NCBI RefSeq assembly: GCF_004339525.1
Contig: NZ_SMGE01000001.1
Span: 4,464,001 to 4,528,000, forward strand
Source: Flavobacterium sp. 90
GTDB lineage: Bacteria > Bacteroidota > Bacteroidia > Flavobacteriales > Flavobacteriaceae
Length of the DNA stretch: 64,000 nucleotides
Reading direction: 5' to 3'
The translations under genes and the position numbers were made by a program. Below, piece after piece: positions 1-64,000 of the stretch (position 1 is its first letter; every line of letters starts with the position of its first letter). Under the pieces are notes generated by a model, which was not told the DNA's origin, did no database searches, and worked only from the letters and a program-made list of their open reading frames with translations.

Positions 1-3000
1 GAAGCAGATATCCTGAAAAAAGAATATGTTGCACCAGAAAACAATACTCAGGCAAAGATTGCTGTAATCTGGCAAGAACTTTTAGGGCATCAAAAAATAG
101 GTATTACTGACGATTTCTTTGAACTTGGAGGACATAGCTTACTGCTAACTAAACTACTAAGCGAATATCAGAAAACATTTAAAGTATCAATTGACCTTAA
201 AACACTCTACGCAAATACCACTTTAAAAAATCATGCAGTTCTTTTAAATGATTCGGCAGAAGAAGTGCTGGAGATTGAAAAATTAGCTCATCAGGAATAT
301 TATGATTTATCTCCTTCACAAATTCGATATTGGTTACTTTATAAAATACACGGAAAATCCAGAGAATTCAATATTTACAGCACGTTTGAATTGCCGGATG
401 ATTTAAATGCTGTCGCTTTTGAAGAAGCGTTTAATATCCTTTTGAAGCGTCATGAGATTTTAACGAGCATATTTGTTGAAGACGCCGGTATTCCTAAACA
501 AAAAGTCTTGTCAAATTTGTTGATGTCCATTCCTTTCTTTGAATCAGAAGCAGCAATTAAAAAAGAGGTGTTTGAGCATGAGTTTGATCTTGAAGTGTGT
601 CCTTTATTTAAAGTAGCCATTTTAAAAGTAGCCACTACGCATACATTGTATTTCAATATGCACCACAGTATTGGCGACGGTTGGTCTATGGGAATTATAT
701 CGAGAGATTTAATGGATATTTATAATGCCATAATAGCGGGCAAAACTGTAGAACTTCCAGAATTGTCAATACAATATAAAGAGTATGCACAATGGCAAAA
801 TAAGCTGCTGCAATCGCCGGAAGTTACTGTTCAGGAAAATTATTGGAAAGAAAAACTTGCCGGACCTTTATCTTATTTGCAGTTACCATTAGATTATAAT
901 TCAAAATTAAAAAAGGCAGAAACCTCTTCTTCATATACCGTATATATTACAGAAGAAAGAAAGAAAAAAATAGAGGAATTATCCAGAAAAAATGGCATTA
1001 GTGTATTTGCAGTATTTGTTGCAACGCTTAAAATGCTATTGTTCAGACTTACTTCAGAAGAAGATATTATTATAGGAATCCCCGTGGCAAACCGAAACCA
1101 TTATCAATTAAAAGACTTGGTAGGTTGTTTTATTAATACGTTGATGCTGCGCGATAAAATAAGCGAAAATATATCCTTTCAGACATGGCTGCAAGAGGTT
1201 AATGATACATTAGTAAATGCTTTAGTGCACCAAAACTATCCTTTTGAACAGTTATTAGAACTGATCGATGCTCCTCAAAATGACAATCGTTTTCCGTTAA
1301 GTCCGGTATTTTTAAATATGGTTGATTTTGATGGAAAAGTGCTTGAAACAATAACAGAATTTAGTCCAAATCACAAACTTTTGGAAGCAACTCCAAAATT
1401 TGATATGGAATGCTACATAAAAAGTTTTGCAAATGGATATAGTATTAACTGTGTATATGATCATGAACTCTTTAAAAAAGAAACGATTCAATATTGGATA
1501 AATGCCTATTTATCAATCATTGATCAGGTAATAGAGAATGACAAAGTAACATTACAGACTATAAAAGTATTTGAAGATTATATTTCTCAGGAAGAAGATT
1601 TAAAACCTGCAAATGATTTTGAATTTTTTGAGGCAGACGAAATCCAACAAAGTATAGCAAAACGATTTGAAAAACAAGTAGAGCGATTTCCAAATCATAC
1701 AGCAGTTTTTGCCAATCAGACCGCACTTAGTTATAAGATGCTGAATAATTGTGCTAATCATTTGGCGAGACAAATCAATGAAAAAGCCAATCCTGATACA
1801 AAACGAGTAGCGCTGCTTTTAAATCACAATGAAACCTGTGTAATAGGAATGCTGGGAGTTCTTAAAGCCGGATATGCCTATGTGCCTATAGATGCCAACA
1901 GTCCTTTAAGCAGGATTCAGTACATAATTGAAGATTCTGGGTGTAACCAGTTGGTTTGTAATGATGCTACTGTAGAAAAAGCGCAACAATTACAACAAGA
2001 ATTACCGCAATTATCAATTGTAAGGATATCTGAAAATTATACTCTTTCAGAAATTCCAAATCCTGAAAATAAAGCAAGTGCTGCAACAGAAGCTTATGTT
2101 TTGTATACTTCAGGTTCTACAGGTATGCCAAAAGGTGTTGTGCAAAATCAAAGAAATGTACTTCATTTTATAAGAGTATATACTAATAATGTTCACATTG
2201 CGATAAATGATAATTTAAGTGTTTTCTCGACTTTTACCTTTGATGCTTCTGTAAAAGATATTTATGGAGCTATTTTAAATGGTGCTACAGTTAGTATCTA
2301 TGATATTGTTGAAAACGGGCTCGACCAACTTTCTTCCTGGCTGCTCGCTCAAAATATTACGATTATACATATGGTGCCAACGATTTACAGAAATTTTTTA
2401 AAAGGACTGGAAGAAGGCGAAGTATTACCTACAGTAAGATTAATTGATTTAGGAGGAGAATCATGTCACAAGCCGGATTTGGATTTATTTAAAAAATACT
2501 TTCTTGAAGGTGCTTTTTTAGTAAACGATTATGGACCAACCGAATCTACTATTGTTGCTCAAAAATTCTTTAGACACACGTCTCAATTAACGAGAAACAA
2601 TATGCCTTTAGGTAAAGCAGTAGAAGAAACGGGCATCTTCTTATTGGATGAAAATAATCAACAAAGAGGTGTTTATCAAACAGGAGAAATTACTTTTAAA
2701 AGTGAATACCTTTCATTAGGATATCTAAACAGGCAGGAATTAACAGAGAACGTCTTTATAACAGACCCGATTGCAGGAGAAGGAAGGGTTTATAAATCCG
2801 GTGATATCGGGAAGATGCTTCCTACTGGTGAAATTGAATTTTTGCAACGTAAAGACTCACAAGTAAAACTCAATGGATTGCGAATTGAATTATCTGAGAT
2901 CGAATATCAATTAGAGCAGATTGAGTCCATAAAAGAGGCGGTGGTTTTACTTAAAGAACTGCAACAAAATACGTATATAACAGCTTATATCAGAGTAGCT

Positions 3001-3471
3001 GAAAGTTTAGAAGCATCTCAAATAAAAATGCTTTTAGGCAAAATATTACCCAAATATATGATCCCGACGATCTATATAACTCTGGAAGAATTTCCGTTAA
3101 CACGAACCGGTAAAATTGAGAGAAAGGCATTGCCAAATCCTACCGTATCAGATTTAAAAACGGTGCCATATGTCGCTCCTAAAACCGAGATAGAAAGTAA
3201 ATTGGCAGCTATTTGGTCAGAAGTACTCAAACTCGATATTGAGGTTGTAGGAACTGAGGATAATTTCTTTGAATTGGGAGGAAATAGTCTGCAGGCAGTT
3301 GTTTTGATTAATAAAATAAACAAAACATATAATACCGTATTTTCTATAGCAAACCTATACGAAACCTTAAACATACGAGATTTATCGGCTTTGTTGAACT
3401 TTTCCATACTTCAAAATAGTGAATTAGATACCATACTTGAAGAGCAAGATCAAGACGAAATTATTTTGTAA
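1..3471 (+). CDS. NRPS subunit, 5'-truncated (T-C-A-T)
   Basis: The reading frame is open from base 1, so the start lies upstream of the window; the GTG near 265 is internal. Domains: a carrier (T) domain with the phosphopantetheine Ser in GGHS at 136-138; a condensation domain from about 310 to 1590 with HHSIGDG at 661-681; an adenylation domain from about 1660 to 3130 with YTSGSTG near 2104 and NDYGPTE; and a second T domain with GGNS (Ser at 3286-3288). It adds one amino acid to a chain already loaded on the first T. The specificity code read by alignment to GrsA is DAKHILDIV. It shares DAK with Glu-type codes, but I cannot assign it. The C-terminus ends in DEIIL, a short hydrophobic tail that probably docks to the TubC_N-like domain of the next subunit. 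The family call is certain; the substrate is unknown. Confidence 0.97.
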   Translation, partial: EADILKKEYVAPENNTQAKIAVIWQELLGHQKIGITDDFFELGGHSLLLTKLLSEYQKTFKVSIDLKTLYANTTLKNHAVLLNDSAEEVLEIEKLAHQEYYDLSPSQIRYWLLYKIHGKSREFNIYSTFELPDDLNAVAFEEAFNILLKRHEILTSIFVEDAGIPKQKVLSNLLMSIPFFESEAAIKKEVFEHEFDLEVCPLFKVAILKVATTHTLYFNMHHSIGDGWSMGIISRDLMDIYNAIIAGKTVELPELSIQYKEYAQWQNKLLQSPEVTVQENYWKEKLAGPLSYLQLPLDYNSKLKKAETSSSYTVYITEERKKKIEELSRKNGISVFAVFVATLKMLLFRLTSEEDIIIGIPVANRNHYQLKDLVGCFINTLMLRDKISENISFQTWLQEVNDTLVNALVHQNYPFEQLLELIDAPQNDNRFPLSPVFLNMVDFDGKVLETITEFSPNHKLLEATPKFDMECYIKSFANGYSINCVYDHELFKKETIQYWINAYLSIIDQVIENDKVTLQTIKVFEDYISQEEDLKPANDFEFFEADEIQQSIAKRFEKQVERFPNHTAVFANQTALSYKMLNNCANHLARQINEKANPDTKRVALLLNHNETCVIGMLGVLKAGYAYVPIDANSPLSRIQYIIEDSGCNQLVCNDATVEKAQQLQQELPQLSIVRISENYTLSEIPNPENKASAATEAYVLYTSGSTGMPKGVVQNQRNVLHFIRVYTNNVHIAINDNLSVFSTFTFDASVKDIYGAILNGATVSIYDIVENGLDQLSSWLLAQNITIIHMVPTIYRNFLKGLEEGEVLPTVRLIDLGGESCHKPDLDLFKKYFLEGAFLVNDYGPTESTIVAQKFFRHTSQLTRNNMPLGKAVEETGIFLLDENNQQRGVYQTGEITFKSEYLSLGYLNRQELTENVFITDPIAGEGRVYKSGDIGKMLPTGEIEFLQRKDSQVKLNGLRIELSEIEYQLEQIESIKEAVVLLKELQQNTYITAYIRVAESLEASQIKMLLGKILPKYMIPTIYITLEEFPLTRTGKIERKALPNPTVSDLKTVPYVAPKTEIESKLAAIWSEVLKLDIEVVGTEDNFFELGGNSLQAVVLINKINKTYNTVFSIANLYETLNIRDLSALLNFSILQNSELDTILEEQDQDEIIL

Positions 3472-3480
3472 AGATGCATC

Positions 3481-3530
3481 AAAAGCTGAGATTCAGTGTT
3501 TTATAGCTTTTAAAAGAATTATTTTTTTTT
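3481..3530 (+). terminator. weak hairpin plus T-tract after first NRPS
   Basis: AAAAGCT (3481-3487) and AGCTTTT (3505-3511) form a 7-bp stem around a 17-base loop. A run of nine T follows at 3522-3530. The stem is AT-rich and the T-run begins 10 bases after it, so this is a poor intrinsic terminator at best. It is the only candidate in the 297-base gap between the first two NRPS genes. Confidence 0.25.
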
Positions 3531-3584
3531 AGATATAATTCATGATTTTATGCTATTGATTATCAATTGTTTATGTTTCCGGAT

Positions 3585-3623
3585 TCAAAAGTCCGTAAAT
3601 TATAAGTCAAAAATCCGTAATTT
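3585..3623. promoter_or_regulatory. paired direct repeats, possible operator
   Basis: Two 17-base direct repeats, TCAAAAGTCCGTAAATT (3585-3601) and TCAAAAATCCGTAATTT (3607-3623), match at 15 of 17 positions. They are offset by 22 bases, about two helical turns. They lie in the largest intergenic gap of the cluster, roughly 150-180 bases upstream of the ATG at 3769. Same-face tandem sites of this spacing are typical of AraC-family and some two-component regulators. I could not place a convincing Bacteroidota -33/-7 promoter beside them. The repeats are seen directly; the regulatory role is inferred. Confidence 0.4.
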
Positions 3624-3768
3624 TTAAAGGAAGGTTGCTAATATTTTAGCGTAAAGAAACTCATCAAGTAATTTTTTAGTATTTGTTAAAAATTATCATG
3701 AATGAAAAGGAAGGAATATGATCGGGAAAGTAGAGTAAGAGACAATACTAGATTTATACTGTTTTTTT

Positions 3769-6700
3769 ATGAAAAATGAAATTATAAATAAACTTCTTTC
3801 TTTAGGAGTTCAGTTGAAAATAATTGACGGTAATCTTAAGGTAAATGCTCCAAAAGGAGTGTTGACAAATGAGTTATTAGAAGAAATTAAAGAGCATAAA
3901 GCATACTTAATCAGTTTGATATCTTCTAATGTTTCAATTCCTAAGGCTAAGGTGATGGAAAGTTATCCGTTAACGCCAACACAATATTTCATGTGGTTTA
4001 CTCATGAATATCTGGGAGGAAACAAAGCATATAATATTACTTCAACATTGAAGTTGAGCGGAAAACTTAATAGTGCACTTCTGGAAAAAGCATTCCAATA
4101 TGTTATAGAACGGCACGAATCGCTAAGAACCAGTTTTAGAAAAAATCAAAGCGAAGAAATACAACAGCATATCCTGACAAATGAGCAAACGGAGTTTAAG
4201 CTTCAAACTGTAGCTCTGGAGAATTCTTCTGTTGAGGAACTTCACAATCAAATAAAACAAGAATACCAAAAAGCTTTTGATTTAAAGAAAGATCTTTTGT
4301 TAAGTGCTACTTTATTAAAGATAAATGAACAAGAGCACATTCTGTTATTTGTACTGCATCATATCATAGGAGATGGCTGGTCATTACAAATACTGACCAG
4401 AGAAGTAATGTTGGCTTATAATAGTTTAGCCGGTAACGAAGAAATAAAATTACCAGAACTATCCATACAATACAAAGATTATAGCGAATGGCTCAATGAA
4501 AAGCTTGTAAGCCCTGAATATATTGGCAAATTGCAATACTGGAAACAACAGTTTGAAACAAATTCTCCGGTATTGAATTTAGTTCCGGGAAAACGTCCGG
4601 TTGCGAAAACTTATAATGGAAATATCCGAAATCATAAATTTTCAAAACAATTTTTAGCAGAATTAAACGCCTTTGGCAAAGAGCAGCAAATGACTTTGTT
4701 TATGCTTATAGTTGGAAGTCTTAATGGATTATTTTCAAGATATACAGGTCAGACTGACATAACGCTTGGAACTACTGTGGCAGGAAGAGAGCATTCTGAT
4801 ATTGAGAACCAAATAGGTTTATACTCTAATGCTTTGCCAATTCGGACACAATTTGAAAAAGAAGATAGTTTCCTGAGCCTGATGCAGAAGCAAAAGCAGA
4901 CACTTTTAAAGGCTTATGAAAACAAAGAATATCCTTTTACAGCGCTTGTAAATCAATTATCACTTCCTAAAGACCAAAGTAGATCACCGTTGTTTGACAT
5001 TATGGTGTTATTGCAAAATCACCAGGGATTGGAACTAAATGATCAGAAAGGAATAAATGGGATTGTTGCCACGGAATACTCCGAAATAGAAAGAGGTGTA
5101 AGCCAGTTAGACATTAGTTTTGTATTTGTAGAAAGTGAACAAGGATTAACACTAAATGTGGAATACAATACAGATATCTATGAAGAAAATTTTATAGATA
5201 ATTTGTTAAACCACTTCGAAGCATTTGTAAGCGCAGGTTTGAAAAAGCCCGAACAAGCAATTAACGCTATTGAAATCGTATCTCCGGCAGAAAAAAATAA
5301 ACTTCTTAAAGAATTCAATTCGGTTTTGACACCTTATGATTCTTCTTTGACTGTTGTAAATCTTATACAATCAAAGGCTAAGGAAAACGAAAATCAAACT
5401 GCACTTGTTCATCAGGGAGAGAAAATCAGCTATGGACAATTAGAAGAATACAGCAATAAACTGGCGAATTGTCTTGAACAACACTTCAAAATAAAAAAAG
5501 GTGACTTTGTTGGAATTGAGCTGGAAAGAAATTCGTGGATGATTATTGCGATCATTGGCGCATTAAAAGCAGGAGCTGTCTACGTACCCATAGATCCTGC
5601 ATATCCTGAAGCACGAAAGAATTATATACAACAAGACAGCGGATGTAAACTTATTATCAATGCTGAAATCTTAGAAGAGTTTAAAAGGAATTTACAGACG
5701 TACGATGAGGTGCATATTTCGGCGATATCTCAAAAAGATTTAGCTTATATAATATACACTTCAGGATCGACCGGAAATCCAAAAGGAGTTCAGATTACAC
5801 ATGAATCTTTTGTTGATTATGTGTTAACGTTTAAAAATTATTTTCAATTAACAGCTCAGGATAGTGTTGTGCAGCAAGCCAGCATTTCTTTTGATACTTC
5901 TATAGAAGAAATTTTTCCTATTCTTATTAGTGGTGGAACGTTATATTTTCACGACGAAAAAGGCGATTTTGAAGCATTATTCAAGCTTTGCGAACAGCAT
6001 AAAATTACGGTTTTAAGTACGAATCCGTATGCACTGCAATACCTGAACGATGTATATGAGAACTATAATCTTAGTATTAAAACACTAATTAGTGGCGGAG
6101 ATACTTTGCAGGCAGACCACATTAGTAATTTATGGAATAAGCTTTCTGTATTTAATACTTATGGTCCAACAGAAAGTACCGTTTGTGCAACCTATTATCA
6201 AATAAAGAATAAAGAAACAGTTATTCCTATTGGGAAACCAATCGCAAACAGACAAGTATATATTATTGAATCTGATTCTACTCAATTAACGCCTGTTGGA
6301 ATTGTTGGAGAACTCTGCATTTCCGGACAAGGAATATCAGTTGGTTATTTGAATCAGCCTGAACTGAGCAAAGAAAAATTTACAGCCAATCCTTTTATTT
6401 CCAATACAGTAATGTATCGCACTGGAGATCTTGGCTATTGGTTGCCGGATGGAAATATAGGTTTTATAGGCAGAAAAGATCATCAGATAAAAATTCGCGG
6501 ATATCGTGTAGAACTTGGTGAAATAGAACATGCCTTACAAGAAGATAAAACAGTAACGACTGCAGTAGTATTAGCCAAAGAGCGCGCGGGAGAACAAGTT
6601 CTTGTTGCCTATCTGGTTGGTGAAAATATTGATATCGAAGTTTTAAAAAATTCCTTAAGAACTAGCTTACCGGAATATATGATTCCCGGATTTTATGTAG

Positions 6701-9700
6701 AACTGGATTCAATTCCTTTAACATCTAATGGAAAAATAGACAAACAGTCTTTATTGGCCATAGAAGATCTTGGCGTAAAAAACAGCGAATATGTTGCCCC
6801 TCGAAATGACCTGGAATCTCAAATGGTTTTGCTATGGGAAGAGATTTTAGGAATATCCAAAATCGGAGTTACCACTAGTTTTTTTGATTTGGGAGGACAC
6901 AGTCTGAAAGTGATCAGGCTAATAAACAAATTAGAAAAACTGGGTTATAAATTAAAAGTCAAAGATGTTTTTGATTCCCCGACAATAACGGGAATCATAG
7001 AGAAATTGCAAATTTCTTCGAGAGCACAATTTACCAAAATACCGGAGCAGGAATATTATCCGGTGACTTCTTCGCAAAGACGTTTATGGACTTTAAGCCA
7101 ATTTGAAGGAGGAAGCGCGGCTTATAATATTGCAAATGTATTAGAATTAAAAGGCAAATTAGACCTTTTATTATTTCAAAAATCCGTTGATAAACTCATT
7201 GAACGACACGAAAGTCTTCGTACCGTTTTTAAAGCAGATGAATCAGGAATATTGAACCAATATGTTCTGCCTGCTCAATCGGTTATTTGTCCTATTGAAG
7301 TATATCAGGGATTAAATGACCAGGAAATAGCTGCAACAATAAGCAGTCACGTAAATTATCAGTTTAATTTGAGTGTCGCGCCATTGCTAAAAGTAGAAAT
7401 TATAAGTCTTAACAATGCACATCATTTACTGTTGTTCAATCTTCACCATATTGTAGGAGATGGTTGGTCTATGGAAATTTTATCCAGAGAAATTGTAGCA
7501 CAATATAACCATCTAAAACAGGCATCAGGAATCGAATTACCTGATTTGCCTATTCAATATAAAGATTATGCTTACTGGTATAATAGTGTGCCAAATCAGG
7601 AAAAATTAGCTCAATCAGGAAACTATTGGCTGGAGCAATTTTCCGGTGATATTCCAGTATTGGAATTGTCGACTATGGCAACGCGACCAAAAGTAAAAAC
7701 ATATAATGGTGATAGTGTTTCGCATGCTTTTTCAGTAGATTTTATCTCTAAACTAAGAAGCTTTTGCCACCAAAACGAAGCTACTTTGTTTATGGCATTA
7801 ATGGCAGGATTGAACGGATTGTTTTATAGATACAGCGGACAAACCGATATAATAATCGGAACTCCGGTAGCAGGAAGAGATTACCCTGATTTAGAAGATC
7901 AAATAGGATTATACCTGAATACACTGGCAATTAGAACTCGTTTTGAAGTTACCGATACTTATAGCAGTTTAGTAAAAAAACAAAAAAAGATACTACTCGA
8001 AGGATATGATAATCAGTCTTATCCATTTGATATTCTGGTAGAAGAATTGCTGTTAAAGCGAGATCTTTCAAGGTCGGCACTATTTGATGTTATGGTCGTT
8101 TTGCACAATCAGCAAGATCTTTTTTCTAAAGAAGAAACTTTCTCACAAATAGAAATAGCGCCTTATAAAAAAATACAAAGGAACACAAGCCAATTCGATT
8201 TGAGTTTTTCTTTTGCGGAAGGAAAAGAGAGTTTAAATCTGACCTTGAACTATAATACCGATATATATAGCAAGACTTTTGTTGAAAATCTAATACACTA
8301 TTTAGAAGGATTTATTTCTGAAGGTATAGAAAAACCAAACCATAGTATTGCTAAAATCGACTTTGTACCTAACGAAGAAAAACAACGCTTGCTGTACGAT
8401 TATAATGCAACAAATGTTGACTATCCAAAAAACAGAACAATAGTAGACTTAATAGCATCCCAAACCCTAAAAACGCCGGATGCCATTGCGCTTGTTTTTG
8501 AAAATAAAACGATTACGTACAAAGAGTTATCTGTAAAATCGAATCAGTTAGCACAATATCTATTGGATCATTGCGCCGTAAATTCGGGAGATTTTGTAGG
8601 TATAAAAGTAAAAAGAGACGAGAAATTAATTATAGCCATTTTGGCGGTATTAAAAATCGGAGCGACTTACGTTCCTATAGATCTAAATTATCCGGAAGAA
8701 CGAATCGCTTATATCGAGCAGGATAGTAATTGTAAAATTACAATAACAGAAAAACTGTTGCATGATTTTGAGCAAGCGAATATACAAGAAACAGCGCTGC
8801 CTGAAATTAAAATAACTTCGGATTCATTAGCTTATATTATATACACTTCCGGTTCTACAGGAAAACCAAAAGGCGTAATGTTAACCCATGATAATGCGGT
8901 GGCATTTTTAGATTGGAGTATAGAAGAATTTGCTGCAACAGATTTTGATATTCTCTATGCAGCAACATCGCATTGCTTTGATTTATCTGTGTTTGAAATG
9001 TTTTATCCATTAAGCACAGGAAAAAAAATCAGAATTATTGCTAATGGATTATCCATTGCCGATTATATAGACAAAGACGAAAAGATCTTAATAAACACAG
9101 TTCCTTCCGTAGTAGATAATTTACTGGAAAGAGAAGTTTCTTTAAAAAATGTTTCGGCACTAAACATGGCGGGAGAACCTATTCCGATAGCCTTGAGCAA
9201 TGCCTTGATTAAATATCCAATAGCGATTAGAAATTTATACGGTCCGTCAGAAGATACAACTTATAGCAGTTGCTACAGAATTGAGAAAAAGCACGAACAT
9301 TCGCTTCCAATTGGAAAACCTATTTCGAACACCCGTTTTTACATCTTATCAGAAGAATTAGCATTGCAGGGAGAAGGATTAATTGGCGAGATCTGTATCT
9401 CCGGAAGAGGATTATCAGCAGGTTATTTGAATAAATCCGATTTAACCGAGGAGAAATTTGTACGTAATCCATTTGATTCCGAAACAAAACTGTATCGCAC
9501 AGGAGATTTAGGTTATTGGATGCCGGACAAAAACATAGGTTTTGCAGGTCGAAAAGATCATCAAATAAAAATTCGAGGATATCGTATAGAGCTTGGCGAA
9601 ATAGAGCACGCTTTACAAGAAGATGATACAATAACCAATGCAGTAGTTCTAACAAAAGAGCATGCCGGAGAAAAACAAATTGTGTCTTATTTAAAGGGAG

Positions 9701-10152
9701 AAAAGATTGATATCCAGAAAATTCGAAATAAGCTGTCTCAAAAATTACCGGGTTATATGTTGCCAACATACTATCTATTATTAGACGAAATACCCTTAAC
9801 ATCTAATGGAAAAGTAGATAAAACGGAGCTTTTAAAACTTGAAGTTTTCAAAATTAAAACTTCAAATTATATAGCTCCAACCTCAGAAACAGAAGAGAGA
9901 ATTGTAGCAATATGGCAAGAAATACTTGGCTTGGAAAAAATAGGAATAACGGATGATTTCTTCGAATTGGGCGGTCATAGTTTAAAAGCGACAGAACTAT
10001 TATCAGTCATTCAGAAAGAATTTGATGTATCGATAAACCTTAAGGAATTATTCCTGCATCCCACAATTCAGAATTTAGCCCTGAATATTGAAAATGTTAA
10101 GTGGCTGGAAGAAATTGATAGCGAGCGGTCTGTAAAAAAAATACTAATATAA
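3769..10152 (+). CDS. two-module NRPS (dock-C-A-T-C-A-T), predicted Lys-like then Ala
   Basis: 2127 aa. Residues 1-55 look like a TubC_N-type docking domain (LLSLGVQLKIIDGNLKV, then NAPKG). Module 1 has C (HHIIGDG at 197), A (about 535-1000) and T (GGHS Ser 1045). Its code is DTESIGTVC, 7 of 9 identical to the Lys code I recall for bacitracin synthetase BacB module 1 (DAESIGSVC), so a basic residue is likely. Module 2 has C (HHIVGDG at 1226), A (about 1560-2020) and T (GGHS Ser 2071). Its code DLFNNALTY matches a published Ala code. There is no epimerase, methyltransferase or thioesterase domain. The C-terminus ends in VKKILI, a docking-type tail for the next subunit, which starts 8 bases downstream. 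The ATG at 3769 is chosen because the docking domain begins there. Confidence 0.96.
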   Translation: MKNEIINKLLSLGVQLKIIDGNLKVNAPKGVLTNELLEEIKEHKAYLISLISSNVSIPKAKVMESYPLTPTQYFMWFTHEYLGGNKAYNITSTLKLSGKLNSALLEKAFQYVIERHESLRTSFRKNQSEEIQQHILTNEQTEFKLQTVALENSSVEELHNQIKQEYQKAFDLKKDLLLSATLLKINEQEHILLFVLHHIIGDGWSLQILTREVMLAYNSLAGNEEIKLPELSIQYKDYSEWLNEKLVSPEYIGKLQYWKQQFETNSPVLNLVPGKRPVAKTYNGNIRNHKFSKQFLAELNAFGKEQQMTLFMLIVGSLNGLFSRYTGQTDITLGTTVAGREHSDIENQIGLYSNALPIRTQFEKEDSFLSLMQKQKQTLLKAYENKEYPFTALVNQLSLPKDQSRSPLFDIMVLLQNHQGLELNDQKGINGIVATEYSEIERGVSQLDISFVFVESEQGLTLNVEYNTDIYEENFIDNLLNHFEAFVSAGLKKPEQAINAIEIVSPAEKNKLLKEFNSVLTPYDSSLTVVNLIQSKAKENENQTALVHQGEKISYGQLEEYSNKLANCLEQHFKIKKGDFVGIELERNSWMIIAIIGALKAGAVYVPIDPAYPEARKNYIQQDSGCKLIINAEILEEFKRNLQTYDEVHISAISQKDLAYIIYTSGSTGNPKGVQITHESFVDYVLTFKNYFQLTAQDSVVQQASISFDTSIEEIFPILISGGTLYFHDEKGDFEALFKLCEQHKITVLSTNPYALQYLNDVYENYNLSIKTLISGGDTLQADHISNLWNKLSVFNTYGPTESTVCATYYQIKNKETVIPIGKPIANRQVYIIESDSTQLTPVGIVGELCISGQGISVGYLNQPELSKEKFTANPFISNTVMYRTGDLGYWLPDGNIGFIGRKDHQIKIRGYRVELGEIEHALQEDKTVTTAVVLAKERAGEQVLVAYLVGENIDIEVLKNSLRTSLPEYMIPGFYVELDSIPLTSNGKIDKQSLLAIEDLGVKNSEYVAPRNDLESQMVLLWEEILGISKIGVTTSFFDLGGHSLKVIRLINKLEKLGYKLKVKDVFDSPTITGIIEKLQISSRAQFTKIPEQEYYPVTSSQRRLWTLSQFEGGSAAYNIANVLELKGKLDLLLFQKSVDKLIERHESLRTVFKADESGILNQYVLPAQSVICPIEVYQGLNDQEIAATISSHVNYQFNLSVAPLLKVEIISLNNAHHLLLFNLHHIVGDGWSMEILSREIVAQYNHLKQASGIELPDLPIQYKDYAYWYNSVPNQEKLAQSGNYWLEQFSGDIPVLELSTMATRPKVKTYNGDSVSHAFSVDFISKLRSFCHQNEATLFMALMAGLNGLFYRYSGQTDIIIGTPVAGRDYPDLEDQIGLYLNTLAIRTRFEVTDTYSSLVKKQKKILLEGYDNQSYPFDILVEELLLKRDLSRSALFDVMVVLHNQQDLFSKEETFSQIEIAPYKKIQRNTSQFDLSFSFAEGKESLNLTLNYNTDIYSKTFVENLIHYLEGFISEGIEKPNHSIAKIDFVPNEEKQRLLYDYNATNVDYPKNRTIVDLIASQTLKTPDAIALVFENKTITYKELSVKSNQLAQYLLDHCAVNSGDFVGIKVKRDEKLIIAILAVLKIGATYVPIDLNYPEERIAYIEQDSNCKITITEKLLHDFEQANIQETALPEIKITSDSLAYIIYTSGSTGKPKGVMLTHDNAVAFLDWSIEEFAATDFDILYAATSHCFDLSVFEMFYPLSTGKKIRIIANGLSIADYIDKDEKILINTVPSVVDNLLEREVSLKNVSALNMAGEPIPIALSNALIKYPIAIRNLYGPSEDTTYSSCYRIEKKHEHSLPIGKPISNTRFYILSEELALQGEGLIGEICISGRGLSAGYLNKSDLTEEKFVRNPFDSETKLYRTGDLGYWMPDKNIGFAGRKDHQIKIRGYRIELGEIEHALQEDDTITNAVVLTKEHAGEKQIVSYLKGEKIDIQKIRNKLSQKLPGYMLPTYYLLLDEIPLTSNGKVDKTELLKLEVFKIKTSNYIAPTSETEERIVAIWQEILGLEKIGITDDFFELGGHSLKATELLSVIQKEFDVSINLKELFLHPTIQNLALNIENVKWLEEIDSERSVKKILI

Positions 10153-10160
10153 AATTACAC

Positions 10161-13100
10161 ATGGAAACAATCTTTTTAATTAAAGAACTAAGAGAAAAAG
10201 GAGTAGCGGTAAAGCTAGTCGAAGATCAGTTAGAAGTATCTCTGTTAAAAGAGAATGTTGAAGATGAGGTTGTGGAAATAGTAAGAAATAATAAAGAACA
10301 GATTATAAATTATCTGCAGTCTATCTCAATTAATAAATTTAAAGAAATACCAAAAGCAAAAGAATCAAATAGTTATCCTGCATCGAATGCACAATTTAGA
10401 ATTTGGTTTGAATCACAGTCAACTAGCGCATCGATTGCTTATCATATTCCTTTTGAAGTTAAATTAGTAGGCGATTATGATAAAAATGTTTTAGAAGAAG
10501 CGATACGTTATGCAATTAACCGACATGAAATATTGCGAACAGTTTTTCGCCTGAATTCAGAAAAAGAATTGCAGCAACATATTCTATCCGCAAAAGAATT
10601 AAACTTTAATCTGGATTATAAAGATTTTACAGAAGTTGAAAATTCTTTGCACAAAGTAAACGAATACATCAAGGAAGATTTAAATATATCTTTTGATTTA
10701 GAGAACGGACCTTTGCTAAGAGCCGCTTTATTAAAATATGAAAACAATAGCTATTATTTCTATTGTAATTTACATCATATTATCTGTGATGCGTGGTCAA
10801 TTCCTATTTTAAAAAGCGAAATATTAACGGTTTATACTGCACTAAAAGCAAACAAACTACCGGAACTGCCAGAATTAAGAATTCAGTATAAAGATTTTAC
10901 ATTATGGAGTCTGGAAAACCTGGAAGGAGAATCTTTTTTAAAGCAAAAAGCATATTGGTTAGATAAACTTTCGACCGAAACGCCAGTTTTAGAATTACCA
11001 ATTAAAAGTAATCGTCCGCCGGTAAAAACATATCATGGACAAACTCTGAAAACCTATTTTAATAAGAACATTTCGAGTGCTGTAAATGCTTATCAAAAAA
11101 GTAAAGAAGGTTCTTTATATATGGTAATGTTGAGCACATTGCATGTAATGTTAGCAAAATACACCGGAAATAATGATAGCATTATAGGAAGTCCTTTTGC
11201 TGCCAGAGAGCATATGGATTTGAATAATCAGATCGGTTTTTATACCAATACTTTGGCAATTAGAAACCGAGTAGAAAAATCAGATTCATTTGATACTTTT
11301 TTTGCTGGCGTAAAACAATCGATATTAGAAGCGCACAATAATCAGCAATTTCCATTTGAAGAATTAGTCAAAGAATTAAAACTTAAAAAAGATCCTTCGA
11401 GAAATCCTCTTTTTGATGTTATGCTTGTGGTTTTACCAAAAGACGGAGCAAAAAACGAAGAACAATTTGATAGTGAAGAGTCTTTGGAAACGATTACTGT
11501 TGAAAAATCGACTACAAGTAAATTTGATTTGTTAATCTATATAGAGGAAACCGAAAATGAACTTTTATCGCTTAAAGTAGAATACAATACTGATTTATTC
11601 GAAGAAAAATTTATCAGACAATTTATTGGACACTACAAAAAAATAGTAGAATTACTCTTAACGAAGCCTCAGGAAAGTATAAGCGGATTTAACTATTTAG
11701 AAGGACATATTGGAATTCAAAATTTAGATTTAGATATAAATAAATATAAAAAAGATACCGTAATAGCATTCTTAGAAAAACAAGTAATTGCTACTCCGGA
11801 TGCTATTGCTTTACATTATGAAGACGTAAAAATCAGCTATCTTCAATTAAACAATTATTCGAATCAAATAGCAAAAATGCTAAGAGACGAGTATAATGTT
11901 TTGCCAAATACTAACATTGGTGTTCTGTTAGACCGATCGCAGTATAATGTTATTGCGATGTTGGGTGTTATTAAATCCGGAGCATGTTACGTTCCAATAG
12001 ACAGTAAATATCAGGAAAGTCAAAGAGAATATATCATCGCCGATGCTGAGATAACAAACATACTTACTACTTCTAATATAAAATATAGCGGAAGAACAGA
12101 ACATATCAATTTAATCTCTTTGGATGAGTTTCAATACTCAGACGAATTAGTAGAAAACCCTGTTATCGTTAATGAATTAGATGATTCTTCTTTTATTATC
12201 TACACTTCAGGGTCAACAGGAAACCCAAAAGGAGTTATTCAGACACATCGAATGTTGTCTAATTTAATACAATGGAATATATATGATTCCGGTATCTCGT
12301 CAGGTTTGAGACATTTGCAGTACACTTCTTTTAGTTTTGATGTCTCTCTTCAGGATGTTTGGTTTGTGCTTAGTAGTGGCGGAGTATTATATGTAACTCC
12401 AGAATCCATGAAGCTCGATTTTAGTGCTTTATCTACTTACATTATAGAAAATAAAATTGAGGTTTTATGCTTTCCATTTTCTGCTATGACCAGTTTTTTT
12501 GATCATACAGATACGGAATTTTTCAAAAAAAATCAGCTTAAAGATATTATATCGTCAGGGGAACAATTAATCATTAGTGGCGCTTTAGAAAGATTTTTAC
12601 TGGAATTTCCTCACGTAAAGCTTCACAATCATTATGGACCTTCAGAAACCCATGTGGTGACTAGTTTTACAATCTCAGCCAATACCAGCGATATTATACA
12701 TTATATGCCTATTGGTAAGCCATTGGCAAATACAACGCTATACATATTAGACAGTAATCTTCAGCCAGTACCAAATAAAGTAATTGGCGAAATATATATA
12801 GGCGGTGAAAATGTTGCCAAAGGATATGTAAAACTACCGGAATTAACACAAACACGATTTATTTCAAATCCATTAGATCGCGATCAAAAATTGTATAAGA
12901 CCGGAGATTTGGCTTATATGGATTATTCCGGAAATATCATTTATCTGGGAAGAAATGATACTCAGGTAAAAATAAGAGGTTTTAGAATTGAACCGGAAGA
13001 GATCGAAATTCAAATTCAGATGTTTTCAAATAGTATTGAACATACTGTTGTAGAAGCTAAAAAAATAAACGGAGAAAATGCCCTTGTCGTTTATTATGTA

Positions 13101-13586
13101 TCCGATAATGAATTGGATAAAAAAGAGGTTGTACGTTTTCTAAACAGCAGGCTTCCGGATTATATGGTGCCAAATTTTTATGTAAAACTTGACAATATTC
13201 CATTAACTCCAAACGGAAAAGTAAATAGAAAAGCCTTACCGGATGTTACGCCTGAAAACAGTATTTCAAGAGAATATGTAGCGCCAACAAATGAAACAGA
13301 AGCAAAGTTAGCGGCTATTTGGCAAGAGCTTTTAGGCATAGAAAAAGTAGGTATTGAGGACAACTTTTTTGAATTAGGAGGTCACTCACTTTACATCGTT
13401 CGTATGATCTATAAAATCAACGAAATTTTTGAAATTAAAATAAACATGAAAGATGTATTTACGCTCCAAAGCATACGTGAATTGGCAAAAGCAATTGACG
13501 ATGAAATACTATTTAAAGGAGGCGTAAACGTAAGTATAACAGAAGAAACTACAACAAATCAAAATTCAGAAGTATGGGAAATCTAA
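10161..13586 (+). CDS. single-module NRPS (dock-C-A-T), Pro-like code
   Basis: 1141 aa. It begins with a TubC_N-like docking domain (residues 1-55). The condensation domain follows (about 70-500); its motif is HHIICDAWS at 205, so the usual HHxxxDG has Ala in place of Gly. The catalytic second His and the Asp are kept. The adenylation domain (about 535-1030) has YTSGSTG and NHYGPSE. The gap-free code is DVQCISHVV, 7 of 9 with the known Pro code DVQFIAHVV. Pro or a related residue is a moderate-confidence guess, because the two differences line the pocket. T domain Ser is 1076 in GGHS. The protein ends in NSEVWEI, a likely docking tail. Its 3' end overlaps the next gene by 13 bases, which implies co-transcription. 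Confidence 0.95.
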   Translation: METIFLIKELREKGVAVKLVEDQLEVSLLKENVEDEVVEIVRNNKEQIINYLQSISINKFKEIPKAKESNSYPASNAQFRIWFESQSTSASIAYHIPFEVKLVGDYDKNVLEEAIRYAINRHEILRTVFRLNSEKELQQHILSAKELNFNLDYKDFTEVENSLHKVNEYIKEDLNISFDLENGPLLRAALLKYENNSYYFYCNLHHIICDAWSIPILKSEILTVYTALKANKLPELPELRIQYKDFTLWSLENLEGESFLKQKAYWLDKLSTETPVLELPIKSNRPPVKTYHGQTLKTYFNKNISSAVNAYQKSKEGSLYMVMLSTLHVMLAKYTGNNDSIIGSPFAAREHMDLNNQIGFYTNTLAIRNRVEKSDSFDTFFAGVKQSILEAHNNQQFPFEELVKELKLKKDPSRNPLFDVMLVVLPKDGAKNEEQFDSEESLETITVEKSTTSKFDLLIYIEETENELLSLKVEYNTDLFEEKFIRQFIGHYKKIVELLLTKPQESISGFNYLEGHIGIQNLDLDINKYKKDTVIAFLEKQVIATPDAIALHYEDVKISYLQLNNYSNQIAKMLRDEYNVLPNTNIGVLLDRSQYNVIAMLGVIKSGACYVPIDSKYQESQREYIIADAEITNILTTSNIKYSGRTEHINLISLDEFQYSDELVENPVIVNELDDSSFIIYTSGSTGNPKGVIQTHRMLSNLIQWNIYDSGISSGLRHLQYTSFSFDVSLQDVWFVLSSGGVLYVTPESMKLDFSALSTYIIENKIEVLCFPFSAMTSFFDHTDTEFFKKNQLKDIISSGEQLIISGALERFLLEFPHVKLHNHYGPSETHVVTSFTISANTSDIIHYMPIGKPLANTTLYILDSNLQPVPNKVIGEIYIGGENVAKGYVKLPELTQTRFISNPLDRDQKLYKTGDLAYMDYSGNIIYLGRNDTQVKIRGFRIEPEEIEIQIQMFSNSIEHTVVEAKKINGENALVVYYVSDNELDKKEVVRFLNSRLPDYMVPNFYVKLDNIPLTPNGKVNRKALPDVTPENSISREYVAPTNETEAKLAAIWQELLGIEKVGIEDNFFELGGHSLYIVRMIYKINEIFEIKINMKDVFTLQSIRELAKAIDDEILFKGGVNVSITEETTTNQNSEVWEI

Positions 13587-16500
13587 GTATAAAGCAGAGG
13601 TTAACACAGTTAATTCAGGAAGGCATAAGTTTTGAAGTTTCCCAAGGTAAACTTTTGGTAAAAGGTAATTTAAGCGCATTAGATACTGCACAAAAAGAGT
13701 TTTTAAAAGACAATAAAGAAGCAATTATTTCTTTGATAGAAAGCCAGACTCAGGAAATTCCCGAGATCAAAAAAACGGACAAAGAGCTGCCAAAACCGCT
13801 TTCTTTTTCCCAACAAAGTTTATGGCTTCTGGATCGAATCAATAATGGTAGTTCACATTATAATCTTGCTTCTACTTTTAAATTAAAAGGCAAAATAAAT
13901 TACGAAGCTTTAAATCAAACTTTTGCCACGATTCTTGAAAGACACAGCAGTTTGCGCAGCAGCTTTTTTGTTGATGGTCATGGAGAACCCGTTCAAAAAA
14001 TTCAGGATGTACCAAATTTTAATGTTACAGTTGAAGAAATAGATCCGTCAATTCAAAAATTTGAATCTCATATTTTAGAATTAATTGAGCAAGAAGCAAA
14101 TAACGTATTTGATCTAACAAAAGATTTGTTGTTAAGAGTCAAATTGCTCAAAATAAATGATGAAGAACATATTCTGATCGTAACCATGCATCATATTGCT
14201 TCAGACGGATGGTCTATTGGAATTTTAGTTAACGAATTTAATATTCTTTACAGTAGTTATCTTAGAGGAGAATCTAATACACTGCCGGAATTAAACATAC
14301 AATATGCTGATTATGCCTATTGGCAAAGACAATGGCTGAAAGGAAAAGTTTTGGACAATCAGATCAATTATTGGAAAAAACAATTGGCAGATTTACCTGT
14401 GATTCATAGTTTGCCATTGGATAACCCAAGACCATTTACACAAACTTTTAATGGAAATACCTATAATTCATTTGTTGAAAAAAATACATTAACTGCTTTA
14501 TACAATTTATCTAAGGCAGAAGGCGCTACTTTATTTATGGCAATTCATGCTGCATTTAGTACTTTGTTAGCACGATATAGCAATGAAAAAGACATTGTTG
14601 TTGGTACTCCAATTGCTAATAGAGAAAAAGCTGAAATTGCGAATCTCGTTGGTTTTTTTATGAATCTTTTGGTCTTAAGAAGTGATTTATCACAAGAACC
14701 AAGTTTCAGAGCATTACTAAAACAAAGCAAAAAAATGTTGGAAGACTCTTATGAGTATCAACAAATGCCTTTTGAAAAACTTGTAGAAGAATTAAAAGTT
14801 CCAAGAAATTTGGGACACAATCCATTATTTCAGGTTTTATTATCGCTTCAAAATAATACCCAAGAAGAAATTTCTTTGAGTGATATTGTATTGGAACCCT
14901 TTAATTATAAAGACGGAAATAGCGCTAAATATGATCTTAGTTTAAATGTAACCGAAACCCCGGACGGACTTATCCTTTCCTGGGAATACAGTACAGATCT
15001 CTTTGTGGAGTCAACTATTGTTCGTATGGCAGAACATTTTAATACCTTATTAAGTTCTCTATTAGCTAATCCTGATGAAAATGTTTTTAAAGCAAACCTT
15101 ATCGGTGAAAAAGAAGCAAATCAAATATACGAACACTTAAGCGGAGATGTAGTTGAAGTGAGTACGAACGAAAGTGCCATAAACTTTTTTGACTATCAAA
15201 CGAAGAACAATCCAAATCAAACGGCCATTATTAGTAATGATGTTTCGTATAACTATGCACAATTAGGAGAAAAAGTCGATGCAATTGCTGGTTTTTTATT
15301 AGATCAGGGCGTACAAAACGGAGACAAAGTAGGAATCTGTTTATTGCGTAATTTCGAAATGGTCGCTACAATTTTTGCCTGTTTTAAACTTGGAGCCGCC
15401 TATATTCCTCTTGATCCTGTTTACTCTTCAGAGCGAATAAATCAGACTATAAATGATGCACAGCCTAAGTGTATTGTAACATTAAGCGCATTAAAAGAAC
15501 TTTTTTTAAACGGATCATCAAATGAGGATTTTGTTTATTTAGACAAACCTCAATCTCAAAAAGAAAATCAGGTAATTGCGACAAATTGCAGCGGTAACAA
15601 TGTAGCCTATATTATTTTTACTTCGGGAACAACCGGAAAACCTAAAGGGATTGAAGTTACCCATGATAATTTAAGTAATTTATTAAAAGGCTTAGATATT
15701 TCTTTTGGCAGCGAAACCAAACAAACGTGGCTTGCGCAAACGAGTGTTAATTTCGACATCTCGGTTTTAGAACTTATCTGGACGATTTCGAGAGGACATA
15801 AGGTTGTATTGCAACAATCGAATCCTTTTAAATTAGTGTCACATGATAAAATAACGCCATCAAAAAAGATTGATTTCAGCATCATGTTTTTTGGAGCTGA
15901 TAAAAACAATAATCAGAAGTATGATTTATTGTTAGATACTGTAAAATATGCAGATCAAAACGATTTTACTGCAATTTGGACACCGGAACGTCATTTTGGT
16001 GAATTTGGAGGAGCATTTTCAAGTCCTTCGGTTTTAAGTGGTGCTATATCGACGATGACTAAGAATATAAGTATCAGGTCGGGAAGTGTTGTACTTCCTT
16101 TGCATGATCCAATTCGTGTTGCAGAAGAATGGTCGATAGTTGATAATTTAAGCAATGGTCGCGTAGGAATAAGTATTGCGTCCGGATGGCATCCTAATGA
16201 TTTTGTTTTTTCAAATTCAAATTATAGCGATCGCCATAATGAGATGCGTGAAAAAGTTACTGAGCTTAAAAACCTTTGGGAAGGAAATCCTATCGTGCGC
16301 AAGAATGGTGTTGATAAAGACTTTACAATACAAATCAGACCAACGCCAATACAAAAAAAATTACCGCTTTGGATAACTGCTGCCGGAAGTCCTGAAACTT
16401 TTAAATATGCCGGAGAAATTGGCGCCAATATTCTAACGCACATGCTTGGGCAAACGTTAGAAAAACTGGAAGCAAATATTGCGGTGTATCACCAAGCCTT

Positions 16501-19027
16501 AAAAGACAACGGATTTAGCATAGAAGATAAACAAGTTTCTCTGATGCTTCATACTTATATTGACGCTTCACATGAAGATGCGACTGCTACCAGTGAGCAG
16601 CCGTTTAAAGATTATCTGAGATCTTCTATGAAATTAATGGAGCCTTTGGCAAAAGAGTTAGGGTTAGATATTGATACGCAAAGTGATGAAATCATTGATA
16701 TTGCATACAGAAAATTCAGTAAAGAAAATACACTTATTGGTACTCCTGAATCGTGTCAGAAAATGCTTTTTAGTATCCAGAATATCGGAGTTACTGAAGT
16801 AGCTTGTTTAGTAGATTTTGGAGTTGAAAGCGAAAAAGTATTGTCCAGACTTGAAAAGATTATAGAAACCAAAACCTTATATCACTCTCAGGCTGAGCTT
16901 ACAAAACTATTAAATATAGACAATCAAAGAACCGAATTGGAGCTTATTGACACGTATAAAGTGACTCACGTTCAGATGACTCCATCACAATCTAAACTGA
17001 TAGCAGATTTAAATAGTCAGGATAAATCCAAAGAATTATCTTCAGTTCAGCATTGGTTTATTGGTGGAGAACCTTTAAATCAAAATTTAATTAACAGCCT
17101 TAGTTTAATTACTAATTCTAAGTTGTATAACATGTACGGACCGACTGAAACTACAGTTTGGTCAACATGGAGAGAGATTAACAGCAAAGACTTTAAAATT
17201 GGTAAACCTATAATAAATACCAATTTATTGCTTCTGAACGAGTTTGAGCAACAAGTACCTTTTGGAGTTGTTGGAGAACTTTATATTGGAGGTTCAGGAG
17301 TTGCTAAAGGATATTATAATAATGCTGAACTCACGAATAAAAGCTTTAAACAAGTCATTAATTCTCACTTTGGCAACAGCCGATTTTATAAAACGGGAGA
17401 TTTAATGAAATTGACAAGCGATGGAACGTTTGAGTATGTTGGCCGAAAAGACAATCAGGTTAAAGTAAACGGTTATCGTATTGAACTTGAAGAAATAGAA
17501 AAAACAATTTCTAAAGTTCCCGGAGTTAAAAATTGTAAAGTTTTACCAATTACAGAAAACAATACAACCTACTTGTCAGCCTACGTAATTAAGGATGATA
17601 TTGTTTATGGAAACTACACAGAACTTCCTGTTGAAGAACAAGCGAAACCTTTTTATTTCCCTGATGGCAGTACTGTTTATCACCAGTCTGATCGCCAATT
17701 GGCAATGTTGTATAAAGAAATATTTCAGGACGGAATCTATTCCAGACACCATATAAAAGTACCTGAGAATGGTTTAGTATTAGATGTAGGAGCCAATATA
17801 GGAACCTTTAGTATGGAGGTAAACCAAAGTCAGCCTAGCGCAACAATTATTGCTTTTGAACCTATTCCGCAAATTTTTTCTGCTCTTAAGAAAAATTTTG
17901 AGCACCGACAAATAAAAGGACGTATTCTGAATTTTGGAGTTTCCAATAAAAAAGAAAGCGCAACTTTTCATTATTATCCGGAGATGTCTGGAATGTCGGG
18001 CAGGTTTACAGAAAAAGAGACAATCGTTGATGCAGTCGGAAAATATATAGAGTATGACAAAGCCCTCATGGCAGATGAAACGTATCAATCCGGAGAAAAA
18101 AACAGCATTGTAAAATCTTTCTACGATACTATAGACGGAGAAAATGATTTTTCGAACGAATTCAGAGAATACCTTACCTCGTTGTATAATTCTAATGAAG
18201 TCGAATGTCAGCTTACAACAATATCTGATGTAATTGATGATCTGAAAATACAGGCAATAGATTTACTAAAGATAGACGTAGAAAAGAGCGAATGTCTGGT
18301 ATTAGAAGGAATTCGTGAAGAACATTGGCCAATGATCCATCAGGTTGCAATTGAAGTCGACGGAGACAATAATCTGAATACCATCTTAGAGCTGCTTAAC
18401 ATAAAAGGATATGAGGTAAACGTTGACGAATTGGTAATGAGCGATGCCGAATTGCCAAGAGACGAAAATACCTATATGGTTTATGGAACTAATCACAAGA
18501 TTGGCGAGAAGAAAAAAGATCAAATCCAGCAACAATTCGAATCGCAAACAAACGAGACTTCTATCAGAGATTTTGTAAAGAAAATGCTTCCGGATTATAT
18601 GAGTCCTAAGGATATCAATTTTGTGCCGTCAATTCCTTTAATGGAAAATGGAAAAGTAGACATGATGAAGTTGAAAGAAATTAAACCTCAGGAATCTATT
18701 TCGAATAATGTTATCACACTTAATAATAAAACAGAATTAGATATTTATCGCATTTGGTGTGAGGTTCTTAAGAAAGAAAACATCCCATATCACGTCAGCA
18801 TTTTTGAGGCTGGAGGTAATTCAATTGAGATTGTTGTATTGCATGAAAAGCTTCAAAAAGAATTTAGTGTTGAGTTTTCATTAATAGAACTTTTCCGAAA
18901 CCCTACAATTCCTCAGCAGGCAAAATTGATAGAAAATGCCAACAAAGACAATCAGGAAGATGTTGCAATCAAAAAAGCAGTAGACAAAGGAGCGTCTCGA
19001 CGAAATGCCCGTTCTAATCGAAATTAA
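13574..19027 (+). CDS. NRPS with doubly interrupted Gly A domain (dock-C-A[LLM][FkbM]-T)
   Basis: 1817 aa. Order: TubC_N-like docking domain (1-60); C domain (about 75-510, HHIASDG at 206); A domain N-part with FTSGTTG and the A4 motif NFDISVLEL; a luciferase-like monooxygenase at about 766-1102; A domain resumes with A5 NMYGPTE and A8 KVNGYRIELEEIE; an FkbM-type methyltransferase at about 1349-1642; A9/A10 (LPDYM, NGKVD near 1691); T domain (GGNS Ser 1750). Across the insertions the code reads DILQFGMVW, close to the Gly code DILQLGLIW. A Gly-activating A domain with a monooxygenase in the same A4-A5 position is known from myxothiazol MtaG and melithiazol MelG, where alpha-hydroxylation of Gly leads to an amide. 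Here the module is internal, and the added methyltransferase suggests alpha-methoxyglycine. The tail is basic (RRNARSNRN), and the next protein is a PKS without a TubC_N domain. Confidence 0.95.
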   Translation: MGNLSIKQRLTQLIQEGISFEVSQGKLLVKGNLSALDTAQKEFLKDNKEAIISLIESQTQEIPEIKKTDKELPKPLSFSQQSLWLLDRINNGSSHYNLASTFKLKGKINYEALNQTFATILERHSSLRSSFFVDGHGEPVQKIQDVPNFNVTVEEIDPSIQKFESHILELIEQEANNVFDLTKDLLLRVKLLKINDEEHILIVTMHHIASDGWSIGILVNEFNILYSSYLRGESNTLPELNIQYADYAYWQRQWLKGKVLDNQINYWKKQLADLPVIHSLPLDNPRPFTQTFNGNTYNSFVEKNTLTALYNLSKAEGATLFMAIHAAFSTLLARYSNEKDIVVGTPIANREKAEIANLVGFFMNLLVLRSDLSQEPSFRALLKQSKKMLEDSYEYQQMPFEKLVEELKVPRNLGHNPLFQVLLSLQNNTQEEISLSDIVLEPFNYKDGNSAKYDLSLNVTETPDGLILSWEYSTDLFVESTIVRMAEHFNTLLSSLLANPDENVFKANLIGEKEANQIYEHLSGDVVEVSTNESAINFFDYQTKNNPNQTAIISNDVSYNYAQLGEKVDAIAGFLLDQGVQNGDKVGICLLRNFEMVATIFACFKLGAAYIPLDPVYSSERINQTINDAQPKCIVTLSALKELFLNGSSNEDFVYLDKPQSQKENQVIATNCSGNNVAYIIFTSGTTGKPKGIEVTHDNLSNLLKGLDISFGSETKQTWLAQTSVNFDISVLELIWTISRGHKVVLQQSNPFKLVSHDKITPSKKIDFSIMFFGADKNNNQKYDLLLDTVKYADQNDFTAIWTPERHFGEFGGAFSSPSVLSGAISTMTKNISIRSGSVVLPLHDPIRVAEEWSIVDNLSNGRVGISIASGWHPNDFVFSNSNYSDRHNEMREKVTELKNLWEGNPIVRKNGVDKDFTIQIRPTPIQKKLPLWITAAGSPETFKYAGEIGANILTHMLGQTLEKLEANIAVYHQALKDNGFSIEDKQVSLMLHTYIDASHEDATATSEQPFKDYLRSSMKLMEPLAKELGLDIDTQSDEIIDIAYRKFSKENTLIGTPESCQKMLFSIQNIGVTEVACLVDFGVESEKVLSRLEKIIETKTLYHSQAELTKLLNIDNQRTELELIDTYKVTHVQMTPSQSKLIADLNSQDKSKELSSVQHWFIGGEPLNQNLINSLSLITNSKLYNMYGPTETTVWSTWREINSKDFKIGKPIINTNLLLLNEFEQQVPFGVVGELYIGGSGVAKGYYNNAELTNKSFKQVINSHFGNSRFYKTGDLMKLTSDGTFEYVGRKDNQVKVNGYRIELEEIEKTISKVPGVKNCKVLPITENNTTYLSAYVIKDDIVYGNYTELPVEEQAKPFYFPDGSTVYHQSDRQLAMLYKEIFQDGIYSRHHIKVPENGLVLDVGANIGTFSMEVNQSQPSATIIAFEPIPQIFSALKKNFEHRQIKGRILNFGVSNKKESATFHYYPEMSGMSGRFTEKETIVDAVGKYIEYDKALMADETYQSGEKNSIVKSFYDTIDGENDFSNEFREYLTSLYNSNEVECQLTTISDVIDDLKIQAIDLLKIDVEKSECLVLEGIREEHWPMIHQVAIEVDGDNNLNTILELLNIKGYEVNVDELVMSDAELPRDENTYMVYGTNHKIGEKKKDQIQQQFESQTNETSIRDFVKKMLPDYMSPKDINFVPSIPLMENGKVDMMKLKEIKPQESISNNVITLNNKTELDIYRIWCEVLKKENIPYHVSIFEAGGNSIEIVVLHEKLQKEFSVEFSLIELFRNPTIPQQAKLIENANKDNQEDVAIKKAVDKGASRRNARSNRN
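15871..16880 (+). other. luciferase-like monooxygenase domain inserted in A domain
   Basis: This is an in-frame insert of about 335 residues between adenylation motifs A4 and A5. Family hallmarks visible are an FSIMFFGADKNN strand, IWTPERHFGEFGG, SGSVVLPLHDPIRVAEEW, ISIASGWHPNDF and a late GTPESC segment. These are typical of the flavin-dependent luciferase-like monooxygenase domains of natural-product megasynthases, not of light-producing luciferase. Expected role: flavin- and O2-dependent hydroxylation of the carrier-bound amino acid, here the alpha carbon of Gly. Boundaries are approximate. Confidence 0.9.
17620..18500 (+). other. FkbM-type methyltransferase domain inserted in A domain
   Basis: This is an in-frame insert of about 290 residues after adenylation motif A8 and before A9. 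The SAM-binding loop reads LDVGANIG (protein residues 1403-1410), followed by IIAFEPIP and the late strand LLKIDVEKSECLVLEGI, which is characteristic of the FkbM methyltransferase family. FkbM enzymes are mostly O-methyltransferases. Beside a monooxygenase in the same A domain, the natural inference is methylation of the hydroxyl the monooxygenase adds. Boundaries are approximate, and N-methylation cannot be excluded from sequence. Confidence 0.88.
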
Positions 19028-19046
19028 TTAACAAAAGTTGGACAAA

Positions 19047-22000
19047 ATGAAACAAATTTCTGAAAATGATATTGCCATAATAGGGATGGCTGGTCGGTTC
19101 CCTAACGCAAAAAACATAGATGAATATTGGCAAAATCTTGTTAGTGGTGTCAATAGTATCGTTAAAGTCGATGAAGAAGAGCTTCTTGCATCCGGTTTTT
19201 CTGAAAGTATGTTGAATCATAAGCGTTTTGTTAATGCAAGTTCAAGGCTTGAAGATGCAAAATACTTTGATGCTGATTTCTTTGGACTATCAAATATAGA
19301 GGCTACACATATGGATCCTCAAATTAGATTGTTATTGCAAACGAGCTGGCATGCCATAGAAGATGCCGGTTATGATATGAGTCGTCTCGATGTGGCTGTA
19401 GGAAACTTTTGTGGAATGTCTACGAACTCTTATTTATTAAAAGTATTAGATACAAATTCATATACAGAGCATGCAGATCCTTTGTTGTACAGAATCTTAA
19501 ATGAAAAAGATTTTTTGGCAACGTGGATTTCTTATAAGCTTAATCTAACAGGACCGGCAATGAGCGTGCAAACAGCTTGTTCGACTTCATTACTTGCCGT
19601 TCATTTAGCCTGTCAAAGTTTATTGAATCGCGAATGTGATATGGCTTTGGCGGGAGGAGTATCTTTCGATTCAAATGAAAATATAGGTTATATACATACA
19701 CCCGGATCCATCTATTCTAAAGACGGAGTTTGTCGTCCTTTTGACAGCGCTGCCAGCGGAACAGTTAATGGAGACGGCGTTGGTTCGATTGTTTTAAAAA
19801 GAGCAACCGATGCTATAAAAGACAAAGATTATGTTTATGCATTGATAAAAGGAACTGCAACAAATAATGACGGAGCCAACAAACAGGGATATACCACTCC
19901 AAGTGTAAGTTTTCAAAGAGATGTCGTTCTTGAAGCTTCAGGAGTTGCAGATATTGATCTGGAATCTGTGGGAATGATTGAAGCACATGGTACAGGAACT
20001 TTAATTGGAGATCCGATTGAAGTAGCGGCACTTACCGAAGCATTTCGGGAATACACAGATAAGGTGCAATATTGTGCTATTGGTTCTGTAAAAGGAAATA
20101 TTGGACATTTGGATGCAGCTGCAGGAATAGCTTCGATTATTAAAGCCGCATTATGTGTGAATAAAGGGATTCTGGTACCGAGTATTAATTTTTCAGAAGC
20201 GAATCCTTCTTTACAATTAAGTACTTCTCCTTTTTATGTGAGCCAAAAAACGTCAGTATGGCCACAACATTTTGAACTTAGAAGAGCAGGAGTTAGTTCT
20301 TTAGGAGTTGGCGGAAGTAATGTTCACGTGCTTGTTGAAGAACCGCCAATGATCGATGTAGAAGAAGAAACTAAAAGACCTTTTGTAGTCGCATTATCTT
20401 CTTTGAACCAACAAAATTTGCAATCGCAGAAAAAACAATTATCAGAATATGTATTAGCAAATCCAACACTAACACTTGCTGATTTAGAATTTTCGAGCCT
20501 TTACGGAAGAAAAGTTATGCCGTACAGATTTAGTGTGGTTTGTACTGATAAAGATGAATTAGTAGCGCAATTAAACGGAATTCAAAACGATAATTGTTTT
20601 GAAGGATTTGGAAATATACCCGAAACGGTGTTCATGTTTCCGGGACAAGGCAGCCAATATGCGAATATGGCATTAGCATTATATGAGAATAATGAAGCCT
20701 TTAAAAAGGATATGAATTATTGTTTTGATTATCTGAAAACAATATCTCAGGTTGATTTTAAGGAAACCATTTTCTCTGATGACAGTGTTTTATTAGATAA
20801 AACCGAAAATACGCAAATAGGCTTATTCATAGTTGAATATTGCCTTACCAAAGAATTAATGAGAGCCGGAATCAAACCGGATGCAATCATCGGACACAGT
20901 TTGGGAGAATATACAGCGGCTTGTATTGTAGGTTCTCTTACACTGGAAGATGCATTAAAACTCGTTTACCATCGCGGAAGATTAATGGGAATGATGCCAA
21001 AAGGAGCAATGCTTCTGGTACAATCTACAGAAAATGACCTAAAACCATTATTGCTAAACGGAGTTTCTTTTTGTGCTTTCAATGCTGATAATAGTGTTGT
21101 AATTGGAGGATCGATAGAAGATATTGGTGAGCAATGCAGCATATTGGAATTAAATAGCATCGAATACAAAAAATTAAAAGTATCCCACGCTTATCATACG
21201 CAAATGATGAACGATGTCTTAGCTGAATATGATGAAATATTGTCTCAGGCAGAGTTTAAAAGTTTTGAATCTGTAATATTTTCTACCTATACAGGTGATC
21301 TTGTAGAACCGGAAGTTTTTTGTTCTAAACTGTATTGGTTAAACCAAATCATTCATCCTGTAAAGTTTTCGCAAGCGATAAAAAAGGCAGCTTCTCATTT
21401 TTCGAATCCTGTTTTTATTGAAATTGGACCAGGAAACGGATTGTCTTATTTTGCCAATACGATCTTTAATCATCAGGTTAGCACCGTTAGTTTATTGCCA
21501 AGACCATCCAATAAAAGCAATGCTGTAACTAATTTTTATGAAGCAAAAGCGATTCTTCTTGCAAAAGGAGTACGTTTTAATTTACCTGAAGTTCACGAAG
21601 GAAAAAGAGTTCCGATACCAGGTTACGTTTTTTCAAAAGACAGGTTTTGGAAACCAAAAATCAAGATCAATTACAAGAGTTTTTACGACGTAAAGGAATC
21701 TTATTATAAGACCAACAATCAATATAAAAGCGACCGACTAAGATCTTCAATAGAGATTGAACTTGCTCATGATAAGGAAGTTTCAGAGGAGCTATTAAAC
21801 AGCTTAAACGATTTAAATGCGCAGTATTTAAATGAAGTTAAAAAGCTTTTTTCGACAACAGAAAAAATTAGTAATCTAATTGAAGTATTGTATGATGAGG
21901 TTGTTTTAGATAGTGAAGAAATAACTCCAAGCTCTATACAATTCAATAAAAAAAGAAATGTCAACAGTGTATTTGTAGCACCGGAAACTGAAACCGAAAA

Positions 22001-22271
22001 AAGTATCCAGGAATATTGGAGCACTATTTTAGGCTATTCTCCTGCAGGAATACAAGACAATTATTTTGAAGTAGGCGGAAACTCTTTATTGGCTACAAAA
22101 TTACTGTCTTTATTGTCTGATAAATTCGAAATCACATTGTCTTTCAGAGAGTTGTCAGAATGCCAGACGATAAAAGAACTGGCTGTTTTGATCGACTCAA
22201 AAAAGGAAATTCTCGAGTTAGTAGAGACCATCGAAATGGATAATAATAACGACAATTATATTGAATTATGA
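19047..22271 (+). CDS. type I PKS module (KS-AT-T), malonyl-type AT, no reduction
   Basis: 1074 aa from the ATG at 19047; the frame is open a little further (TTG at 19038), but ATG fits better. The ketosynthase covers about residues 5-435, with Cys 178 in TACSTS, His 314 in EAHGTGT and the later GNIGHLD, so the triad is complete. The acyltransferase (about 530-830) has FPGQGSQ and GHSLGE (Ser 618). HAYH at 714-717 stands where malonyl-specific ATs carry HAFH, so malonate is predicted. A linker of about 110 residues with no KR or DH motifs leads to a PCP-like carrier (GGNS Ser 1013). The module should extend the upstream Gly-derived residue by an unreduced beta-keto C2 unit. The C-terminus NDNYIEL is a docking-type tail, and the stop overlaps the next start by 4 bases. 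Confidence 0.95.
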   Translation: MKQISENDIAIIGMAGRFPNAKNIDEYWQNLVSGVNSIVKVDEEELLASGFSESMLNHKRFVNASSRLEDAKYFDADFFGLSNIEATHMDPQIRLLLQTSWHAIEDAGYDMSRLDVAVGNFCGMSTNSYLLKVLDTNSYTEHADPLLYRILNEKDFLATWISYKLNLTGPAMSVQTACSTSLLAVHLACQSLLNRECDMALAGGVSFDSNENIGYIHTPGSIYSKDGVCRPFDSAASGTVNGDGVGSIVLKRATDAIKDKDYVYALIKGTATNNDGANKQGYTTPSVSFQRDVVLEASGVADIDLESVGMIEAHGTGTLIGDPIEVAALTEAFREYTDKVQYCAIGSVKGNIGHLDAAAGIASIIKAALCVNKGILVPSINFSEANPSLQLSTSPFYVSQKTSVWPQHFELRRAGVSSLGVGGSNVHVLVEEPPMIDVEEETKRPFVVALSSLNQQNLQSQKKQLSEYVLANPTLTLADLEFSSLYGRKVMPYRFSVVCTDKDELVAQLNGIQNDNCFEGFGNIPETVFMFPGQGSQYANMALALYENNEAFKKDMNYCFDYLKTISQVDFKETIFSDDSVLLDKTENTQIGLFIVEYCLTKELMRAGIKPDAIIGHSLGEYTAACIVGSLTLEDALKLVYHRGRLMGMMPKGAMLLVQSTENDLKPLLLNGVSFCAFNADNSVVIGGSIEDIGEQCSILELNSIEYKKLKVSHAYHTQMMNDVLAEYDEILSQAEFKSFESVIFSTYTGDLVEPEVFCSKLYWLNQIIHPVKFSQAIKKAASHFSNPVFIEIGPGNGLSYFANTIFNHQVSTVSLLPRPSNKSNAVTNFYEAKAILLAKGVRFNLPEVHEGKRVPIPGYVFSKDRFWKPKIKINYKSFYDVKESYYKTNNQYKSDRLRSSIEIELAHDKEVSEELLNSLNDLNAQYLNEVKKLFSTTEKISNLIEVLYDEVVLDSEEITPSSIQFNKKRNVNSVFVAPETETEKSIQEYWSTILGYSPAGIQDNYFEVGGNSLLATKLLSLLSDKFEITLSFRELSECQTIKELAVLIDSKKEILELVETIEMDNNNDNYIEL

Positions 22272-25200
22272 ATATAGAATTATTGTTAAAAGAGTTAATT
22301 GAAAATAAGGTAAAGCTTTCTGTAAAGGAAGATAAACTATTATGTCAATTACCGGAAAAAGGAATTGACGATGCTCTGTTTTCTAAATTACAACAACATA
22401 AGGAAGAGGTTAAACAATTTATTCAGAACACAAAAAAGAATAAACTTAAAAAATCACCAATCCTAAAACAAGATAAAAACGCATTAGATAAACCGCTTTC
22501 TTTTGCGCAGCAGCGTTTATGGGTTTTAGATCAAATTGAAGGAAGTACACATTATAATATTTCAAATGCTTTATTATTAAAAGGAAATTTAAATAAAGCT
22601 ATTTTTCAAAAAGCATTCGATACCATTCTCGAGCGTCATGAAGTATTGCGAACCGTATATGATTTGGATAAGAATGGCAATGCTATTCAGATTGTGCAGC
22701 CGTTTGTTCCAATTCAAATAGGGAATGAGGACTTGCGCAGTTTCAATAAAGAAGAGCAGGATACAATTATATATAAAATTCAAACAGAAGAATCTAAAAA
22801 AGTTTTTAACCTGAAAAGCGACATCATGCTTCGGGTTAAATTACTTCAGATTAAGGAAGATGAATTTATTGCTGTAGTTAATATGCATCATATTGCTACA
22901 GACGGTTGGTCAATAGGAATTTTAATTAATGAATTTAATACTTTATACACAGCTTATTCTCAGGGAAAATTAAACCCTTTGACGGAGCTGGAGATTCAAT
23001 ATTCTGATTATGCACATTGGCAACAGGAAACATTAAAAGAGGAAAAATTAGAAGAATTAAAAAATTACTGGTTAAATCAATTGTCAGATTTGCCACCGGT
23101 ACATAGTTTACCTCTTGATTATACACGACCTAAAGTACAAACTTTTGAAGGTGATACAATTTACTCCCAAATTGATAGCACAACTTTAAACAGCTTAAAG
23201 AAGATATGCGATAAAGAAGGAGCGACTTTATTTACGGGATTACATACCATTTTTGGTCTTTTATTGGCAAGATATAGTAATGAAACCGACATAATAATGG
23301 GTACACCTATTGCAAACAGAGAACAATCAGAAGTTAAAAATCTGATAGGTTTCTTTGTTAATATGCTGGTGTTGCGCAGTAATTTGTCTCAGAATGAAAG
23401 TTTTGTAACATTAATTAATCGAAATAAAGAGATGATGTATGATGCTTTTTCGCATCAGCAAATGCCTTTTGATATGTTAGTGTCAGAATTACAACCAAAG
23501 CGAAATCCAAATTACAGTTCTCTTTTTCAGATCATGTTTGTTTTGCAAAACAATGAAAAAGCAGAACCGAAACTACCGGAATTATCTTTAAAACAAATCG
23601 AACAATCAAAACCATTTGCGATGTACGATTTGTCTTTTACGGTCAACGAAGACGAGAATGGTTTAGCATTGAGTTGGGAATACAACAAAGATATTTTTAA
23701 GAAAGCGTCAATAGAACGAATGTCTAATCATTTTGAACGCCTGCTTAAATCATTAATAGAATTTCCGCACGCAAATGTGGGCAAAGCTAATATTATCAGT
23801 AATCATGAACGAAATGAGCTGATTATTGGTTTGAACCAAACAGATGTAAAATATGCAACAGATAAAACAGTACTTGATCTGTTTGAAGAACAGGTAAAAA
23901 GTACTCCGGATTATACAGCAGTCAAATTTGAAGAAAAAGAATATTCGTATCATCAATTAAATCAATTGGCAAATCAATTGGCGAATTATTTAAAAGAAAA
24001 TTACGGAATCACAGCCAATGATTTAGTTGGAATACAATTAGAGAGAAGCGAAAAAATGCCTTTGTCGATTATTTCCATCTTAAAAGCAGGCGCAGCTTAT
24101 GTTCCTATTGGAGTTGATTATCCTGAGGATCGTATCAGTTACATTATAGAAGATGCCAGAATAAAAGTTGTGATTAATGAAAGGGAGTTAGAAAAATTCT
24201 TCTCAGTAAAAGATGATTATGCTACAGAGAACCTTTCTTTTAAGCCAGTTCCAAATGATTTAGCTTATTGTATTTATACTTCCGGTTCAACAGGAGTGCC
24301 CAAAGGAGTCTTAAATCAACATGCAGGTTTGTTCAACAGATTAGTATGGATGAAAGATGATTTGAATGTAAAAGAAAAGGAAGTTTTTTTACAGAAAACG
24401 CCTTATACATTCGATGTTTCGGTATGGGAATTTTTACTTCCTGTAAGTATTGGCAGCACCTTAATTATCGCAAAACCAGACGGACATAAAGATCCGGAAT
24501 ATCTAAAAGAAATAATAGAGAAAGAACAAGTAAGTATCATTCATTTTGTTCCTTCGATGTTAAGTGTTTTTCTGCAATTTGCTACTTACAAAGAAGTTTC
24601 AGCCCTTAAGCATATTATTTGTAGTGGAGAAGAATTACTTCCTAAAATAGTAAGCCAAAGCAAAACACAATTTCCTCAAACCAGAATTCATAATTATTAC
24701 GGACCAACAGAAGCTGCCATAGATGTAACCGCAATAGATGTTACAGATTTGGAGATCTCAAATACCGTAACCATTGGAAAACCTGTTGCAAATACAAGAA
24801 TTTATATTGTTGATGAAGCACTTAATTTACAACCGGCAGGAATTGCAGGAGAACTATTAATATCTGGAATACAGGTTGCCAAAGGATATCTTAATCTGCC
24901 TGATTTAACAAAAGAAAGATTTATTGATGATCCGTTTATTGCTGGCGAAAGAGTTTACAGAACCGGAGATATCGCATCATGGAATGAAGATGGAACAATA
25001 AAATATCTGGGCAGAAAAGACAATCAGGTTAAAATAAGAGGTAACAGAATCGAATTGGGTGCAATAACAACCGCTTTGTTGTTAAAACCGGATTTAAAGG
25101 AAGCTATCGTAACCGTTTATAAAAAAGAAGATTTAGAGCATGAATTAGTAGCTTATGTAGTTTCTGATGAAGTTCAGAATGCATCGGCTTTGCGCAAGTT

Positions 25201-25654
25201 CTTATCGGAAAGAATTCCGGAATATGAAATCCCGTCCTATTTTGTTCAGGTAGATAAATTAACACTTTCATCAAACGGAAAAGCAGATACAAAAGCATTA
25301 CCAAGTCCGGAACATCATAAACTATCGACCGGAATTGCCTATGAATCTCCACGAAATGAAAAAGAAGAAAAACTAATTCAAATTTTCGCAAATGAACTTG
25401 ACAGAGATCATAAAGAGATCGGAATTCATGATAACTTCTTTGACTTAGGAGCCAACTCTATTAAACTAATTAAAATTCTGAACACCATTAACAAAGAATT
25501 TGACATGGATTTAAAACCTGTCTTATTGTTTCAATATGCCACAATAAATGCATTGGTAGAATATGCATTTACGGAAACTTCACAAGAAGAGGACGAAGAC
25601 GATTTTGCTCTTTCAGATGAAATTGACAGTTTGATGGATCTGATGGAAGATTAA
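22268..25654 (+). CDS. single-module NRPS (dock-C-A-T), predicted Ser
   Basis: 1128 aa. A TubC_N-like docking domain (1-55) is followed by C (about 70-510, HHIATDG at 207), A (about 540-1010) and T (Ser 1064 in the variant GANS). The A domain has YTSGSTG, FDVSVWEF and NYYGPTEAAID. Its code DVWHISYID matches Ser codes such as DVWHISLID except at one position (Tyr for Leu). It accepts the beta-keto chain from the preceding PKS. The C-terminal tail is strongly acidic (EEDEDDFALSDEIDSLMDLM). The next megasynthase (26712) begins with a basic stretch (KRDQRKKD) and lacks a TubC_N domain, so a charge-based contact is plausible. A dioxygenase gene lies between the two. Confidence 0.95.
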   Translation: MNIELLLKELIENKVKLSVKEDKLLCQLPEKGIDDALFSKLQQHKEEVKQFIQNTKKNKLKKSPILKQDKNALDKPLSFAQQRLWVLDQIEGSTHYNISNALLLKGNLNKAIFQKAFDTILERHEVLRTVYDLDKNGNAIQIVQPFVPIQIGNEDLRSFNKEEQDTIIYKIQTEESKKVFNLKSDIMLRVKLLQIKEDEFIAVVNMHHIATDGWSIGILINEFNTLYTAYSQGKLNPLTELEIQYSDYAHWQQETLKEEKLEELKNYWLNQLSDLPPVHSLPLDYTRPKVQTFEGDTIYSQIDSTTLNSLKKICDKEGATLFTGLHTIFGLLLARYSNETDIIMGTPIANREQSEVKNLIGFFVNMLVLRSNLSQNESFVTLINRNKEMMYDAFSHQQMPFDMLVSELQPKRNPNYSSLFQIMFVLQNNEKAEPKLPELSLKQIEQSKPFAMYDLSFTVNEDENGLALSWEYNKDIFKKASIERMSNHFERLLKSLIEFPHANVGKANIISNHERNELIIGLNQTDVKYATDKTVLDLFEEQVKSTPDYTAVKFEEKEYSYHQLNQLANQLANYLKENYGITANDLVGIQLERSEKMPLSIISILKAGAAYVPIGVDYPEDRISYIIEDARIKVVINERELEKFFSVKDDYATENLSFKPVPNDLAYCIYTSGSTGVPKGVLNQHAGLFNRLVWMKDDLNVKEKEVFLQKTPYTFDVSVWEFLLPVSIGSTLIIAKPDGHKDPEYLKEIIEKEQVSIIHFVPSMLSVFLQFATYKEVSALKHIICSGEELLPKIVSQSKTQFPQTRIHNYYGPTEAAIDVTAIDVTDLEISNTVTIGKPVANTRIYIVDEALNLQPAGIAGELLISGIQVAKGYLNLPDLTKERFIDDPFIAGERVYRTGDIASWNEDGTIKYLGRKDNQVKIRGNRIELGAITTALLLKPDLKEAIVTVYKKEDLEHELVAYVVSDEVQNASALRKFLSERIPEYEIPSYFVQVDKLTLSSNGKADTKALPSPEHHKLSTGIAYESPRNEKEEKLIQIFANELDRDHKEIGIHDNFFDLGANSIKLIKILNTINKEFDMDLKPVLLFQYATINALVEYAFTETSQEEDEDDFALSDEIDSLMDLMED

Positions 25655-25706
25655 AATCCTAAAGAAATAATGACTCATTTTATTTTACTAATTAAATAAT
25701 AACAAT

Positions 25707-26648
25707 ATGGAAATTAAAAATGTTGACGAAATAGCCGGTTTAAAAATTTTACTTCAAATTGATGAAGACATTTCTCCAATTGATTGGGCAAAGAACAATA
25801 AAGATTTTGTTGAATCATTTCTGTCTACAGAAGGAGCATTGCTAATCAGAGGTTTTAAAAATGTAGATGAAAATGAGTTTGGTGAAATTTTAGGAAATCT
25901 TTTTGGAGAAGAATTATTGGATTATACCTATAGATCAACTCCAAGAACTGAATTAAAAAATAAAGTATATACAGCGACTGAATATCATCCTTCTGAAACT
26001 ATTCCGCAGCATAACGAAAATGCATATTCTAATGCATGGCCAATGAGAATAGGCTTTTTATGTGTAACTGTAGCTCAGAAATTAGGAAATACACCTATAT
26101 CAGATAGTCGATTGGCGTATAAAAAAATACCACAGGAAATACGTGATGAGTTTGAAAAAAAGGGAGTTATGTATGTGCGAAATTATTCGGATATCGATTT
26201 GCCTTGGACAGAAGTTTTTCAGACAGAAGACAAATCAGAGGTAGAGAACTATTGCAGAAAGAACAATATCGATTTTGAATGGACTGAGAACGGATTGAGA
26301 ACAAAACAAACCAATCAAGCCAGTATTAATCATCCTGTAACTAACGATAAACTTTGGTTCAATCAGGCACATTTGTTTCATGTAAGCAGTTTAGACGAGG
26401 AAATACAGGAAGGTCTTATTGAGCTTTTGGGAGAAGAAAACTTACCAAGAAACGCTTATTATGGAGATGGAACTCCTATTGATTTAGAAACACTTGCGTT
26501 GATAAGAAATGTATATGAAGATACAAAAGTTACTTTTCAATGGGAGAAAAATGATCTTTTGATATTAGATAATATGCTTTATACCCACGGTAGAGAACCT
26601 TTTGAAGGACCAAGAAAAATTTTGGTTGGTATGGGAAGAAAGTACTAA
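25707..26648 (+). CDS. SyrP/TauD-family Fe(II)/2-oxoglutarate dioxygenase
   Basis: 313 aa, cytosolic, with no signal peptide. It shows the TauD/TfdA fold signature: the HxE iron-ligand pair His102-Asn-Glu104 in QHNENAYSNAWP, the distal iron-ligand His294 in YTHGREPF, and Arg residues just after it for 2-oxoglutarate. Glu in place of Asp in the HxD motif is usual for the SyrP-like branch, whose members beta-hydroxylate an amino acid bound to an NRPS carrier domain (SyrP acts on Asp). Standing between the Ser NRPS and the next PKS, it most likely tailors a carrier-bound residue of this assembly line. Asn, Lys or Ser are candidates, but the sequence does not say which. The gaps on both sides are about 50-60 bases, so it is probably in the same operon. 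Confidence 0.9.
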   Translation: MEIKNVDEIAGLKILLQIDEDISPIDWAKNNKDFVESFLSTEGALLIRGFKNVDENEFGEILGNLFGEELLDYTYRSTPRTELKNKVYTATEYHPSETIPQHNENAYSNAWPMRIGFLCVTVAQKLGNTPISDSRLAYKKIPQEIRDEFEKKGVMYVRNYSDIDLPWTEVFQTEDKSEVENYCRKNNIDFEWTENGLRTKQTNQASINHPVTNDKLWFNQAHLFHVSSLDEEIQEGLIELLGEENLPRNAYYGDGTPIDLETLALIRNVYEDTKVTFQWEKNDLLILDNMLYTHGREPFEGPRKILVGMGRKY

Positions 26649-26711
26649 TCATCAAAGCATACAGAACACGCAGTTATCCAAAAAAATATAATTAATTAAA
26701 TCATTTTAAGA

Positions 26712-29700
26712 GTGAGTCTTGTCAATAATAACGAAGTAAAGCGCGACCAACGAAAAAAAGATATTGCCATTATTGGTTTATCCGGGAGATTTTCTCAGTC
26801 AAATGATATCCAGTCTCTTTGGGATAATCTAATTAAAGGAAAAGAATTAAATCATTCACCTTCGCCTGAAGAACTTAGAAAAGCGGGAGTAAGTGAATCA
26901 TTGATTGATAATCCGAGATATATTTTTTCGAAATCAGATATTGAAAACGCAGAAAGTTTTGATTATTCTTTCTTTGGTTATTCAAAAGATGAAGCGGAGT
27001 TAATGAATCCACAAATCAGGCTGATGCATGAGCAAGTATGGTTAGCATTAGAAGATGCAGGCTGTAATCCTCATGAATACAGCGGAAAAATTGGGTTGTA
27101 CCTGGCTGCATCTGATGATTTGAACTGGAGATCGCACGCCTTAATCAATCCTAATAGTCAGGTTGGTGATTTTATGGGAACAAGATTGGCCAATAAATCA
27201 TTTATAAGCACTCTTATTTCCTATAATTTAGACTTAAAAGGACCAAGTTATTATATTGATACCGCATGTTCGAGTTCTTTATCTTCTATACATATTGCTT
27301 GTAGAAACTTACTGCTTAAAGAATGTTCAATAGCAGTTGCAGGCGCAGCATGTTTAATGTCAACCGAAGATGGTGATAGTGGATATCTTTATGAAGAAGG
27401 AATGGTTTTTTCAGAAGATGGTCGTTGCAGAGCTTTTGACAAAGATTCTTCCGGTACCTTTTTTGGAGAAGGAGTGGGCGTAATAGCACTAAAAAGATGG
27501 GAAGATGCAATACAAGACAAAGATCATATTTATGCTGTCATAAAAGGAACAGCGGTTAATAACGACGGAAAACGAAAAGTTGGTTATACTGCACCAAGCA
27601 TAGTTGGTCAGGCAGAATGTATAAAACTAGCCCACCGAATTGCCGGAGTTGAACCGGAAAGTATCAGTTATATAGAAGCACACGGAACAGGAACCAAACT
27701 AGGAGATCCTGTAGAAATTGAGGCTCTGAACAAAGCGTTTAATTACAATACCAATCACCGTTGTGCTATTGGTTCTATTAAATCAAATCTTGGTCATCTG
27801 GATACTGTAGCAGGAATTGTTGGTGTGATTAAAACGGCACTTTCGTTAAAAAACAAAACGCTTCTGCCTTCTATAAATTACAGCAGTCCAAATCCGGAAA
27901 TAAATTTTTCGTCAGGTCCATTTTATGTGAATGACAAGTTGCAAAACTGGGTTCGAAAAAATAATGAATTATTAAGAGCCGGTGTAAGCAGTTTTGGAAT
28001 TGGCGGTACGAATGCACACGCTATTCTTGAAGAAGAACCTGCAGCTGAGGTAAGTACAAAAAAAGAAGGAAATCAGTTATTGGTATTTTCTGCAAAAACT
28101 AAAACAGCATTACTTAATTATCAGAATAAACTAAAGGATTTCATTAAAGAAAAAGACTCAGTTGATCTGAACAATCTTGCCTATACATTACAAACTGGAA
28201 GGAAACATTTTGAATACAGAAATTTTGTGGTTTGTAAAACTAACGCAGAAGCAATCGAAGCATTAGAGAATATTACGCAAAAAACACCTTCAGAGAAAAC
28301 TTCCGCTGCAACAAAAGATATTGTCTTTATGTTTTCCGGTGGTGGAAGTCAATATTACAAGATGGCTTGGGAACTGTATCTTAATGAACCTTATTTTAAA
28401 GAGGTTATGGATCAGGGTTTTGCGCTGTTAAAAAGTAAAACAGGAAAAGATTTTGAAAAAATAATAGGCTATTGGGAAGATGAAACTACAGATACCGATT
28501 TGATTAATTCAATCGAATATATGTTACCGATTCTTTTTTTGGTCGAGTACGCATTAGCTCGTTTATTAATGAGTACCGGTATTCAGCCTAATTGCATGAT
28601 TGGACATAGTTTAGGCGAATATGTTGCCGCTTGTATCAGTGGAGTATTTTCGTTTGAAGATGCTTTGGATATGGTTCTCAAAAGAGGAGAATTAACAAGC
28701 AGATTACCTGAAGGAGGAATGGTTGGCGTTGAACTTTCAGCAGAAAAAGTACAAGCTTATCTCACAGAAAAATTATCAATTGCGACCATAAACATGGAGA
28801 ATTCCTGTGTGATTTCAGGTGCAAAAAATGATATTATTGATTTTATCAAAGTATTAGAACAAAACGATATCGACTATACGGAATTAAAAATTTCGATAGC
28901 GGCACATTCTCTTTTGCTCGACGAAATATTAGAGGATTACAAAGAAGCAATTAAAGATATTCAGTTTCATACTCCAAAAATTCCTTTTGTTTCTAATTTA
29001 AGCGGAAAAGAAATAACAGCTCAAGAAGCTGTATCACCGGAATATTGGGTTAAGCATTTGAGAAATACAGTAAATTTTTTAGGTGGAATCAGCTATTTAT
29101 TAGAGAAAAGAAATGCCAATTATATCGAAATTGGATCAGGAGGAATTCTAACTTCATTTCTAAAACAGAATAAGCTTTTTAATAAAAACAGCTTTGGAAT
29201 CAATCTATTAAGACATCCTAAAGAAGAAGCGAATGATCACGAATATTACCTGCAATCGCTTGGTAAATTATGGCAAAATGGTACAGCAATAGACTGGAAT
29301 ATTTTTAATAAATCGGATAATCAGCAAAAGATTTCTGCTCCGGGTTATTGTTTTGATAAAACCAGTCTGAAAGTCAAAGTCAATCCTTTCCAGCAAATGG
29401 TAGATATGGGATTATTATTTGATACAGGCAAGAGTAATTTGCAGGATTCATTTTATCAAACCAGTTGGAAAAAATCAATTGCAGTAACAGGCAATAAGAG
29501 TTCTTCTAACTATTTGATTTTTTCAGACGAAAACACTTTGTTAAGACGCATCACTACTAAACTTCAGCAGGAAAATAATGTAATTGAAGTTAAGCAAGGC
29601 GCCGAATATAGTGAAACACCTTCTTTAATAACGATCAATCCTTTTGAACAGGATCACTACGAAAAATTATTTAAAACCCTTGAGGATAAAGGTGTAGAAA

Positions 29701-31115
29701 TAGATCAGGTAATTTACAATTGGAGTTTTCAAAAAGAAGAAAATGTATTAAAAGATTCAATTCCGGTGATGCATTTGTGTCGAAATCTAATTATTAACCA
29801 AGCAGCACATTTAAAGAAAATTACTTTTATCTCAATCCTTGCTTCGACTGTTTTTGGCAATGAATCCATAAATAATGCTCAGGCTTTAGCCAAAAAAACA
29901 GCAGGAATGATTATAAAAAACAATTCAGATATATTCTCCTGTTTTATGGATTTTGATACTTATGAAGCATCAGAAGTATACGACAGCAGTATTTTGAATG
30001 ATCTTGAATGTAATTTATCGGTTTCTGAAATTGCTTATCGAAATAATCAAAGATGGGTCGCTTTTTTCGAAAAAATTAAAGTTGATGCGACTTCGAATTC
30101 CAACGTTATAAAAAGTGATAAAAACTATTTAATCATGAATGGTTTTGGCAAAACAGGAAAGATTATTTCGCAGTATTTATGCAAGCAATATGATGCTAAG
30201 ATATTGATTACCGGAAGTCAGGTTTTAGAAAAAGATAATGATGTATTTGAAAAATTAAGTCAGCTTAGAAAATCAAATGATAAGACTCATTATTACCAGA
30301 TTGATCACAGCAAAACAGAAGAAATTCAGGAATTGATTCATAAAGTTGAAAGTGAACACGGCAAAATTTCAGGAGTAATTTTTATTAATGAAGAAAACGG
30401 ATTGGCAGACTTATCTGATTTGAACAATCTAATTGAATTACAGACAAAGAAGTTTCAGCCAATACATAATCTATACGAAAACTTTAAAGACAAAGATCTT
30501 GATTTTGTGTGGTTCCCGTTGCAATTGTCGTCTTTGTTAAACGGCATAAACGAAAATATATACGCAGATACTTATACCAGATTATTGCAAGAGCAAAATC
30601 AAGATAAGACCTTCAACTGGACGACATTATTTCTGGACGATTTGAATAAAGAAGTTCTTAATGATGAGGAGATTGCCAGAATATTTGAGTTATCTCTAAG
30701 CCAAAAATTAGCTTCTGCAATTGTCTCTTTTCAAGATGTGAATACAATTGCTCAGCATTTAAAATCAAAAGAAGAAAAAGACATTAATCCTGCTGATTCA
30801 GGCATTCAGCAAGAAGCGATTAGTGATAATTATGTGGCACCGGAATCGAGTTTGGAAATAGAACTTTGCGAATTATGGCAATCTTTTCTTGGCTTTGACA
30901 AGCTGGGAATGGAAGATAACTTTTTTGAGTTAGGAGGAAACTCGCTCAAAGCAATGACTTTGCTTAAAAGAGTTCAGAAACAACATAATGTTCAAATATC
31001 ACTTAAAGATTTTTTTGCAAAACCAACGGTTACATTGTTATCGCAGGAAATCAAAATTGCCAAATTAATCAAAATGCAGACGAGTAAAAAAGAAACCAAG
31101 ACTTTAAAAATATAA
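26712..31115 (+). CDS. type I PKS module (KS-AT-KR-T) with atypical AT and KR
   Basis: 1467 aa from a GTG start; the KS begins at once after it and the first in-frame ATG is deep inside the KS. KS: Cys 186 in TACSSS, His 324 in EAHGTGT, SNLGHLD. AT: FSGGGSQ (Gln of GQGSQ is Gly), GHSLGE with Ser 633, and IAAHS with His 732 in place of the HAFH or YASH diagnostic motif, so the extender unit cannot be read with certainty. A KR-like region (about 880-1370) has a NADPH loop NGFGKTG near 1143, candidate Lys (LQTKK), Ser (LQLSS, 1273-1274) and Tyr 1284. The Ser-Tyr loop is about 3 residues shorter than usual, so activity is doubtful. Carrier Ser is 1411 in GGNS. The tail ETKTLKI is docking-like, and the stop overlaps the next start (TAATG). 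Confidence 0.93.
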   Translation: MSLVNNNEVKRDQRKKDIAIIGLSGRFSQSNDIQSLWDNLIKGKELNHSPSPEELRKAGVSESLIDNPRYIFSKSDIENAESFDYSFFGYSKDEAELMNPQIRLMHEQVWLALEDAGCNPHEYSGKIGLYLAASDDLNWRSHALINPNSQVGDFMGTRLANKSFISTLISYNLDLKGPSYYIDTACSSSLSSIHIACRNLLLKECSIAVAGAACLMSTEDGDSGYLYEEGMVFSEDGRCRAFDKDSSGTFFGEGVGVIALKRWEDAIQDKDHIYAVIKGTAVNNDGKRKVGYTAPSIVGQAECIKLAHRIAGVEPESISYIEAHGTGTKLGDPVEIEALNKAFNYNTNHRCAIGSIKSNLGHLDTVAGIVGVIKTALSLKNKTLLPSINYSSPNPEINFSSGPFYVNDKLQNWVRKNNELLRAGVSSFGIGGTNAHAILEEEPAAEVSTKKEGNQLLVFSAKTKTALLNYQNKLKDFIKEKDSVDLNNLAYTLQTGRKHFEYRNFVVCKTNAEAIEALENITQKTPSEKTSAATKDIVFMFSGGGSQYYKMAWELYLNEPYFKEVMDQGFALLKSKTGKDFEKIIGYWEDETTDTDLINSIEYMLPILFLVEYALARLLMSTGIQPNCMIGHSLGEYVAACISGVFSFEDALDMVLKRGELTSRLPEGGMVGVELSAEKVQAYLTEKLSIATINMENSCVISGAKNDIIDFIKVLEQNDIDYTELKISIAAHSLLLDEILEDYKEAIKDIQFHTPKIPFVSNLSGKEITAQEAVSPEYWVKHLRNTVNFLGGISYLLEKRNANYIEIGSGGILTSFLKQNKLFNKNSFGINLLRHPKEEANDHEYYLQSLGKLWQNGTAIDWNIFNKSDNQQKISAPGYCFDKTSLKVKVNPFQQMVDMGLLFDTGKSNLQDSFYQTSWKKSIAVTGNKSSSNYLIFSDENTLLRRITTKLQQENNVIEVKQGAEYSETPSLITINPFEQDHYEKLFKTLEDKGVEIDQVIYNWSFQKEENVLKDSIPVMHLCRNLIINQAAHLKKITFISILASTVFGNESINNAQALAKKTAGMIIKNNSDIFSCFMDFDTYEASEVYDSSILNDLECNLSVSEIAYRNNQRWVAFFEKIKVDATSNSNVIKSDKNYLIMNGFGKTGKIISQYLCKQYDAKILITGSQVLEKDNDVFEKLSQLRKSNDKTHYYQIDHSKTEEIQELIHKVESEHGKISGVIFINEENGLADLSDLNNLIELQTKKFQPIHNLYENFKDKDLDFVWFPLQLSSLLNGINENIYADTYTRLLQEQNQDKTFNWTTLFLDDLNKEVLNDEEIARIFELSLSQKLASAIVSFQDVNTIAQHLKSKEEKDINPADSGIQQEAISDNYVAPESSLEIELCELWQSFLGFDKLGMEDNFFELGGNSLKAMTLLKRVQKQHNVQISLKDFFAKPTVTLLSQEIKIAKLIKMQTSKKETKTLKI

Positions 31116-34100
31116 TGATTATGGATCAGTTATTTATAGAATTAAATAATTATGGAATTTCTATGTCATTAGACAAAGAAGATTTAGTAATAAATTTTGA
31201 AGGTGACGAAATATCGGAATCCCTTATTAATAAGATAAAGGAAAATAAAAAAGAGATCGTTTCATATCTTAAAAAATATAATTCAGAAGATAATTTTGAA
31301 GAAATTCAGCCTGTTGAAGAACAAGAAAATTATCCTATTTCATTTGCACAAAAAAGGCTCTGGATTTCAAGTCAATATGCTGAGGCTTCATTAGCATATA
31401 TGATGCCTAAAATAATTGATTTATCAGGAGAGTTAGATTTAGAAATATTTGAAAAAGCTGTAAATGCTGTCATCGAACGACATGAAAGTTTACGAACAAT
31501 TTTTAAAGAAGAAGAAAACGGCGAAGTAAGACAATGGATTTTGCAGCGCGAGGATTTAGGCTTTAAAATTTTAAATCTTGATTTTAGCAAAGAGCAAAAT
31601 AGTCAGGAACTTTTTAATGAATTTGTTCAAAAGGACAGTTACGAATTGTTTGACTTGAGCAAAGGCCCTTTAATTAGAGCGACTTTGGTTAAAATTTCGG
31701 ACGAGAAATATTGTTTTTATTATGTTATGCACCATATCATCAGTGATGGCTGGTCGATGGGCGTATTGGCAGAAGATATAATAAGTTTTTATGAAGCCTT
31801 TCTTCGTAAAGAAACACCTTCTATTTCTAAACTTGAAATACAATATAAAGATTACACAGCCTGGCAAATTGATCAGCTGAAAAATAATAAATACCAATCA
31901 GATAAAGACTATTGGTTTGCACAGTTAAAAGAGGCTGTACCAACAATTGATTTACCAACTAATAAGGTAAGACCAAGAGTTAAAAGTCATAACGGAGAAA
32001 TTCTTGAAGCGCATTTATCTAAAGAATTAACAACCAAAATAAAAAGATTTAGTCAGGAACAAGAAGGAAGTTTGTTCATCACTTTGCTTAGTATTTGGAA
32101 TGTATTGTTGTACAGATATACCCAACAAGAAGAGATTATTGTAGGATCTTCGGTTGCGGGACGCGATCATTCGGCTTTAGAAAATCAGATTGGTTTTTTT
32201 GTAAATACACTGGCTTTAAAAAATAAAATAAATCCGGATGATTCGTTCAAAGAAGTATATGAGAAAATCAAGAACAATACTTTAGAAGCGATTACGCATC
32301 AAAATTATCCTTTTGATTTGTTGGTTGAAGATCTTCAAATAGAGAGAGATAACAGCAGGAATATTCTATTTGATATCGTATTAGTAGGTCAAAATGCGGC
32401 AGATCGTGCAGAAGATAACAATTTAGGCAATGAACAAGTCAATTACATAAAAAGCAAAGGAAAGAGCAATGTAAAATTTGATTTGGAAATTGGTTTTTTT
32501 GAAAACGGCGACAGCTTACTATTCAATATATATTATAATACAGATGTTTATGATCTTAAAACGATTGAAAGTCTGATTGAACATTTCCGAATTCTTAGCG
32601 ATCAACTTCTCGATTCAAAAGAGGCAGTTGGTTCAATAGACTATTTAAGTCAGGAAGATCACAATACACTTTTATCAGCATTTAATGATACAGTAACTGA
32701 ATATTCTAAGGAAAAAACGATTCTTGATTTATTTGGCGAACAAGCTTATAAAAATCCTGACGCGAAGGCATTAACCTATAAAGAAGTGACTTATTCTTAT
32801 CGTGAATTAGATGAATTGTCAAATCAATTGGCATATTACTTAATACACGATATGGCAATTCAATCAGAGGATTTAATAGCCATACAATTAGAGAGAAGTC
32901 AATGGATGATTGTGGCTATTTTGGGTGTATTGAAATCTGGTGTCGCATTTGTACCTGTTGATCCTACTTATCCTCAGGAACGCATTGATTATATATTAAA
33001 AGATTGTGGTGCCAAAGTTATTCTAAGCGAAAAATCGCAGCAGATTAAAGTAGAAAATAAGGAGGAAATAAAAATTATCGTATTAGATGATATGGAAGCG
33101 CTATTTGCAAAAAAAGCAAGTAACCTGAACCTTATCAGAATAAAACCGGAGCAACTTGCTTATGTAATTTATACCTCCGGTTCTACAGGAAAACCAAAAG
33201 GCTGCAAAATTAATCACAGCAATTTGTTCAATTACATACAATGGTCTAATGATTATTATTTTAACAAAACTGAATCTGGAAATTGGGGATTAATTACTTC
33301 ATTTTCTTTCGATTTGACCTTTACCAGTATTTTTACCAGTTTAACAAGAGGAAAAAAATTATGGATAGGAGATGCTAAAAAGGATATCAACGACCTGCTT
33401 CAGGAAAGTTTTTCGCATCCTGAAATAGATACTTTAAAACTTACGCCAACCCATCTTACTTTAATAAAAGCTTCGGGAGTTGACCAGTCAAATATTGATC
33501 AGATTATCTGTGGAGGTGAGCAATTGACGTTATCACAATTGAGTGCGATTTGGGATATTAAGGAGAGTATTAAAATTTATAATGAATACGGACCTACAGA
33601 AGCAACTGTTGGTTGTATTGTTAAAGAAATAACCAGAGAAGACAAAAAAATTACCATTGGAAAACCTATTGCCAACACAGAAATATATATTCTAAATGAA
33701 TACAAACAGCTTTGTCCAATTGGTGCAGTAGGAGAAATCTATATTGCAGGAGCTGGTTTGTCTTCAGGATATTTAAATCAGCCGGAACTTACCAAACAAA
33801 AATTTGTAGATAATCCTTTTAATGCTAAAGGGAAAATGTACAAAACGGGAGATTTGGGCAAGTGGTCAACAGATGGCGTGATGGAATATATAGGCCGAAG
33901 CGACGATCAGGTAAAAATTAATGGACACAGAATCGAGCTTGGAGAAATTGAATATCAATTAGAGACAAAAGCGAACATTAATCAGGCAGTAGTTTTGGTA
34001 AATGAAACTGCTGATGAAACAAAAGAATTGGTTGCATATATCATTTCGGATGTTAAGGAAGAAGTGAGCAGTCTGAGAAATTATTTATCAGAAAGAATAC

Positions 34101-37100
34101 CGGAATATATGATTCCTGCTTATTTTATTCAGCTTGATAAATTGCCCTTGACGCCTAATGGTAAGTTAGACAAAAGAAATTTACCAGATTTTGAAGGAGC
34201 AGGAGTTTCTGATGCTATTGAATATGTGGCGCCGCGAACAAAAGAAGAAAAAATATTGGTTAAAATATGGGAAGGCGTTTTAAAAAGAGAAAGTATTGGA
34301 GTAAAATCTAATTTCTACCACCTTGGAGGAGATTCTATTAAATCAATTCTCGTTGTATCAAGGCTAAAAAAAGAAGGTTATACTTTAAAACTTTCAGATC
34401 TTTTGGAATCTCCTGTTTTAGAAGACTTAGTTTCTTTTATGACGGAGCTTAATAAAATTAGCGATCAATCAGACGTATCAGGAGAAGTTGTTTTAACGCC
34501 GGTACAGAACTACTTTTTTAAATATGACGGGATTTTAGAACACCATCATTACAACCAATCAGTGGTTTTAAAAAGCAGTGAATTAATTGATACAACGCAT
34601 ATAGAGCAATGTTTATCGACTCTCGTAAAACACCACGATGTTTTGCGTATGACATACAAAAAAGAAGGGCAGGACTGGAAACAACATAATGCCGCAATGT
34701 CATCAAAAAGTTATGATTTTAAATCGTATGATTTAACTAATGATAAAAATCCTTTTGAGAGGATGAATTTGCTGGGGAACGAATTACAGTCTCAATTTAA
34801 TCTTTCTGAAGGTCCATTATTTAAGGTAGCACACTTTAAAACGGCAAGCGGAGATTATTTAGCTTTAATTATACATCACTTGGTGGTCGATGGAGTTTCC
34901 TGGCGAATTCTTTTAGAAGATTTATTTACAGTTTACAATCAGGTAAAAGCGGGCATTACTTTAAAATTGCCCCTTAAATCCGATTCTTTCCAGAAATGGG
35001 CAACTTTACAAAAAGAATGCGCTCTAAAAGAAAAAATAACTTCTGAATTACCGTATTGGGAAGAGATTTGTACAACCGAAATCCCAGCGTTAAAAACAGA
35101 TTACAGCCTTGCAGAAAAAAAGCAATTAGATAAAAGGGAATACTTCACACTTGACAGAGAAGTTACCGATTTATTGAAAACAAAGATTAACGATAAGTAC
35201 AATACTGAAATAAATGATGTGCTGCTTACCGGACTTGCCATGTCAATAAAAAAAGCTTTTGGAATTGAAAAAAGCATGATAAAAATGGAAGGCCACGGTA
35301 GAGAAGATATTATCGATGATATTGATATAAGCAGAACCGTTGGATGGTTTACGTCTATTTATCCGATGGTATTAGACATTGCAAATACAAATGGTAATGC
35401 CGAAGCTTTAATTCAGGTAAAAGAAAATTTAAGAAAGATACCGAATAAAGGTATTGGTTTTGGAATGCTTAAATACCTAAACGAAGCCGGCAGCAATTTG
35501 TCATTTTCTCCAACGATATTATTTAATTATTTAGGAGAATTTGGTCTTGAAACAAACCAAAAAGAAGAATCAATATTTCAATATACTTCTGAAGCAATAG
35601 GAGAAAATATATCCGCAAAAAATACAGAAGAAGTATTATTAGATGTTTCGGGATCTATAACTTCAGAAATATTAACGATTTCTGTGGGGTATTCAGATGC
35701 CGTTTATTCAGAAGAAACAATAGCTGCATTTTCTCAGGTTTTCAAGACTTGCCTTACTGAGCTCGTTCAGGAATTAGCCAAAGAAGAAAGTACACACAAA
35801 ACGCCTTCGGATTTATCATATAAAAAATTAGCCGTAAATGACTTAAAGGTTTTAAATTCAGATAATACTGTTGAAGATATTTATGAACTTTCTCCTTTAC
35901 AGCAAGGAATATATTTTCACTGGTTAACGAGTCAGTCAAGCTCCTTATATTTTGAACAAATATCGTATAGAGTCCATCTTAAAAATGCTGATATAAAGGC
36001 AATTTCTCAAGCGTACCAACTCTTAGTAGACAGGCATGCTATATTGAGAACCAGTTTTACCAACGACTTAGCCGATGTTCCGTTGCAAATTGTGCGAAAA
36101 AAGGTCAATGCTAATTTCGTCTATAGAAAACGTCCTGATTTTATTCAGGAAGAAAACATATCTGACTATGTTACCGAGTTTAAACAAGCGGACATAAAGG
36201 AAGGTTTTGATCTTTCAAATCATTCTCTTATGCGTTTAAAAATACTTGATTTAGGAAATGAGTATTTTGAATTTGTGTGGAGCCATCATCATATTTTGAT
36301 GGACGGTTGGTGTATGAGTATTCTGATTCAGGATTTTAACCTGATTTTGCAGGCACTTAATAAAAATGAAGAAGTTAATTTTTCAAAACCAATTCCGTAT
36401 TCGAACTATATTAATTGGTTGAATAAAATCAATGTTAACACTTCTCTTGCGTATTGGAAACAGCAGTTGGAAAACTATAATAATGTTGTTTCGGTTCCCT
36501 TTATTAAAAACAATACTACTGTAAAAGAATACAGAGAAACCGTCAATATCGTTAAAATTGAAGGAGGAATAATGAGTAAGCTGCAAGCGATGTGTAATGA
36601 AATAGGAATTACACAAAATACCTTTATTCAGGCTGTTTGGGGATTTGTCTTATCAAAATACAACAATACCGATGATGTGATTTTTGGTGGAGTTGTGTCA
36701 GGAAGACCTGCAGAATTAGCAGGAGTTGAGGATATCGTGGGATTATTTATCAATACAATTCCCGTAAGAGTTAAATATAAAGGAACTCAAACTCCTCTGG
36801 ATCTTTTTAAAGATCTCAAAGAAGATGCTATAGCAGGTAATAAACATCATTATGTGAATTTGGCAAAAGTTCAGTCTCAAAGTGATTTAGGAGCCGATTT
36901 GATTAATCATATTATGGTTTTCGAAAATTATTTAGTTAAAGATGCCTTAGAAAGCGAAGAGATTAATCCAAATGAAGTAAACAATGCTCAGGAATTTGCC
37001 ATAGAAGCTGTAGATGTTTTTGAACAAACCAATTATGATTTTAATATTTTGGTTTCGCCTTCTGAAAAGTCTTTGCAGATCTGTTTTAAATTCAACAATA

Positions 37101-40100
37101 CTATATATGATGAAGCATTAGTCGAAAAACTGGCAGCGCATTTTTATACTGTAGCAGAACAATTTATACTATATAAAGAAAAAGCACTGGAAGAAATTGA
37201 TTTCTTATCAGAAGTAGAATTGGCTTTGCTGAAAGATTTTAATGCGACGGAAATTAGTTATGAATCAGATAAAACGATTTTAGATTTATTTTCTTCAAGT
37301 GTTCAAAATCATTCTGCTGAGGTTGCAGTGAGTTATCAGGATGCAACATTGAGTTACAAAGATCTTGATATTCGTACGGGGCAATTGGCAAATTATTTAG
37401 TTGATCGTTTCGGCGTAAAACATAACGATTTGGTTGGAATAAAACTCGAGCGCAGCTCAAATATGCTTGTTGCAATATTGGGTATTTTAAAATCTGGCGG
37501 AGCTTATGTTCCGGTAGATACAAATTATCCTGAAGAACGATTAGAATACATCAAATCAGACAGTGGTTATAAAGTTTGTATTGATGAGGCTTTTATAAAA
37601 GCTTTCGAAATTGAGAAAGACAATTATAGCAGAGAAGTTATCGGCGCAAAAGTTTTAGGAAACAATTTGGCTTATGCCATTTACACTTCAGGTTCAACGG
37701 GTAATCCAAAAGGAGTTTTGAACGATCACAACGGACTTTACAACAGATTGCTTTGGATGCGCGATGATCTTAAAATCAATTCTGCCGATGTCATTTTGCA
37801 AAAGACACCATATACTTTTGACGTTTCTGTTTGGGAACTTTTAATGCCATTTGTTACAGGATGTAAATTGGTATTTGCACAACCAGACGGACATAAAGAT
37901 CCTGCTTATCTTTTGGATTTAATACAGGATTCACAAGTAAGTATTCTGCACTTTGTTCCTTCGATGTTAGGGATTTTCCTTGAAGAATTAAATCCTGAAA
38001 AATGCACAAGTTTAAAACATGTTGTTTGTAGCGGAGAAGCTTTACCAGCCGTTATGGTTGAAGAGTTTAAGCAGAAATTACCATGGGTTCGTCTTCATAA
38101 CTTATACGGTCCAACTGAAGCTGCGATCGACGTTACTTCTATTGATTTAACAGATGTAAATACAGAAGAATCAGGAGTTACAATTGGTAAACCTGTAGCC
38201 AACACTAAAATTTATATAGTAGACAAAAACCTGTCTTTACAGCCAGTTGGTGTTCCCGGAGAATTGCTGATCGAAGGAGTACAAGTTGCCAGAGGATATT
38301 TGAACAGACCTGAACTTACTGAAGAGAAATTTATTGCAAGTCCGTTTAACGAAGGAGAAAGAATTTATCGTACCGGAGATTTGGCAAAATGGCTGCCAAA
38401 TGGCGAAATAGCTTATTTAGGCAGAATCGACAATCAGGTAAAAATCCGTGGAAACAGAATTGAATTAGGCGAGATAGAAACCAGAATATCAGAATCAGGT
38501 TATGTTGAGAATGTGGCTGTTTTGGTAAAAGAAGATCAGTCCACAAGGAAATATCTTGTTGCTTACTTAATTCCAAGAGAAAGATACAATCAAGACGATC
38601 TTTTTGGTTATTTAAAAAATAGATTACCGGAATATATGATTCCCGGACTTTTGATAGAAATGGATAGTTTCCCTTTGACTTCAAGTGGTAAACTAAATAG
38701 AAAATTGCTACCGGAACCAAATGATGTAAATTTATTTTCAGAATCATATGAAGCACCAAGAGATGAAACAGAAACAGAATTGGCAGCGATATGGGGAGAA
38801 GTTCTGGGACTTGATAAAGTTGGAATTCAGGATAATTTTTTCCGTATTGGAGGAGATTCCATTATGTCTATTCGATTGATTAGTAAAATCAATAAAAAGT
38901 TTAATGTAAGCATCACAATTGCGCAATTGTATGAATTCAATACGATTGCAGAATTGGGTGACCAGATTAAAAACAACATCAATAGTTCTGAAATTAAGAG
39001 AAAAATTAAGGACGAAATAGAAGATAAAATCAATGTTTTGAAGGAAAGAGTATTGGAAGGAATTCCAAACCCTGAAAACATTGAAGATATTTATCCAATG
39101 AGTGATATTCAAAAAGGAATGGTTATTCTTTCTACTTTAAATCCTGAAGCAGGAGTTTATCACGATCAATTTGTATTTCAAATACCAACGGTTGATTTAA
39201 TTTTATTTAAGAAGACATTTTCAAAATTAATAGAGAAACACCAGTCTTTGAGAACCAGATTTGATCTTACTAGTTATGATGAAGAAATACAAATCGTAGA
39301 AAAAGAAGTAGATTTTAGCATCGATTATCAGAATATTCAGAATTTGGATGCTGATAAACAAGATGCTTTGATAAATGAAATCATGATTTCTGAGCGCCAG
39401 AATCCATTTAATATGGAATCAGGTTTGCTTTGGAGAATCAGTTTATTTGAAATCAATTCGACTTCAACAATCTTTTTATTTCAGTTTCACCATGCCATAC
39501 TTGATGGTTGGAGCGTTGCGTCTTTAAACACAGAATTGTTTAGAATGTATCGTGAATTGGAAACTACTTCAGAAATAAAACTTGAAAAACTAAAATCAAA
39601 TTACAGAGATTCGGTTATAGAAGAGCTTTACGAGAAGAATAACGCTGATATGATTAACTTCTGGAAAGAAGAATTAGAAGATTACAAACGTTTAGACATC
39701 TTTAAAAATCAGGCAGAAAATATAAATCTCACTAAAGTTTACAATTTCGATTTCAAACATAAACTGCAGGAGAAATGCAGAATAGATGGAATTTCGGTAA
39801 AAACAGTATTGTACGCTGCTTTTGTTTATGCTTTGAAGATTATAAATTTCGAAGAAGATTTTGTGATAGGAATGGTTACCAATAACCGTCCCGTAGTCGA
39901 AGATGGAGATAAAATTCTGGGTTGTTTTTTAAATACAATACCTGTTCGAAACAGATTGCAGGAACACAATGATTTAACGTGGAGTACTTATTTTAAAAAC
40001 ACAGAAAAGCAACTAAACAGCTTAAAAAGTAAAGAACGATTAACGTTATATGAGATTTCAAAAATAACCAACGAGAAAACAATCGAAGGAGCTCCATTTT

Positions 40101-42256
40101 TTGATGTTTTATACAATTATGTTGATTTCCATATTTACAATGAATTGCAACTTGAAAAAGATGAAACATATAGTCAGGCTCAGCAGCAGGATTTAAATAT
40201 TGAATCTTTTGAGACTACTAATACAGCTTTTGATTTAAATGTTAACCTTTCAGGAAACGGATTAACTTTAGGATATAAGCTAAAAAGAAGTTTAAAATCT
40301 GATGTTTCAGTAGTTCAAATTCACGATTATATCACTCAGATTTTAGCTATTTATCTGGATGCTCCGGATACAAAATTAAGCAACACAACTTTTGTATCAG
40401 AAACAGAATTGGCTTTGTTGAAAGGTTTTAATGCGACTGATATTCGTTATGAATCAGATAAAACGATTTTAGATTTATTCGCTTCAAGTGTTCAAAATTA
40501 TTCCGCTGAGGTTGCTGTGAGTTATCAGGATGCAACATTGAGTTACAAAGATCTTGATATTCGTACGGGTCAATTGGCAAATTATTTAGTAGATCGTTAT
40601 GGAGTTAAACATAATGATTTGGTTGGAATAAAATTGGAACGCAGCTCAAATATGCTTGTTGCAATATTGGGTATTTTAAAATCAGGCGGAGCTTATGTTC
40701 CGGTAGATACCAATTATCCTGAAGAACGATTAGAATATATCAAATCAGATAGTGGTTATAAAGTTTGTATTGATGAGGCTTTTATAAAAGCTTTCGAAAT
40801 CGAGAAAGACAATTATAGCAGAGAAGTTATCGGTGCAAAAGTTTTAGGAAGCAATTTGGCTTATGCCATTTATACGTCAGGTTCAACTGGAAATCCAAAA
40901 GGAGTTTTGAACGATCATAACGGACTTTACAACAGATTACTTTGGATGCGTGATGATCTTAAAATCAGTTCAGCCGATGTCATTTTGCAAAAGACACCTT
41001 ATACTTTTGACGTTTCCGTTTGGGAACTTTTAATGCCGTCTGTTACAGGATGTAAATTAGTATTTGCACAACCAGACGGACATAAAGATCCTGCTTATCT
41101 TTTGGATTTAATACAGGATTCACAAGTAAGTATTCTGCACTTTGTTCCTTCGATGTTAGGGATTTTCCTTGAAGAATTAGATCCTGAAAAATGCACAAGT
41201 TTAAAACATGTTGTTTGTAGCGGAGAAGCTTTACCAGCAGTTATGGTTGAAGAGTTTAAGCAAAAACTGCCATGGGTTCGCCTTCATAATTTATATGGAC
41301 CAACTGAAGCTGCGATCGACGTTACGTCTATTGATTTAACAGATGTAAATACAGAAGAATCAGGAGTGACTATTGGTAAACCTGTAGCAAACACTAAAAT
41401 TTATATAGTTGATAAAAACCTGTCTTTACAGCCAGTTGGTGTTCCCGGAGAATTGTTGATAGAAGGAGTACAAGTTGCCAGAGGATATCTAAACAGACCA
41501 GAACTTACTGCAGAGAAATTTATCGCAAGTCCGTTTAACGAAGGACAAAGAATTTATCGTACCGGAGATTTGGCAAAATGGTTACCAAATGGCGAAATAG
41601 CTTATTTAGGCAGGATTGACAATCAGGTAAAAATCCGTGGAAACAGAATAGAATTAGGCGAGATAGAAACCAGAATATTAGAATCAGGTTATGTTGAGAA
41701 TGTAGCTGTTTTGGTAAAAGAAGACGAGTCTGGAAGGAAATATCTTGTTGCTTATTTAATTCCAAGAGAAAGATACAATCAAGACGATCTGTTTGGTTAC
41801 TTAAAAAACCGATTACCGGAATATATGATTCCCGGATTGTTGATAAAAATGGAGAGTTTCCCTTTAACGTCAAGCGGTAAACTGAACAGAAAATTATTAC
41901 CGGAACCAAGCGAAACGAATTTACTTTCAGAATCATATGAAGCGCCAAGAGATGAAACAGAAACAGAATTGACTCTTATATGGGGAGAAGTTCTAAGGCT
42001 TGATAAAGTGGGAATTCGCGATAATTTTTTCCGCATTGGAGGAGATTCCATTATGTCTATTCGATTGATTAGTAAAATCAATAAAAAGTTTAATGTAACC
42101 ATCACAATTGCTCAATTATATGAATTCAATACGATTGCAGAATTGGCTGATCAGATTAAGAACAACACCATTTCTTTTGAGGAAACAAAAAAAGTCAGAG
42201 ACGATATAAGGGTGACATTCAATAGCTACATGGACGAAGTTCTGGGAAATAAATAG
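31115..42256 (+). CDS. three-module NRPS (dock-C-A-T-E-C-A-T-C-A-T): D-Asn, Ser, Ser
   Basis: 3713 aa, the largest protein here; an alternative ATG lies 6 bases downstream. A TubC_N-like domain (1-60) precedes module 1: C (HHIISDG at 206), A with code DLTKIGEVG (Asn), T (GGDS, Ser 1074) and an epimerase (HHLVVDG at 1254, then RTVGWFTSIYP), giving D-Asn. Module 2: a C domain of the DCL look (LSPLQQGIYF, HHILMDG at 1725), A with code DVWHVSLID (Ser), T (GGDS, Ser 2582). Module 3: C (YPMSDIQKGMV, HHAILDG at 2792), A with the same Ser code, T (Ser 3645). The A-T blocks of modules 2 and 3 are almost identical. Both Ser carriers have the GGDSI form often seen next to epimerising domains, but no E domain follows them. 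The C-terminal helix KKVRDDIRVTFNSYMDEVL may dock to the next protein. Confidence 0.96.
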   Translation: MIMDQLFIELNNYGISMSLDKEDLVINFEGDEISESLINKIKENKKEIVSYLKKYNSEDNFEEIQPVEEQENYPISFAQKRLWISSQYAEASLAYMMPKIIDLSGELDLEIFEKAVNAVIERHESLRTIFKEEENGEVRQWILQREDLGFKILNLDFSKEQNSQELFNEFVQKDSYELFDLSKGPLIRATLVKISDEKYCFYYVMHHIISDGWSMGVLAEDIISFYEAFLRKETPSISKLEIQYKDYTAWQIDQLKNNKYQSDKDYWFAQLKEAVPTIDLPTNKVRPRVKSHNGEILEAHLSKELTTKIKRFSQEQEGSLFITLLSIWNVLLYRYTQQEEIIVGSSVAGRDHSALENQIGFFVNTLALKNKINPDDSFKEVYEKIKNNTLEAITHQNYPFDLLVEDLQIERDNSRNILFDIVLVGQNAADRAEDNNLGNEQVNYIKSKGKSNVKFDLEIGFFENGDSLLFNIYYNTDVYDLKTIESLIEHFRILSDQLLDSKEAVGSIDYLSQEDHNTLLSAFNDTVTEYSKEKTILDLFGEQAYKNPDAKALTYKEVTYSYRELDELSNQLAYYLIHDMAIQSEDLIAIQLERSQWMIVAILGVLKSGVAFVPVDPTYPQERIDYILKDCGAKVILSEKSQQIKVENKEEIKIIVLDDMEALFAKKASNLNLIRIKPEQLAYVIYTSGSTGKPKGCKINHSNLFNYIQWSNDYYFNKTESGNWGLITSFSFDLTFTSIFTSLTRGKKLWIGDAKKDINDLLQESFSHPEIDTLKLTPTHLTLIKASGVDQSNIDQIICGGEQLTLSQLSAIWDIKESIKIYNEYGPTEATVGCIVKEITREDKKITIGKPIANTEIYILNEYKQLCPIGAVGEIYIAGAGLSSGYLNQPELTKQKFVDNPFNAKGKMYKTGDLGKWSTDGVMEYIGRSDDQVKINGHRIELGEIEYQLETKANINQAVVLVNETADETKELVAYIISDVKEEVSSLRNYLSERIPEYMIPAYFIQLDKLPLTPNGKLDKRNLPDFEGAGVSDAIEYVAPRTKEEKILVKIWEGVLKRESIGVKSNFYHLGGDSIKSILVVSRLKKEGYTLKLSDLLESPVLEDLVSFMTELNKISDQSDVSGEVVLTPVQNYFFKYDGILEHHHYNQSVVLKSSELIDTTHIEQCLSTLVKHHDVLRMTYKKEGQDWKQHNAAMSSKSYDFKSYDLTNDKNPFERMNLLGNELQSQFNLSEGPLFKVAHFKTASGDYLALIIHHLVVDGVSWRILLEDLFTVYNQVKAGITLKLPLKSDSFQKWATLQKECALKEKITSELPYWEEICTTEIPALKTDYSLAEKKQLDKREYFTLDREVTDLLKTKINDKYNTEINDVLLTGLAMSIKKAFGIEKSMIKMEGHGREDIIDDIDISRTVGWFTSIYPMVLDIANTNGNAEALIQVKENLRKIPNKGIGFGMLKYLNEAGSNLSFSPTILFNYLGEFGLETNQKEESIFQYTSEAIGENISAKNTEEVLLDVSGSITSEILTISVGYSDAVYSEETIAAFSQVFKTCLTELVQELAKEESTHKTPSDLSYKKLAVNDLKVLNSDNTVEDIYELSPLQQGIYFHWLTSQSSSLYFEQISYRVHLKNADIKAISQAYQLLVDRHAILRTSFTNDLADVPLQIVRKKVNANFVYRKRPDFIQEENISDYVTEFKQADIKEGFDLSNHSLMRLKILDLGNEYFEFVWSHHHILMDGWCMSILIQDFNLILQALNKNEEVNFSKPIPYSNYINWLNKINVNTSLAYWKQQLENYNNVVSVPFIKNNTTVKEYRETVNIVKIEGGIMSKLQAMCNEIGITQNTFIQAVWGFVLSKYNNTDDVIFGGVVSGRPAELAGVEDIVGLFINTIPVRVKYKGTQTPLDLFKDLKEDAIAGNKHHYVNLAKVQSQSDLGADLINHIMVFENYLVKDALESEEINPNEVNNAQEFAIEAVDVFEQTNYDFNILVSPSEKSLQICFKFNNTIYDEALVEKLAAHFYTVAEQFILYKEKALEEIDFLSEVELALLKDFNATEISYESDKTILDLFSSSVQNHSAEVAVSYQDATLSYKDLDIRTGQLANYLVDRFGVKHNDLVGIKLERSSNMLVAILGILKSGGAYVPVDTNYPEERLEYIKSDSGYKVCIDEAFIKAFEIEKDNYSREVIGAKVLGNNLAYAIYTSGSTGNPKGVLNDHNGLYNRLLWMRDDLKINSADVILQKTPYTFDVSVWELLMPFVTGCKLVFAQPDGHKDPAYLLDLIQDSQVSILHFVPSMLGIFLEELNPEKCTSLKHVVCSGEALPAVMVEEFKQKLPWVRLHNLYGPTEAAIDVTSIDLTDVNTEESGVTIGKPVANTKIYIVDKNLSLQPVGVPGELLIEGVQVARGYLNRPELTEEKFIASPFNEGERIYRTGDLAKWLPNGEIAYLGRIDNQVKIRGNRIELGEIETRISESGYVENVAVLVKEDQSTRKYLVAYLIPRERYNQDDLFGYLKNRLPEYMIPGLLIEMDSFPLTSSGKLNRKLLPEPNDVNLFSESYEAPRDETETELAAIWGEVLGLDKVGIQDNFFRIGGDSIMSIRLISKINKKFNVSITIAQLYEFNTIAELGDQIKNNINSSEIKRKIKDEIEDKINVLKERVLEGIPNPENIEDIYPMSDIQKGMVILSTLNPEAGVYHDQFVFQIPTVDLILFKKTFSKLIEKHQSLRTRFDLTSYDEEIQIVEKEVDFSIDYQNIQNLDADKQDALINEIMISERQNPFNMESGLLWRISLFEINSTSTIFLFQFHHAILDGWSVASLNTELFRMYRELETTSEIKLEKLKSNYRDSVIEELYEKNNADMINFWKEELEDYKRLDIFKNQAENINLTKVYNFDFKHKLQEKCRIDGISVKTVLYAAFVYALKIINFEEDFVIGMVTNNRPVVEDGDKILGCFLNTIPVRNRLQEHNDLTWSTYFKNTEKQLNSLKSKERLTLYEISKITNEKTIEGAPFFDVLYNYVDFHIYNELQLEKDETYSQAQQQDLNIESFETTNTAFDLNVNLSGNGLTLGYKLKRSLKSDVSVVQIHDYITQILAIYLDAPDTKLSNTTFVSETELALLKGFNATDIRYESDKTILDLFASSVQNYSAEVAVSYQDATLSYKDLDIRTGQLANYLVDRYGVKHNDLVGIKLERSSNMLVAILGILKSGGAYVPVDTNYPEERLEYIKSDSGYKVCIDEAFIKAFEIEKDNYSREVIGAKVLGSNLAYAIYTSGSTGNPKGVLNDHNGLYNRLLWMRDDLKISSADVILQKTPYTFDVSVWELLMPSVTGCKLVFAQPDGHKDPAYLLDLIQDSQVSILHFVPSMLGIFLEELDPEKCTSLKHVVCSGEALPAVMVEEFKQKLPWVRLHNLYGPTEAAIDVTSIDLTDVNTEESGVTIGKPVANTKIYIVDKNLSLQPVGVPGELLIEGVQVARGYLNRPELTAEKFIASPFNEGQRIYRTGDLAKWLPNGEIAYLGRIDNQVKIRGNRIELGEIETRILESGYVENVAVLVKEDESGRKYLVAYLIPRERYNQDDLFGYLKNRLPEYMIPGLLIKMESFPLTSSGKLNRKLLPEPSETNLLSESYEAPRDETETELTLIWGEVLRLDKVGIRDNFFRIGGDSIMSIRLISKINKKFNVTITIAQLYEFNTIAELADQIKNNTISFEETKKVRDDIRVTFNSYMDEVLGNK
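37218..38980 (+). repeat. near-identical Ser A-T block, copy 1
   Basis: This is the A-T block of module 2 in the 31115 gene. From LALLKDFNATEI through the carrier ending near IAELGDQIKNN, it is nearly identical to the copy at about 40405-42169, at both protein and base level. Edges are approximate, judged by eye where similarity fades. Confidence 0.85.
40405..42169 (+). repeat. near-identical Ser A-T block, copy 2
   Basis: This is the A-T block of module 3 in the 31115 gene. It matches copy 1 through the carrier domain. Its upstream flank, from about 40312 (end of the C domain, HDYITQILAIYLDAP), matches copy 3 instead. It is therefore a mosaic that shares different edges with its two neighbours. 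Confidence 0.85.
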
Positions 42257-42312
42257 TTTTAAAAATAGGGATTCTAAAAAAATATAAGTTTAAAAACATT
42301 AAAAAGTAAGCA

Positions 42313-45300
42313 ATGAAAACAGAAAATATAGTGGATGTTTATCCTATGAACGATGTACAGAAAGGTATGGTATTCACCACATTAAAAAATACTGGGGATG
42401 TTATTTATCACGATCAGTTTGTGTACTATGTTCCAAGAATCACAAATGTCGAGCGTTTTGAACAAGCGATAAGATTAATGATGGAAGTACATCCTATTCT
42501 GAGAACAGGCTTTGATTTAGAAAACTACACAGAACAGTTACAAATCGTTTATGATAAAGTAGATCCAGTATTTAATTTCGTTGACTTAACAGAACTTAGT
42601 GAGGACAAACAGGAAGAGTATATTAAAAAATACATGCAGGAGGAACGTTACAGACCTTATGATTTTAAAATTGCTCCTTTGTGGCGAATTGCCATGTTTA
42701 ATTTGGATGAAAACAATAGTGTTTATTTGATTCAGTTTCACCACGCTGTATTGGACGGATGGAGTATGGCAACATTTAATACACAACTTTTTAATGTTTA
42801 TTCGGAATTAGAAAACAACAAAGATTATAAACCTGAGCCTCTTAAAGCTTCGGTAAAAGATGCTGTTGTTGAGGAAATTGCCGAAAAAAATAATCCGGAT
42901 ACAATCCAATTTTGGAAAGATAAATTAAGCTATTATAACAAGCCTCGTATTTTTACTTCTAAAGTTATTTTTCAGGAATTTAGAAAATTCCTTGATCAGG
43001 AAGTGACAAAAAAACTAAAAAAGAAAGCAGCAGAAGATGAACTATCTTATAAAAATATAGTTTACGGAGCTTTTGTTTATGTTCTGAAAACACTTTCGCT
43101 TGAAGAAGATTTTGTAGTAGGAATTGTTTCTAATACGCGACCAATAATAGAAGATGGTGATAAGGTTTTAGGATGCTTTTTAAACTCTTTGCCAATGAAA
43201 CTTTCCTTAGGCGAATATGAGAATTCAACATGGTTAGAATATTTCAAAAGTATCGAGGAAGAAATGAGAATTCTTAAGACAAAAGACAGATCAACTTTGT
43301 TTGAAATTTCAAAAATCGCTGGAGAAAGAATTGGTGCCGAAAATCCTTTTTTTGATATATTATTTAATCATATAGATTTTTATAATGTCTATAAGGATCT
43401 TAATGTGGCGACTTCGAAAACGAAGTACTTGATGAAGCAAAAGAATATAAAACTAAGGTCTTTTGAGGTAACGAATACTTTTTTGGATGCTAATATCATT
43501 GACACTTTTGAAGGTTCTTTAGAATTTCATTTTAAACTGACCAGAGAATTAGAACAAGGATATTCATTAGTTCAAATTCACGATTATATTACTCAGATTT
43601 TAGCGATTTATCTGGATGCTCCGGACACAAAATTAAGCAATACAGCTTTTGTATCAGAAACAGAATTGGCATTGTTGAAAGGTTTTAATGCGACAGAGAT
43701 TAGTTATGAATCAGATAAAACAATTTTAGATTTATTCGCTTCAAGTGTTCAAAATCATTCTGCTGAGGTTGCTGTGAGTTATCAGGATACAACATTGAGT
43801 TACAAAGATCTTGATATTCGTACCGGTCAATTGGCAAATTATTTAGTAGATCGTTTCGGCGTTAAACATAATGATTTGGTTGGAATAAAATTGGAACGCA
43901 GCTCAAATATGCTTGTTGCAATATTGGGTATTTTAAAATCAGGCGGAGCTTATGTTCCGGTAGATACAAATTATCCTGAAGAACGATTGGAATATATCAA
44001 ATCAGACAGTGGTTATAAAGTTTGTATTGATGAGGCTTTTATTAAAGCTTTCGAAATCGAGAAAGACAATTATAGCAGAGAAGTTATCGGCGCAAAAGTT
44101 TTAGGAAACAATTTGGCTTATGCCATTTATACGTCAGGTTCAACGGGTAATCCAAAAGGAGTTTTGAACGACCACAACGGACTTTACAATAGATTGCTTT
44201 GGATGCGTGATGATCTTAAAATCAGTTCAGCCGATGTCATTTTGCAAAAGACACCATATACTTTTGATGTTTCTGTTTGGGAACTTTTAATGCCATCTGT
44301 TACAGGATGTAAATTGGTATTTGCACAGCCTGATGGACATAAAGATCCTGCTTATCTTTTGGATTTAATAGCAGATTCACAAGTAAGTATTCTTCACTTT
44401 GTTCCTTCGATGTTAGGGATTTTCCTTGAAGAATTAGATCCTGAAAAATGCGCAAGTTTAAAACATGTGGTTTGTAGTGGAGAAGCTTTACCAGCAGTTA
44501 TGGTTGAAGAATTTAAGCAAAAACTGCCATGGGTTCGTCTTCATAATTTATATGGTCCAACTGAAGCTGCAATCGATGTTACTTCTATTGATTTAACAGA
44601 TGTAAATACAGAAGAATCAGGAGTTACAATTGGTAAACCGGTAGCAAACACTAAAATTTATATAGTAGACAAAAACCTGTCTCTACAACCTGTAGGTGTT
44701 CCGGGAGAATTGCTGATCGAAGGAGTTCAGGTTGCCAGAGGATATCTAAACAGACCAGAACTTACTGCAGAGAAATTTATTGCAAGTCCGTTTAACGAAG
44801 GAGAGAGAATTTATCGTACCGGAGATTTGGCAAAATGGTTACCAAATGGCGAGATAGCTTACATAGGCAGGATTGACAATCAGGTTAAAATTCGTGGAAA
44901 CAGAATAGAATTAGGCGAGATAGAAACAAGAATATTAGAATCAGGTTATGTTGAGAATGTGGCTGTTTTGGTAAAAGAAGATCAGTCTTCAAGAAAATAT
45001 CTTGTTGCTTATTTAATTCCAAGAGAAAGCTACAAGCAAGAGGATCTGTATGAGTATTTAAAAAACAGATTACCGGAGTATATGCTTCCGGGATTACTTA
45101 TAGAGATGGAGAATCTTCCTTTGACAAGCAGCGGAAAACTAAATAAAAAAGTCTTACTAGAGCTTAAAGAAGAGATAAGTGTTTCTAACTATGAAGCTCC
45201 AAGAAACGAAATGGAATCAGAATTGGCAGCTATTTGGGAAGAAGTTTTAAAATTAGATAAAGTAAGTATTCATGATAACTTTTTTCGTATTGGAGGAGAT

Positions 45301-48300
45301 TCTATTGTGTCTATACGACTGATTAGCAAGATTAATAAAGCGTTTGAAAATAAAATTACAATCGGAAATTTGTATGAAAATAATACGATAGCAGCTTTAA
45401 GTAACTTAATCGCTAAAACGGAAGGAATTTCGAATCAGGATGATCTTTTAAGCTCGCAAATCATTGAGAAAGTTGAGAAATTAAAATACGAGGTATTAAA
45501 TGTAAGGGAGGATAGTGATTTAATCGAAGACATTTATCCGATGCATGATATTCAAAAAGGGATGGTTTTGTTGTCGTCAATTAATCCAGCGAGTGGAATT
45601 TATCATGATCAGTTTGTATTCCAGATTCCAAAAGTTGATTTGCAGTTATTGGAGCAAGCCCTATCAAAATTAGTAGCTAAACATGCTATTTTGAGAACTT
45701 GTTTTGATTTGGTAAATTATAGTGAAGAAATTCAAATTGTACTAAAAGAAATTGATTTTAAAATCACTCAATCAGATATTCAAACTGTAAGTTCAAAAGA
45801 GCAGGAAGAATTTATTAATGATTTTATGGTTTCAGAACGTAAAGTACCTTTTGATATTACTATTGCGCCACTTTGGCGAATTCATTTATTTACTATTTCA
45901 CCATTCAATGAAGTGCTGTTATTTCAATTTCACCATTCTATTTTAGACGGATGGAGTATTGCTTCTCTTTATACGGAGTTGTTTCAGATTTATAAACAAG
46001 TATCAAACAACCTTACCTATGAAATAACTTATCTGAAAACATCTAATAAAGAGGCTGTTATTGAAGAGTTGTTTAAAAAGCAATGTCAAAAAAATATCGA
46101 TTTTTGGGGAAATGAAATTAAAAGTGTCCAAAATCTTAACATTTTTAGTACTAAAGGTACTTACCAGCAATTTTCAGTAAGTTACGATAGAGCTATTAAA
46201 GAAAAATTGCAGAAAAAATGTAAGGAAGATCAGATTACGTTAAAAACGCTAGTTTATGGCGCATTGGTTTACACTATAAAATTGCTGTCAGCAGAAAACG
46301 ATTTTATGATTGGTTTAGTTGGCAATAATCGTCCCTCTCTTGAAGATGGGGATAAATTATTAGGTTGCTTTTTGAACACGATTCCGGTTAGAAACAGACT
46401 AAATGATATTGAAAACATTAGTTGGAAAGAATATTTTAGAGGTATTGATGACAAATTACTTAGCTTAAAAAGTTATGAAGATCTGACTTTTCTAGAGATT
46501 AATAAACTGGCTAATGTGGAAGCAGGAAATCAATCACAATTAATTAATGTACTTTTTAATTACGTTGATTTTCACATTTACGAGGAATTGGAAGCTAACG
46601 CTGTTGATAAAAAAGAGCAAAAGGTGGTTCAAAATTATTTGAATATTAAATCACACGAATCAACCAACACCTATTTTGACATAGATGTAAATACTTCAGG
46701 AGCGAGGTTTGCATTTAATTATACTTTGCAAAGAGAATTTAAGAATGAGCTAACCTTAGAAAGAATCCATAATTTTATAGATAGAATTATACTAAATTAT
46801 ATCGATGCTTCGGAAAATATAGTAGGCAAAACTGCTCTCATTTCCAGTGAAGAAGAACATGAAATTTTAACTGTTTTTAATCAACCGTCTACAAAAAATC
46901 CGCAGCACACCATATTGGAATTGTTCAGTGAAAGTGTTCGTAATCATCAATCAAATAAAGCTATTACAGATAGCAAGACTACCTTTACCTATGGGCAATT
47001 GGATAAAGAGATAAATCAATTTGCAAATTTCTTAAAAGATAAATTTGAAATCTCTACCGGAGATATAGTTGGCGTTGAGTTAAATAATGATTCGGCAATG
47101 ATTGTATCTTTTCTGGCAATTCTGAAAACAGGAGGTGTTTATTTGCCAATAGATATTGATTATTCTGCTTCGAGAAAAGAGTTGATTTATGCAGATAGTA
47201 ATTGTAAAGTAGTTATTCAGGATCAAATCCTTCAAAATTTTAGAGATTCTAAAGAGAACTATAAAGACGAATTTGAGTCGAATGTTGATCTAAATGATAC
47301 TGCTTATATTATCTACACATCCGGTTCAACAGGAAAACCTAAGGGAGTGCCTATTTTACACCGATCATTAGTTGATTATGTACTGACATTTAAAAATTAT
47401 TTCAACATTAATGCTGATGATTCTATTGTTCAGCAGTCAAGTACATCATTTGATACTTCAATTGAGGAGATTTTTCCAATACTTATAAGCGGAGGTTCAT
47501 TGGTAATGAATGAATCAAAGAAAGATATTAATCATTTATTGGATTTATGCGAAAAACATAACGTCACCGTATTAAGTGTAAACCCTTTTATAGTTCAGTA
47601 TATTAATGAAGTATATAATAATCATAATTTTAAATTCAGGGCTTTGATTAGTGGTGGTGATGTTTTAAAACCAAAATATATTGACAGGATATGGGACAAA
47701 ATTAAAATATACAATACGTATGGTCCTACTGAAACTACGGTTTGCGCTACCTACCATGAAATAAAAGACTTAGATACTTTTATTTCTATAGGGAAACCAA
47801 TCAATAATCGTCAGATTTATATTTTTTCTCCAAAATCGAACAATTTGACGCCTATTGGTTTACTCGGAGAAATTTGTATTGGCGGAGAAGGAGTATCGTT
47901 AGGTTATTTAAATGAAGCAGATTTAACTTCAAGAAAATTCATTGATAACCCCTATAATGCTGAAGCCAAATTATATAGAACCGGTGACTTGGGACGTTGG
48001 TTACCAGATGGTAGCATCGAATTTTTAGGAAGAAGTGACTCACAGGTCAAAATAAGGGGATTCAGAATAGAACTGGAAGAGATTGAACTCGCAATCCTTA
48101 ATTCAGGCTATGTTAAAGATGCAGCTGCACTAACAATTGGGGATGAAGAAAATAAACGAATTGTAGCATTTATTGTTCCATTAGAGGGATATAGTAAGGA
48201 AAGTACAATGGATTATTTATCTGCTCATCTTCCGGAATATATGTTGCCAAGTTTGATACTTAGTACGGAAACTTTACCATTAACCATTAATGGGAAGTTG

Positions 48301-48630
48301 GATAAGGACGCATTGAAATTGCCGGATATGGATAATTTGTTTGCCGATAGTTATGAGGCTCCCGGCAATGATGTTGAGAGTAAATTGGTTGATATATGGA
48401 AAAACTTACTGCAGGTTAACAAAATAGGAATTAATGATAGTTTTTTTGAAATAGGTGGTAACTCTATTATGGTCGTTAAACTTCAAAATCATTTGCAAAG
48501 AGAATTTCAAACTTTAATTAATATAGTTGAATTATTTAATAATGTGACTATTAAAAAACAAGCATTCATACTCCAAAAAAACCTAAAAACAGATCAGGAA
48601 GAGGAAGTTATAAAAACAATGAGTTTTTAG
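42313..48630 (+). CDS. two-module NRPS (C-A-T-C-A-T), predicted Ser then Lys-like
   Basis: 2105 aa. There is no TubC_N domain; it starts directly with a C domain (YPMNDVQKGMVF, HHAVLDG at 143-149). Module 1 A carries the Ser code DVWHVSLID and is the third near-identical copy of the Ser A domain; T Ser is 997 in GGDS. Module 2 has C (YPMHDIQKGMVL, HHSILDG at 1207), A (about 1520-1985) with code DTESIGTVC, the same as in module 1 of the 3769 gene (Lys-like), and T (GGNS, Ser 2051). The two C domains and the last C of the previous protein form one subgroup. They share YPMxDIQKGM and YHDQFVF or close variants and differ from the C domains upstream. The 56-base gap and conserved order support transfer from the 31115 protein. 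Confidence 0.95.
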   Translation: MKTENIVDVYPMNDVQKGMVFTTLKNTGDVIYHDQFVYYVPRITNVERFEQAIRLMMEVHPILRTGFDLENYTEQLQIVYDKVDPVFNFVDLTELSEDKQEEYIKKYMQEERYRPYDFKIAPLWRIAMFNLDENNSVYLIQFHHAVLDGWSMATFNTQLFNVYSELENNKDYKPEPLKASVKDAVVEEIAEKNNPDTIQFWKDKLSYYNKPRIFTSKVIFQEFRKFLDQEVTKKLKKKAAEDELSYKNIVYGAFVYVLKTLSLEEDFVVGIVSNTRPIIEDGDKVLGCFLNSLPMKLSLGEYENSTWLEYFKSIEEEMRILKTKDRSTLFEISKIAGERIGAENPFFDILFNHIDFYNVYKDLNVATSKTKYLMKQKNIKLRSFEVTNTFLDANIIDTFEGSLEFHFKLTRELEQGYSLVQIHDYITQILAIYLDAPDTKLSNTAFVSETELALLKGFNATEISYESDKTILDLFASSVQNHSAEVAVSYQDTTLSYKDLDIRTGQLANYLVDRFGVKHNDLVGIKLERSSNMLVAILGILKSGGAYVPVDTNYPEERLEYIKSDSGYKVCIDEAFIKAFEIEKDNYSREVIGAKVLGNNLAYAIYTSGSTGNPKGVLNDHNGLYNRLLWMRDDLKISSADVILQKTPYTFDVSVWELLMPSVTGCKLVFAQPDGHKDPAYLLDLIADSQVSILHFVPSMLGIFLEELDPEKCASLKHVVCSGEALPAVMVEEFKQKLPWVRLHNLYGPTEAAIDVTSIDLTDVNTEESGVTIGKPVANTKIYIVDKNLSLQPVGVPGELLIEGVQVARGYLNRPELTAEKFIASPFNEGERIYRTGDLAKWLPNGEIAYIGRIDNQVKIRGNRIELGEIETRILESGYVENVAVLVKEDQSSRKYLVAYLIPRESYKQEDLYEYLKNRLPEYMLPGLLIEMENLPLTSSGKLNKKVLLELKEEISVSNYEAPRNEMESELAAIWEEVLKLDKVSIHDNFFRIGGDSIVSIRLISKINKAFENKITIGNLYENNTIAALSNLIAKTEGISNQDDLLSSQIIEKVEKLKYEVLNVREDSDLIEDIYPMHDIQKGMVLLSSINPASGIYHDQFVFQIPKVDLQLLEQALSKLVAKHAILRTCFDLVNYSEEIQIVLKEIDFKITQSDIQTVSSKEQEEFINDFMVSERKVPFDITIAPLWRIHLFTISPFNEVLLFQFHHSILDGWSIASLYTELFQIYKQVSNNLTYEITYLKTSNKEAVIEELFKKQCQKNIDFWGNEIKSVQNLNIFSTKGTYQQFSVSYDRAIKEKLQKKCKEDQITLKTLVYGALVYTIKLLSAENDFMIGLVGNNRPSLEDGDKLLGCFLNTIPVRNRLNDIENISWKEYFRGIDDKLLSLKSYEDLTFLEINKLANVEAGNQSQLINVLFNYVDFHIYEELEANAVDKKEQKVVQNYLNIKSHESTNTYFDIDVNTSGARFAFNYTLQREFKNELTLERIHNFIDRIILNYIDASENIVGKTALISSEEEHEILTVFNQPSTKNPQHTILELFSESVRNHQSNKAITDSKTTFTYGQLDKEINQFANFLKDKFEISTGDIVGVELNNDSAMIVSFLAILKTGGVYLPIDIDYSASRKELIYADSNCKVVIQDQILQNFRDSKENYKDEFESNVDLNDTAYIIYTSGSTGKPKGVPILHRSLVDYVLTFKNYFNINADDSIVQQSSTSFDTSIEEIFPILISGGSLVMNESKKDINHLLDLCEKHNVTVLSVNPFIVQYINEVYNNHNFKFRALISGGDVLKPKYIDRIWDKIKIYNTYGPTETTVCATYHEIKDLDTFISIGKPINNRQIYIFSPKSNNLTPIGLLGEICIGGEGVSLGYLNEADLTSRKFIDNPYNAEAKLYRTGDLGRWLPDGSIEFLGRSDSQVKIRGFRIELEEIELAILNSGYVKDAAALTIGDEENKRIVAFIVPLEGYSKESTMDYLSAHLPEYMLPSLILSTETLPLTINGKLDKDALKLPDMDNLFADSYEAPGNDVESKLVDIWKNLLQVNKIGINDSFFEIGGNSIMVVKLQNHLQREFQTLINIVELFNNVTIKKQAFILQKNLKTDQEEEVIKTMSF
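43568..45150 (+). repeat. near-identical Ser A domain, copy 3
   Basis: This is the A domain of module 1 in the 42313 gene, nearly identical to copies 1 and 2. Similarity to copy 2 begins in the end of the C domain (about 43568) and fades just after the A10 region (near LPLTSSGKLN), so the carrier domain is not part of the shared block. Edges are approximate. Confidence 0.85.
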
Positions 48631-48668
48631 ATTTTATCGCCTAGTATTAAATTATAATTCAAAAAATT

Positions 48669-51600
48669 ATGCAAGAATCAGTAGCAATAATTGGAGTGTC
48701 TTTTGAATTTCCCGGGATTAAAACCTGGAAAAACTTAACAGCGTCTCTTACAGATAGTAAAACATATATAGATCATTTGTCATCTGATCGTTTAGAAGAT
48801 ATTTACAATAGATTTGGGAATGTAGAAATGTCCCAAGGAGGGTATCTGCCTAATATAGATCAGTTTGATAATAAATATTTTGGAACCACTGAACGAGAAG
48901 CCACAAAAATATTTCCAGAGCACCGATTATTTTTATTGCATGCTGTAAGAGCATTTTATGATGCCGGATATGTAGAAGAAGATTTAAAAGGCTCCAATAC
49001 AGGAATTTTTTACACAGCATCTAAATCAGCTTATGCTAATTTTTCAGAATTATCTTTTAATGAATTTGATGCATTATTTGGAATTGAAGGAACTCGATTG
49101 GCGAACTTTCTGGATCTGCGAGGACCGGTTATAGCTATTGACACCACTTGTTCTTCTTCTTTGGTTGCTGTAAACAATGCTATCCATAGTTTAAATTTTA
49201 AGGAATGTGACAAGGCTTTAGTTGGAGGTGTAAAATTTAGCGCAATCACTAAAGCAGCTGCTGATGAATCAACTGTAGTTTCCAAAAAACAACATTGTAA
49301 ACCCTTTGATGAGGATGCAGATGGATTAATGAATGGGGAGGGAGCAGTTTGTATTGTACTGAAACGTCTAAAGGACGCAGAAAGAGATAAAGATCCAATT
49401 TATGGTATTATTAAAGGAAGTGGGATAAATCATGGAGGAGCCAGAATTTCAAGTTTAACAGCCCCAAGTTCAGATGCACAGAAAGATGTGATTGTAAAAG
49501 CATGGGGGAATGCTGAGGTTTCTTCCAATCAAATTAAATTTATTGAAGCGCATGGAACGGGAACAATTCTTGGGGATCCTATAGAATTTGAGGGACTCAA
49601 AGCTGCTTTTTTAGAAGATAATCAATCCAACGCACTTTGCTCCATAAGCTCATTTAAAGGACAAATAGGGCATTTGGATTATTTAAGCGGTTTAGCGGGC
49701 TTAATTCGTTTAATAGCCGCGTTAAATAACAAGGTTTTACCCATACAGGCAAACTTCAAAAGATTAAATAAGCATCTGAATACCGAAAATAGTCCCGTAA
49801 AAATTCAGGATAGTAATGCTATTTGGGAAAGCACAAACGGAGAACGAATAGGTGGTGTTAGCAGCTTTGGATTGACAGGGACGAATGTACACCTGGTTGT
49901 TTCCCAAAAAGAAGAAATAAAACAGCTTAATACTAAAGAATTTTTCTACCTGCAAATCAGTGAGGACACTAAAGAAAGATTCGATAATTTAAAAAAACAA
50001 ATTTTAAAAAAGGTTGAAAATTTAAACTTAGAACAATTAAGTCAATTTTGCCATAAAACAAATCGTTTGTTTCAGTTAAAAAATGAGAATCAGGGATATG
50101 TTTTCTCCTCATTGGATATGCTCAGGAACGATTTAAAAGCAGCTGAAAAGAGTATTCCTAAAAATGCAGTTTTTTATATTCTTGATTTGGATATATTGGA
50201 ATATAACAAGGATATAATTACTTCGATACTCGAGGAAAATGAATTGATTAGCCTACAATGGGATAAAAACATACCTCATTCCGTAGATTCGATAGATAAT
50301 AAGAAAGTTCTTAATGTACTTTTTCAATTTGTTTTATATAAGTATCTGATTGCTAATCTGAATAAAAAGGTAAAATTCATTACCAAAAAAGGAGAAGGTA
50401 TTATCGAACAGTTAGTAAATAAAGTAATAACTCCTCTCCAACTTATTAATAATCCTGAACTATGTGTTGCTAATGACATCTTTTTTGATGAAGAAGCATT
50501 CAAAAAGTATTTAGAAATAAACAATGCTTCAGATAAAGTAATACTTGTGGATTTTTCAAATAAAAATCCTGGCCGATTCAATGATTTGAAGTTAGATTTA
50601 GTAAATATAAATGGAACACTAACAGATTTACAGCGTTTTAAATTGTACAGCGAAATAATAATAGCTGGAGCTAACGCTCTGAAAAGCAAAATTAATCCGA
50701 TGTTTCATGATTCAGAGCTTCCTTATTTTGATTTAAAGAGATTTTGGCCGGAGACAAAACAAATTGTTCAGGAAAAAGCTATTTCCACTATAATTCCGGA
50801 TGTAACAAAATATGAACTATTGCAAATTACGGAGATTGTCAAAGAAGTCTGGTGTGAAATCTTAGAGATCACAGAAATAGAAGTTGACGATAATTTTTTT
50901 GATTTAGGAGGAACCTCTCTTACAGCATTAGATATGATGAGTGAAGTGGAAAGTAAAATTAATGGAAGTACTATTTCTTATGAAGAAATGTACAACCACA
51001 CCACTATCACAGAATTGTCTCAATTTATTTTTAATCAATTAAAGACTAAGGATTTGATTGAAACTGAAAAGAAAGAGGTTGTTAATGTAACTGATGATGA
51101 AATCAGAAAGAATGATTACGAACTGCTGATTCAAAATATTGAAAGTGAACAATACAACAAAATCATAGCGAAAAAAATAGTAGTCACAGGTGCTACAGGT
51201 TTAGTCGGCTCATTTTTGGTAGAGTATTTACTTAAAAATACAGACGCTCAAATTGTATGTTTAGTGAGAGGAGACGATTATAATTCAGAGCATGATAAAT
51301 TTTGGACAATATTTAATCAGAACTTTAAGATTCAACATAGTTCAAGAATTCAAATTGTGAAAGGGGATCTGTCTCTAATCAATTTTGGTTCTGAACAAAA
51401 TGATGTACTCGCAAATGTTGATACTGTTTTTCACGTGGCAGGTTCACCATCTTTTGTTAGTCAATACAAACCAAAAGAGCATATCAATTACATAGGAACC
51501 AAAAATTGTATCGATTGGGCAAACTCAAATGGTGTTCAGAACTTCAATTTGATCTCAACGATAGGAATAGTAGGTCAAACAATGCCAAAAGAAATTAAAA

Positions 51601-52295
51601 ATTTTTATGAAACTGATTTAAATGTCGGTCAGGAGGCAGGTAACTTAATTCACGCTTCTTCAAAACTATTGGCAGAAGAGTATCTTAAAGATCATTTTAA
51701 AAATAATGCAAAGGTGTTCCGTATCCCAAACGTTGGAGGAAGATATGAGGATGGATTTATCCCTTCTGATTTAAGTAAAAATTTAATGAGCCTTAAGTTA
51801 AAATATTTTCATGAAGTGGGCTATTATTCAGATGAAATTATGAACTGGTATGCAGGAATTATTTTTACTCCTGTAGATCATTTAGCAGGTTTAATTGTAG
51901 AGATTGCATTGACTGACATCAATTCTCTTAAAACATATCATCTTAATATAGAGAAAGGTTTTTCTTTTGGCGAGATTGTTTCATCTTTTCTAAAGAATGA
52001 TTTCGATCTGAAGAAAATTGAGCACCATGAATTACTTCAAAAGCTAGAGCAAATGAAGAAAAATTCTATGAACGTGGGCTTAAATTTATATAAGGTAGGA
52101 CAAAGCGAAGCGGAAGAGAAGCATAATTTTAGTTTTCAAAATGAAGCTACGATGAAAATTATCAAGAAATTAAATATCTCTTTTGTAAATAGTTATAACC
52201 GTTTTCATTACTTAGGCAATATTGTTAAATTCTATCTAAATGGGCACTTTAAAAATGAAAACAAAAATCAGATATCAGAAGTCAAAACTTTATAA
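48669..52295 (+). CDS. terminal PKS-like module: KS - relic AT - T - reductase-like (R) domain
   Basis: 1208 aa. KS (about 1-415): Cys 161 in TTCSSS, His 295 in EAHGTGT, GQIGHLD, so the triad is intact. Residues about 420-700 hold no working AT. A stretch near 545-595 (VLFQFVLYKYLIANL, then VKFITKKGEG) resembles the AT region around GHSLGE, but the nucleophile elbow is gone. Carrier Ser is 750 in GGTS. From about 830 comes a thioester-reductase-like (NAD_binding_4) domain with VTGATGLVGS at 839-848 and ISTIGIVG. The expected YxxxK is HASSK: His 995 replaces the catalytic Tyr, while Lys 999 is kept. As the last megasynthase before the accessory genes, with no thioesterase domain, it probably releases the product. 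Release may be by reduction or by R*-type cyclisation. Confidence 0.9.
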   Translation: MQESVAIIGVSFEFPGIKTWKNLTASLTDSKTYIDHLSSDRLEDIYNRFGNVEMSQGGYLPNIDQFDNKYFGTTEREATKIFPEHRLFLLHAVRAFYDAGYVEEDLKGSNTGIFYTASKSAYANFSELSFNEFDALFGIEGTRLANFLDLRGPVIAIDTTCSSSLVAVNNAIHSLNFKECDKALVGGVKFSAITKAAADESTVVSKKQHCKPFDEDADGLMNGEGAVCIVLKRLKDAERDKDPIYGIIKGSGINHGGARISSLTAPSSDAQKDVIVKAWGNAEVSSNQIKFIEAHGTGTILGDPIEFEGLKAAFLEDNQSNALCSISSFKGQIGHLDYLSGLAGLIRLIAALNNKVLPIQANFKRLNKHLNTENSPVKIQDSNAIWESTNGERIGGVSSFGLTGTNVHLVVSQKEEIKQLNTKEFFYLQISEDTKERFDNLKKQILKKVENLNLEQLSQFCHKTNRLFQLKNENQGYVFSSLDMLRNDLKAAEKSIPKNAVFYILDLDILEYNKDIITSILEENELISLQWDKNIPHSVDSIDNKKVLNVLFQFVLYKYLIANLNKKVKFITKKGEGIIEQLVNKVITPLQLINNPELCVANDIFFDEEAFKKYLEINNASDKVILVDFSNKNPGRFNDLKLDLVNINGTLTDLQRFKLYSEIIIAGANALKSKINPMFHDSELPYFDLKRFWPETKQIVQEKAISTIIPDVTKYELLQITEIVKEVWCEILEITEIEVDDNFFDLGGTSLTALDMMSEVESKINGSTISYEEMYNHTTITELSQFIFNQLKTKDLIETEKKEVVNVTDDEIRKNDYELLIQNIESEQYNKIIAKKIVVTGATGLVGSFLVEYLLKNTDAQIVCLVRGDDYNSEHDKFWTIFNQNFKIQHSSRIQIVKGDLSLINFGSEQNDVLANVDTVFHVAGSPSFVSQYKPKEHINYIGTKNCIDWANSNGVQNFNLISTIGIVGQTMPKEIKNFYETDLNVGQEAGNLIHASSKLLAEEYLKDHFKNNAKVFRIPNVGGRYEDGFIPSDLSKNLMSLKLKYFHEVGYYSDEIMNWYAGIIFTPVDHLAGLIVEIALTDINSLKTYHLNIEKGFSFGEIVSSFLKNDFDLKKIEHHELLQKLEQMKKNSMNVGLNLYKVGQSEAEEKHNFSFQNEATMKIIKKLNISFVNSYNRFHYLGNIVKFYLNGHFKNENKNQISEVKTL

Positions 52296-52354
52296 AATTT
52301 CTGTAGAAAAAATAAACATTTCAATAGCATTAATAATAAAAAATAAAATTTAGA

Positions 52355-54745
52355 ATGAATTTATTTAAAGGAACAATAATTACAATACTTTTTTTCTTAT
52401 CACTAAATGCAAATTCGCAATCAATCAGATCTATATCAGGTAGAGTTGTTAATTCAAAAAATGAACCGGCTTTTGGAAATGTAGTAGCACTTTCTGTAAC
52501 TGATTCTACTGTTATTAAAGGGAGTAGTTTCTTAGATGGAAAATTAGTACTAACGGACATAAACAGGAAAGATGTAATTATTAAACTAACTTCAATAGAG
52601 TTTGCTGATACTTTTATAAATGTGAAATATCAGGATAAAGCAAATATTGAATTGGGAAACATCAAGGTAAAAGAAAATCATCTTGAGCTTAATGAGGTTA
52701 AGGTAAGTTCAAAAGTTTCTTTAGTTCGACAAAAAGCAGATGGGACACTGGAAGTTAAAGTGGCCAATACGATGCTTGCTGCCAGTAACTCTCTGAGTGA
52801 AATATTAAGCAAATCGCCAAGTCTGGTTGTAGATGCAAATGGGATTTCCGTTTTTGGCAGAGGCCAGGCCGTACTTTATTTAAATGGCGTAAAAATTACC
52901 AGTGAGCAGTTTGCTGCTATACCAGTTTCTCAAATAGATAAAATAGAAATTATATCCAACCCTTCTGCCAAATACGATGCGGAGGGAAATGCTGTTGTAA
53001 ATATTAGGACGAAAAGAAATGTAGAAGCAGGTTATAAAGGCTTTGTAAATCAAAATGTTAGTTATTCAGACTTTGCCGGATTCAACACTTTTACGAGCTC
53101 TAACTTAAATTATAAAACGGGTAAACTTTCTCTTTTAGGGAACTATTCTCTTCAGTTGGGCAAGGATCGGGAAATATTAAAGACGACAAGAAATAGAGAT
53201 GCTCAGGCAGATTTTTTAAACTCTGATTTAAAAACAGATTGGAAGAGGAACTTAAACAACTATTCTAATTATGGAGTAGGAATGCAATATGACATCAATG
53301 ACAAAAACTACATTTCAGCAGAATATAGCGGCTATCTTGAAAAATTAGGAGGGAACCAGGAAAGTGTCAACAAGATCACAAATAATTCAGGTACAGGGTT
53401 ATATACGAGTGATATTAAAAAGGATAATTCAACTTATTACAATTCGTTATCAGTAAATTATAATTCAGTTCTGGACACAATAGGATCCTCACTTTTTATT
53501 GGTACGCAATCTTCTGGTTATAAATATGATATTAACGATCTGATATTTGCAAAAAGTGAAGGAAACAATGCTTCTTCAGAGGTTCTTAAAAATTTAATAG
53601 ATCATAAAATATTCATTTCCAGTACTCAAATAGATTATACAAAAGTATTGAGTAGCGGAAGTATATGGGAAACAGGTGCTAAAATTAGTTATGTGGATAA
53701 CAAATCTGTTTTAGATTTTTATAGTTCTCCTGATGGGCAGCAATTTACCAAGGAAGATTCTCTTTCAAGTGACTTCAAATATATAGAAAATATTTCGGCA
53801 GCTTATTTGAATTACAGGGGTAAGTTTAATGACAGATTTTCTTATTCAATAGGAGCAAGGGCAGAATTAACGGATTTTTCATTAACAGTAGCGTCTGATC
53901 AAGGACAACAGGTAATAAAAGACAACTATTTGGACGTGTTCCCAAATGCTTCGTTAAATATAAAATTATCAGATAAAATCAGTTTAAATACTTCGTACTC
54001 GTCAAGAATAAATAGAGTATCCTACAGATTACTTAATCCTAATGTCATATACCAGGATCAATTTACTTCTATACAGGGTAATCCGGATCTGGTTCCTGAA
54101 AAATCTCAGTCTTTAGAAATGAGTACGAATTATAATAGTTATAGTTTTAAAATAGGTTACGACTATACTACCAATCCAATCGATGCAGCTGCATTAAGAG
54201 GCAGCGATCCTAACAGCTATGTTTTAAAAGGAATTAATTTAAAAGAAAGACATAATTACTTTTTAAACATTTCAAAAAGTATTTCCAACAAATGGTTAAC
54301 TTCTACAAACAATGTAAGTGTTCGTTATACTAATTTAATCGACGATCAGTATAATTTTCAAGTAATGTCTCCAAGACCACAAATCTACTTGTATAGCAAT
54401 AACACAATTAATGTTAAGAATTTATTTAATATTGAGGTTTTGGCCTGGTATCTGGGCGAAAAATATTATGGATTATATTATGATAAAAGCAGATACAATG
54501 TAACTATTGGTTTAGAAAAAAGCTTTTTTGATAAGTCATTAAGATGTCGATTAATTGCCAATGATATATTTCATTCTATCATAGCTTCCGGTGATTATAA
54601 TGTAGGTGAAACTCAGATATATTATAACCGAGAGTACAATACCAGTTATGTTAGAGTTGCCTTGTCTTACAACTTTGGAAAACTTAAAAAAATAACGTAC
54701 AAAAATACATCAACAGGAGAATCTGAAAATGATAGAGGGAGATAA
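52355..54745 (+). CDS. outer-membrane beta-barrel protein with plug (TonB-receptor-like, OMP_b-brl_3 type)
   Basis: 796 aa. The N-terminal signal peptide is clear (hydrophobic stretch, then NANSQS near 20-22). A carboxypeptidase-regulatory-like beta-sandwich follows (SGRVVNSKNEPAFGNVVAL), then a plug-like region (LSEILSKSPSLVVDANGISV, GVKITSEQFAAIPVSQI with IEIISNPSAKYDAEG). After that comes a long barrel of alternating strands rich in Tyr, Asn and Ser, ending in VRVALSYNFGKLKK. This family is abundant in Bacteroidota, and its substrates are mostly unknown. It stands between the last megasynthase and the thioesterase/exporter genes, with a 59-base gap upstream. Export, re-uptake or self-protection at the outer membrane are all possible. 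No TonB box was identified, and nothing shows that it is a siderophore receptor. Confidence 0.88.
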   Translation: MNLFKGTIITILFFLSLNANSQSIRSISGRVVNSKNEPAFGNVVALSVTDSTVIKGSSFLDGKLVLTDINRKDVIIKLTSIEFADTFINVKYQDKANIELGNIKVKENHLELNEVKVSSKVSLVRQKADGTLEVKVANTMLAASNSLSEILSKSPSLVVDANGISVFGRGQAVLYLNGVKITSEQFAAIPVSQIDKIEIISNPSAKYDAEGNAVVNIRTKRNVEAGYKGFVNQNVSYSDFAGFNTFTSSNLNYKTGKLSLLGNYSLQLGKDREILKTTRNRDAQADFLNSDLKTDWKRNLNNYSNYGVGMQYDINDKNYISAEYSGYLEKLGGNQESVNKITNNSGTGLYTSDIKKDNSTYYNSLSVNYNSVLDTIGSSLFIGTQSSGYKYDINDLIFAKSEGNNASSEVLKNLIDHKIFISSTQIDYTKVLSSGSIWETGAKISYVDNKSVLDFYSSPDGQQFTKEDSLSSDFKYIENISAAYLNYRGKFNDRFSYSIGARAELTDFSLTVASDQGQQVIKDNYLDVFPNASLNIKLSDKISLNTSYSSRINRVSYRLLNPNVIYQDQFTSIQGNPDLVPEKSQSLEMSTNYNSYSFKIGYDYTTNPIDAAALRGSDPNSYVLKGINLKERHNYFLNISKSISNKWLTSTNNVSVRYTNLIDDQYNFQVMSPRPQIYLYSNNTINVKNLFNIEVLAWYLGEKYYGLYYDKSRYNVTIGLEKSFFDKSLRCRLIANDIFHSIIASGDYNVGETQIYYNREYNTSYVRVALSYNFGKLKKITYKNTSTGESENDRGR

Positions 54746-54903
54746 AAAAGTTATTTGCTTTAAATAATTATCGAAATAGATACGGTAATTGAAAGAGCAG
54801 GATTTAGATGATAATCGCCAATGCATAAAATTCTCATTCCAAAAAAATCTGGTAATAAGAATAGTAAAAAAAACAGTTATTTAACGCTTTAAAAAACAAT
54901 CAC

Positions 54904-55629
54904 ATGCAATTATTCTTACTTCATTTTGCCGGAGGAAATTGTTATTCCTATGATTTTTTGAAAAGAAAGATAAAGGATAAAAAGGTCAGTGTATATGCTT
55001 TAGAACTTCCGGGCAGGGGAAAAAGACATAATGAAAATCTTGTATTAAATAAAAAAGAAGCGATACAGGATTACGTGGCGCAAATAAAAAAATTAAGAAA
55101 TAAGGAACCTTATATCATTTACGGGCATAGTATGGGAGCCACATTAGGATTCTCAGTTGTCAAAGAAATGGAACAGCAAAATGATGCTCCATTACAATTA
55201 GTGGTCTCAGGAAACGCCGGACCGGGACTAAAAGTATTTGATAAAGATGATTCTGAAATAAAAAAATATAGGTACGAATTACCGGATGCGGAATTTAAAG
55301 ATGTGCTTAGAGAGTTGGGCGGTATTCCTGAGGAAGTACTGGAACACAAAGAATTGTATGATTTCTTTGGACCAATTATCAGAGCAGATTTTCAAGTTCT
55401 GGAAACAGGCGGATTTATAGAGCAAAATATTAAAATAGATTGTCCAATACATGCCATAATGGGCGAGAGCGAAAAAAGAGTTCATCTCATCGACAATTGG
55501 AAAAATTATACCACAGCAAACTTTAAAAGTCTAACGTTACCGGGAAATCATTTTTTTATACACGAGTATCCCGAAGAAATAGCGAGCATACTATTAAAAT
55601 ATGCGAATAACGAGCAGTTAACAATTTAA
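54904..55629 (+). CDS. type II thioesterase (external editing thioesterase)
   Basis: 241 aa alpha/beta hydrolase of the GrsT/SrfAD type. Visible features are the N-terminal LFLLHFAGGN, LELPGRGKR, the nucleophile elbow GHSMG (Ser 76), GGIPEEVLEH in the lid, and the catalytic His 216 in PGNHFFIHE. The acidic residue is expected around MGESEKRV. Family role: hydrolysing wrong or stalled acyl groups from carrier domains of NRPS/PKS lines. It is free-standing, cytosolic, and 26 bases upstream of the exporter gene. The 158-base gap before it (54746-54903) holds no motif I can support. No integrated thioesterase was found in any megasynthase of the window, so this may be the only one in the cluster. 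Confidence 0.93.
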   Translation: MQLFLLHFAGGNCYSYDFLKRKIKDKKVSVYALELPGRGKRHNENLVLNKKEAIQDYVAQIKKLRNKEPYIIYGHSMGATLGFSVVKEMEQQNDAPLQLVVSGNAGPGLKVFDKDDSEIKKYRYELPDAEFKDVLRELGGIPEEVLEHKELYDFFGPIIRADFQVLETGGFIEQNIKIDCPIHAIMGESEKRVHLIDNWKNYTTANFKSLTLPGNHFFIHEYPEEIASILLKYANNEQLTI

Positions 55630-55655
55630 TAATTAAGATTAAAACAAATTTAAAG

Positions 55656-57293
55656 ATGTTAAAATTAAAACCTAAAGAAATATTTTATCTACTACTGTAT
55701 GCGATTCCAAATACAGTTTTAAGCTTTGGTATAGTCTATATTATTAATAATATATTGGCGGGAAAAGAGAGTTTCCTGAAAGATTACATGGGAATAGTTT
55801 TTGTTTCCATAATAGTGTACAGCTATTTATTGAATGTTATTTTTCAAAAAAGACTGAATAAATTTTCTTTTAAGCTGCTTTATGACAATGAAAAACATAT
55901 TTTTTCGCAGATTTTAAAAGCGCCGTTGCAAAGACTTGAAAAACTGGGTTCTCAGCGTTTTTTCACCGCGGTAGAAGATTTGCGTACTTTTTCTTTTTTG
56001 CCTTATACCGTAACGCACACCGTAAATTCGTTATTAATGCTCGTGTTGTGTTTGGTTTATATGTTCACACTTTCAACGCTTTCTGCCTTAATTGTGATTG
56101 CACTTATTGTTCTGGTTGCAGGATGTTATTTTTTAGTCATGAACTCCATGTCAAAACAAGTAGCTCAATTAAGAGGATATAATGAGAATTATTACAAATA
56201 TGTAGACGATGTAATGAAAGGCTTTAAGGAATTGAAACTAAGTTTTTTTAGAAGAGAAAGCCTTATGAATAATTTTCTGATTCCAAATAGAAATCAATCT
56301 ATGGACTTGGATTTTAAAATTAATTACATCTTTTTATCAATCAATTTAATAAGCCAATATGGATTGTATTTTGTTGTAGCCGTAATTCTTTTTATTCTTC
56401 CGGAAATGGGATTACTTTCAAGAGCAGATGTGATCTCTTATGTGGTGATTATATTGTTTATATCCGGTCCAATCAATAACATCATCAACTTGCAGCAAAT
56501 GTATACCAGATTTATGGTGGCAAATGCAAGAATAAAAAAGTTTATTAAGGATTTTGAAATTGTCGATGATACCTATAATTCCAAGTCTGGGGAAAATCAT
56601 GACTTTCAATCGTTAAGTTTTAAAGACATAACATTTTCGTATCACAATGAAAATGAAGAAACGGCTTCGTTTACTTCAGGTCCAATAAATTTTGAGATAA
56701 AACAAGGAGAGATCATTTTTATAGTAGGAGGTAACGGATCCGGTAAAAGTACTTTTATAAATTTACTTACAGGTTTATACAAGCCAACCGGCGGAAGTAT
56801 GATAATGAATGGCGTTGAAAAAATCGATGTTACTGAAATAACACAAAGCTTAATTTCGGCGGTATTTACAGATAATCACCTCTTCTCTCACAATTATGAT
56901 GATTACAAACTTGAAAATAATGCAGAATATATTGAGTTGCTAAAAACAATGCAATTAAATGGCGTTGTTGAAAATGACAAAGAAGAATCTGCCCGAAGAA
57001 GATTCTCTAAAGGTCAAAGTAAACGTATGTCGCTAATTTTTGCCTTGTTGGAAAATAAACCAGTTTTGGTACTTGACGAATGGGCTGCAGATCAGGATCC
57101 TCATTTTAGAAAATACTTCTACGAACAATTATTGCCAAAACTTAAAGGCGAAGGAAAAACAATTATAGCAGTGACACATGATGATGCTTATTTTCATCTT
57201 GCAGATAGAATTGTAAAATTTGATTATGGAAATATTGTCAGAGATTTAAAAACAACTACAAAAGAAGAACTAAGTGAAAACCTTTGGGTTTAA
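55656..57293 (+). CDS. cyclic-peptide/siderophore-type ABC exporter (SyrD/PvdE family)
   Basis: 545 aa, a half-transporter with the membrane domain fused to the ATPase. About six membrane helices occupy residues 1-290 (for example VLSFGIVYIINNIL, LLMLVLCLVYMFTL, YGLYFVVAVILFIL). The nucleotide-binding domain has Walker A GGNGSGKST (358-366), signature FSKGQSKR (450-457), and Walker B VLVLDEWAADQDP (470-482). The DEWAADQDP form is typical of the SyrD/PvdE (cyclic peptide transporter) family, which moves NRPS products across the inner membrane. It follows the thioesterase after 26 bases, and a hairpin follows its stop. It is the most likely inner-membrane exporter of the cluster's product. Confidence 0.94.
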   Translation: MLKLKPKEIFYLLLYAIPNTVLSFGIVYIINNILAGKESFLKDYMGIVFVSIIVYSYLLNVIFQKRLNKFSFKLLYDNEKHIFSQILKAPLQRLEKLGSQRFFTAVEDLRTFSFLPYTVTHTVNSLLMLVLCLVYMFTLSTLSALIVIALIVLVAGCYFLVMNSMSKQVAQLRGYNENYYKYVDDVMKGFKELKLSFFRRESLMNNFLIPNRNQSMDLDFKINYIFLSINLISQYGLYFVVAVILFILPEMGLLSRADVISYVVIILFISGPINNIINLQQMYTRFMVANARIKKFIKDFEIVDDTYNSKSGENHDFQSLSFKDITFSYHNENEETASFTSGPINFEIKQGEIIFIVGGNGSGKSTFINLLTGLYKPTGGSMIMNGVEKIDVTEITQSLISAVFTDNHLFSHNYDDYKLENNAEYIELLKTMQLNGVVENDKEESARRRFSKGQSKRMSLIFALLENKPVLVLDEWAADQDPHFRKYFYEQLLPKLKGEGKTIIAVTHDDAYFHLADRIVKFDYGNIVRDLKTTTKEELSENLWV

Positions 57294-57305
57294 CGCTTTT
57301 TGTCT

Positions 57306-57332
57306 AAATGCCTGAGCCGATAAGGCATTTTT
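57306..57332 (+). terminator. hairpin with T-run after ABC exporter
   Basis: AAATGCCT (57306-57313) and AGGCATTT (57323-57330) form a perfect 8-bp stem with a 9-base loop. The 3' arm runs into a short T-run (57328-57332). It starts 12 bases after the exporter stop and ends 15 bases before the next ATG. It could be an intrinsic terminator or an attenuator that lowers expression of the NRPS that follows. The short T-run makes efficiency uncertain. Confidence 0.55.
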
Positions 57333-57347
57333 ATAATCTTCGAATCA

Positions 57348-60300
57348 ATGAAGAATATAGGAAATCTTAGTCTTAATAATTGTTTTAATAATAAAAAAAT
57401 GAAACTCACACTTCCACAGCAAGATGTTTATTTTGAGCAACTGATGTATCCTGAAGATCCTATTTATAACATAGGTGCAAAAATAATTATCGAAGGATCT
57501 ATAGTTTACGAAGTATTAAATAAGGCTTATATAGCCCTCATAAATCAGCATGATTCTTATAGAAGTATTCTGAATCAATTGGATCAGGAGGTAAGAATAG
57601 AAACTATTGAAGAGCATATTACGGCATTGGAATTTGTTGATTTCTCATCAGAAAAAAATGCGGATGAAGAGGCAAATAAATTCATGCAGAGCACATTTGA
57701 AATTCCTTTTCAATTAAATGAAAAAAAAATACTGCATAAATTTATTCTTGTAAAAGTAAATGAGCAACTTCATTATTTATTCTCTGTATATCATCATATT
57801 ATAACCGATGGATGGGGAACTTCATTGATGTTTCAAAGATTGGTGAAGAACTATAATGAACTTTCAAGTTTCGGGAAAGTAGTCACAGAATATCCTTTTA
57901 CGTATAATGATTTTATAAAAGACGATAGTGCGTATGCAATATCCAACGATTATGAAGAGGATAAGTTATATTGGAAAGAAAAATTTGAGAGACTTCCTGA
58001 AAGATTATTTGAAAAAATTGACCAAAACAGCAAACCAAATCAAAGTAAAAGAAGAGAAATAATAATCAAACGCGCTGTTTATAACCAACTAGAACAAGTT
58101 GGTAAAGATTTGGGCGCGACAACATTTCATGTAATTTTAGGTGTTTTGTATCTTTATTTTGGAAGAAAACATCAAAATAAAGATTTTGCAATAGGGCTTC
58201 CGGTATTAAACAGAGGCAAATCGATATTCAAAAAAACAGTCGGATTATTCATGGGCGTTTCACCATTGCGAATTCAATTTGATTTTGAGGATAATTTCGA
58301 AGATCTGGTAAAAAATATCAAGCAACAATTGCGACAAGATTATCGCCATCAGCGATTTCCATTGGGAAAACTGATTAAAGAGTTGGAATTATTTCAGGAA
58401 AAAGACAGACTTTTTAATATCACTTTATCATATGAAAAACAAAATTATGCAGATCATTTTGTCAATTCAGAGACACGAGTAGTTCCATTATCACATCAAT
58501 CGGAGCGTGTTGCTTTGGCAATTTACATTCGGGAATTTGATGAGTCGGAAGATGTTAAAATTGACTTTGATTATAATATCAATTATTTTAGTGAATCTGA
58601 TAGTTTCAAAATGGCAACTCATTTTGAAACCTTACTTGCTGCTGTAATTGATAGCCCTGGAGAGTTACTTTCAAAATATCAATATCTTACCCAATCAGAA
58701 AGACAGGAAATAGTAGAGAACTTCAATAAAACGGAATTTAGTTATCCTTGTGAAGCTACTTTGATAACACTTTTTAGTGAACAGGTAATCAAAAATCCGC
58801 ATAGAATTGCATTAGTAGATGAGTACAAAGCGTATACTTATAGTGAGTTAGATTTGCTGTCAAACAAAATAGCCGCTTATTTACAGAAAAGAAATAGAGC
58901 GCAAGATTCTGCTCCAATTGCAGTTTTAATGGATCGTTCGGCTAATCTTGTAGTTACTTTATTAGGGATATTAAAGTCCGGTAGTGCTTATATTCCGTTA
59001 GATCCTTCTTTTCCAAGAGAACGTTTAGAATATATTATTGAGCACAGTGGCGTACAACAAATTATAGCAACTCAAAGTCTAAAACACAATCTGAATCTAA
59101 AAGACAGAATAATAGATATTGAGGTTATTGTAAAGGAAGAAATTAATTTAGAACAAAGAGAACCAGCAAAAATATCGGCTTTAGCCACTGCTTATATCAT
59201 CTATACATCCGGATCTACAGGAAAACCTAAAGGTGTAGCAATAAGTCACCAATCATTACTGAATTTTTTAATTAGTATACAGCATCAACCTAAAGTCGAA
59301 GAACAGGATTATTTGTTTTCGGTAACAACACAATCGTTTGATATTTCGATACTTGAGTTTTTTGCGCCATTGATTTCGGGAGCTAAATTATATATTGCAA
59401 GTCAGGAACTTTTAGCAGATCCTTTGGCGATTGTTACAAAGTTAAAGGAACTGGAACCAAGTATAATTCAGGCAACGCCTAGTTTTTTTCAAATGCTTTA
59501 TAATGCAGGATGGAAAGGAAATAAAGCACTTAAAATTTTATGCGGAGGCGATTTGCTAAGTGAAACATTAGCCGAAAAGTTACTGGAAACTAATGCGGAA
59601 TTATGGAATATGTACGGTCCAACAGAAACTACAATTTGGTCCAGCTGTAAAAAAATAACGCAGGCAAAAGAAGCTTCAAATATTGGTAAACCTATTTACA
59701 ACACTCAATTGTACATTCTCGATGATTGTATGCAATTGCTGCCTGTTGGTAGTGTTGGAACTATTTATATTGGCGGCGATGGATTAGCGCAAGGATATTT
59801 TAAAAACGAAGCGTTAACCAACGAAAAATTCATTCAAAATGCATTCAACAAAAAAGAGAGAATGTATAATACCGGTGATTTAGGAAAATGGAATGAAAAT
59901 GGCGAAATAGAATTTCTGGGACGTAACGATAATCAGGTAAAAATAAGAGGATATCGTATTGAACTTGGAGAAATCGAAACGAAGTTAAACCAAATCGGAA
60001 ATATTAAAGAAGCTATAGTAATTGCTCAGCAAAGTGCTGGACAGGAAGCTGTATTAATTGCTTATGTAATTGCGCAACCCGATACGTTTAATGCTCTTGC
60101 AATCATCAATACATTGAGAGAAGAATTACCGGAATATATGATTCCTCATGCACTGTTTTCTTTAGATGAATTTCCGTTAACACCCAATAAAAAGGTAGAC
60201 AGAAAGGCGCTTTCACAAACTAAAATAGCAACTGAAAAAGTACTGGTTTCTTATGAAAAACCAACTACAGAAATCGAGATTAAGATTTGTAACTTTTATC

Positions 60301-61841
60301 AGGAAGTATTAGGAATAAAAGCAGAAATTGGTATTACGGATAATTTTTTTCAGCTTGGTGGACACTCTTTAAATGCTGTAAAATTAATAAACAGTATAGA
60401 TGAAAAATTGCATTACAGAATAACCTTAAAAGATATTTTTGACTATCCTACCGTACAAAAATTAGCGAGGTATCTTGAGAAAAAAGAAACTATACAATCG
60501 AATGCTATTATACCAATTGCAGAGCGTTTGTATTATGAAATTACTTTTTCTCAATATAACATCTGGCTGGCATCGCAACTAAAAGAAAAATCGATATCCT
60601 ACAATATGTCGGCAGTGTTCAAAATACAAGGTCAAATCAAAAAAAAGGTGTTGGATCAGGTATTTTTTGAATTGCAAAAAAAGCATGAAATAGTAAGAAC
60701 AAATTTTGTTGAAATAGAAGGTATTCCTCATCAAAAAATTTCTTCGGAGATAACAGCGCTATCAATTGAGGAATTCTTTTATGAAGAAAAAGAAAGGATA
60801 AAATCTATAGAAGATTACGTAAATAAAGCATTTGATTTAGAAAATGAAACGCTTCTAAAAGTGGCGTTATTTCATGAGAAAAATGGAGATTCTTATTTGG
60901 TATTTTGCACGCATCATATCATTATGGACGGCTGGTCATTAGAAATTTTAGTAAATGAGTTTGTAAACAAATACAAGCAAATCGAGGACGAGGAAAGTTT
61001 ACAGGATCACAAATTGATGTTTCAATTCAAGGATTATGTTGCGTGGCATCAAGAGCAGTTGAAAAACAGTAATGAGGCGAATTTAAAATTCTGGAAAAAA
61101 TACCTGGATGGATATTCCTGGAAAAACAATATCCCTTTTGATAGGGAAGACTTTGAAGATAAAAATATAGGATCTGATCATGATTTTGTATTTGACTCCA
61201 TTAAATTTTCGGAATTAAATGAATTTGTACAACAGCAAAACATTTCTCTTCACACATTTTTGGTAGGGACGTTTAGCATGCTTATGTACAAAATGTATGG
61301 AGAAGAAGATTTTTGTATCGGAACCATTAATTCCGGCAGAACCCACTCTGAACTTCATAATCAACTTGGAATGTTTGCGAAAACTTTGCCTCTAAGAAAT
61401 CGTATAAATTCAGAAAATAGTCTTAGCGAAATATTACAGGAAACGCATAGTAATCTCTTAATGATCGATGAACACCAGGATCTTCCTGAAAGCGTACAGA
61501 ACAAATTAAGATTAGATGTATTGTTGGTATTGCAGAATCCTTCTTTTAGTTACGCAAATATTGCTATCAATGAAAATCTGCATTTGCAAATAGCACCACT
61601 GAGTTCTTCTTATAGCAGACTTCCATTGTTAATCAACTTTGTGGTAAACGAAGGAAATGTATCAGGCACAATAAGTTATAATGCTACAAAGTATGAAACG
61701 GCAACAATTGAGATAATTAAACTGAAATATGAAAAATTACTTCGGGAAATTGTAGAAAACGCAAACAAATCTTTAGAATCAATAGACATAAAATTAGCTA
61801 TTGAAAAAGAGCGAACGATAGATATAGGTTTCAATTTTTAA
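57348..61841 (+). CDS. NRPS C-A-T-C, predicted Gly, ending in a condensation domain
   Basis: 1497 aa; an alternative start is the ATG at 57399, just before the C domain. The N-terminal C domain begins with LTLPQQDVYFEQ and has HHIITDG at 149. The wording differs from the other C domains, and a starter or special acceptor role is possible. The A domain (about 465-940) has YTSGSTG and NMYGPTE. Its code DILQLGMIW fits Gly, and unlike the Gly domain of the 13574 gene it has no inserts. T Ser is 1007 in GGHS. A second C domain (HHIIMDG at 1189) ends the protein with no A or T after it, so its acceptor must be on another protein. There is no TubC_N domain. It is separated from the exporter by a hairpin, so it may be expressed separately. 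Its place in the assembly order is unclear. Confidence 0.94.
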   Translation: MKNIGNLSLNNCFNNKKMKLTLPQQDVYFEQLMYPEDPIYNIGAKIIIEGSIVYEVLNKAYIALINQHDSYRSILNQLDQEVRIETIEEHITALEFVDFSSEKNADEEANKFMQSTFEIPFQLNEKKILHKFILVKVNEQLHYLFSVYHHIITDGWGTSLMFQRLVKNYNELSSFGKVVTEYPFTYNDFIKDDSAYAISNDYEEDKLYWKEKFERLPERLFEKIDQNSKPNQSKRREIIIKRAVYNQLEQVGKDLGATTFHVILGVLYLYFGRKHQNKDFAIGLPVLNRGKSIFKKTVGLFMGVSPLRIQFDFEDNFEDLVKNIKQQLRQDYRHQRFPLGKLIKELELFQEKDRLFNITLSYEKQNYADHFVNSETRVVPLSHQSERVALAIYIREFDESEDVKIDFDYNINYFSESDSFKMATHFETLLAAVIDSPGELLSKYQYLTQSERQEIVENFNKTEFSYPCEATLITLFSEQVIKNPHRIALVDEYKAYTYSELDLLSNKIAAYLQKRNRAQDSAPIAVLMDRSANLVVTLLGILKSGSAYIPLDPSFPRERLEYIIEHSGVQQIIATQSLKHNLNLKDRIIDIEVIVKEEINLEQREPAKISALATAYIIYTSGSTGKPKGVAISHQSLLNFLISIQHQPKVEEQDYLFSVTTQSFDISILEFFAPLISGAKLYIASQELLADPLAIVTKLKELEPSIIQATPSFFQMLYNAGWKGNKALKILCGGDLLSETLAEKLLETNAELWNMYGPTETTIWSSCKKITQAKEASNIGKPIYNTQLYILDDCMQLLPVGSVGTIYIGGDGLAQGYFKNEALTNEKFIQNAFNKKERMYNTGDLGKWNENGEIEFLGRNDNQVKIRGYRIELGEIETKLNQIGNIKEAIVIAQQSAGQEAVLIAYVIAQPDTFNALAIINTLREELPEYMIPHALFSLDEFPLTPNKKVDRKALSQTKIATEKVLVSYEKPTTEIEIKICNFYQEVLGIKAEIGITDNFFQLGGHSLNAVKLINSIDEKLHYRITLKDIFDYPTVQKLARYLEKKETIQSNAIIPIAERLYYEITFSQYNIWLASQLKEKSISYNMSAVFKIQGQIKKKVLDQVFFELQKKHEIVRTNFVEIEGIPHQKISSEITALSIEEFFYEEKERIKSIEDYVNKAFDLENETLLKVALFHEKNGDSYLVFCTHHIIMDGWSLEILVNEFVNKYKQIEDEESLQDHKLMFQFKDYVAWHQEQLKNSNEANLKFWKKYLDGYSWKNNIPFDREDFEDKNIGSDHDFVFDSIKFSELNEFVQQQNISLHTFLVGTFSMLMYKMYGEEDFCIGTINSGRTHSELHNQLGMFAKTLPLRNRINSENSLSEILQETHSNLLMIDEHQDLPESVQNKLRLDVLLVLQNPSFSYANIAINENLHLQIAPLSSSYSRLPLLINFVVNEGNVSGTISYNATKYETATIEIIKLKYEKLLREIVENANKSLESIDIKLAIEKERTIDIGFNF

Positions 61842-61875
61842 ACTCGAATAAATAGAAAAAAATAATAAAAACATT

Positions 61876-63813
61876 ATGAAATTAATAAAAACAATAAGTA
61901 CTATTTCTTTTTTATTTGCAATCCTCATTGGGAATTTACAAGCACAAAATGTGACTTTTGAAAAAAGTAAAGCTTTTATATCTCAATTCGAAAAAGCTGA
62001 TCCCAAAAAAATTACTTGGGGATATCTTACCGTTCCTGAAACATGGGGGGCAAATGACGGTAAAACAATAAAAATTGCAGTAACGGTATTAAAAAAGAAT
62101 TCAGCTTCAAAAGATTCGAACGCAATAGTTTTTATACAAGGTGGTCCGGGTGCAAGTGGTATTGATAATATATGGTTGTGGTCAAGACATCCTCTTCGCG
62201 AAAATAATGATATTGTATTATTTGATGTTCGCGGAACAGGATATTCTCAACCAAGGTTAGATCAGGGACTAGGAAAGAAGTTTTTAGAAATTCTGGCAAA
62301 GAACCAATCGGAAGAAGAAGATGAAAAGCAAAAAACTAATGCTGCAATGTCCTGCAAGCAAGATCTTATCAATAGAGGAATCAACCTTGATGCTTATAAT
62401 AGTCAGGCTGTTGCCAATGATCTTCATGCATTAAAGGCAGCTTTAAAATACAAAAACTGGAATGTATACGGGGTTTCATACGGAACATATATGGCACAAG
62501 TATATGCAAATAATTTTGCAGGCGATGTGAAATCATTATTATTAGATTCTCCAGTCTATGATATTTCGACTTATTATGTAGAGAATACTTCGAATTATAT
62601 GAACAGTTTACAGAAGGTATTTAAAATTTGTAAAGACGACAAGACATACGATAAGCAATATCCTAATTTAGAAAAAATCTACTATGAAGTAATTGCCGAT
62701 TTAGAGAAAAATCCCCTTACAGTGGCTGTAGATAAAACATTAATACCTTCAGGTACATTTACTTATAATGCAGAAGATTTTAAAGTGGCGGTTCAACAAG
62801 CCTTATACAATAAAAAATTGGTAGAAGTTATTCCGTTGTTAATTTATCAGTTTCATGAAAGAAAAGGAGAATCTTTAGGAAATCTGGTCAGTGCTTTCTC
62901 GGCTTTATTGTCTATGGATTACGGCGTTTATTATTGTGTGAGTTGTAATGAGACGCTTCCAAACAATGATTTTTTAAAATATGAACAAAATGCAGCACAA
63001 TTCAAGGGATTAAACGGAGGGATTTCATTCTACAAATCTGATTTTAAAGTTTGTGATGCATGGAATAGTAATCGTACAATAGTAAAAAAAGATTCTAACC
63101 TTTCTAATCTTTCAGCTGCGACATATCCTGTTTTGGTTTTTTCAGGTGAATTTGACCCGATCACTCCGCTGGATAACGGAAAAAAAGTGGCACAAAGATT
63201 TGGTAAAGCCAATTATATTGAAGCTAAAACATATGGACACGTTCCAAGTTTTACAAAAATTGGATATCAGGTTGTAGAAAATTTCATCGATAATCCAAAA
63301 CAGAAACCAGATCTTGATATATTTAATAAAGCCGATAAAGTGAAGCTTGTTACCGGAATCACGATTAACAAAGGAGTTGCTAAAACAGGTAAAAGTATTG
63401 GAGACCAAGATCCTATTTTTCTATTTCCTTTAGTTACCGCCTTACTATTAATGCTGGCATTTGTTTTTACGTACCTTATAAAGTTAATAAAAAAGAGATA
63501 TACCACGATTCAGGATAAAATTGTAAGGATTGGGGCAACGATTACTTCTATTATTGGATTAGTACTTTTTGGGTGTTTGGTTATGGCAATTTTAAAAGTT
63601 TCAGAGCAAAACTATTTCATTCTGGCATTTGGTCTTCCGGAAACCTTCAACTATATATTTCTGATGGTGCTGGTATTTTTTACGTGCCTGATTTTAACCT
63701 TGGTGTATTATATCTTAACCATAAAAAAAACCGATGCGAGAAGTGTCGTTTTCTCCGTGATTTTTTCAAACATACTATTAGCAACCTATCTGTTTTATTG
63801 GGGAATCATATAA
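61876..63813 (+). CDS. secreted S33-type alpha/beta hydrolase with C-terminal membrane helices
   Basis: 645 aa. The signal peptide (1-24, ending GNLQAQ) exports it. The core is a TAP/S33 peptidase-like alpha/beta hydrolase: oxyanion region FIQGGPGASG, DVRGTGYS, nucleophile elbow GVSYGT (Ser 201), Asp 427 in FSGEFDPITP, and His 455 in YGHVPS, giving a complete triad. Four predicted membrane helices follow (about 515-537, 551-572, 588-612, 621-643), so the catalytic part should face the periplasm. The gene is 34 bases after the NRPS. S33 enzymes cleave N-terminal residues or esters and amides of small molecules. Possible roles are maturation of a prodrug, inactivation of the product for self-protection, or an unrelated peptidase. 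The family call is good; the role is open. Confidence 0.88.
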   Translation: MKLIKTISTISFLFAILIGNLQAQNVTFEKSKAFISQFEKADPKKITWGYLTVPETWGANDGKTIKIAVTVLKKNSASKDSNAIVFIQGGPGASGIDNIWLWSRHPLRENNDIVLFDVRGTGYSQPRLDQGLGKKFLEILAKNQSEEEDEKQKTNAAMSCKQDLINRGINLDAYNSQAVANDLHALKAALKYKNWNVYGVSYGTYMAQVYANNFAGDVKSLLLDSPVYDISTYYVENTSNYMNSLQKVFKICKDDKTYDKQYPNLEKIYYEVIADLEKNPLTVAVDKTLIPSGTFTYNAEDFKVAVQQALYNKKLVEVIPLLIYQFHERKGESLGNLVSAFSALLSMDYGVYYCVSCNETLPNNDFLKYEQNAAQFKGLNGGISFYKSDFKVCDAWNSNRTIVKKDSNLSNLSAATYPVLVFSGEFDPITPLDNGKKVAQRFGKANYIEAKTYGHVPSFTKIGYQVVENFIDNPKQKPDLDIFNKADKVKLVTGITINKGVAKTGKSIGDQDPIFLFPLVTALLLMLAFVFTYLIKLIKKRYTTIQDKIVRIGATITSIIGLVLFGCLVMAILKVSEQNYFILAFGLPETFNYIFLMVLVFFTCLILTLVYYILTIKKTDARSVVFSVIFSNILLATYLFYWGII

Positions 63814-63886
63814 CATACATCAATGAGCAGGTTTAATAGCCTGTCTTGTTTCAATTAGAAGAATATTAAACAAAAAACACTTTTTT

Positions 63887-64000
63887 ATGATAAAAAATAC
63901 GACTGAAGAATATACAATCCTTTCTGAAAAATTTTTAGAATTTGAAGGCAATAAAGATATCCCTGCAAGAATAAATACCAATCATGACTCTGTTCCTGAT
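63887..64000 (+). CDS. unidentified protein, N-terminal 38 residues only
   Basis: An ATG at 63887, preceded by an A-rich then T-rich stretch, opens a frame that runs off the window (MIKNTTEEYTILSEKF and on). No signal peptide and no recognisable motif appear in 38 residues. It follows the hydrolase after 73 bases on the same strand. Because the 57348 NRPS ends in a C domain lacking a partner module, this gene or one after it might supply the acceptor. The visible residues give no support for or against that. Confidence 0.5.
   Translation, partial: MIKNTTEEYTILSEKFLEFEGNKDIPARINTNHDSVPD

Follow-up and report, generated by a model that had tools for sequence, protein, structure and literature searches.

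A glycine adenylation domain holding both a luciferase-like monooxygenase and an FkbM-type methyltransferase: a recurring family predicted to form alpha-methoxyglycine

Adenylation (A) domains that activate glycine and harbor a flavin-dependent monooxygenase are already known. In MtaG and MelG of the myxothiazol and melithiazol pathways, such an enzyme is lodged in the a4-a5 loop of the glycine-activating A domain, and the resulting carbinolamide breaks to an amide; a thioesterase follows, and the part of the source on which we draw mentions no methyltransferase insert (PMC10204066). The same source describes module 4 of SolF (solanimycin), likewise a Gly A domain with an embedded monooxygenase, after which the assembly line continues. 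There, however, the insert lies at a8-a9, the part used here mentions no methyltransferase, and the alpha-hydroxyglycine stays free, being retained unmethylated in solanimycin B (PMC10204066). The nearest precedent for the pair of inserts reported below, going by the excerpted text of PMC11342130, is the corallorazine-like A2 domain of Serratia and Pseudomonas, a Gly A domain that holds a methyltransferase in the type cluster and has an additional monooxygenase within it in 38 pathways. The methyltransferase is a type I SAM-dependent N-methyltransferase rather than an FkbM enzyme, and the authors of that study anticipate linear, truncated products.

A domains frequently carry a methyltransferase at a8-a9, as do TioS A4M (5wmm), KtzH and ColG, and one engineered to hold a methyltransferase at each of a2-a3 and a8-a9 is functional; the sections of that article used here name no FkbM domain or monooxygenase in any of these, while ColG has two methyltransferases at a single site (PMC11355689). 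An FkbM-type O-methyltransferase within an NRPS module is found in module 16 of HtmB1 (hangtaimycin), where it was assigned by deletion and where DxGxNxG is named as the FkbM motif; it has another substrate, and the available portion of the paper, which also records the slow decomposition of hangtaimycin, mentions no embedded monooxygenase (PMC10624959). Hemiaminals of the alpha-hydroxyglycine kind are fragile, as this decomposition and the amide formation of the myxothiazol type illustrate. In the literature searched, we found neither an A domain pairing a monooxygenase with an FkbM domain nor alpha-methoxyglycine as an NRPS product; Lundy's 2021 classification of interrupted A domains, which lay outside that scope, reportedly includes di-interrupted ones with two methyltransferases. 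A sequence-only reading of the locus had regarded the pair of inserts as undescribed: within the literature searched this stands for the monooxygenase with FkbM, but not for a monooxygenase with an N-methyltransferase, which has already been published (PMC11342130). Measured against these sources, a Gly A domain interrupted by a monooxygenase at a4-a5 is an established type, while the pairing with FkbM and the prediction of alpha-methoxyglycine appear to be new.

The A domain under study comes from Flavobacterium sp. 90 and lies in the window, as we call the whole 64,000-nucleotide stretch of DNA that was analyzed. It belongs to an NRPS module with the order C-A(monooxygenase; FkbM)-T, encoded on the plus strand in one open reading frame of 1817 aa (window:13574-19027). 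The condensation domain (13796..15127), recognized by Pfam and by its HHxxxDG motif (MHHIASDG at residue 205), is followed by the N-terminal part of the A domain up to A4 (15188..15829; A3 at residue 679, A4 at 726), which holds the code residues D, I and L. A flavin-dependent luciferase-like monooxygenase of the FMN-using MupA/Atu3671 type is then inserted between A4 and A5 (15842..16897, residues about 757-1108). The A domain resumes with A5-A8 (16898..17593; A5 at 1186, A7 at 1272, A8 at 1290) and the code residues Q, F, G, M, V and W, only to be interrupted again between A8 and A9 by an FkbM-type methyltransferase (17594..18553, residues about 1341-1660), the edges of both inserts being our estimates. 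The DVGANIG version of the DxGxNxG motif lies at 17783-17803 (residues 1404-1410). The stretch with A9 and A10 (18554..18673; 1672 and 1692) contributes the NGK lysine (residue 1694), and a thiolation domain (18743..18928), supported by Pfam and by the serine in EAGGNS (motif at 1745), completes the module; all of these features are on the plus strand.

A Pfam search of the 1817-aa product, one of the checks proposed in the sequence-only reading, returned Condensation (75-518), AMP-binding in two stretches (the best at 539-752), Bac_luciferase (774-1074, 2.7e-42), the FkbM family Methyltransf_21 (1404-1614, 1.4e-14), a piece of AMP-binding_C (1660-1694) and PP-binding (1724-1785), placing both enzymes inside the A domain. 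The Pfam and NCBIfam matches and the motif positions agree with the proposed interruption by a monooxygenase at A4/A5 and by FkbM at A8/A9; the span first given for it, 15700..18700, was rightly located, but the whole A domain is slightly wider (15188-18673). Chance or annotation artefact as the source of the double insert is ruled out by the domain scores together with the at least 131 homologous A domains described below.

The core motifs A3-A10 and the code, both said beforehand to be kept, read intact. The specificity code taken from the motif columns is DILQFGMVW plus the A10 lysine, a glycine code; with its DILQxG..W pattern the domain is predicted to activate glycine. In an AlphaFold model of the whole A domain, built from a 32-row alignment, the residues flanking both inserts form a single A-domain fold. 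Its best Foldseek match is TioS A4M (5wmm), and the model is consistent with a methyltransferase-interrupted A domain of the a8-a9 type in which the A fold is kept.

The monooxygenase insert scores 442 bits against TIGR04020 (NCBIfam cut-off 244.45) and resembles the Ox domain of PuwE (6ket; 45% identity in the fold match). The FkbM insert belongs to PF05050 (55.1 bits, Pfam cut-off 22.7) and not to the type I N-methyltransferases of the corallorazine-like domains; it has the DxGxNxG SAM motif and a predicted class I SAM methyltransferase fold, and Pfam found no second methyltransferase family in the region at E 0.001. Three residues, E1461, M1471 and G1473 (YYPEMSGMSGRF), reach at least 95% conservation across 56 double-insert FkbM domains, against no more than 15% across the first set's 64 FkbM-only domains. 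Loss of the FMN- or SAM-binding residues had been named as grounds for abandoning the proposal, and the motifs of both inserts appear intact in the query.

The reading we prefer, with a probability of roughly 0.7, is a stepwise conversion of glycine on this one module. The module would activate glycine and load it onto its own carrier protein, the upstream peptide would be condensed onto the carrier-bound glycine, and the embedded monooxygenase would then hydroxylate the glycine alpha-carbon. Using SAM, the embedded FkbM domain would next cap this hydroxyl with a methyl group; the resulting peptidyl-alpha-methoxyglycine on the carrier, an N,O-acetal, would be extended by C2 at the next KS-AT-ACP. 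From the observed domain order, motifs and code and the predicted folds, we infer both chemistries, their order and their timing after condensation. An un-acylated alpha-hydroxyglycyl thioester is expected on general chemical grounds to decompose, and hydroxylation after condensation is therefore the likelier order.

Further A domains with both inserts, for which the sequence-only reading had suggested a search, proved numerous. Protein searches with the FkbM pieces (best 120 of 287 and best 120 of 1049 matches) and with the monooxygenase piece (best 120 of at least 4340), pooled to at least 303 proteins including the query, yielded at least 131 such domains, 57 from the first two sets and 74 from the third, as judged by BLAST domain order and not by strict motifs. 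Under strict motif criteria, the first set showed FkbM flanked by both A8 and A9 in 19 of 57 cases and by A8 only in 26. By record name the sources are Flavobacterium, Aquimarina, Kordia, Chitinophaga, Roseivirga, Pseudoalteromonas luteoviolacea, Alteromonas, Nostoc, Cyanosarcina, Herpetosiphon, Roseiflexaceae, Pyrinomonadaceae, Blastocatellia and Corallococcus, which fall in Bacteroidota, Gammaproteobacteria, Cyanobacteria, Chloroflexota, Acidobacteriota and Myxococcota. Genome scanning adds at least three loci (L006, L007 and L009) in two Holophagae genomes. Hence, the double insert is no oddity but a recurring family with conserved pairing.

The codes distinguish the insert classes sharply. 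Read on one alignment with the monooxygenase excised, and with DI[LVI]QxG[MLV][VI]W as the Gly pattern, the Gly code was present, among the matches listed, in 130/130 readable double-insert A domains (related sequences, not independent events), in 69/69 A domains with a monooxygenase and no FkbM found (two of them, P0122 and P0125, being truncated pieces), and in only one of 96 FkbM-only A domains (76 with a single and 20 with a tandem FkbM). Thus, FkbM occurs in Gly A domains almost only beside a built-in alpha-hydroxylase. This pattern therefore fits O-methylation of the alpha-hydroxyl rather than N-methylation, and hydroxylation followed by O-methylation to alpha-methoxyglycine, as originally proposed, stands as the best reading of the codes. 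The other FkbM-only codes are mostly Glu/Gln-, Ser-, Thr- and Asn-like; as they include Asn-, Gln- and Glu-like ones, a hydroxyl on the loaded residue lacks support as a requirement of FkbM. In the P0193-P0225 set (e.g. P0193, residues 912-1454), A domains carry a tandem FkbM pair after A8; of the 20 tandem domains read, 19 have DAKD-type codes and one a DGKD-type code. The same monooxygenase also turns up at other sites, between C and A in L133:7520-8524 and after A8 in L055:6158-7147.

These counts bear most directly on the best-surviving alternative, which we nevertheless consider unlikely: that FkbM N-methylates glycine, yielding N-methylglycine or N-methyl-alpha-hydroxyglycine. The FkbM-family enzyme EreM does N-methylate backbone amides (PMC9259500), the corallorazine-like Gly A domains bear an N-methyltransferase with, in those 38 pathways, the additional monooxygenase (PMC11342130), and the one FkbM-only A domain with a Gly code, P0282 (1175 aa), has an FkbM closest to the double-insert type. 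P0282 counts against our preferred explanation too, since its FkbM may work with no monooxygenase built into the A domain. Were FkbM making sarcosine, however, many Gly A domains lacking the monooxygenase would be expected to hold it, and P0282 is the sole case among the FkbM-only domains read. Moreover, of 30 FkbM enzymes that we tallied from PMC9259500, 29 are taken as O-methyltransferases, four of them by experiment, EreM being the exception.

The modules that follow speak to a second alternative, under which events would run as in myxothiazol: hydroxylation would give an unstable hemiaminal that collapses to a peptide amide, with FkbM idle or acting elsewhere. In its favor, the monooxygenase of MtaG and MelG likewise interrupts a Gly A domain between a4 and a5, and an amide results (PMC10204066); also, among the matches listed 129 of the 131 double-insert modules are the last recognized in their protein; the neighboring gene is mostly unseen and some proteins are fragments, so that terminal cases are possible elsewhere. 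In the window, however, the module is not a terminal one with a thioesterase behind it, as in the MtaG/MelG type; instead, a KS (active-site Cys in TACSTS)-AT (GHSLGE)-ACP module follows on the plus strand (19038..22271, Pfam and motifs), in which Pfam found no KR. Where the next module could be seen, it is KS-AT in five of seven cases (the window, G184, the Kordia-genus genome G1369, L006 and L007) and C in two (P0273 and P0278), L009 being cut off after the module and not among the seven. With the SAM motif of FkbM also kept in all 56 aligned double-insert domains, amide release strikes us as improbable here.

The sequence-only reading had further credited methylation with allowing the chain to move on to the KS. 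A KS does follow in those five of seven cases, but two monooxygenase-only modules directly precede KS-AT as well: L132, with a full Gly code, and the draft locus L028, where frames are broken and the code can be read only in part. As a rule, the idea is weakened by these and by P0273 and P0278, which precede a C domain; the following KS fits the double-insert module, yet it does not depend on methylation. Among the matches listed, monooxygenase-only modules are last in their protein in 64/70 cases and continue into a C domain of that protein in 6/70. A further case is solanimycin B, which keeps its alpha-hydroxyglycine unmethylated (PMC10204066). P0204, with FkbM, T, KS and AT in one protein, begins past the monooxygenase site and was left uncounted. 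In L007 a separate FkbM match lies between the double-insert module and KS-AT; this second FkbM, directly after the module in a Holophagales genome (L007:11446-12111, L009:11437-12039), clusters in the first FkbM tree with those from PKS proteins, P0060 and P0084 among them.

It is quite improbable that the monooxygenase instead oxidizes a neighboring intermediate, for instance alpha to the ketide after the KS module or by Baeyer-Villiger chemistry, with FkbM methylating that oxygen. The nearest solved domain, 6ket, does belong to a hybrid PKS/NRPS protein, PuwE, and both hydroxylating and chain-shortening uses of related PKS-module enzymes are cited in the consulted part of PMC8739492; against this, 130 domains combine the A(1-4)-monooxygenase-A(5-8)-FkbM order with a Gly code that the monooxygenase-only domains share. 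Least probable of all is that one insert is an inactive structural relic: P0126 (1499 aa) nests among double-insert domains with no FkbM and a clean A8-A9 join, but the query departs at none of the positions at least 90% conserved across the 56 aligned double-insert FkbM domains, and its monooxygenase motifs WxPERHF, GSVVLP and ASGW, common to monooxygenase-only domains, are intact. P0126 is probably a natural loss of FkbM, and its clean join suggests that FkbM is dispensable for A-domain folding.

The first FkbM tree separated 59 double-insert from 64 FkbM-only rows at one branch (SH-aLRT 100). On its own, this split would fit a single origin; a wider FkbM tree (103 rows chosen from 220), however, needs 3-4 state changes with at least one forced, and monooxygenase trees of 127 and 74 rows need 5-6. 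The smaller of these last two holds 32 of 57 double-insert rows, 37 of 70 monooxygenase-only rows and five loci. Three rows labeled monooxygenase-only in the 127-row tree (P0122, P0123 and P0125) are pieces ending before or inside FkbM; they are absent from the 74-row tree, while all three are among the 70 monooxygenase-only modules of the domain-order count.

Within the sampled groups, double-insert A domains are rare. A Flavobacteriales census by FkbM alignment found both inserts in 2/395 genomes, one being the window's own; of the remaining 11 matches, one is an FkbM in an A domain lacking the monooxygenase and ten have no adjoining A-domain match. A phylum-wide draw with a stricter cut-off recovered the same three genomes. 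In Cyanobacteria 4/386 genomes match FkbM at E 1e-80, none with a monooxygenase beside it; Acidobacteriota gave 1/199, the already-known genome. The Kordia genus gave 1/11 and its family 1/204, the same genome; Chitinophaga (0/79) and the genus of G778 (0/11) gave none in an FkbM search run without a positive control. A whole-protein search among 60 relatives returned one full-length match, the window's own, and a monooxygenase search over 246 genomes matched four. The same-genus genome G226 has an FkbM-only A domain (L124:5277-9477) with a TauD match nearby.

We tentatively extend the proposal to the whole set: a trifunctional A-domain family, spread over at least six phyla, may activate, hydroxylate and O-methylate glycine in one polypeptide, supplying an alpha-methoxyglycine that a PKS can extend. 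If so, a new monomer and a three-in-one A domain would enter the NRPS vocabulary. In pederin and onnamide products, a carbon derived from glycine and extended by a PKS bears an N-acyl aminal that is O-methylated, the oxygenase and methyltransferases responsible being stand-alone enzymes, whereas here they are embedded in the A domain. The double-insert domain would then provide, encoded in cis, the counterpart to this aminal of pederin, and its products might contain a masked N-acyliminium electrophile. The pederin literature searched, with Piel 2002 outside its scope, held nothing on the glycine step; OnnC is cited as a proposed LLM hydroxylase in the portion of PMC8739492 used here. The double insert would offer a genome-mining handle for a class of uncharacterized hybrid products, and its naturally twice-interrupted scaffold would be of use in designing tailored A domains. 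The family also raises the testable question of whether methylation traps a hemiaminal that would otherwise break to an amide, with P0126 as a natural FkbM-less comparison.

Two further C-A-T modules on the plus strand flank the double-insert and KS modules. The preceding module is C-A-T with the code DVLALIHVV (10161..13586), and the KS module is followed by another C-A-T (22268..25654) with the presumably Ser-like code DVWHISYID. Before the Gly module, the window and Kordia lines have a series of codes in common (DAWY, DAKHDGDI, DTESIGTVC and DLxNNALTY), and hence probably make related products. A stand-alone TauD/TfdA-family dioxygenase between the NRPS and PKS genes (window:25707-26648) is likely a second tailoring oxygenase. 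At window:48669-52295, a KS without an AT match is encoded together with a carrier and a terminal NAD_binding_4 reductase, through which the product may be released reductively. Further NRPS genes lie to the right (window:57348-63813 and L118-L119), starting with a C-A-T-C with a Gly code at 57348, and are perhaps a second cluster.
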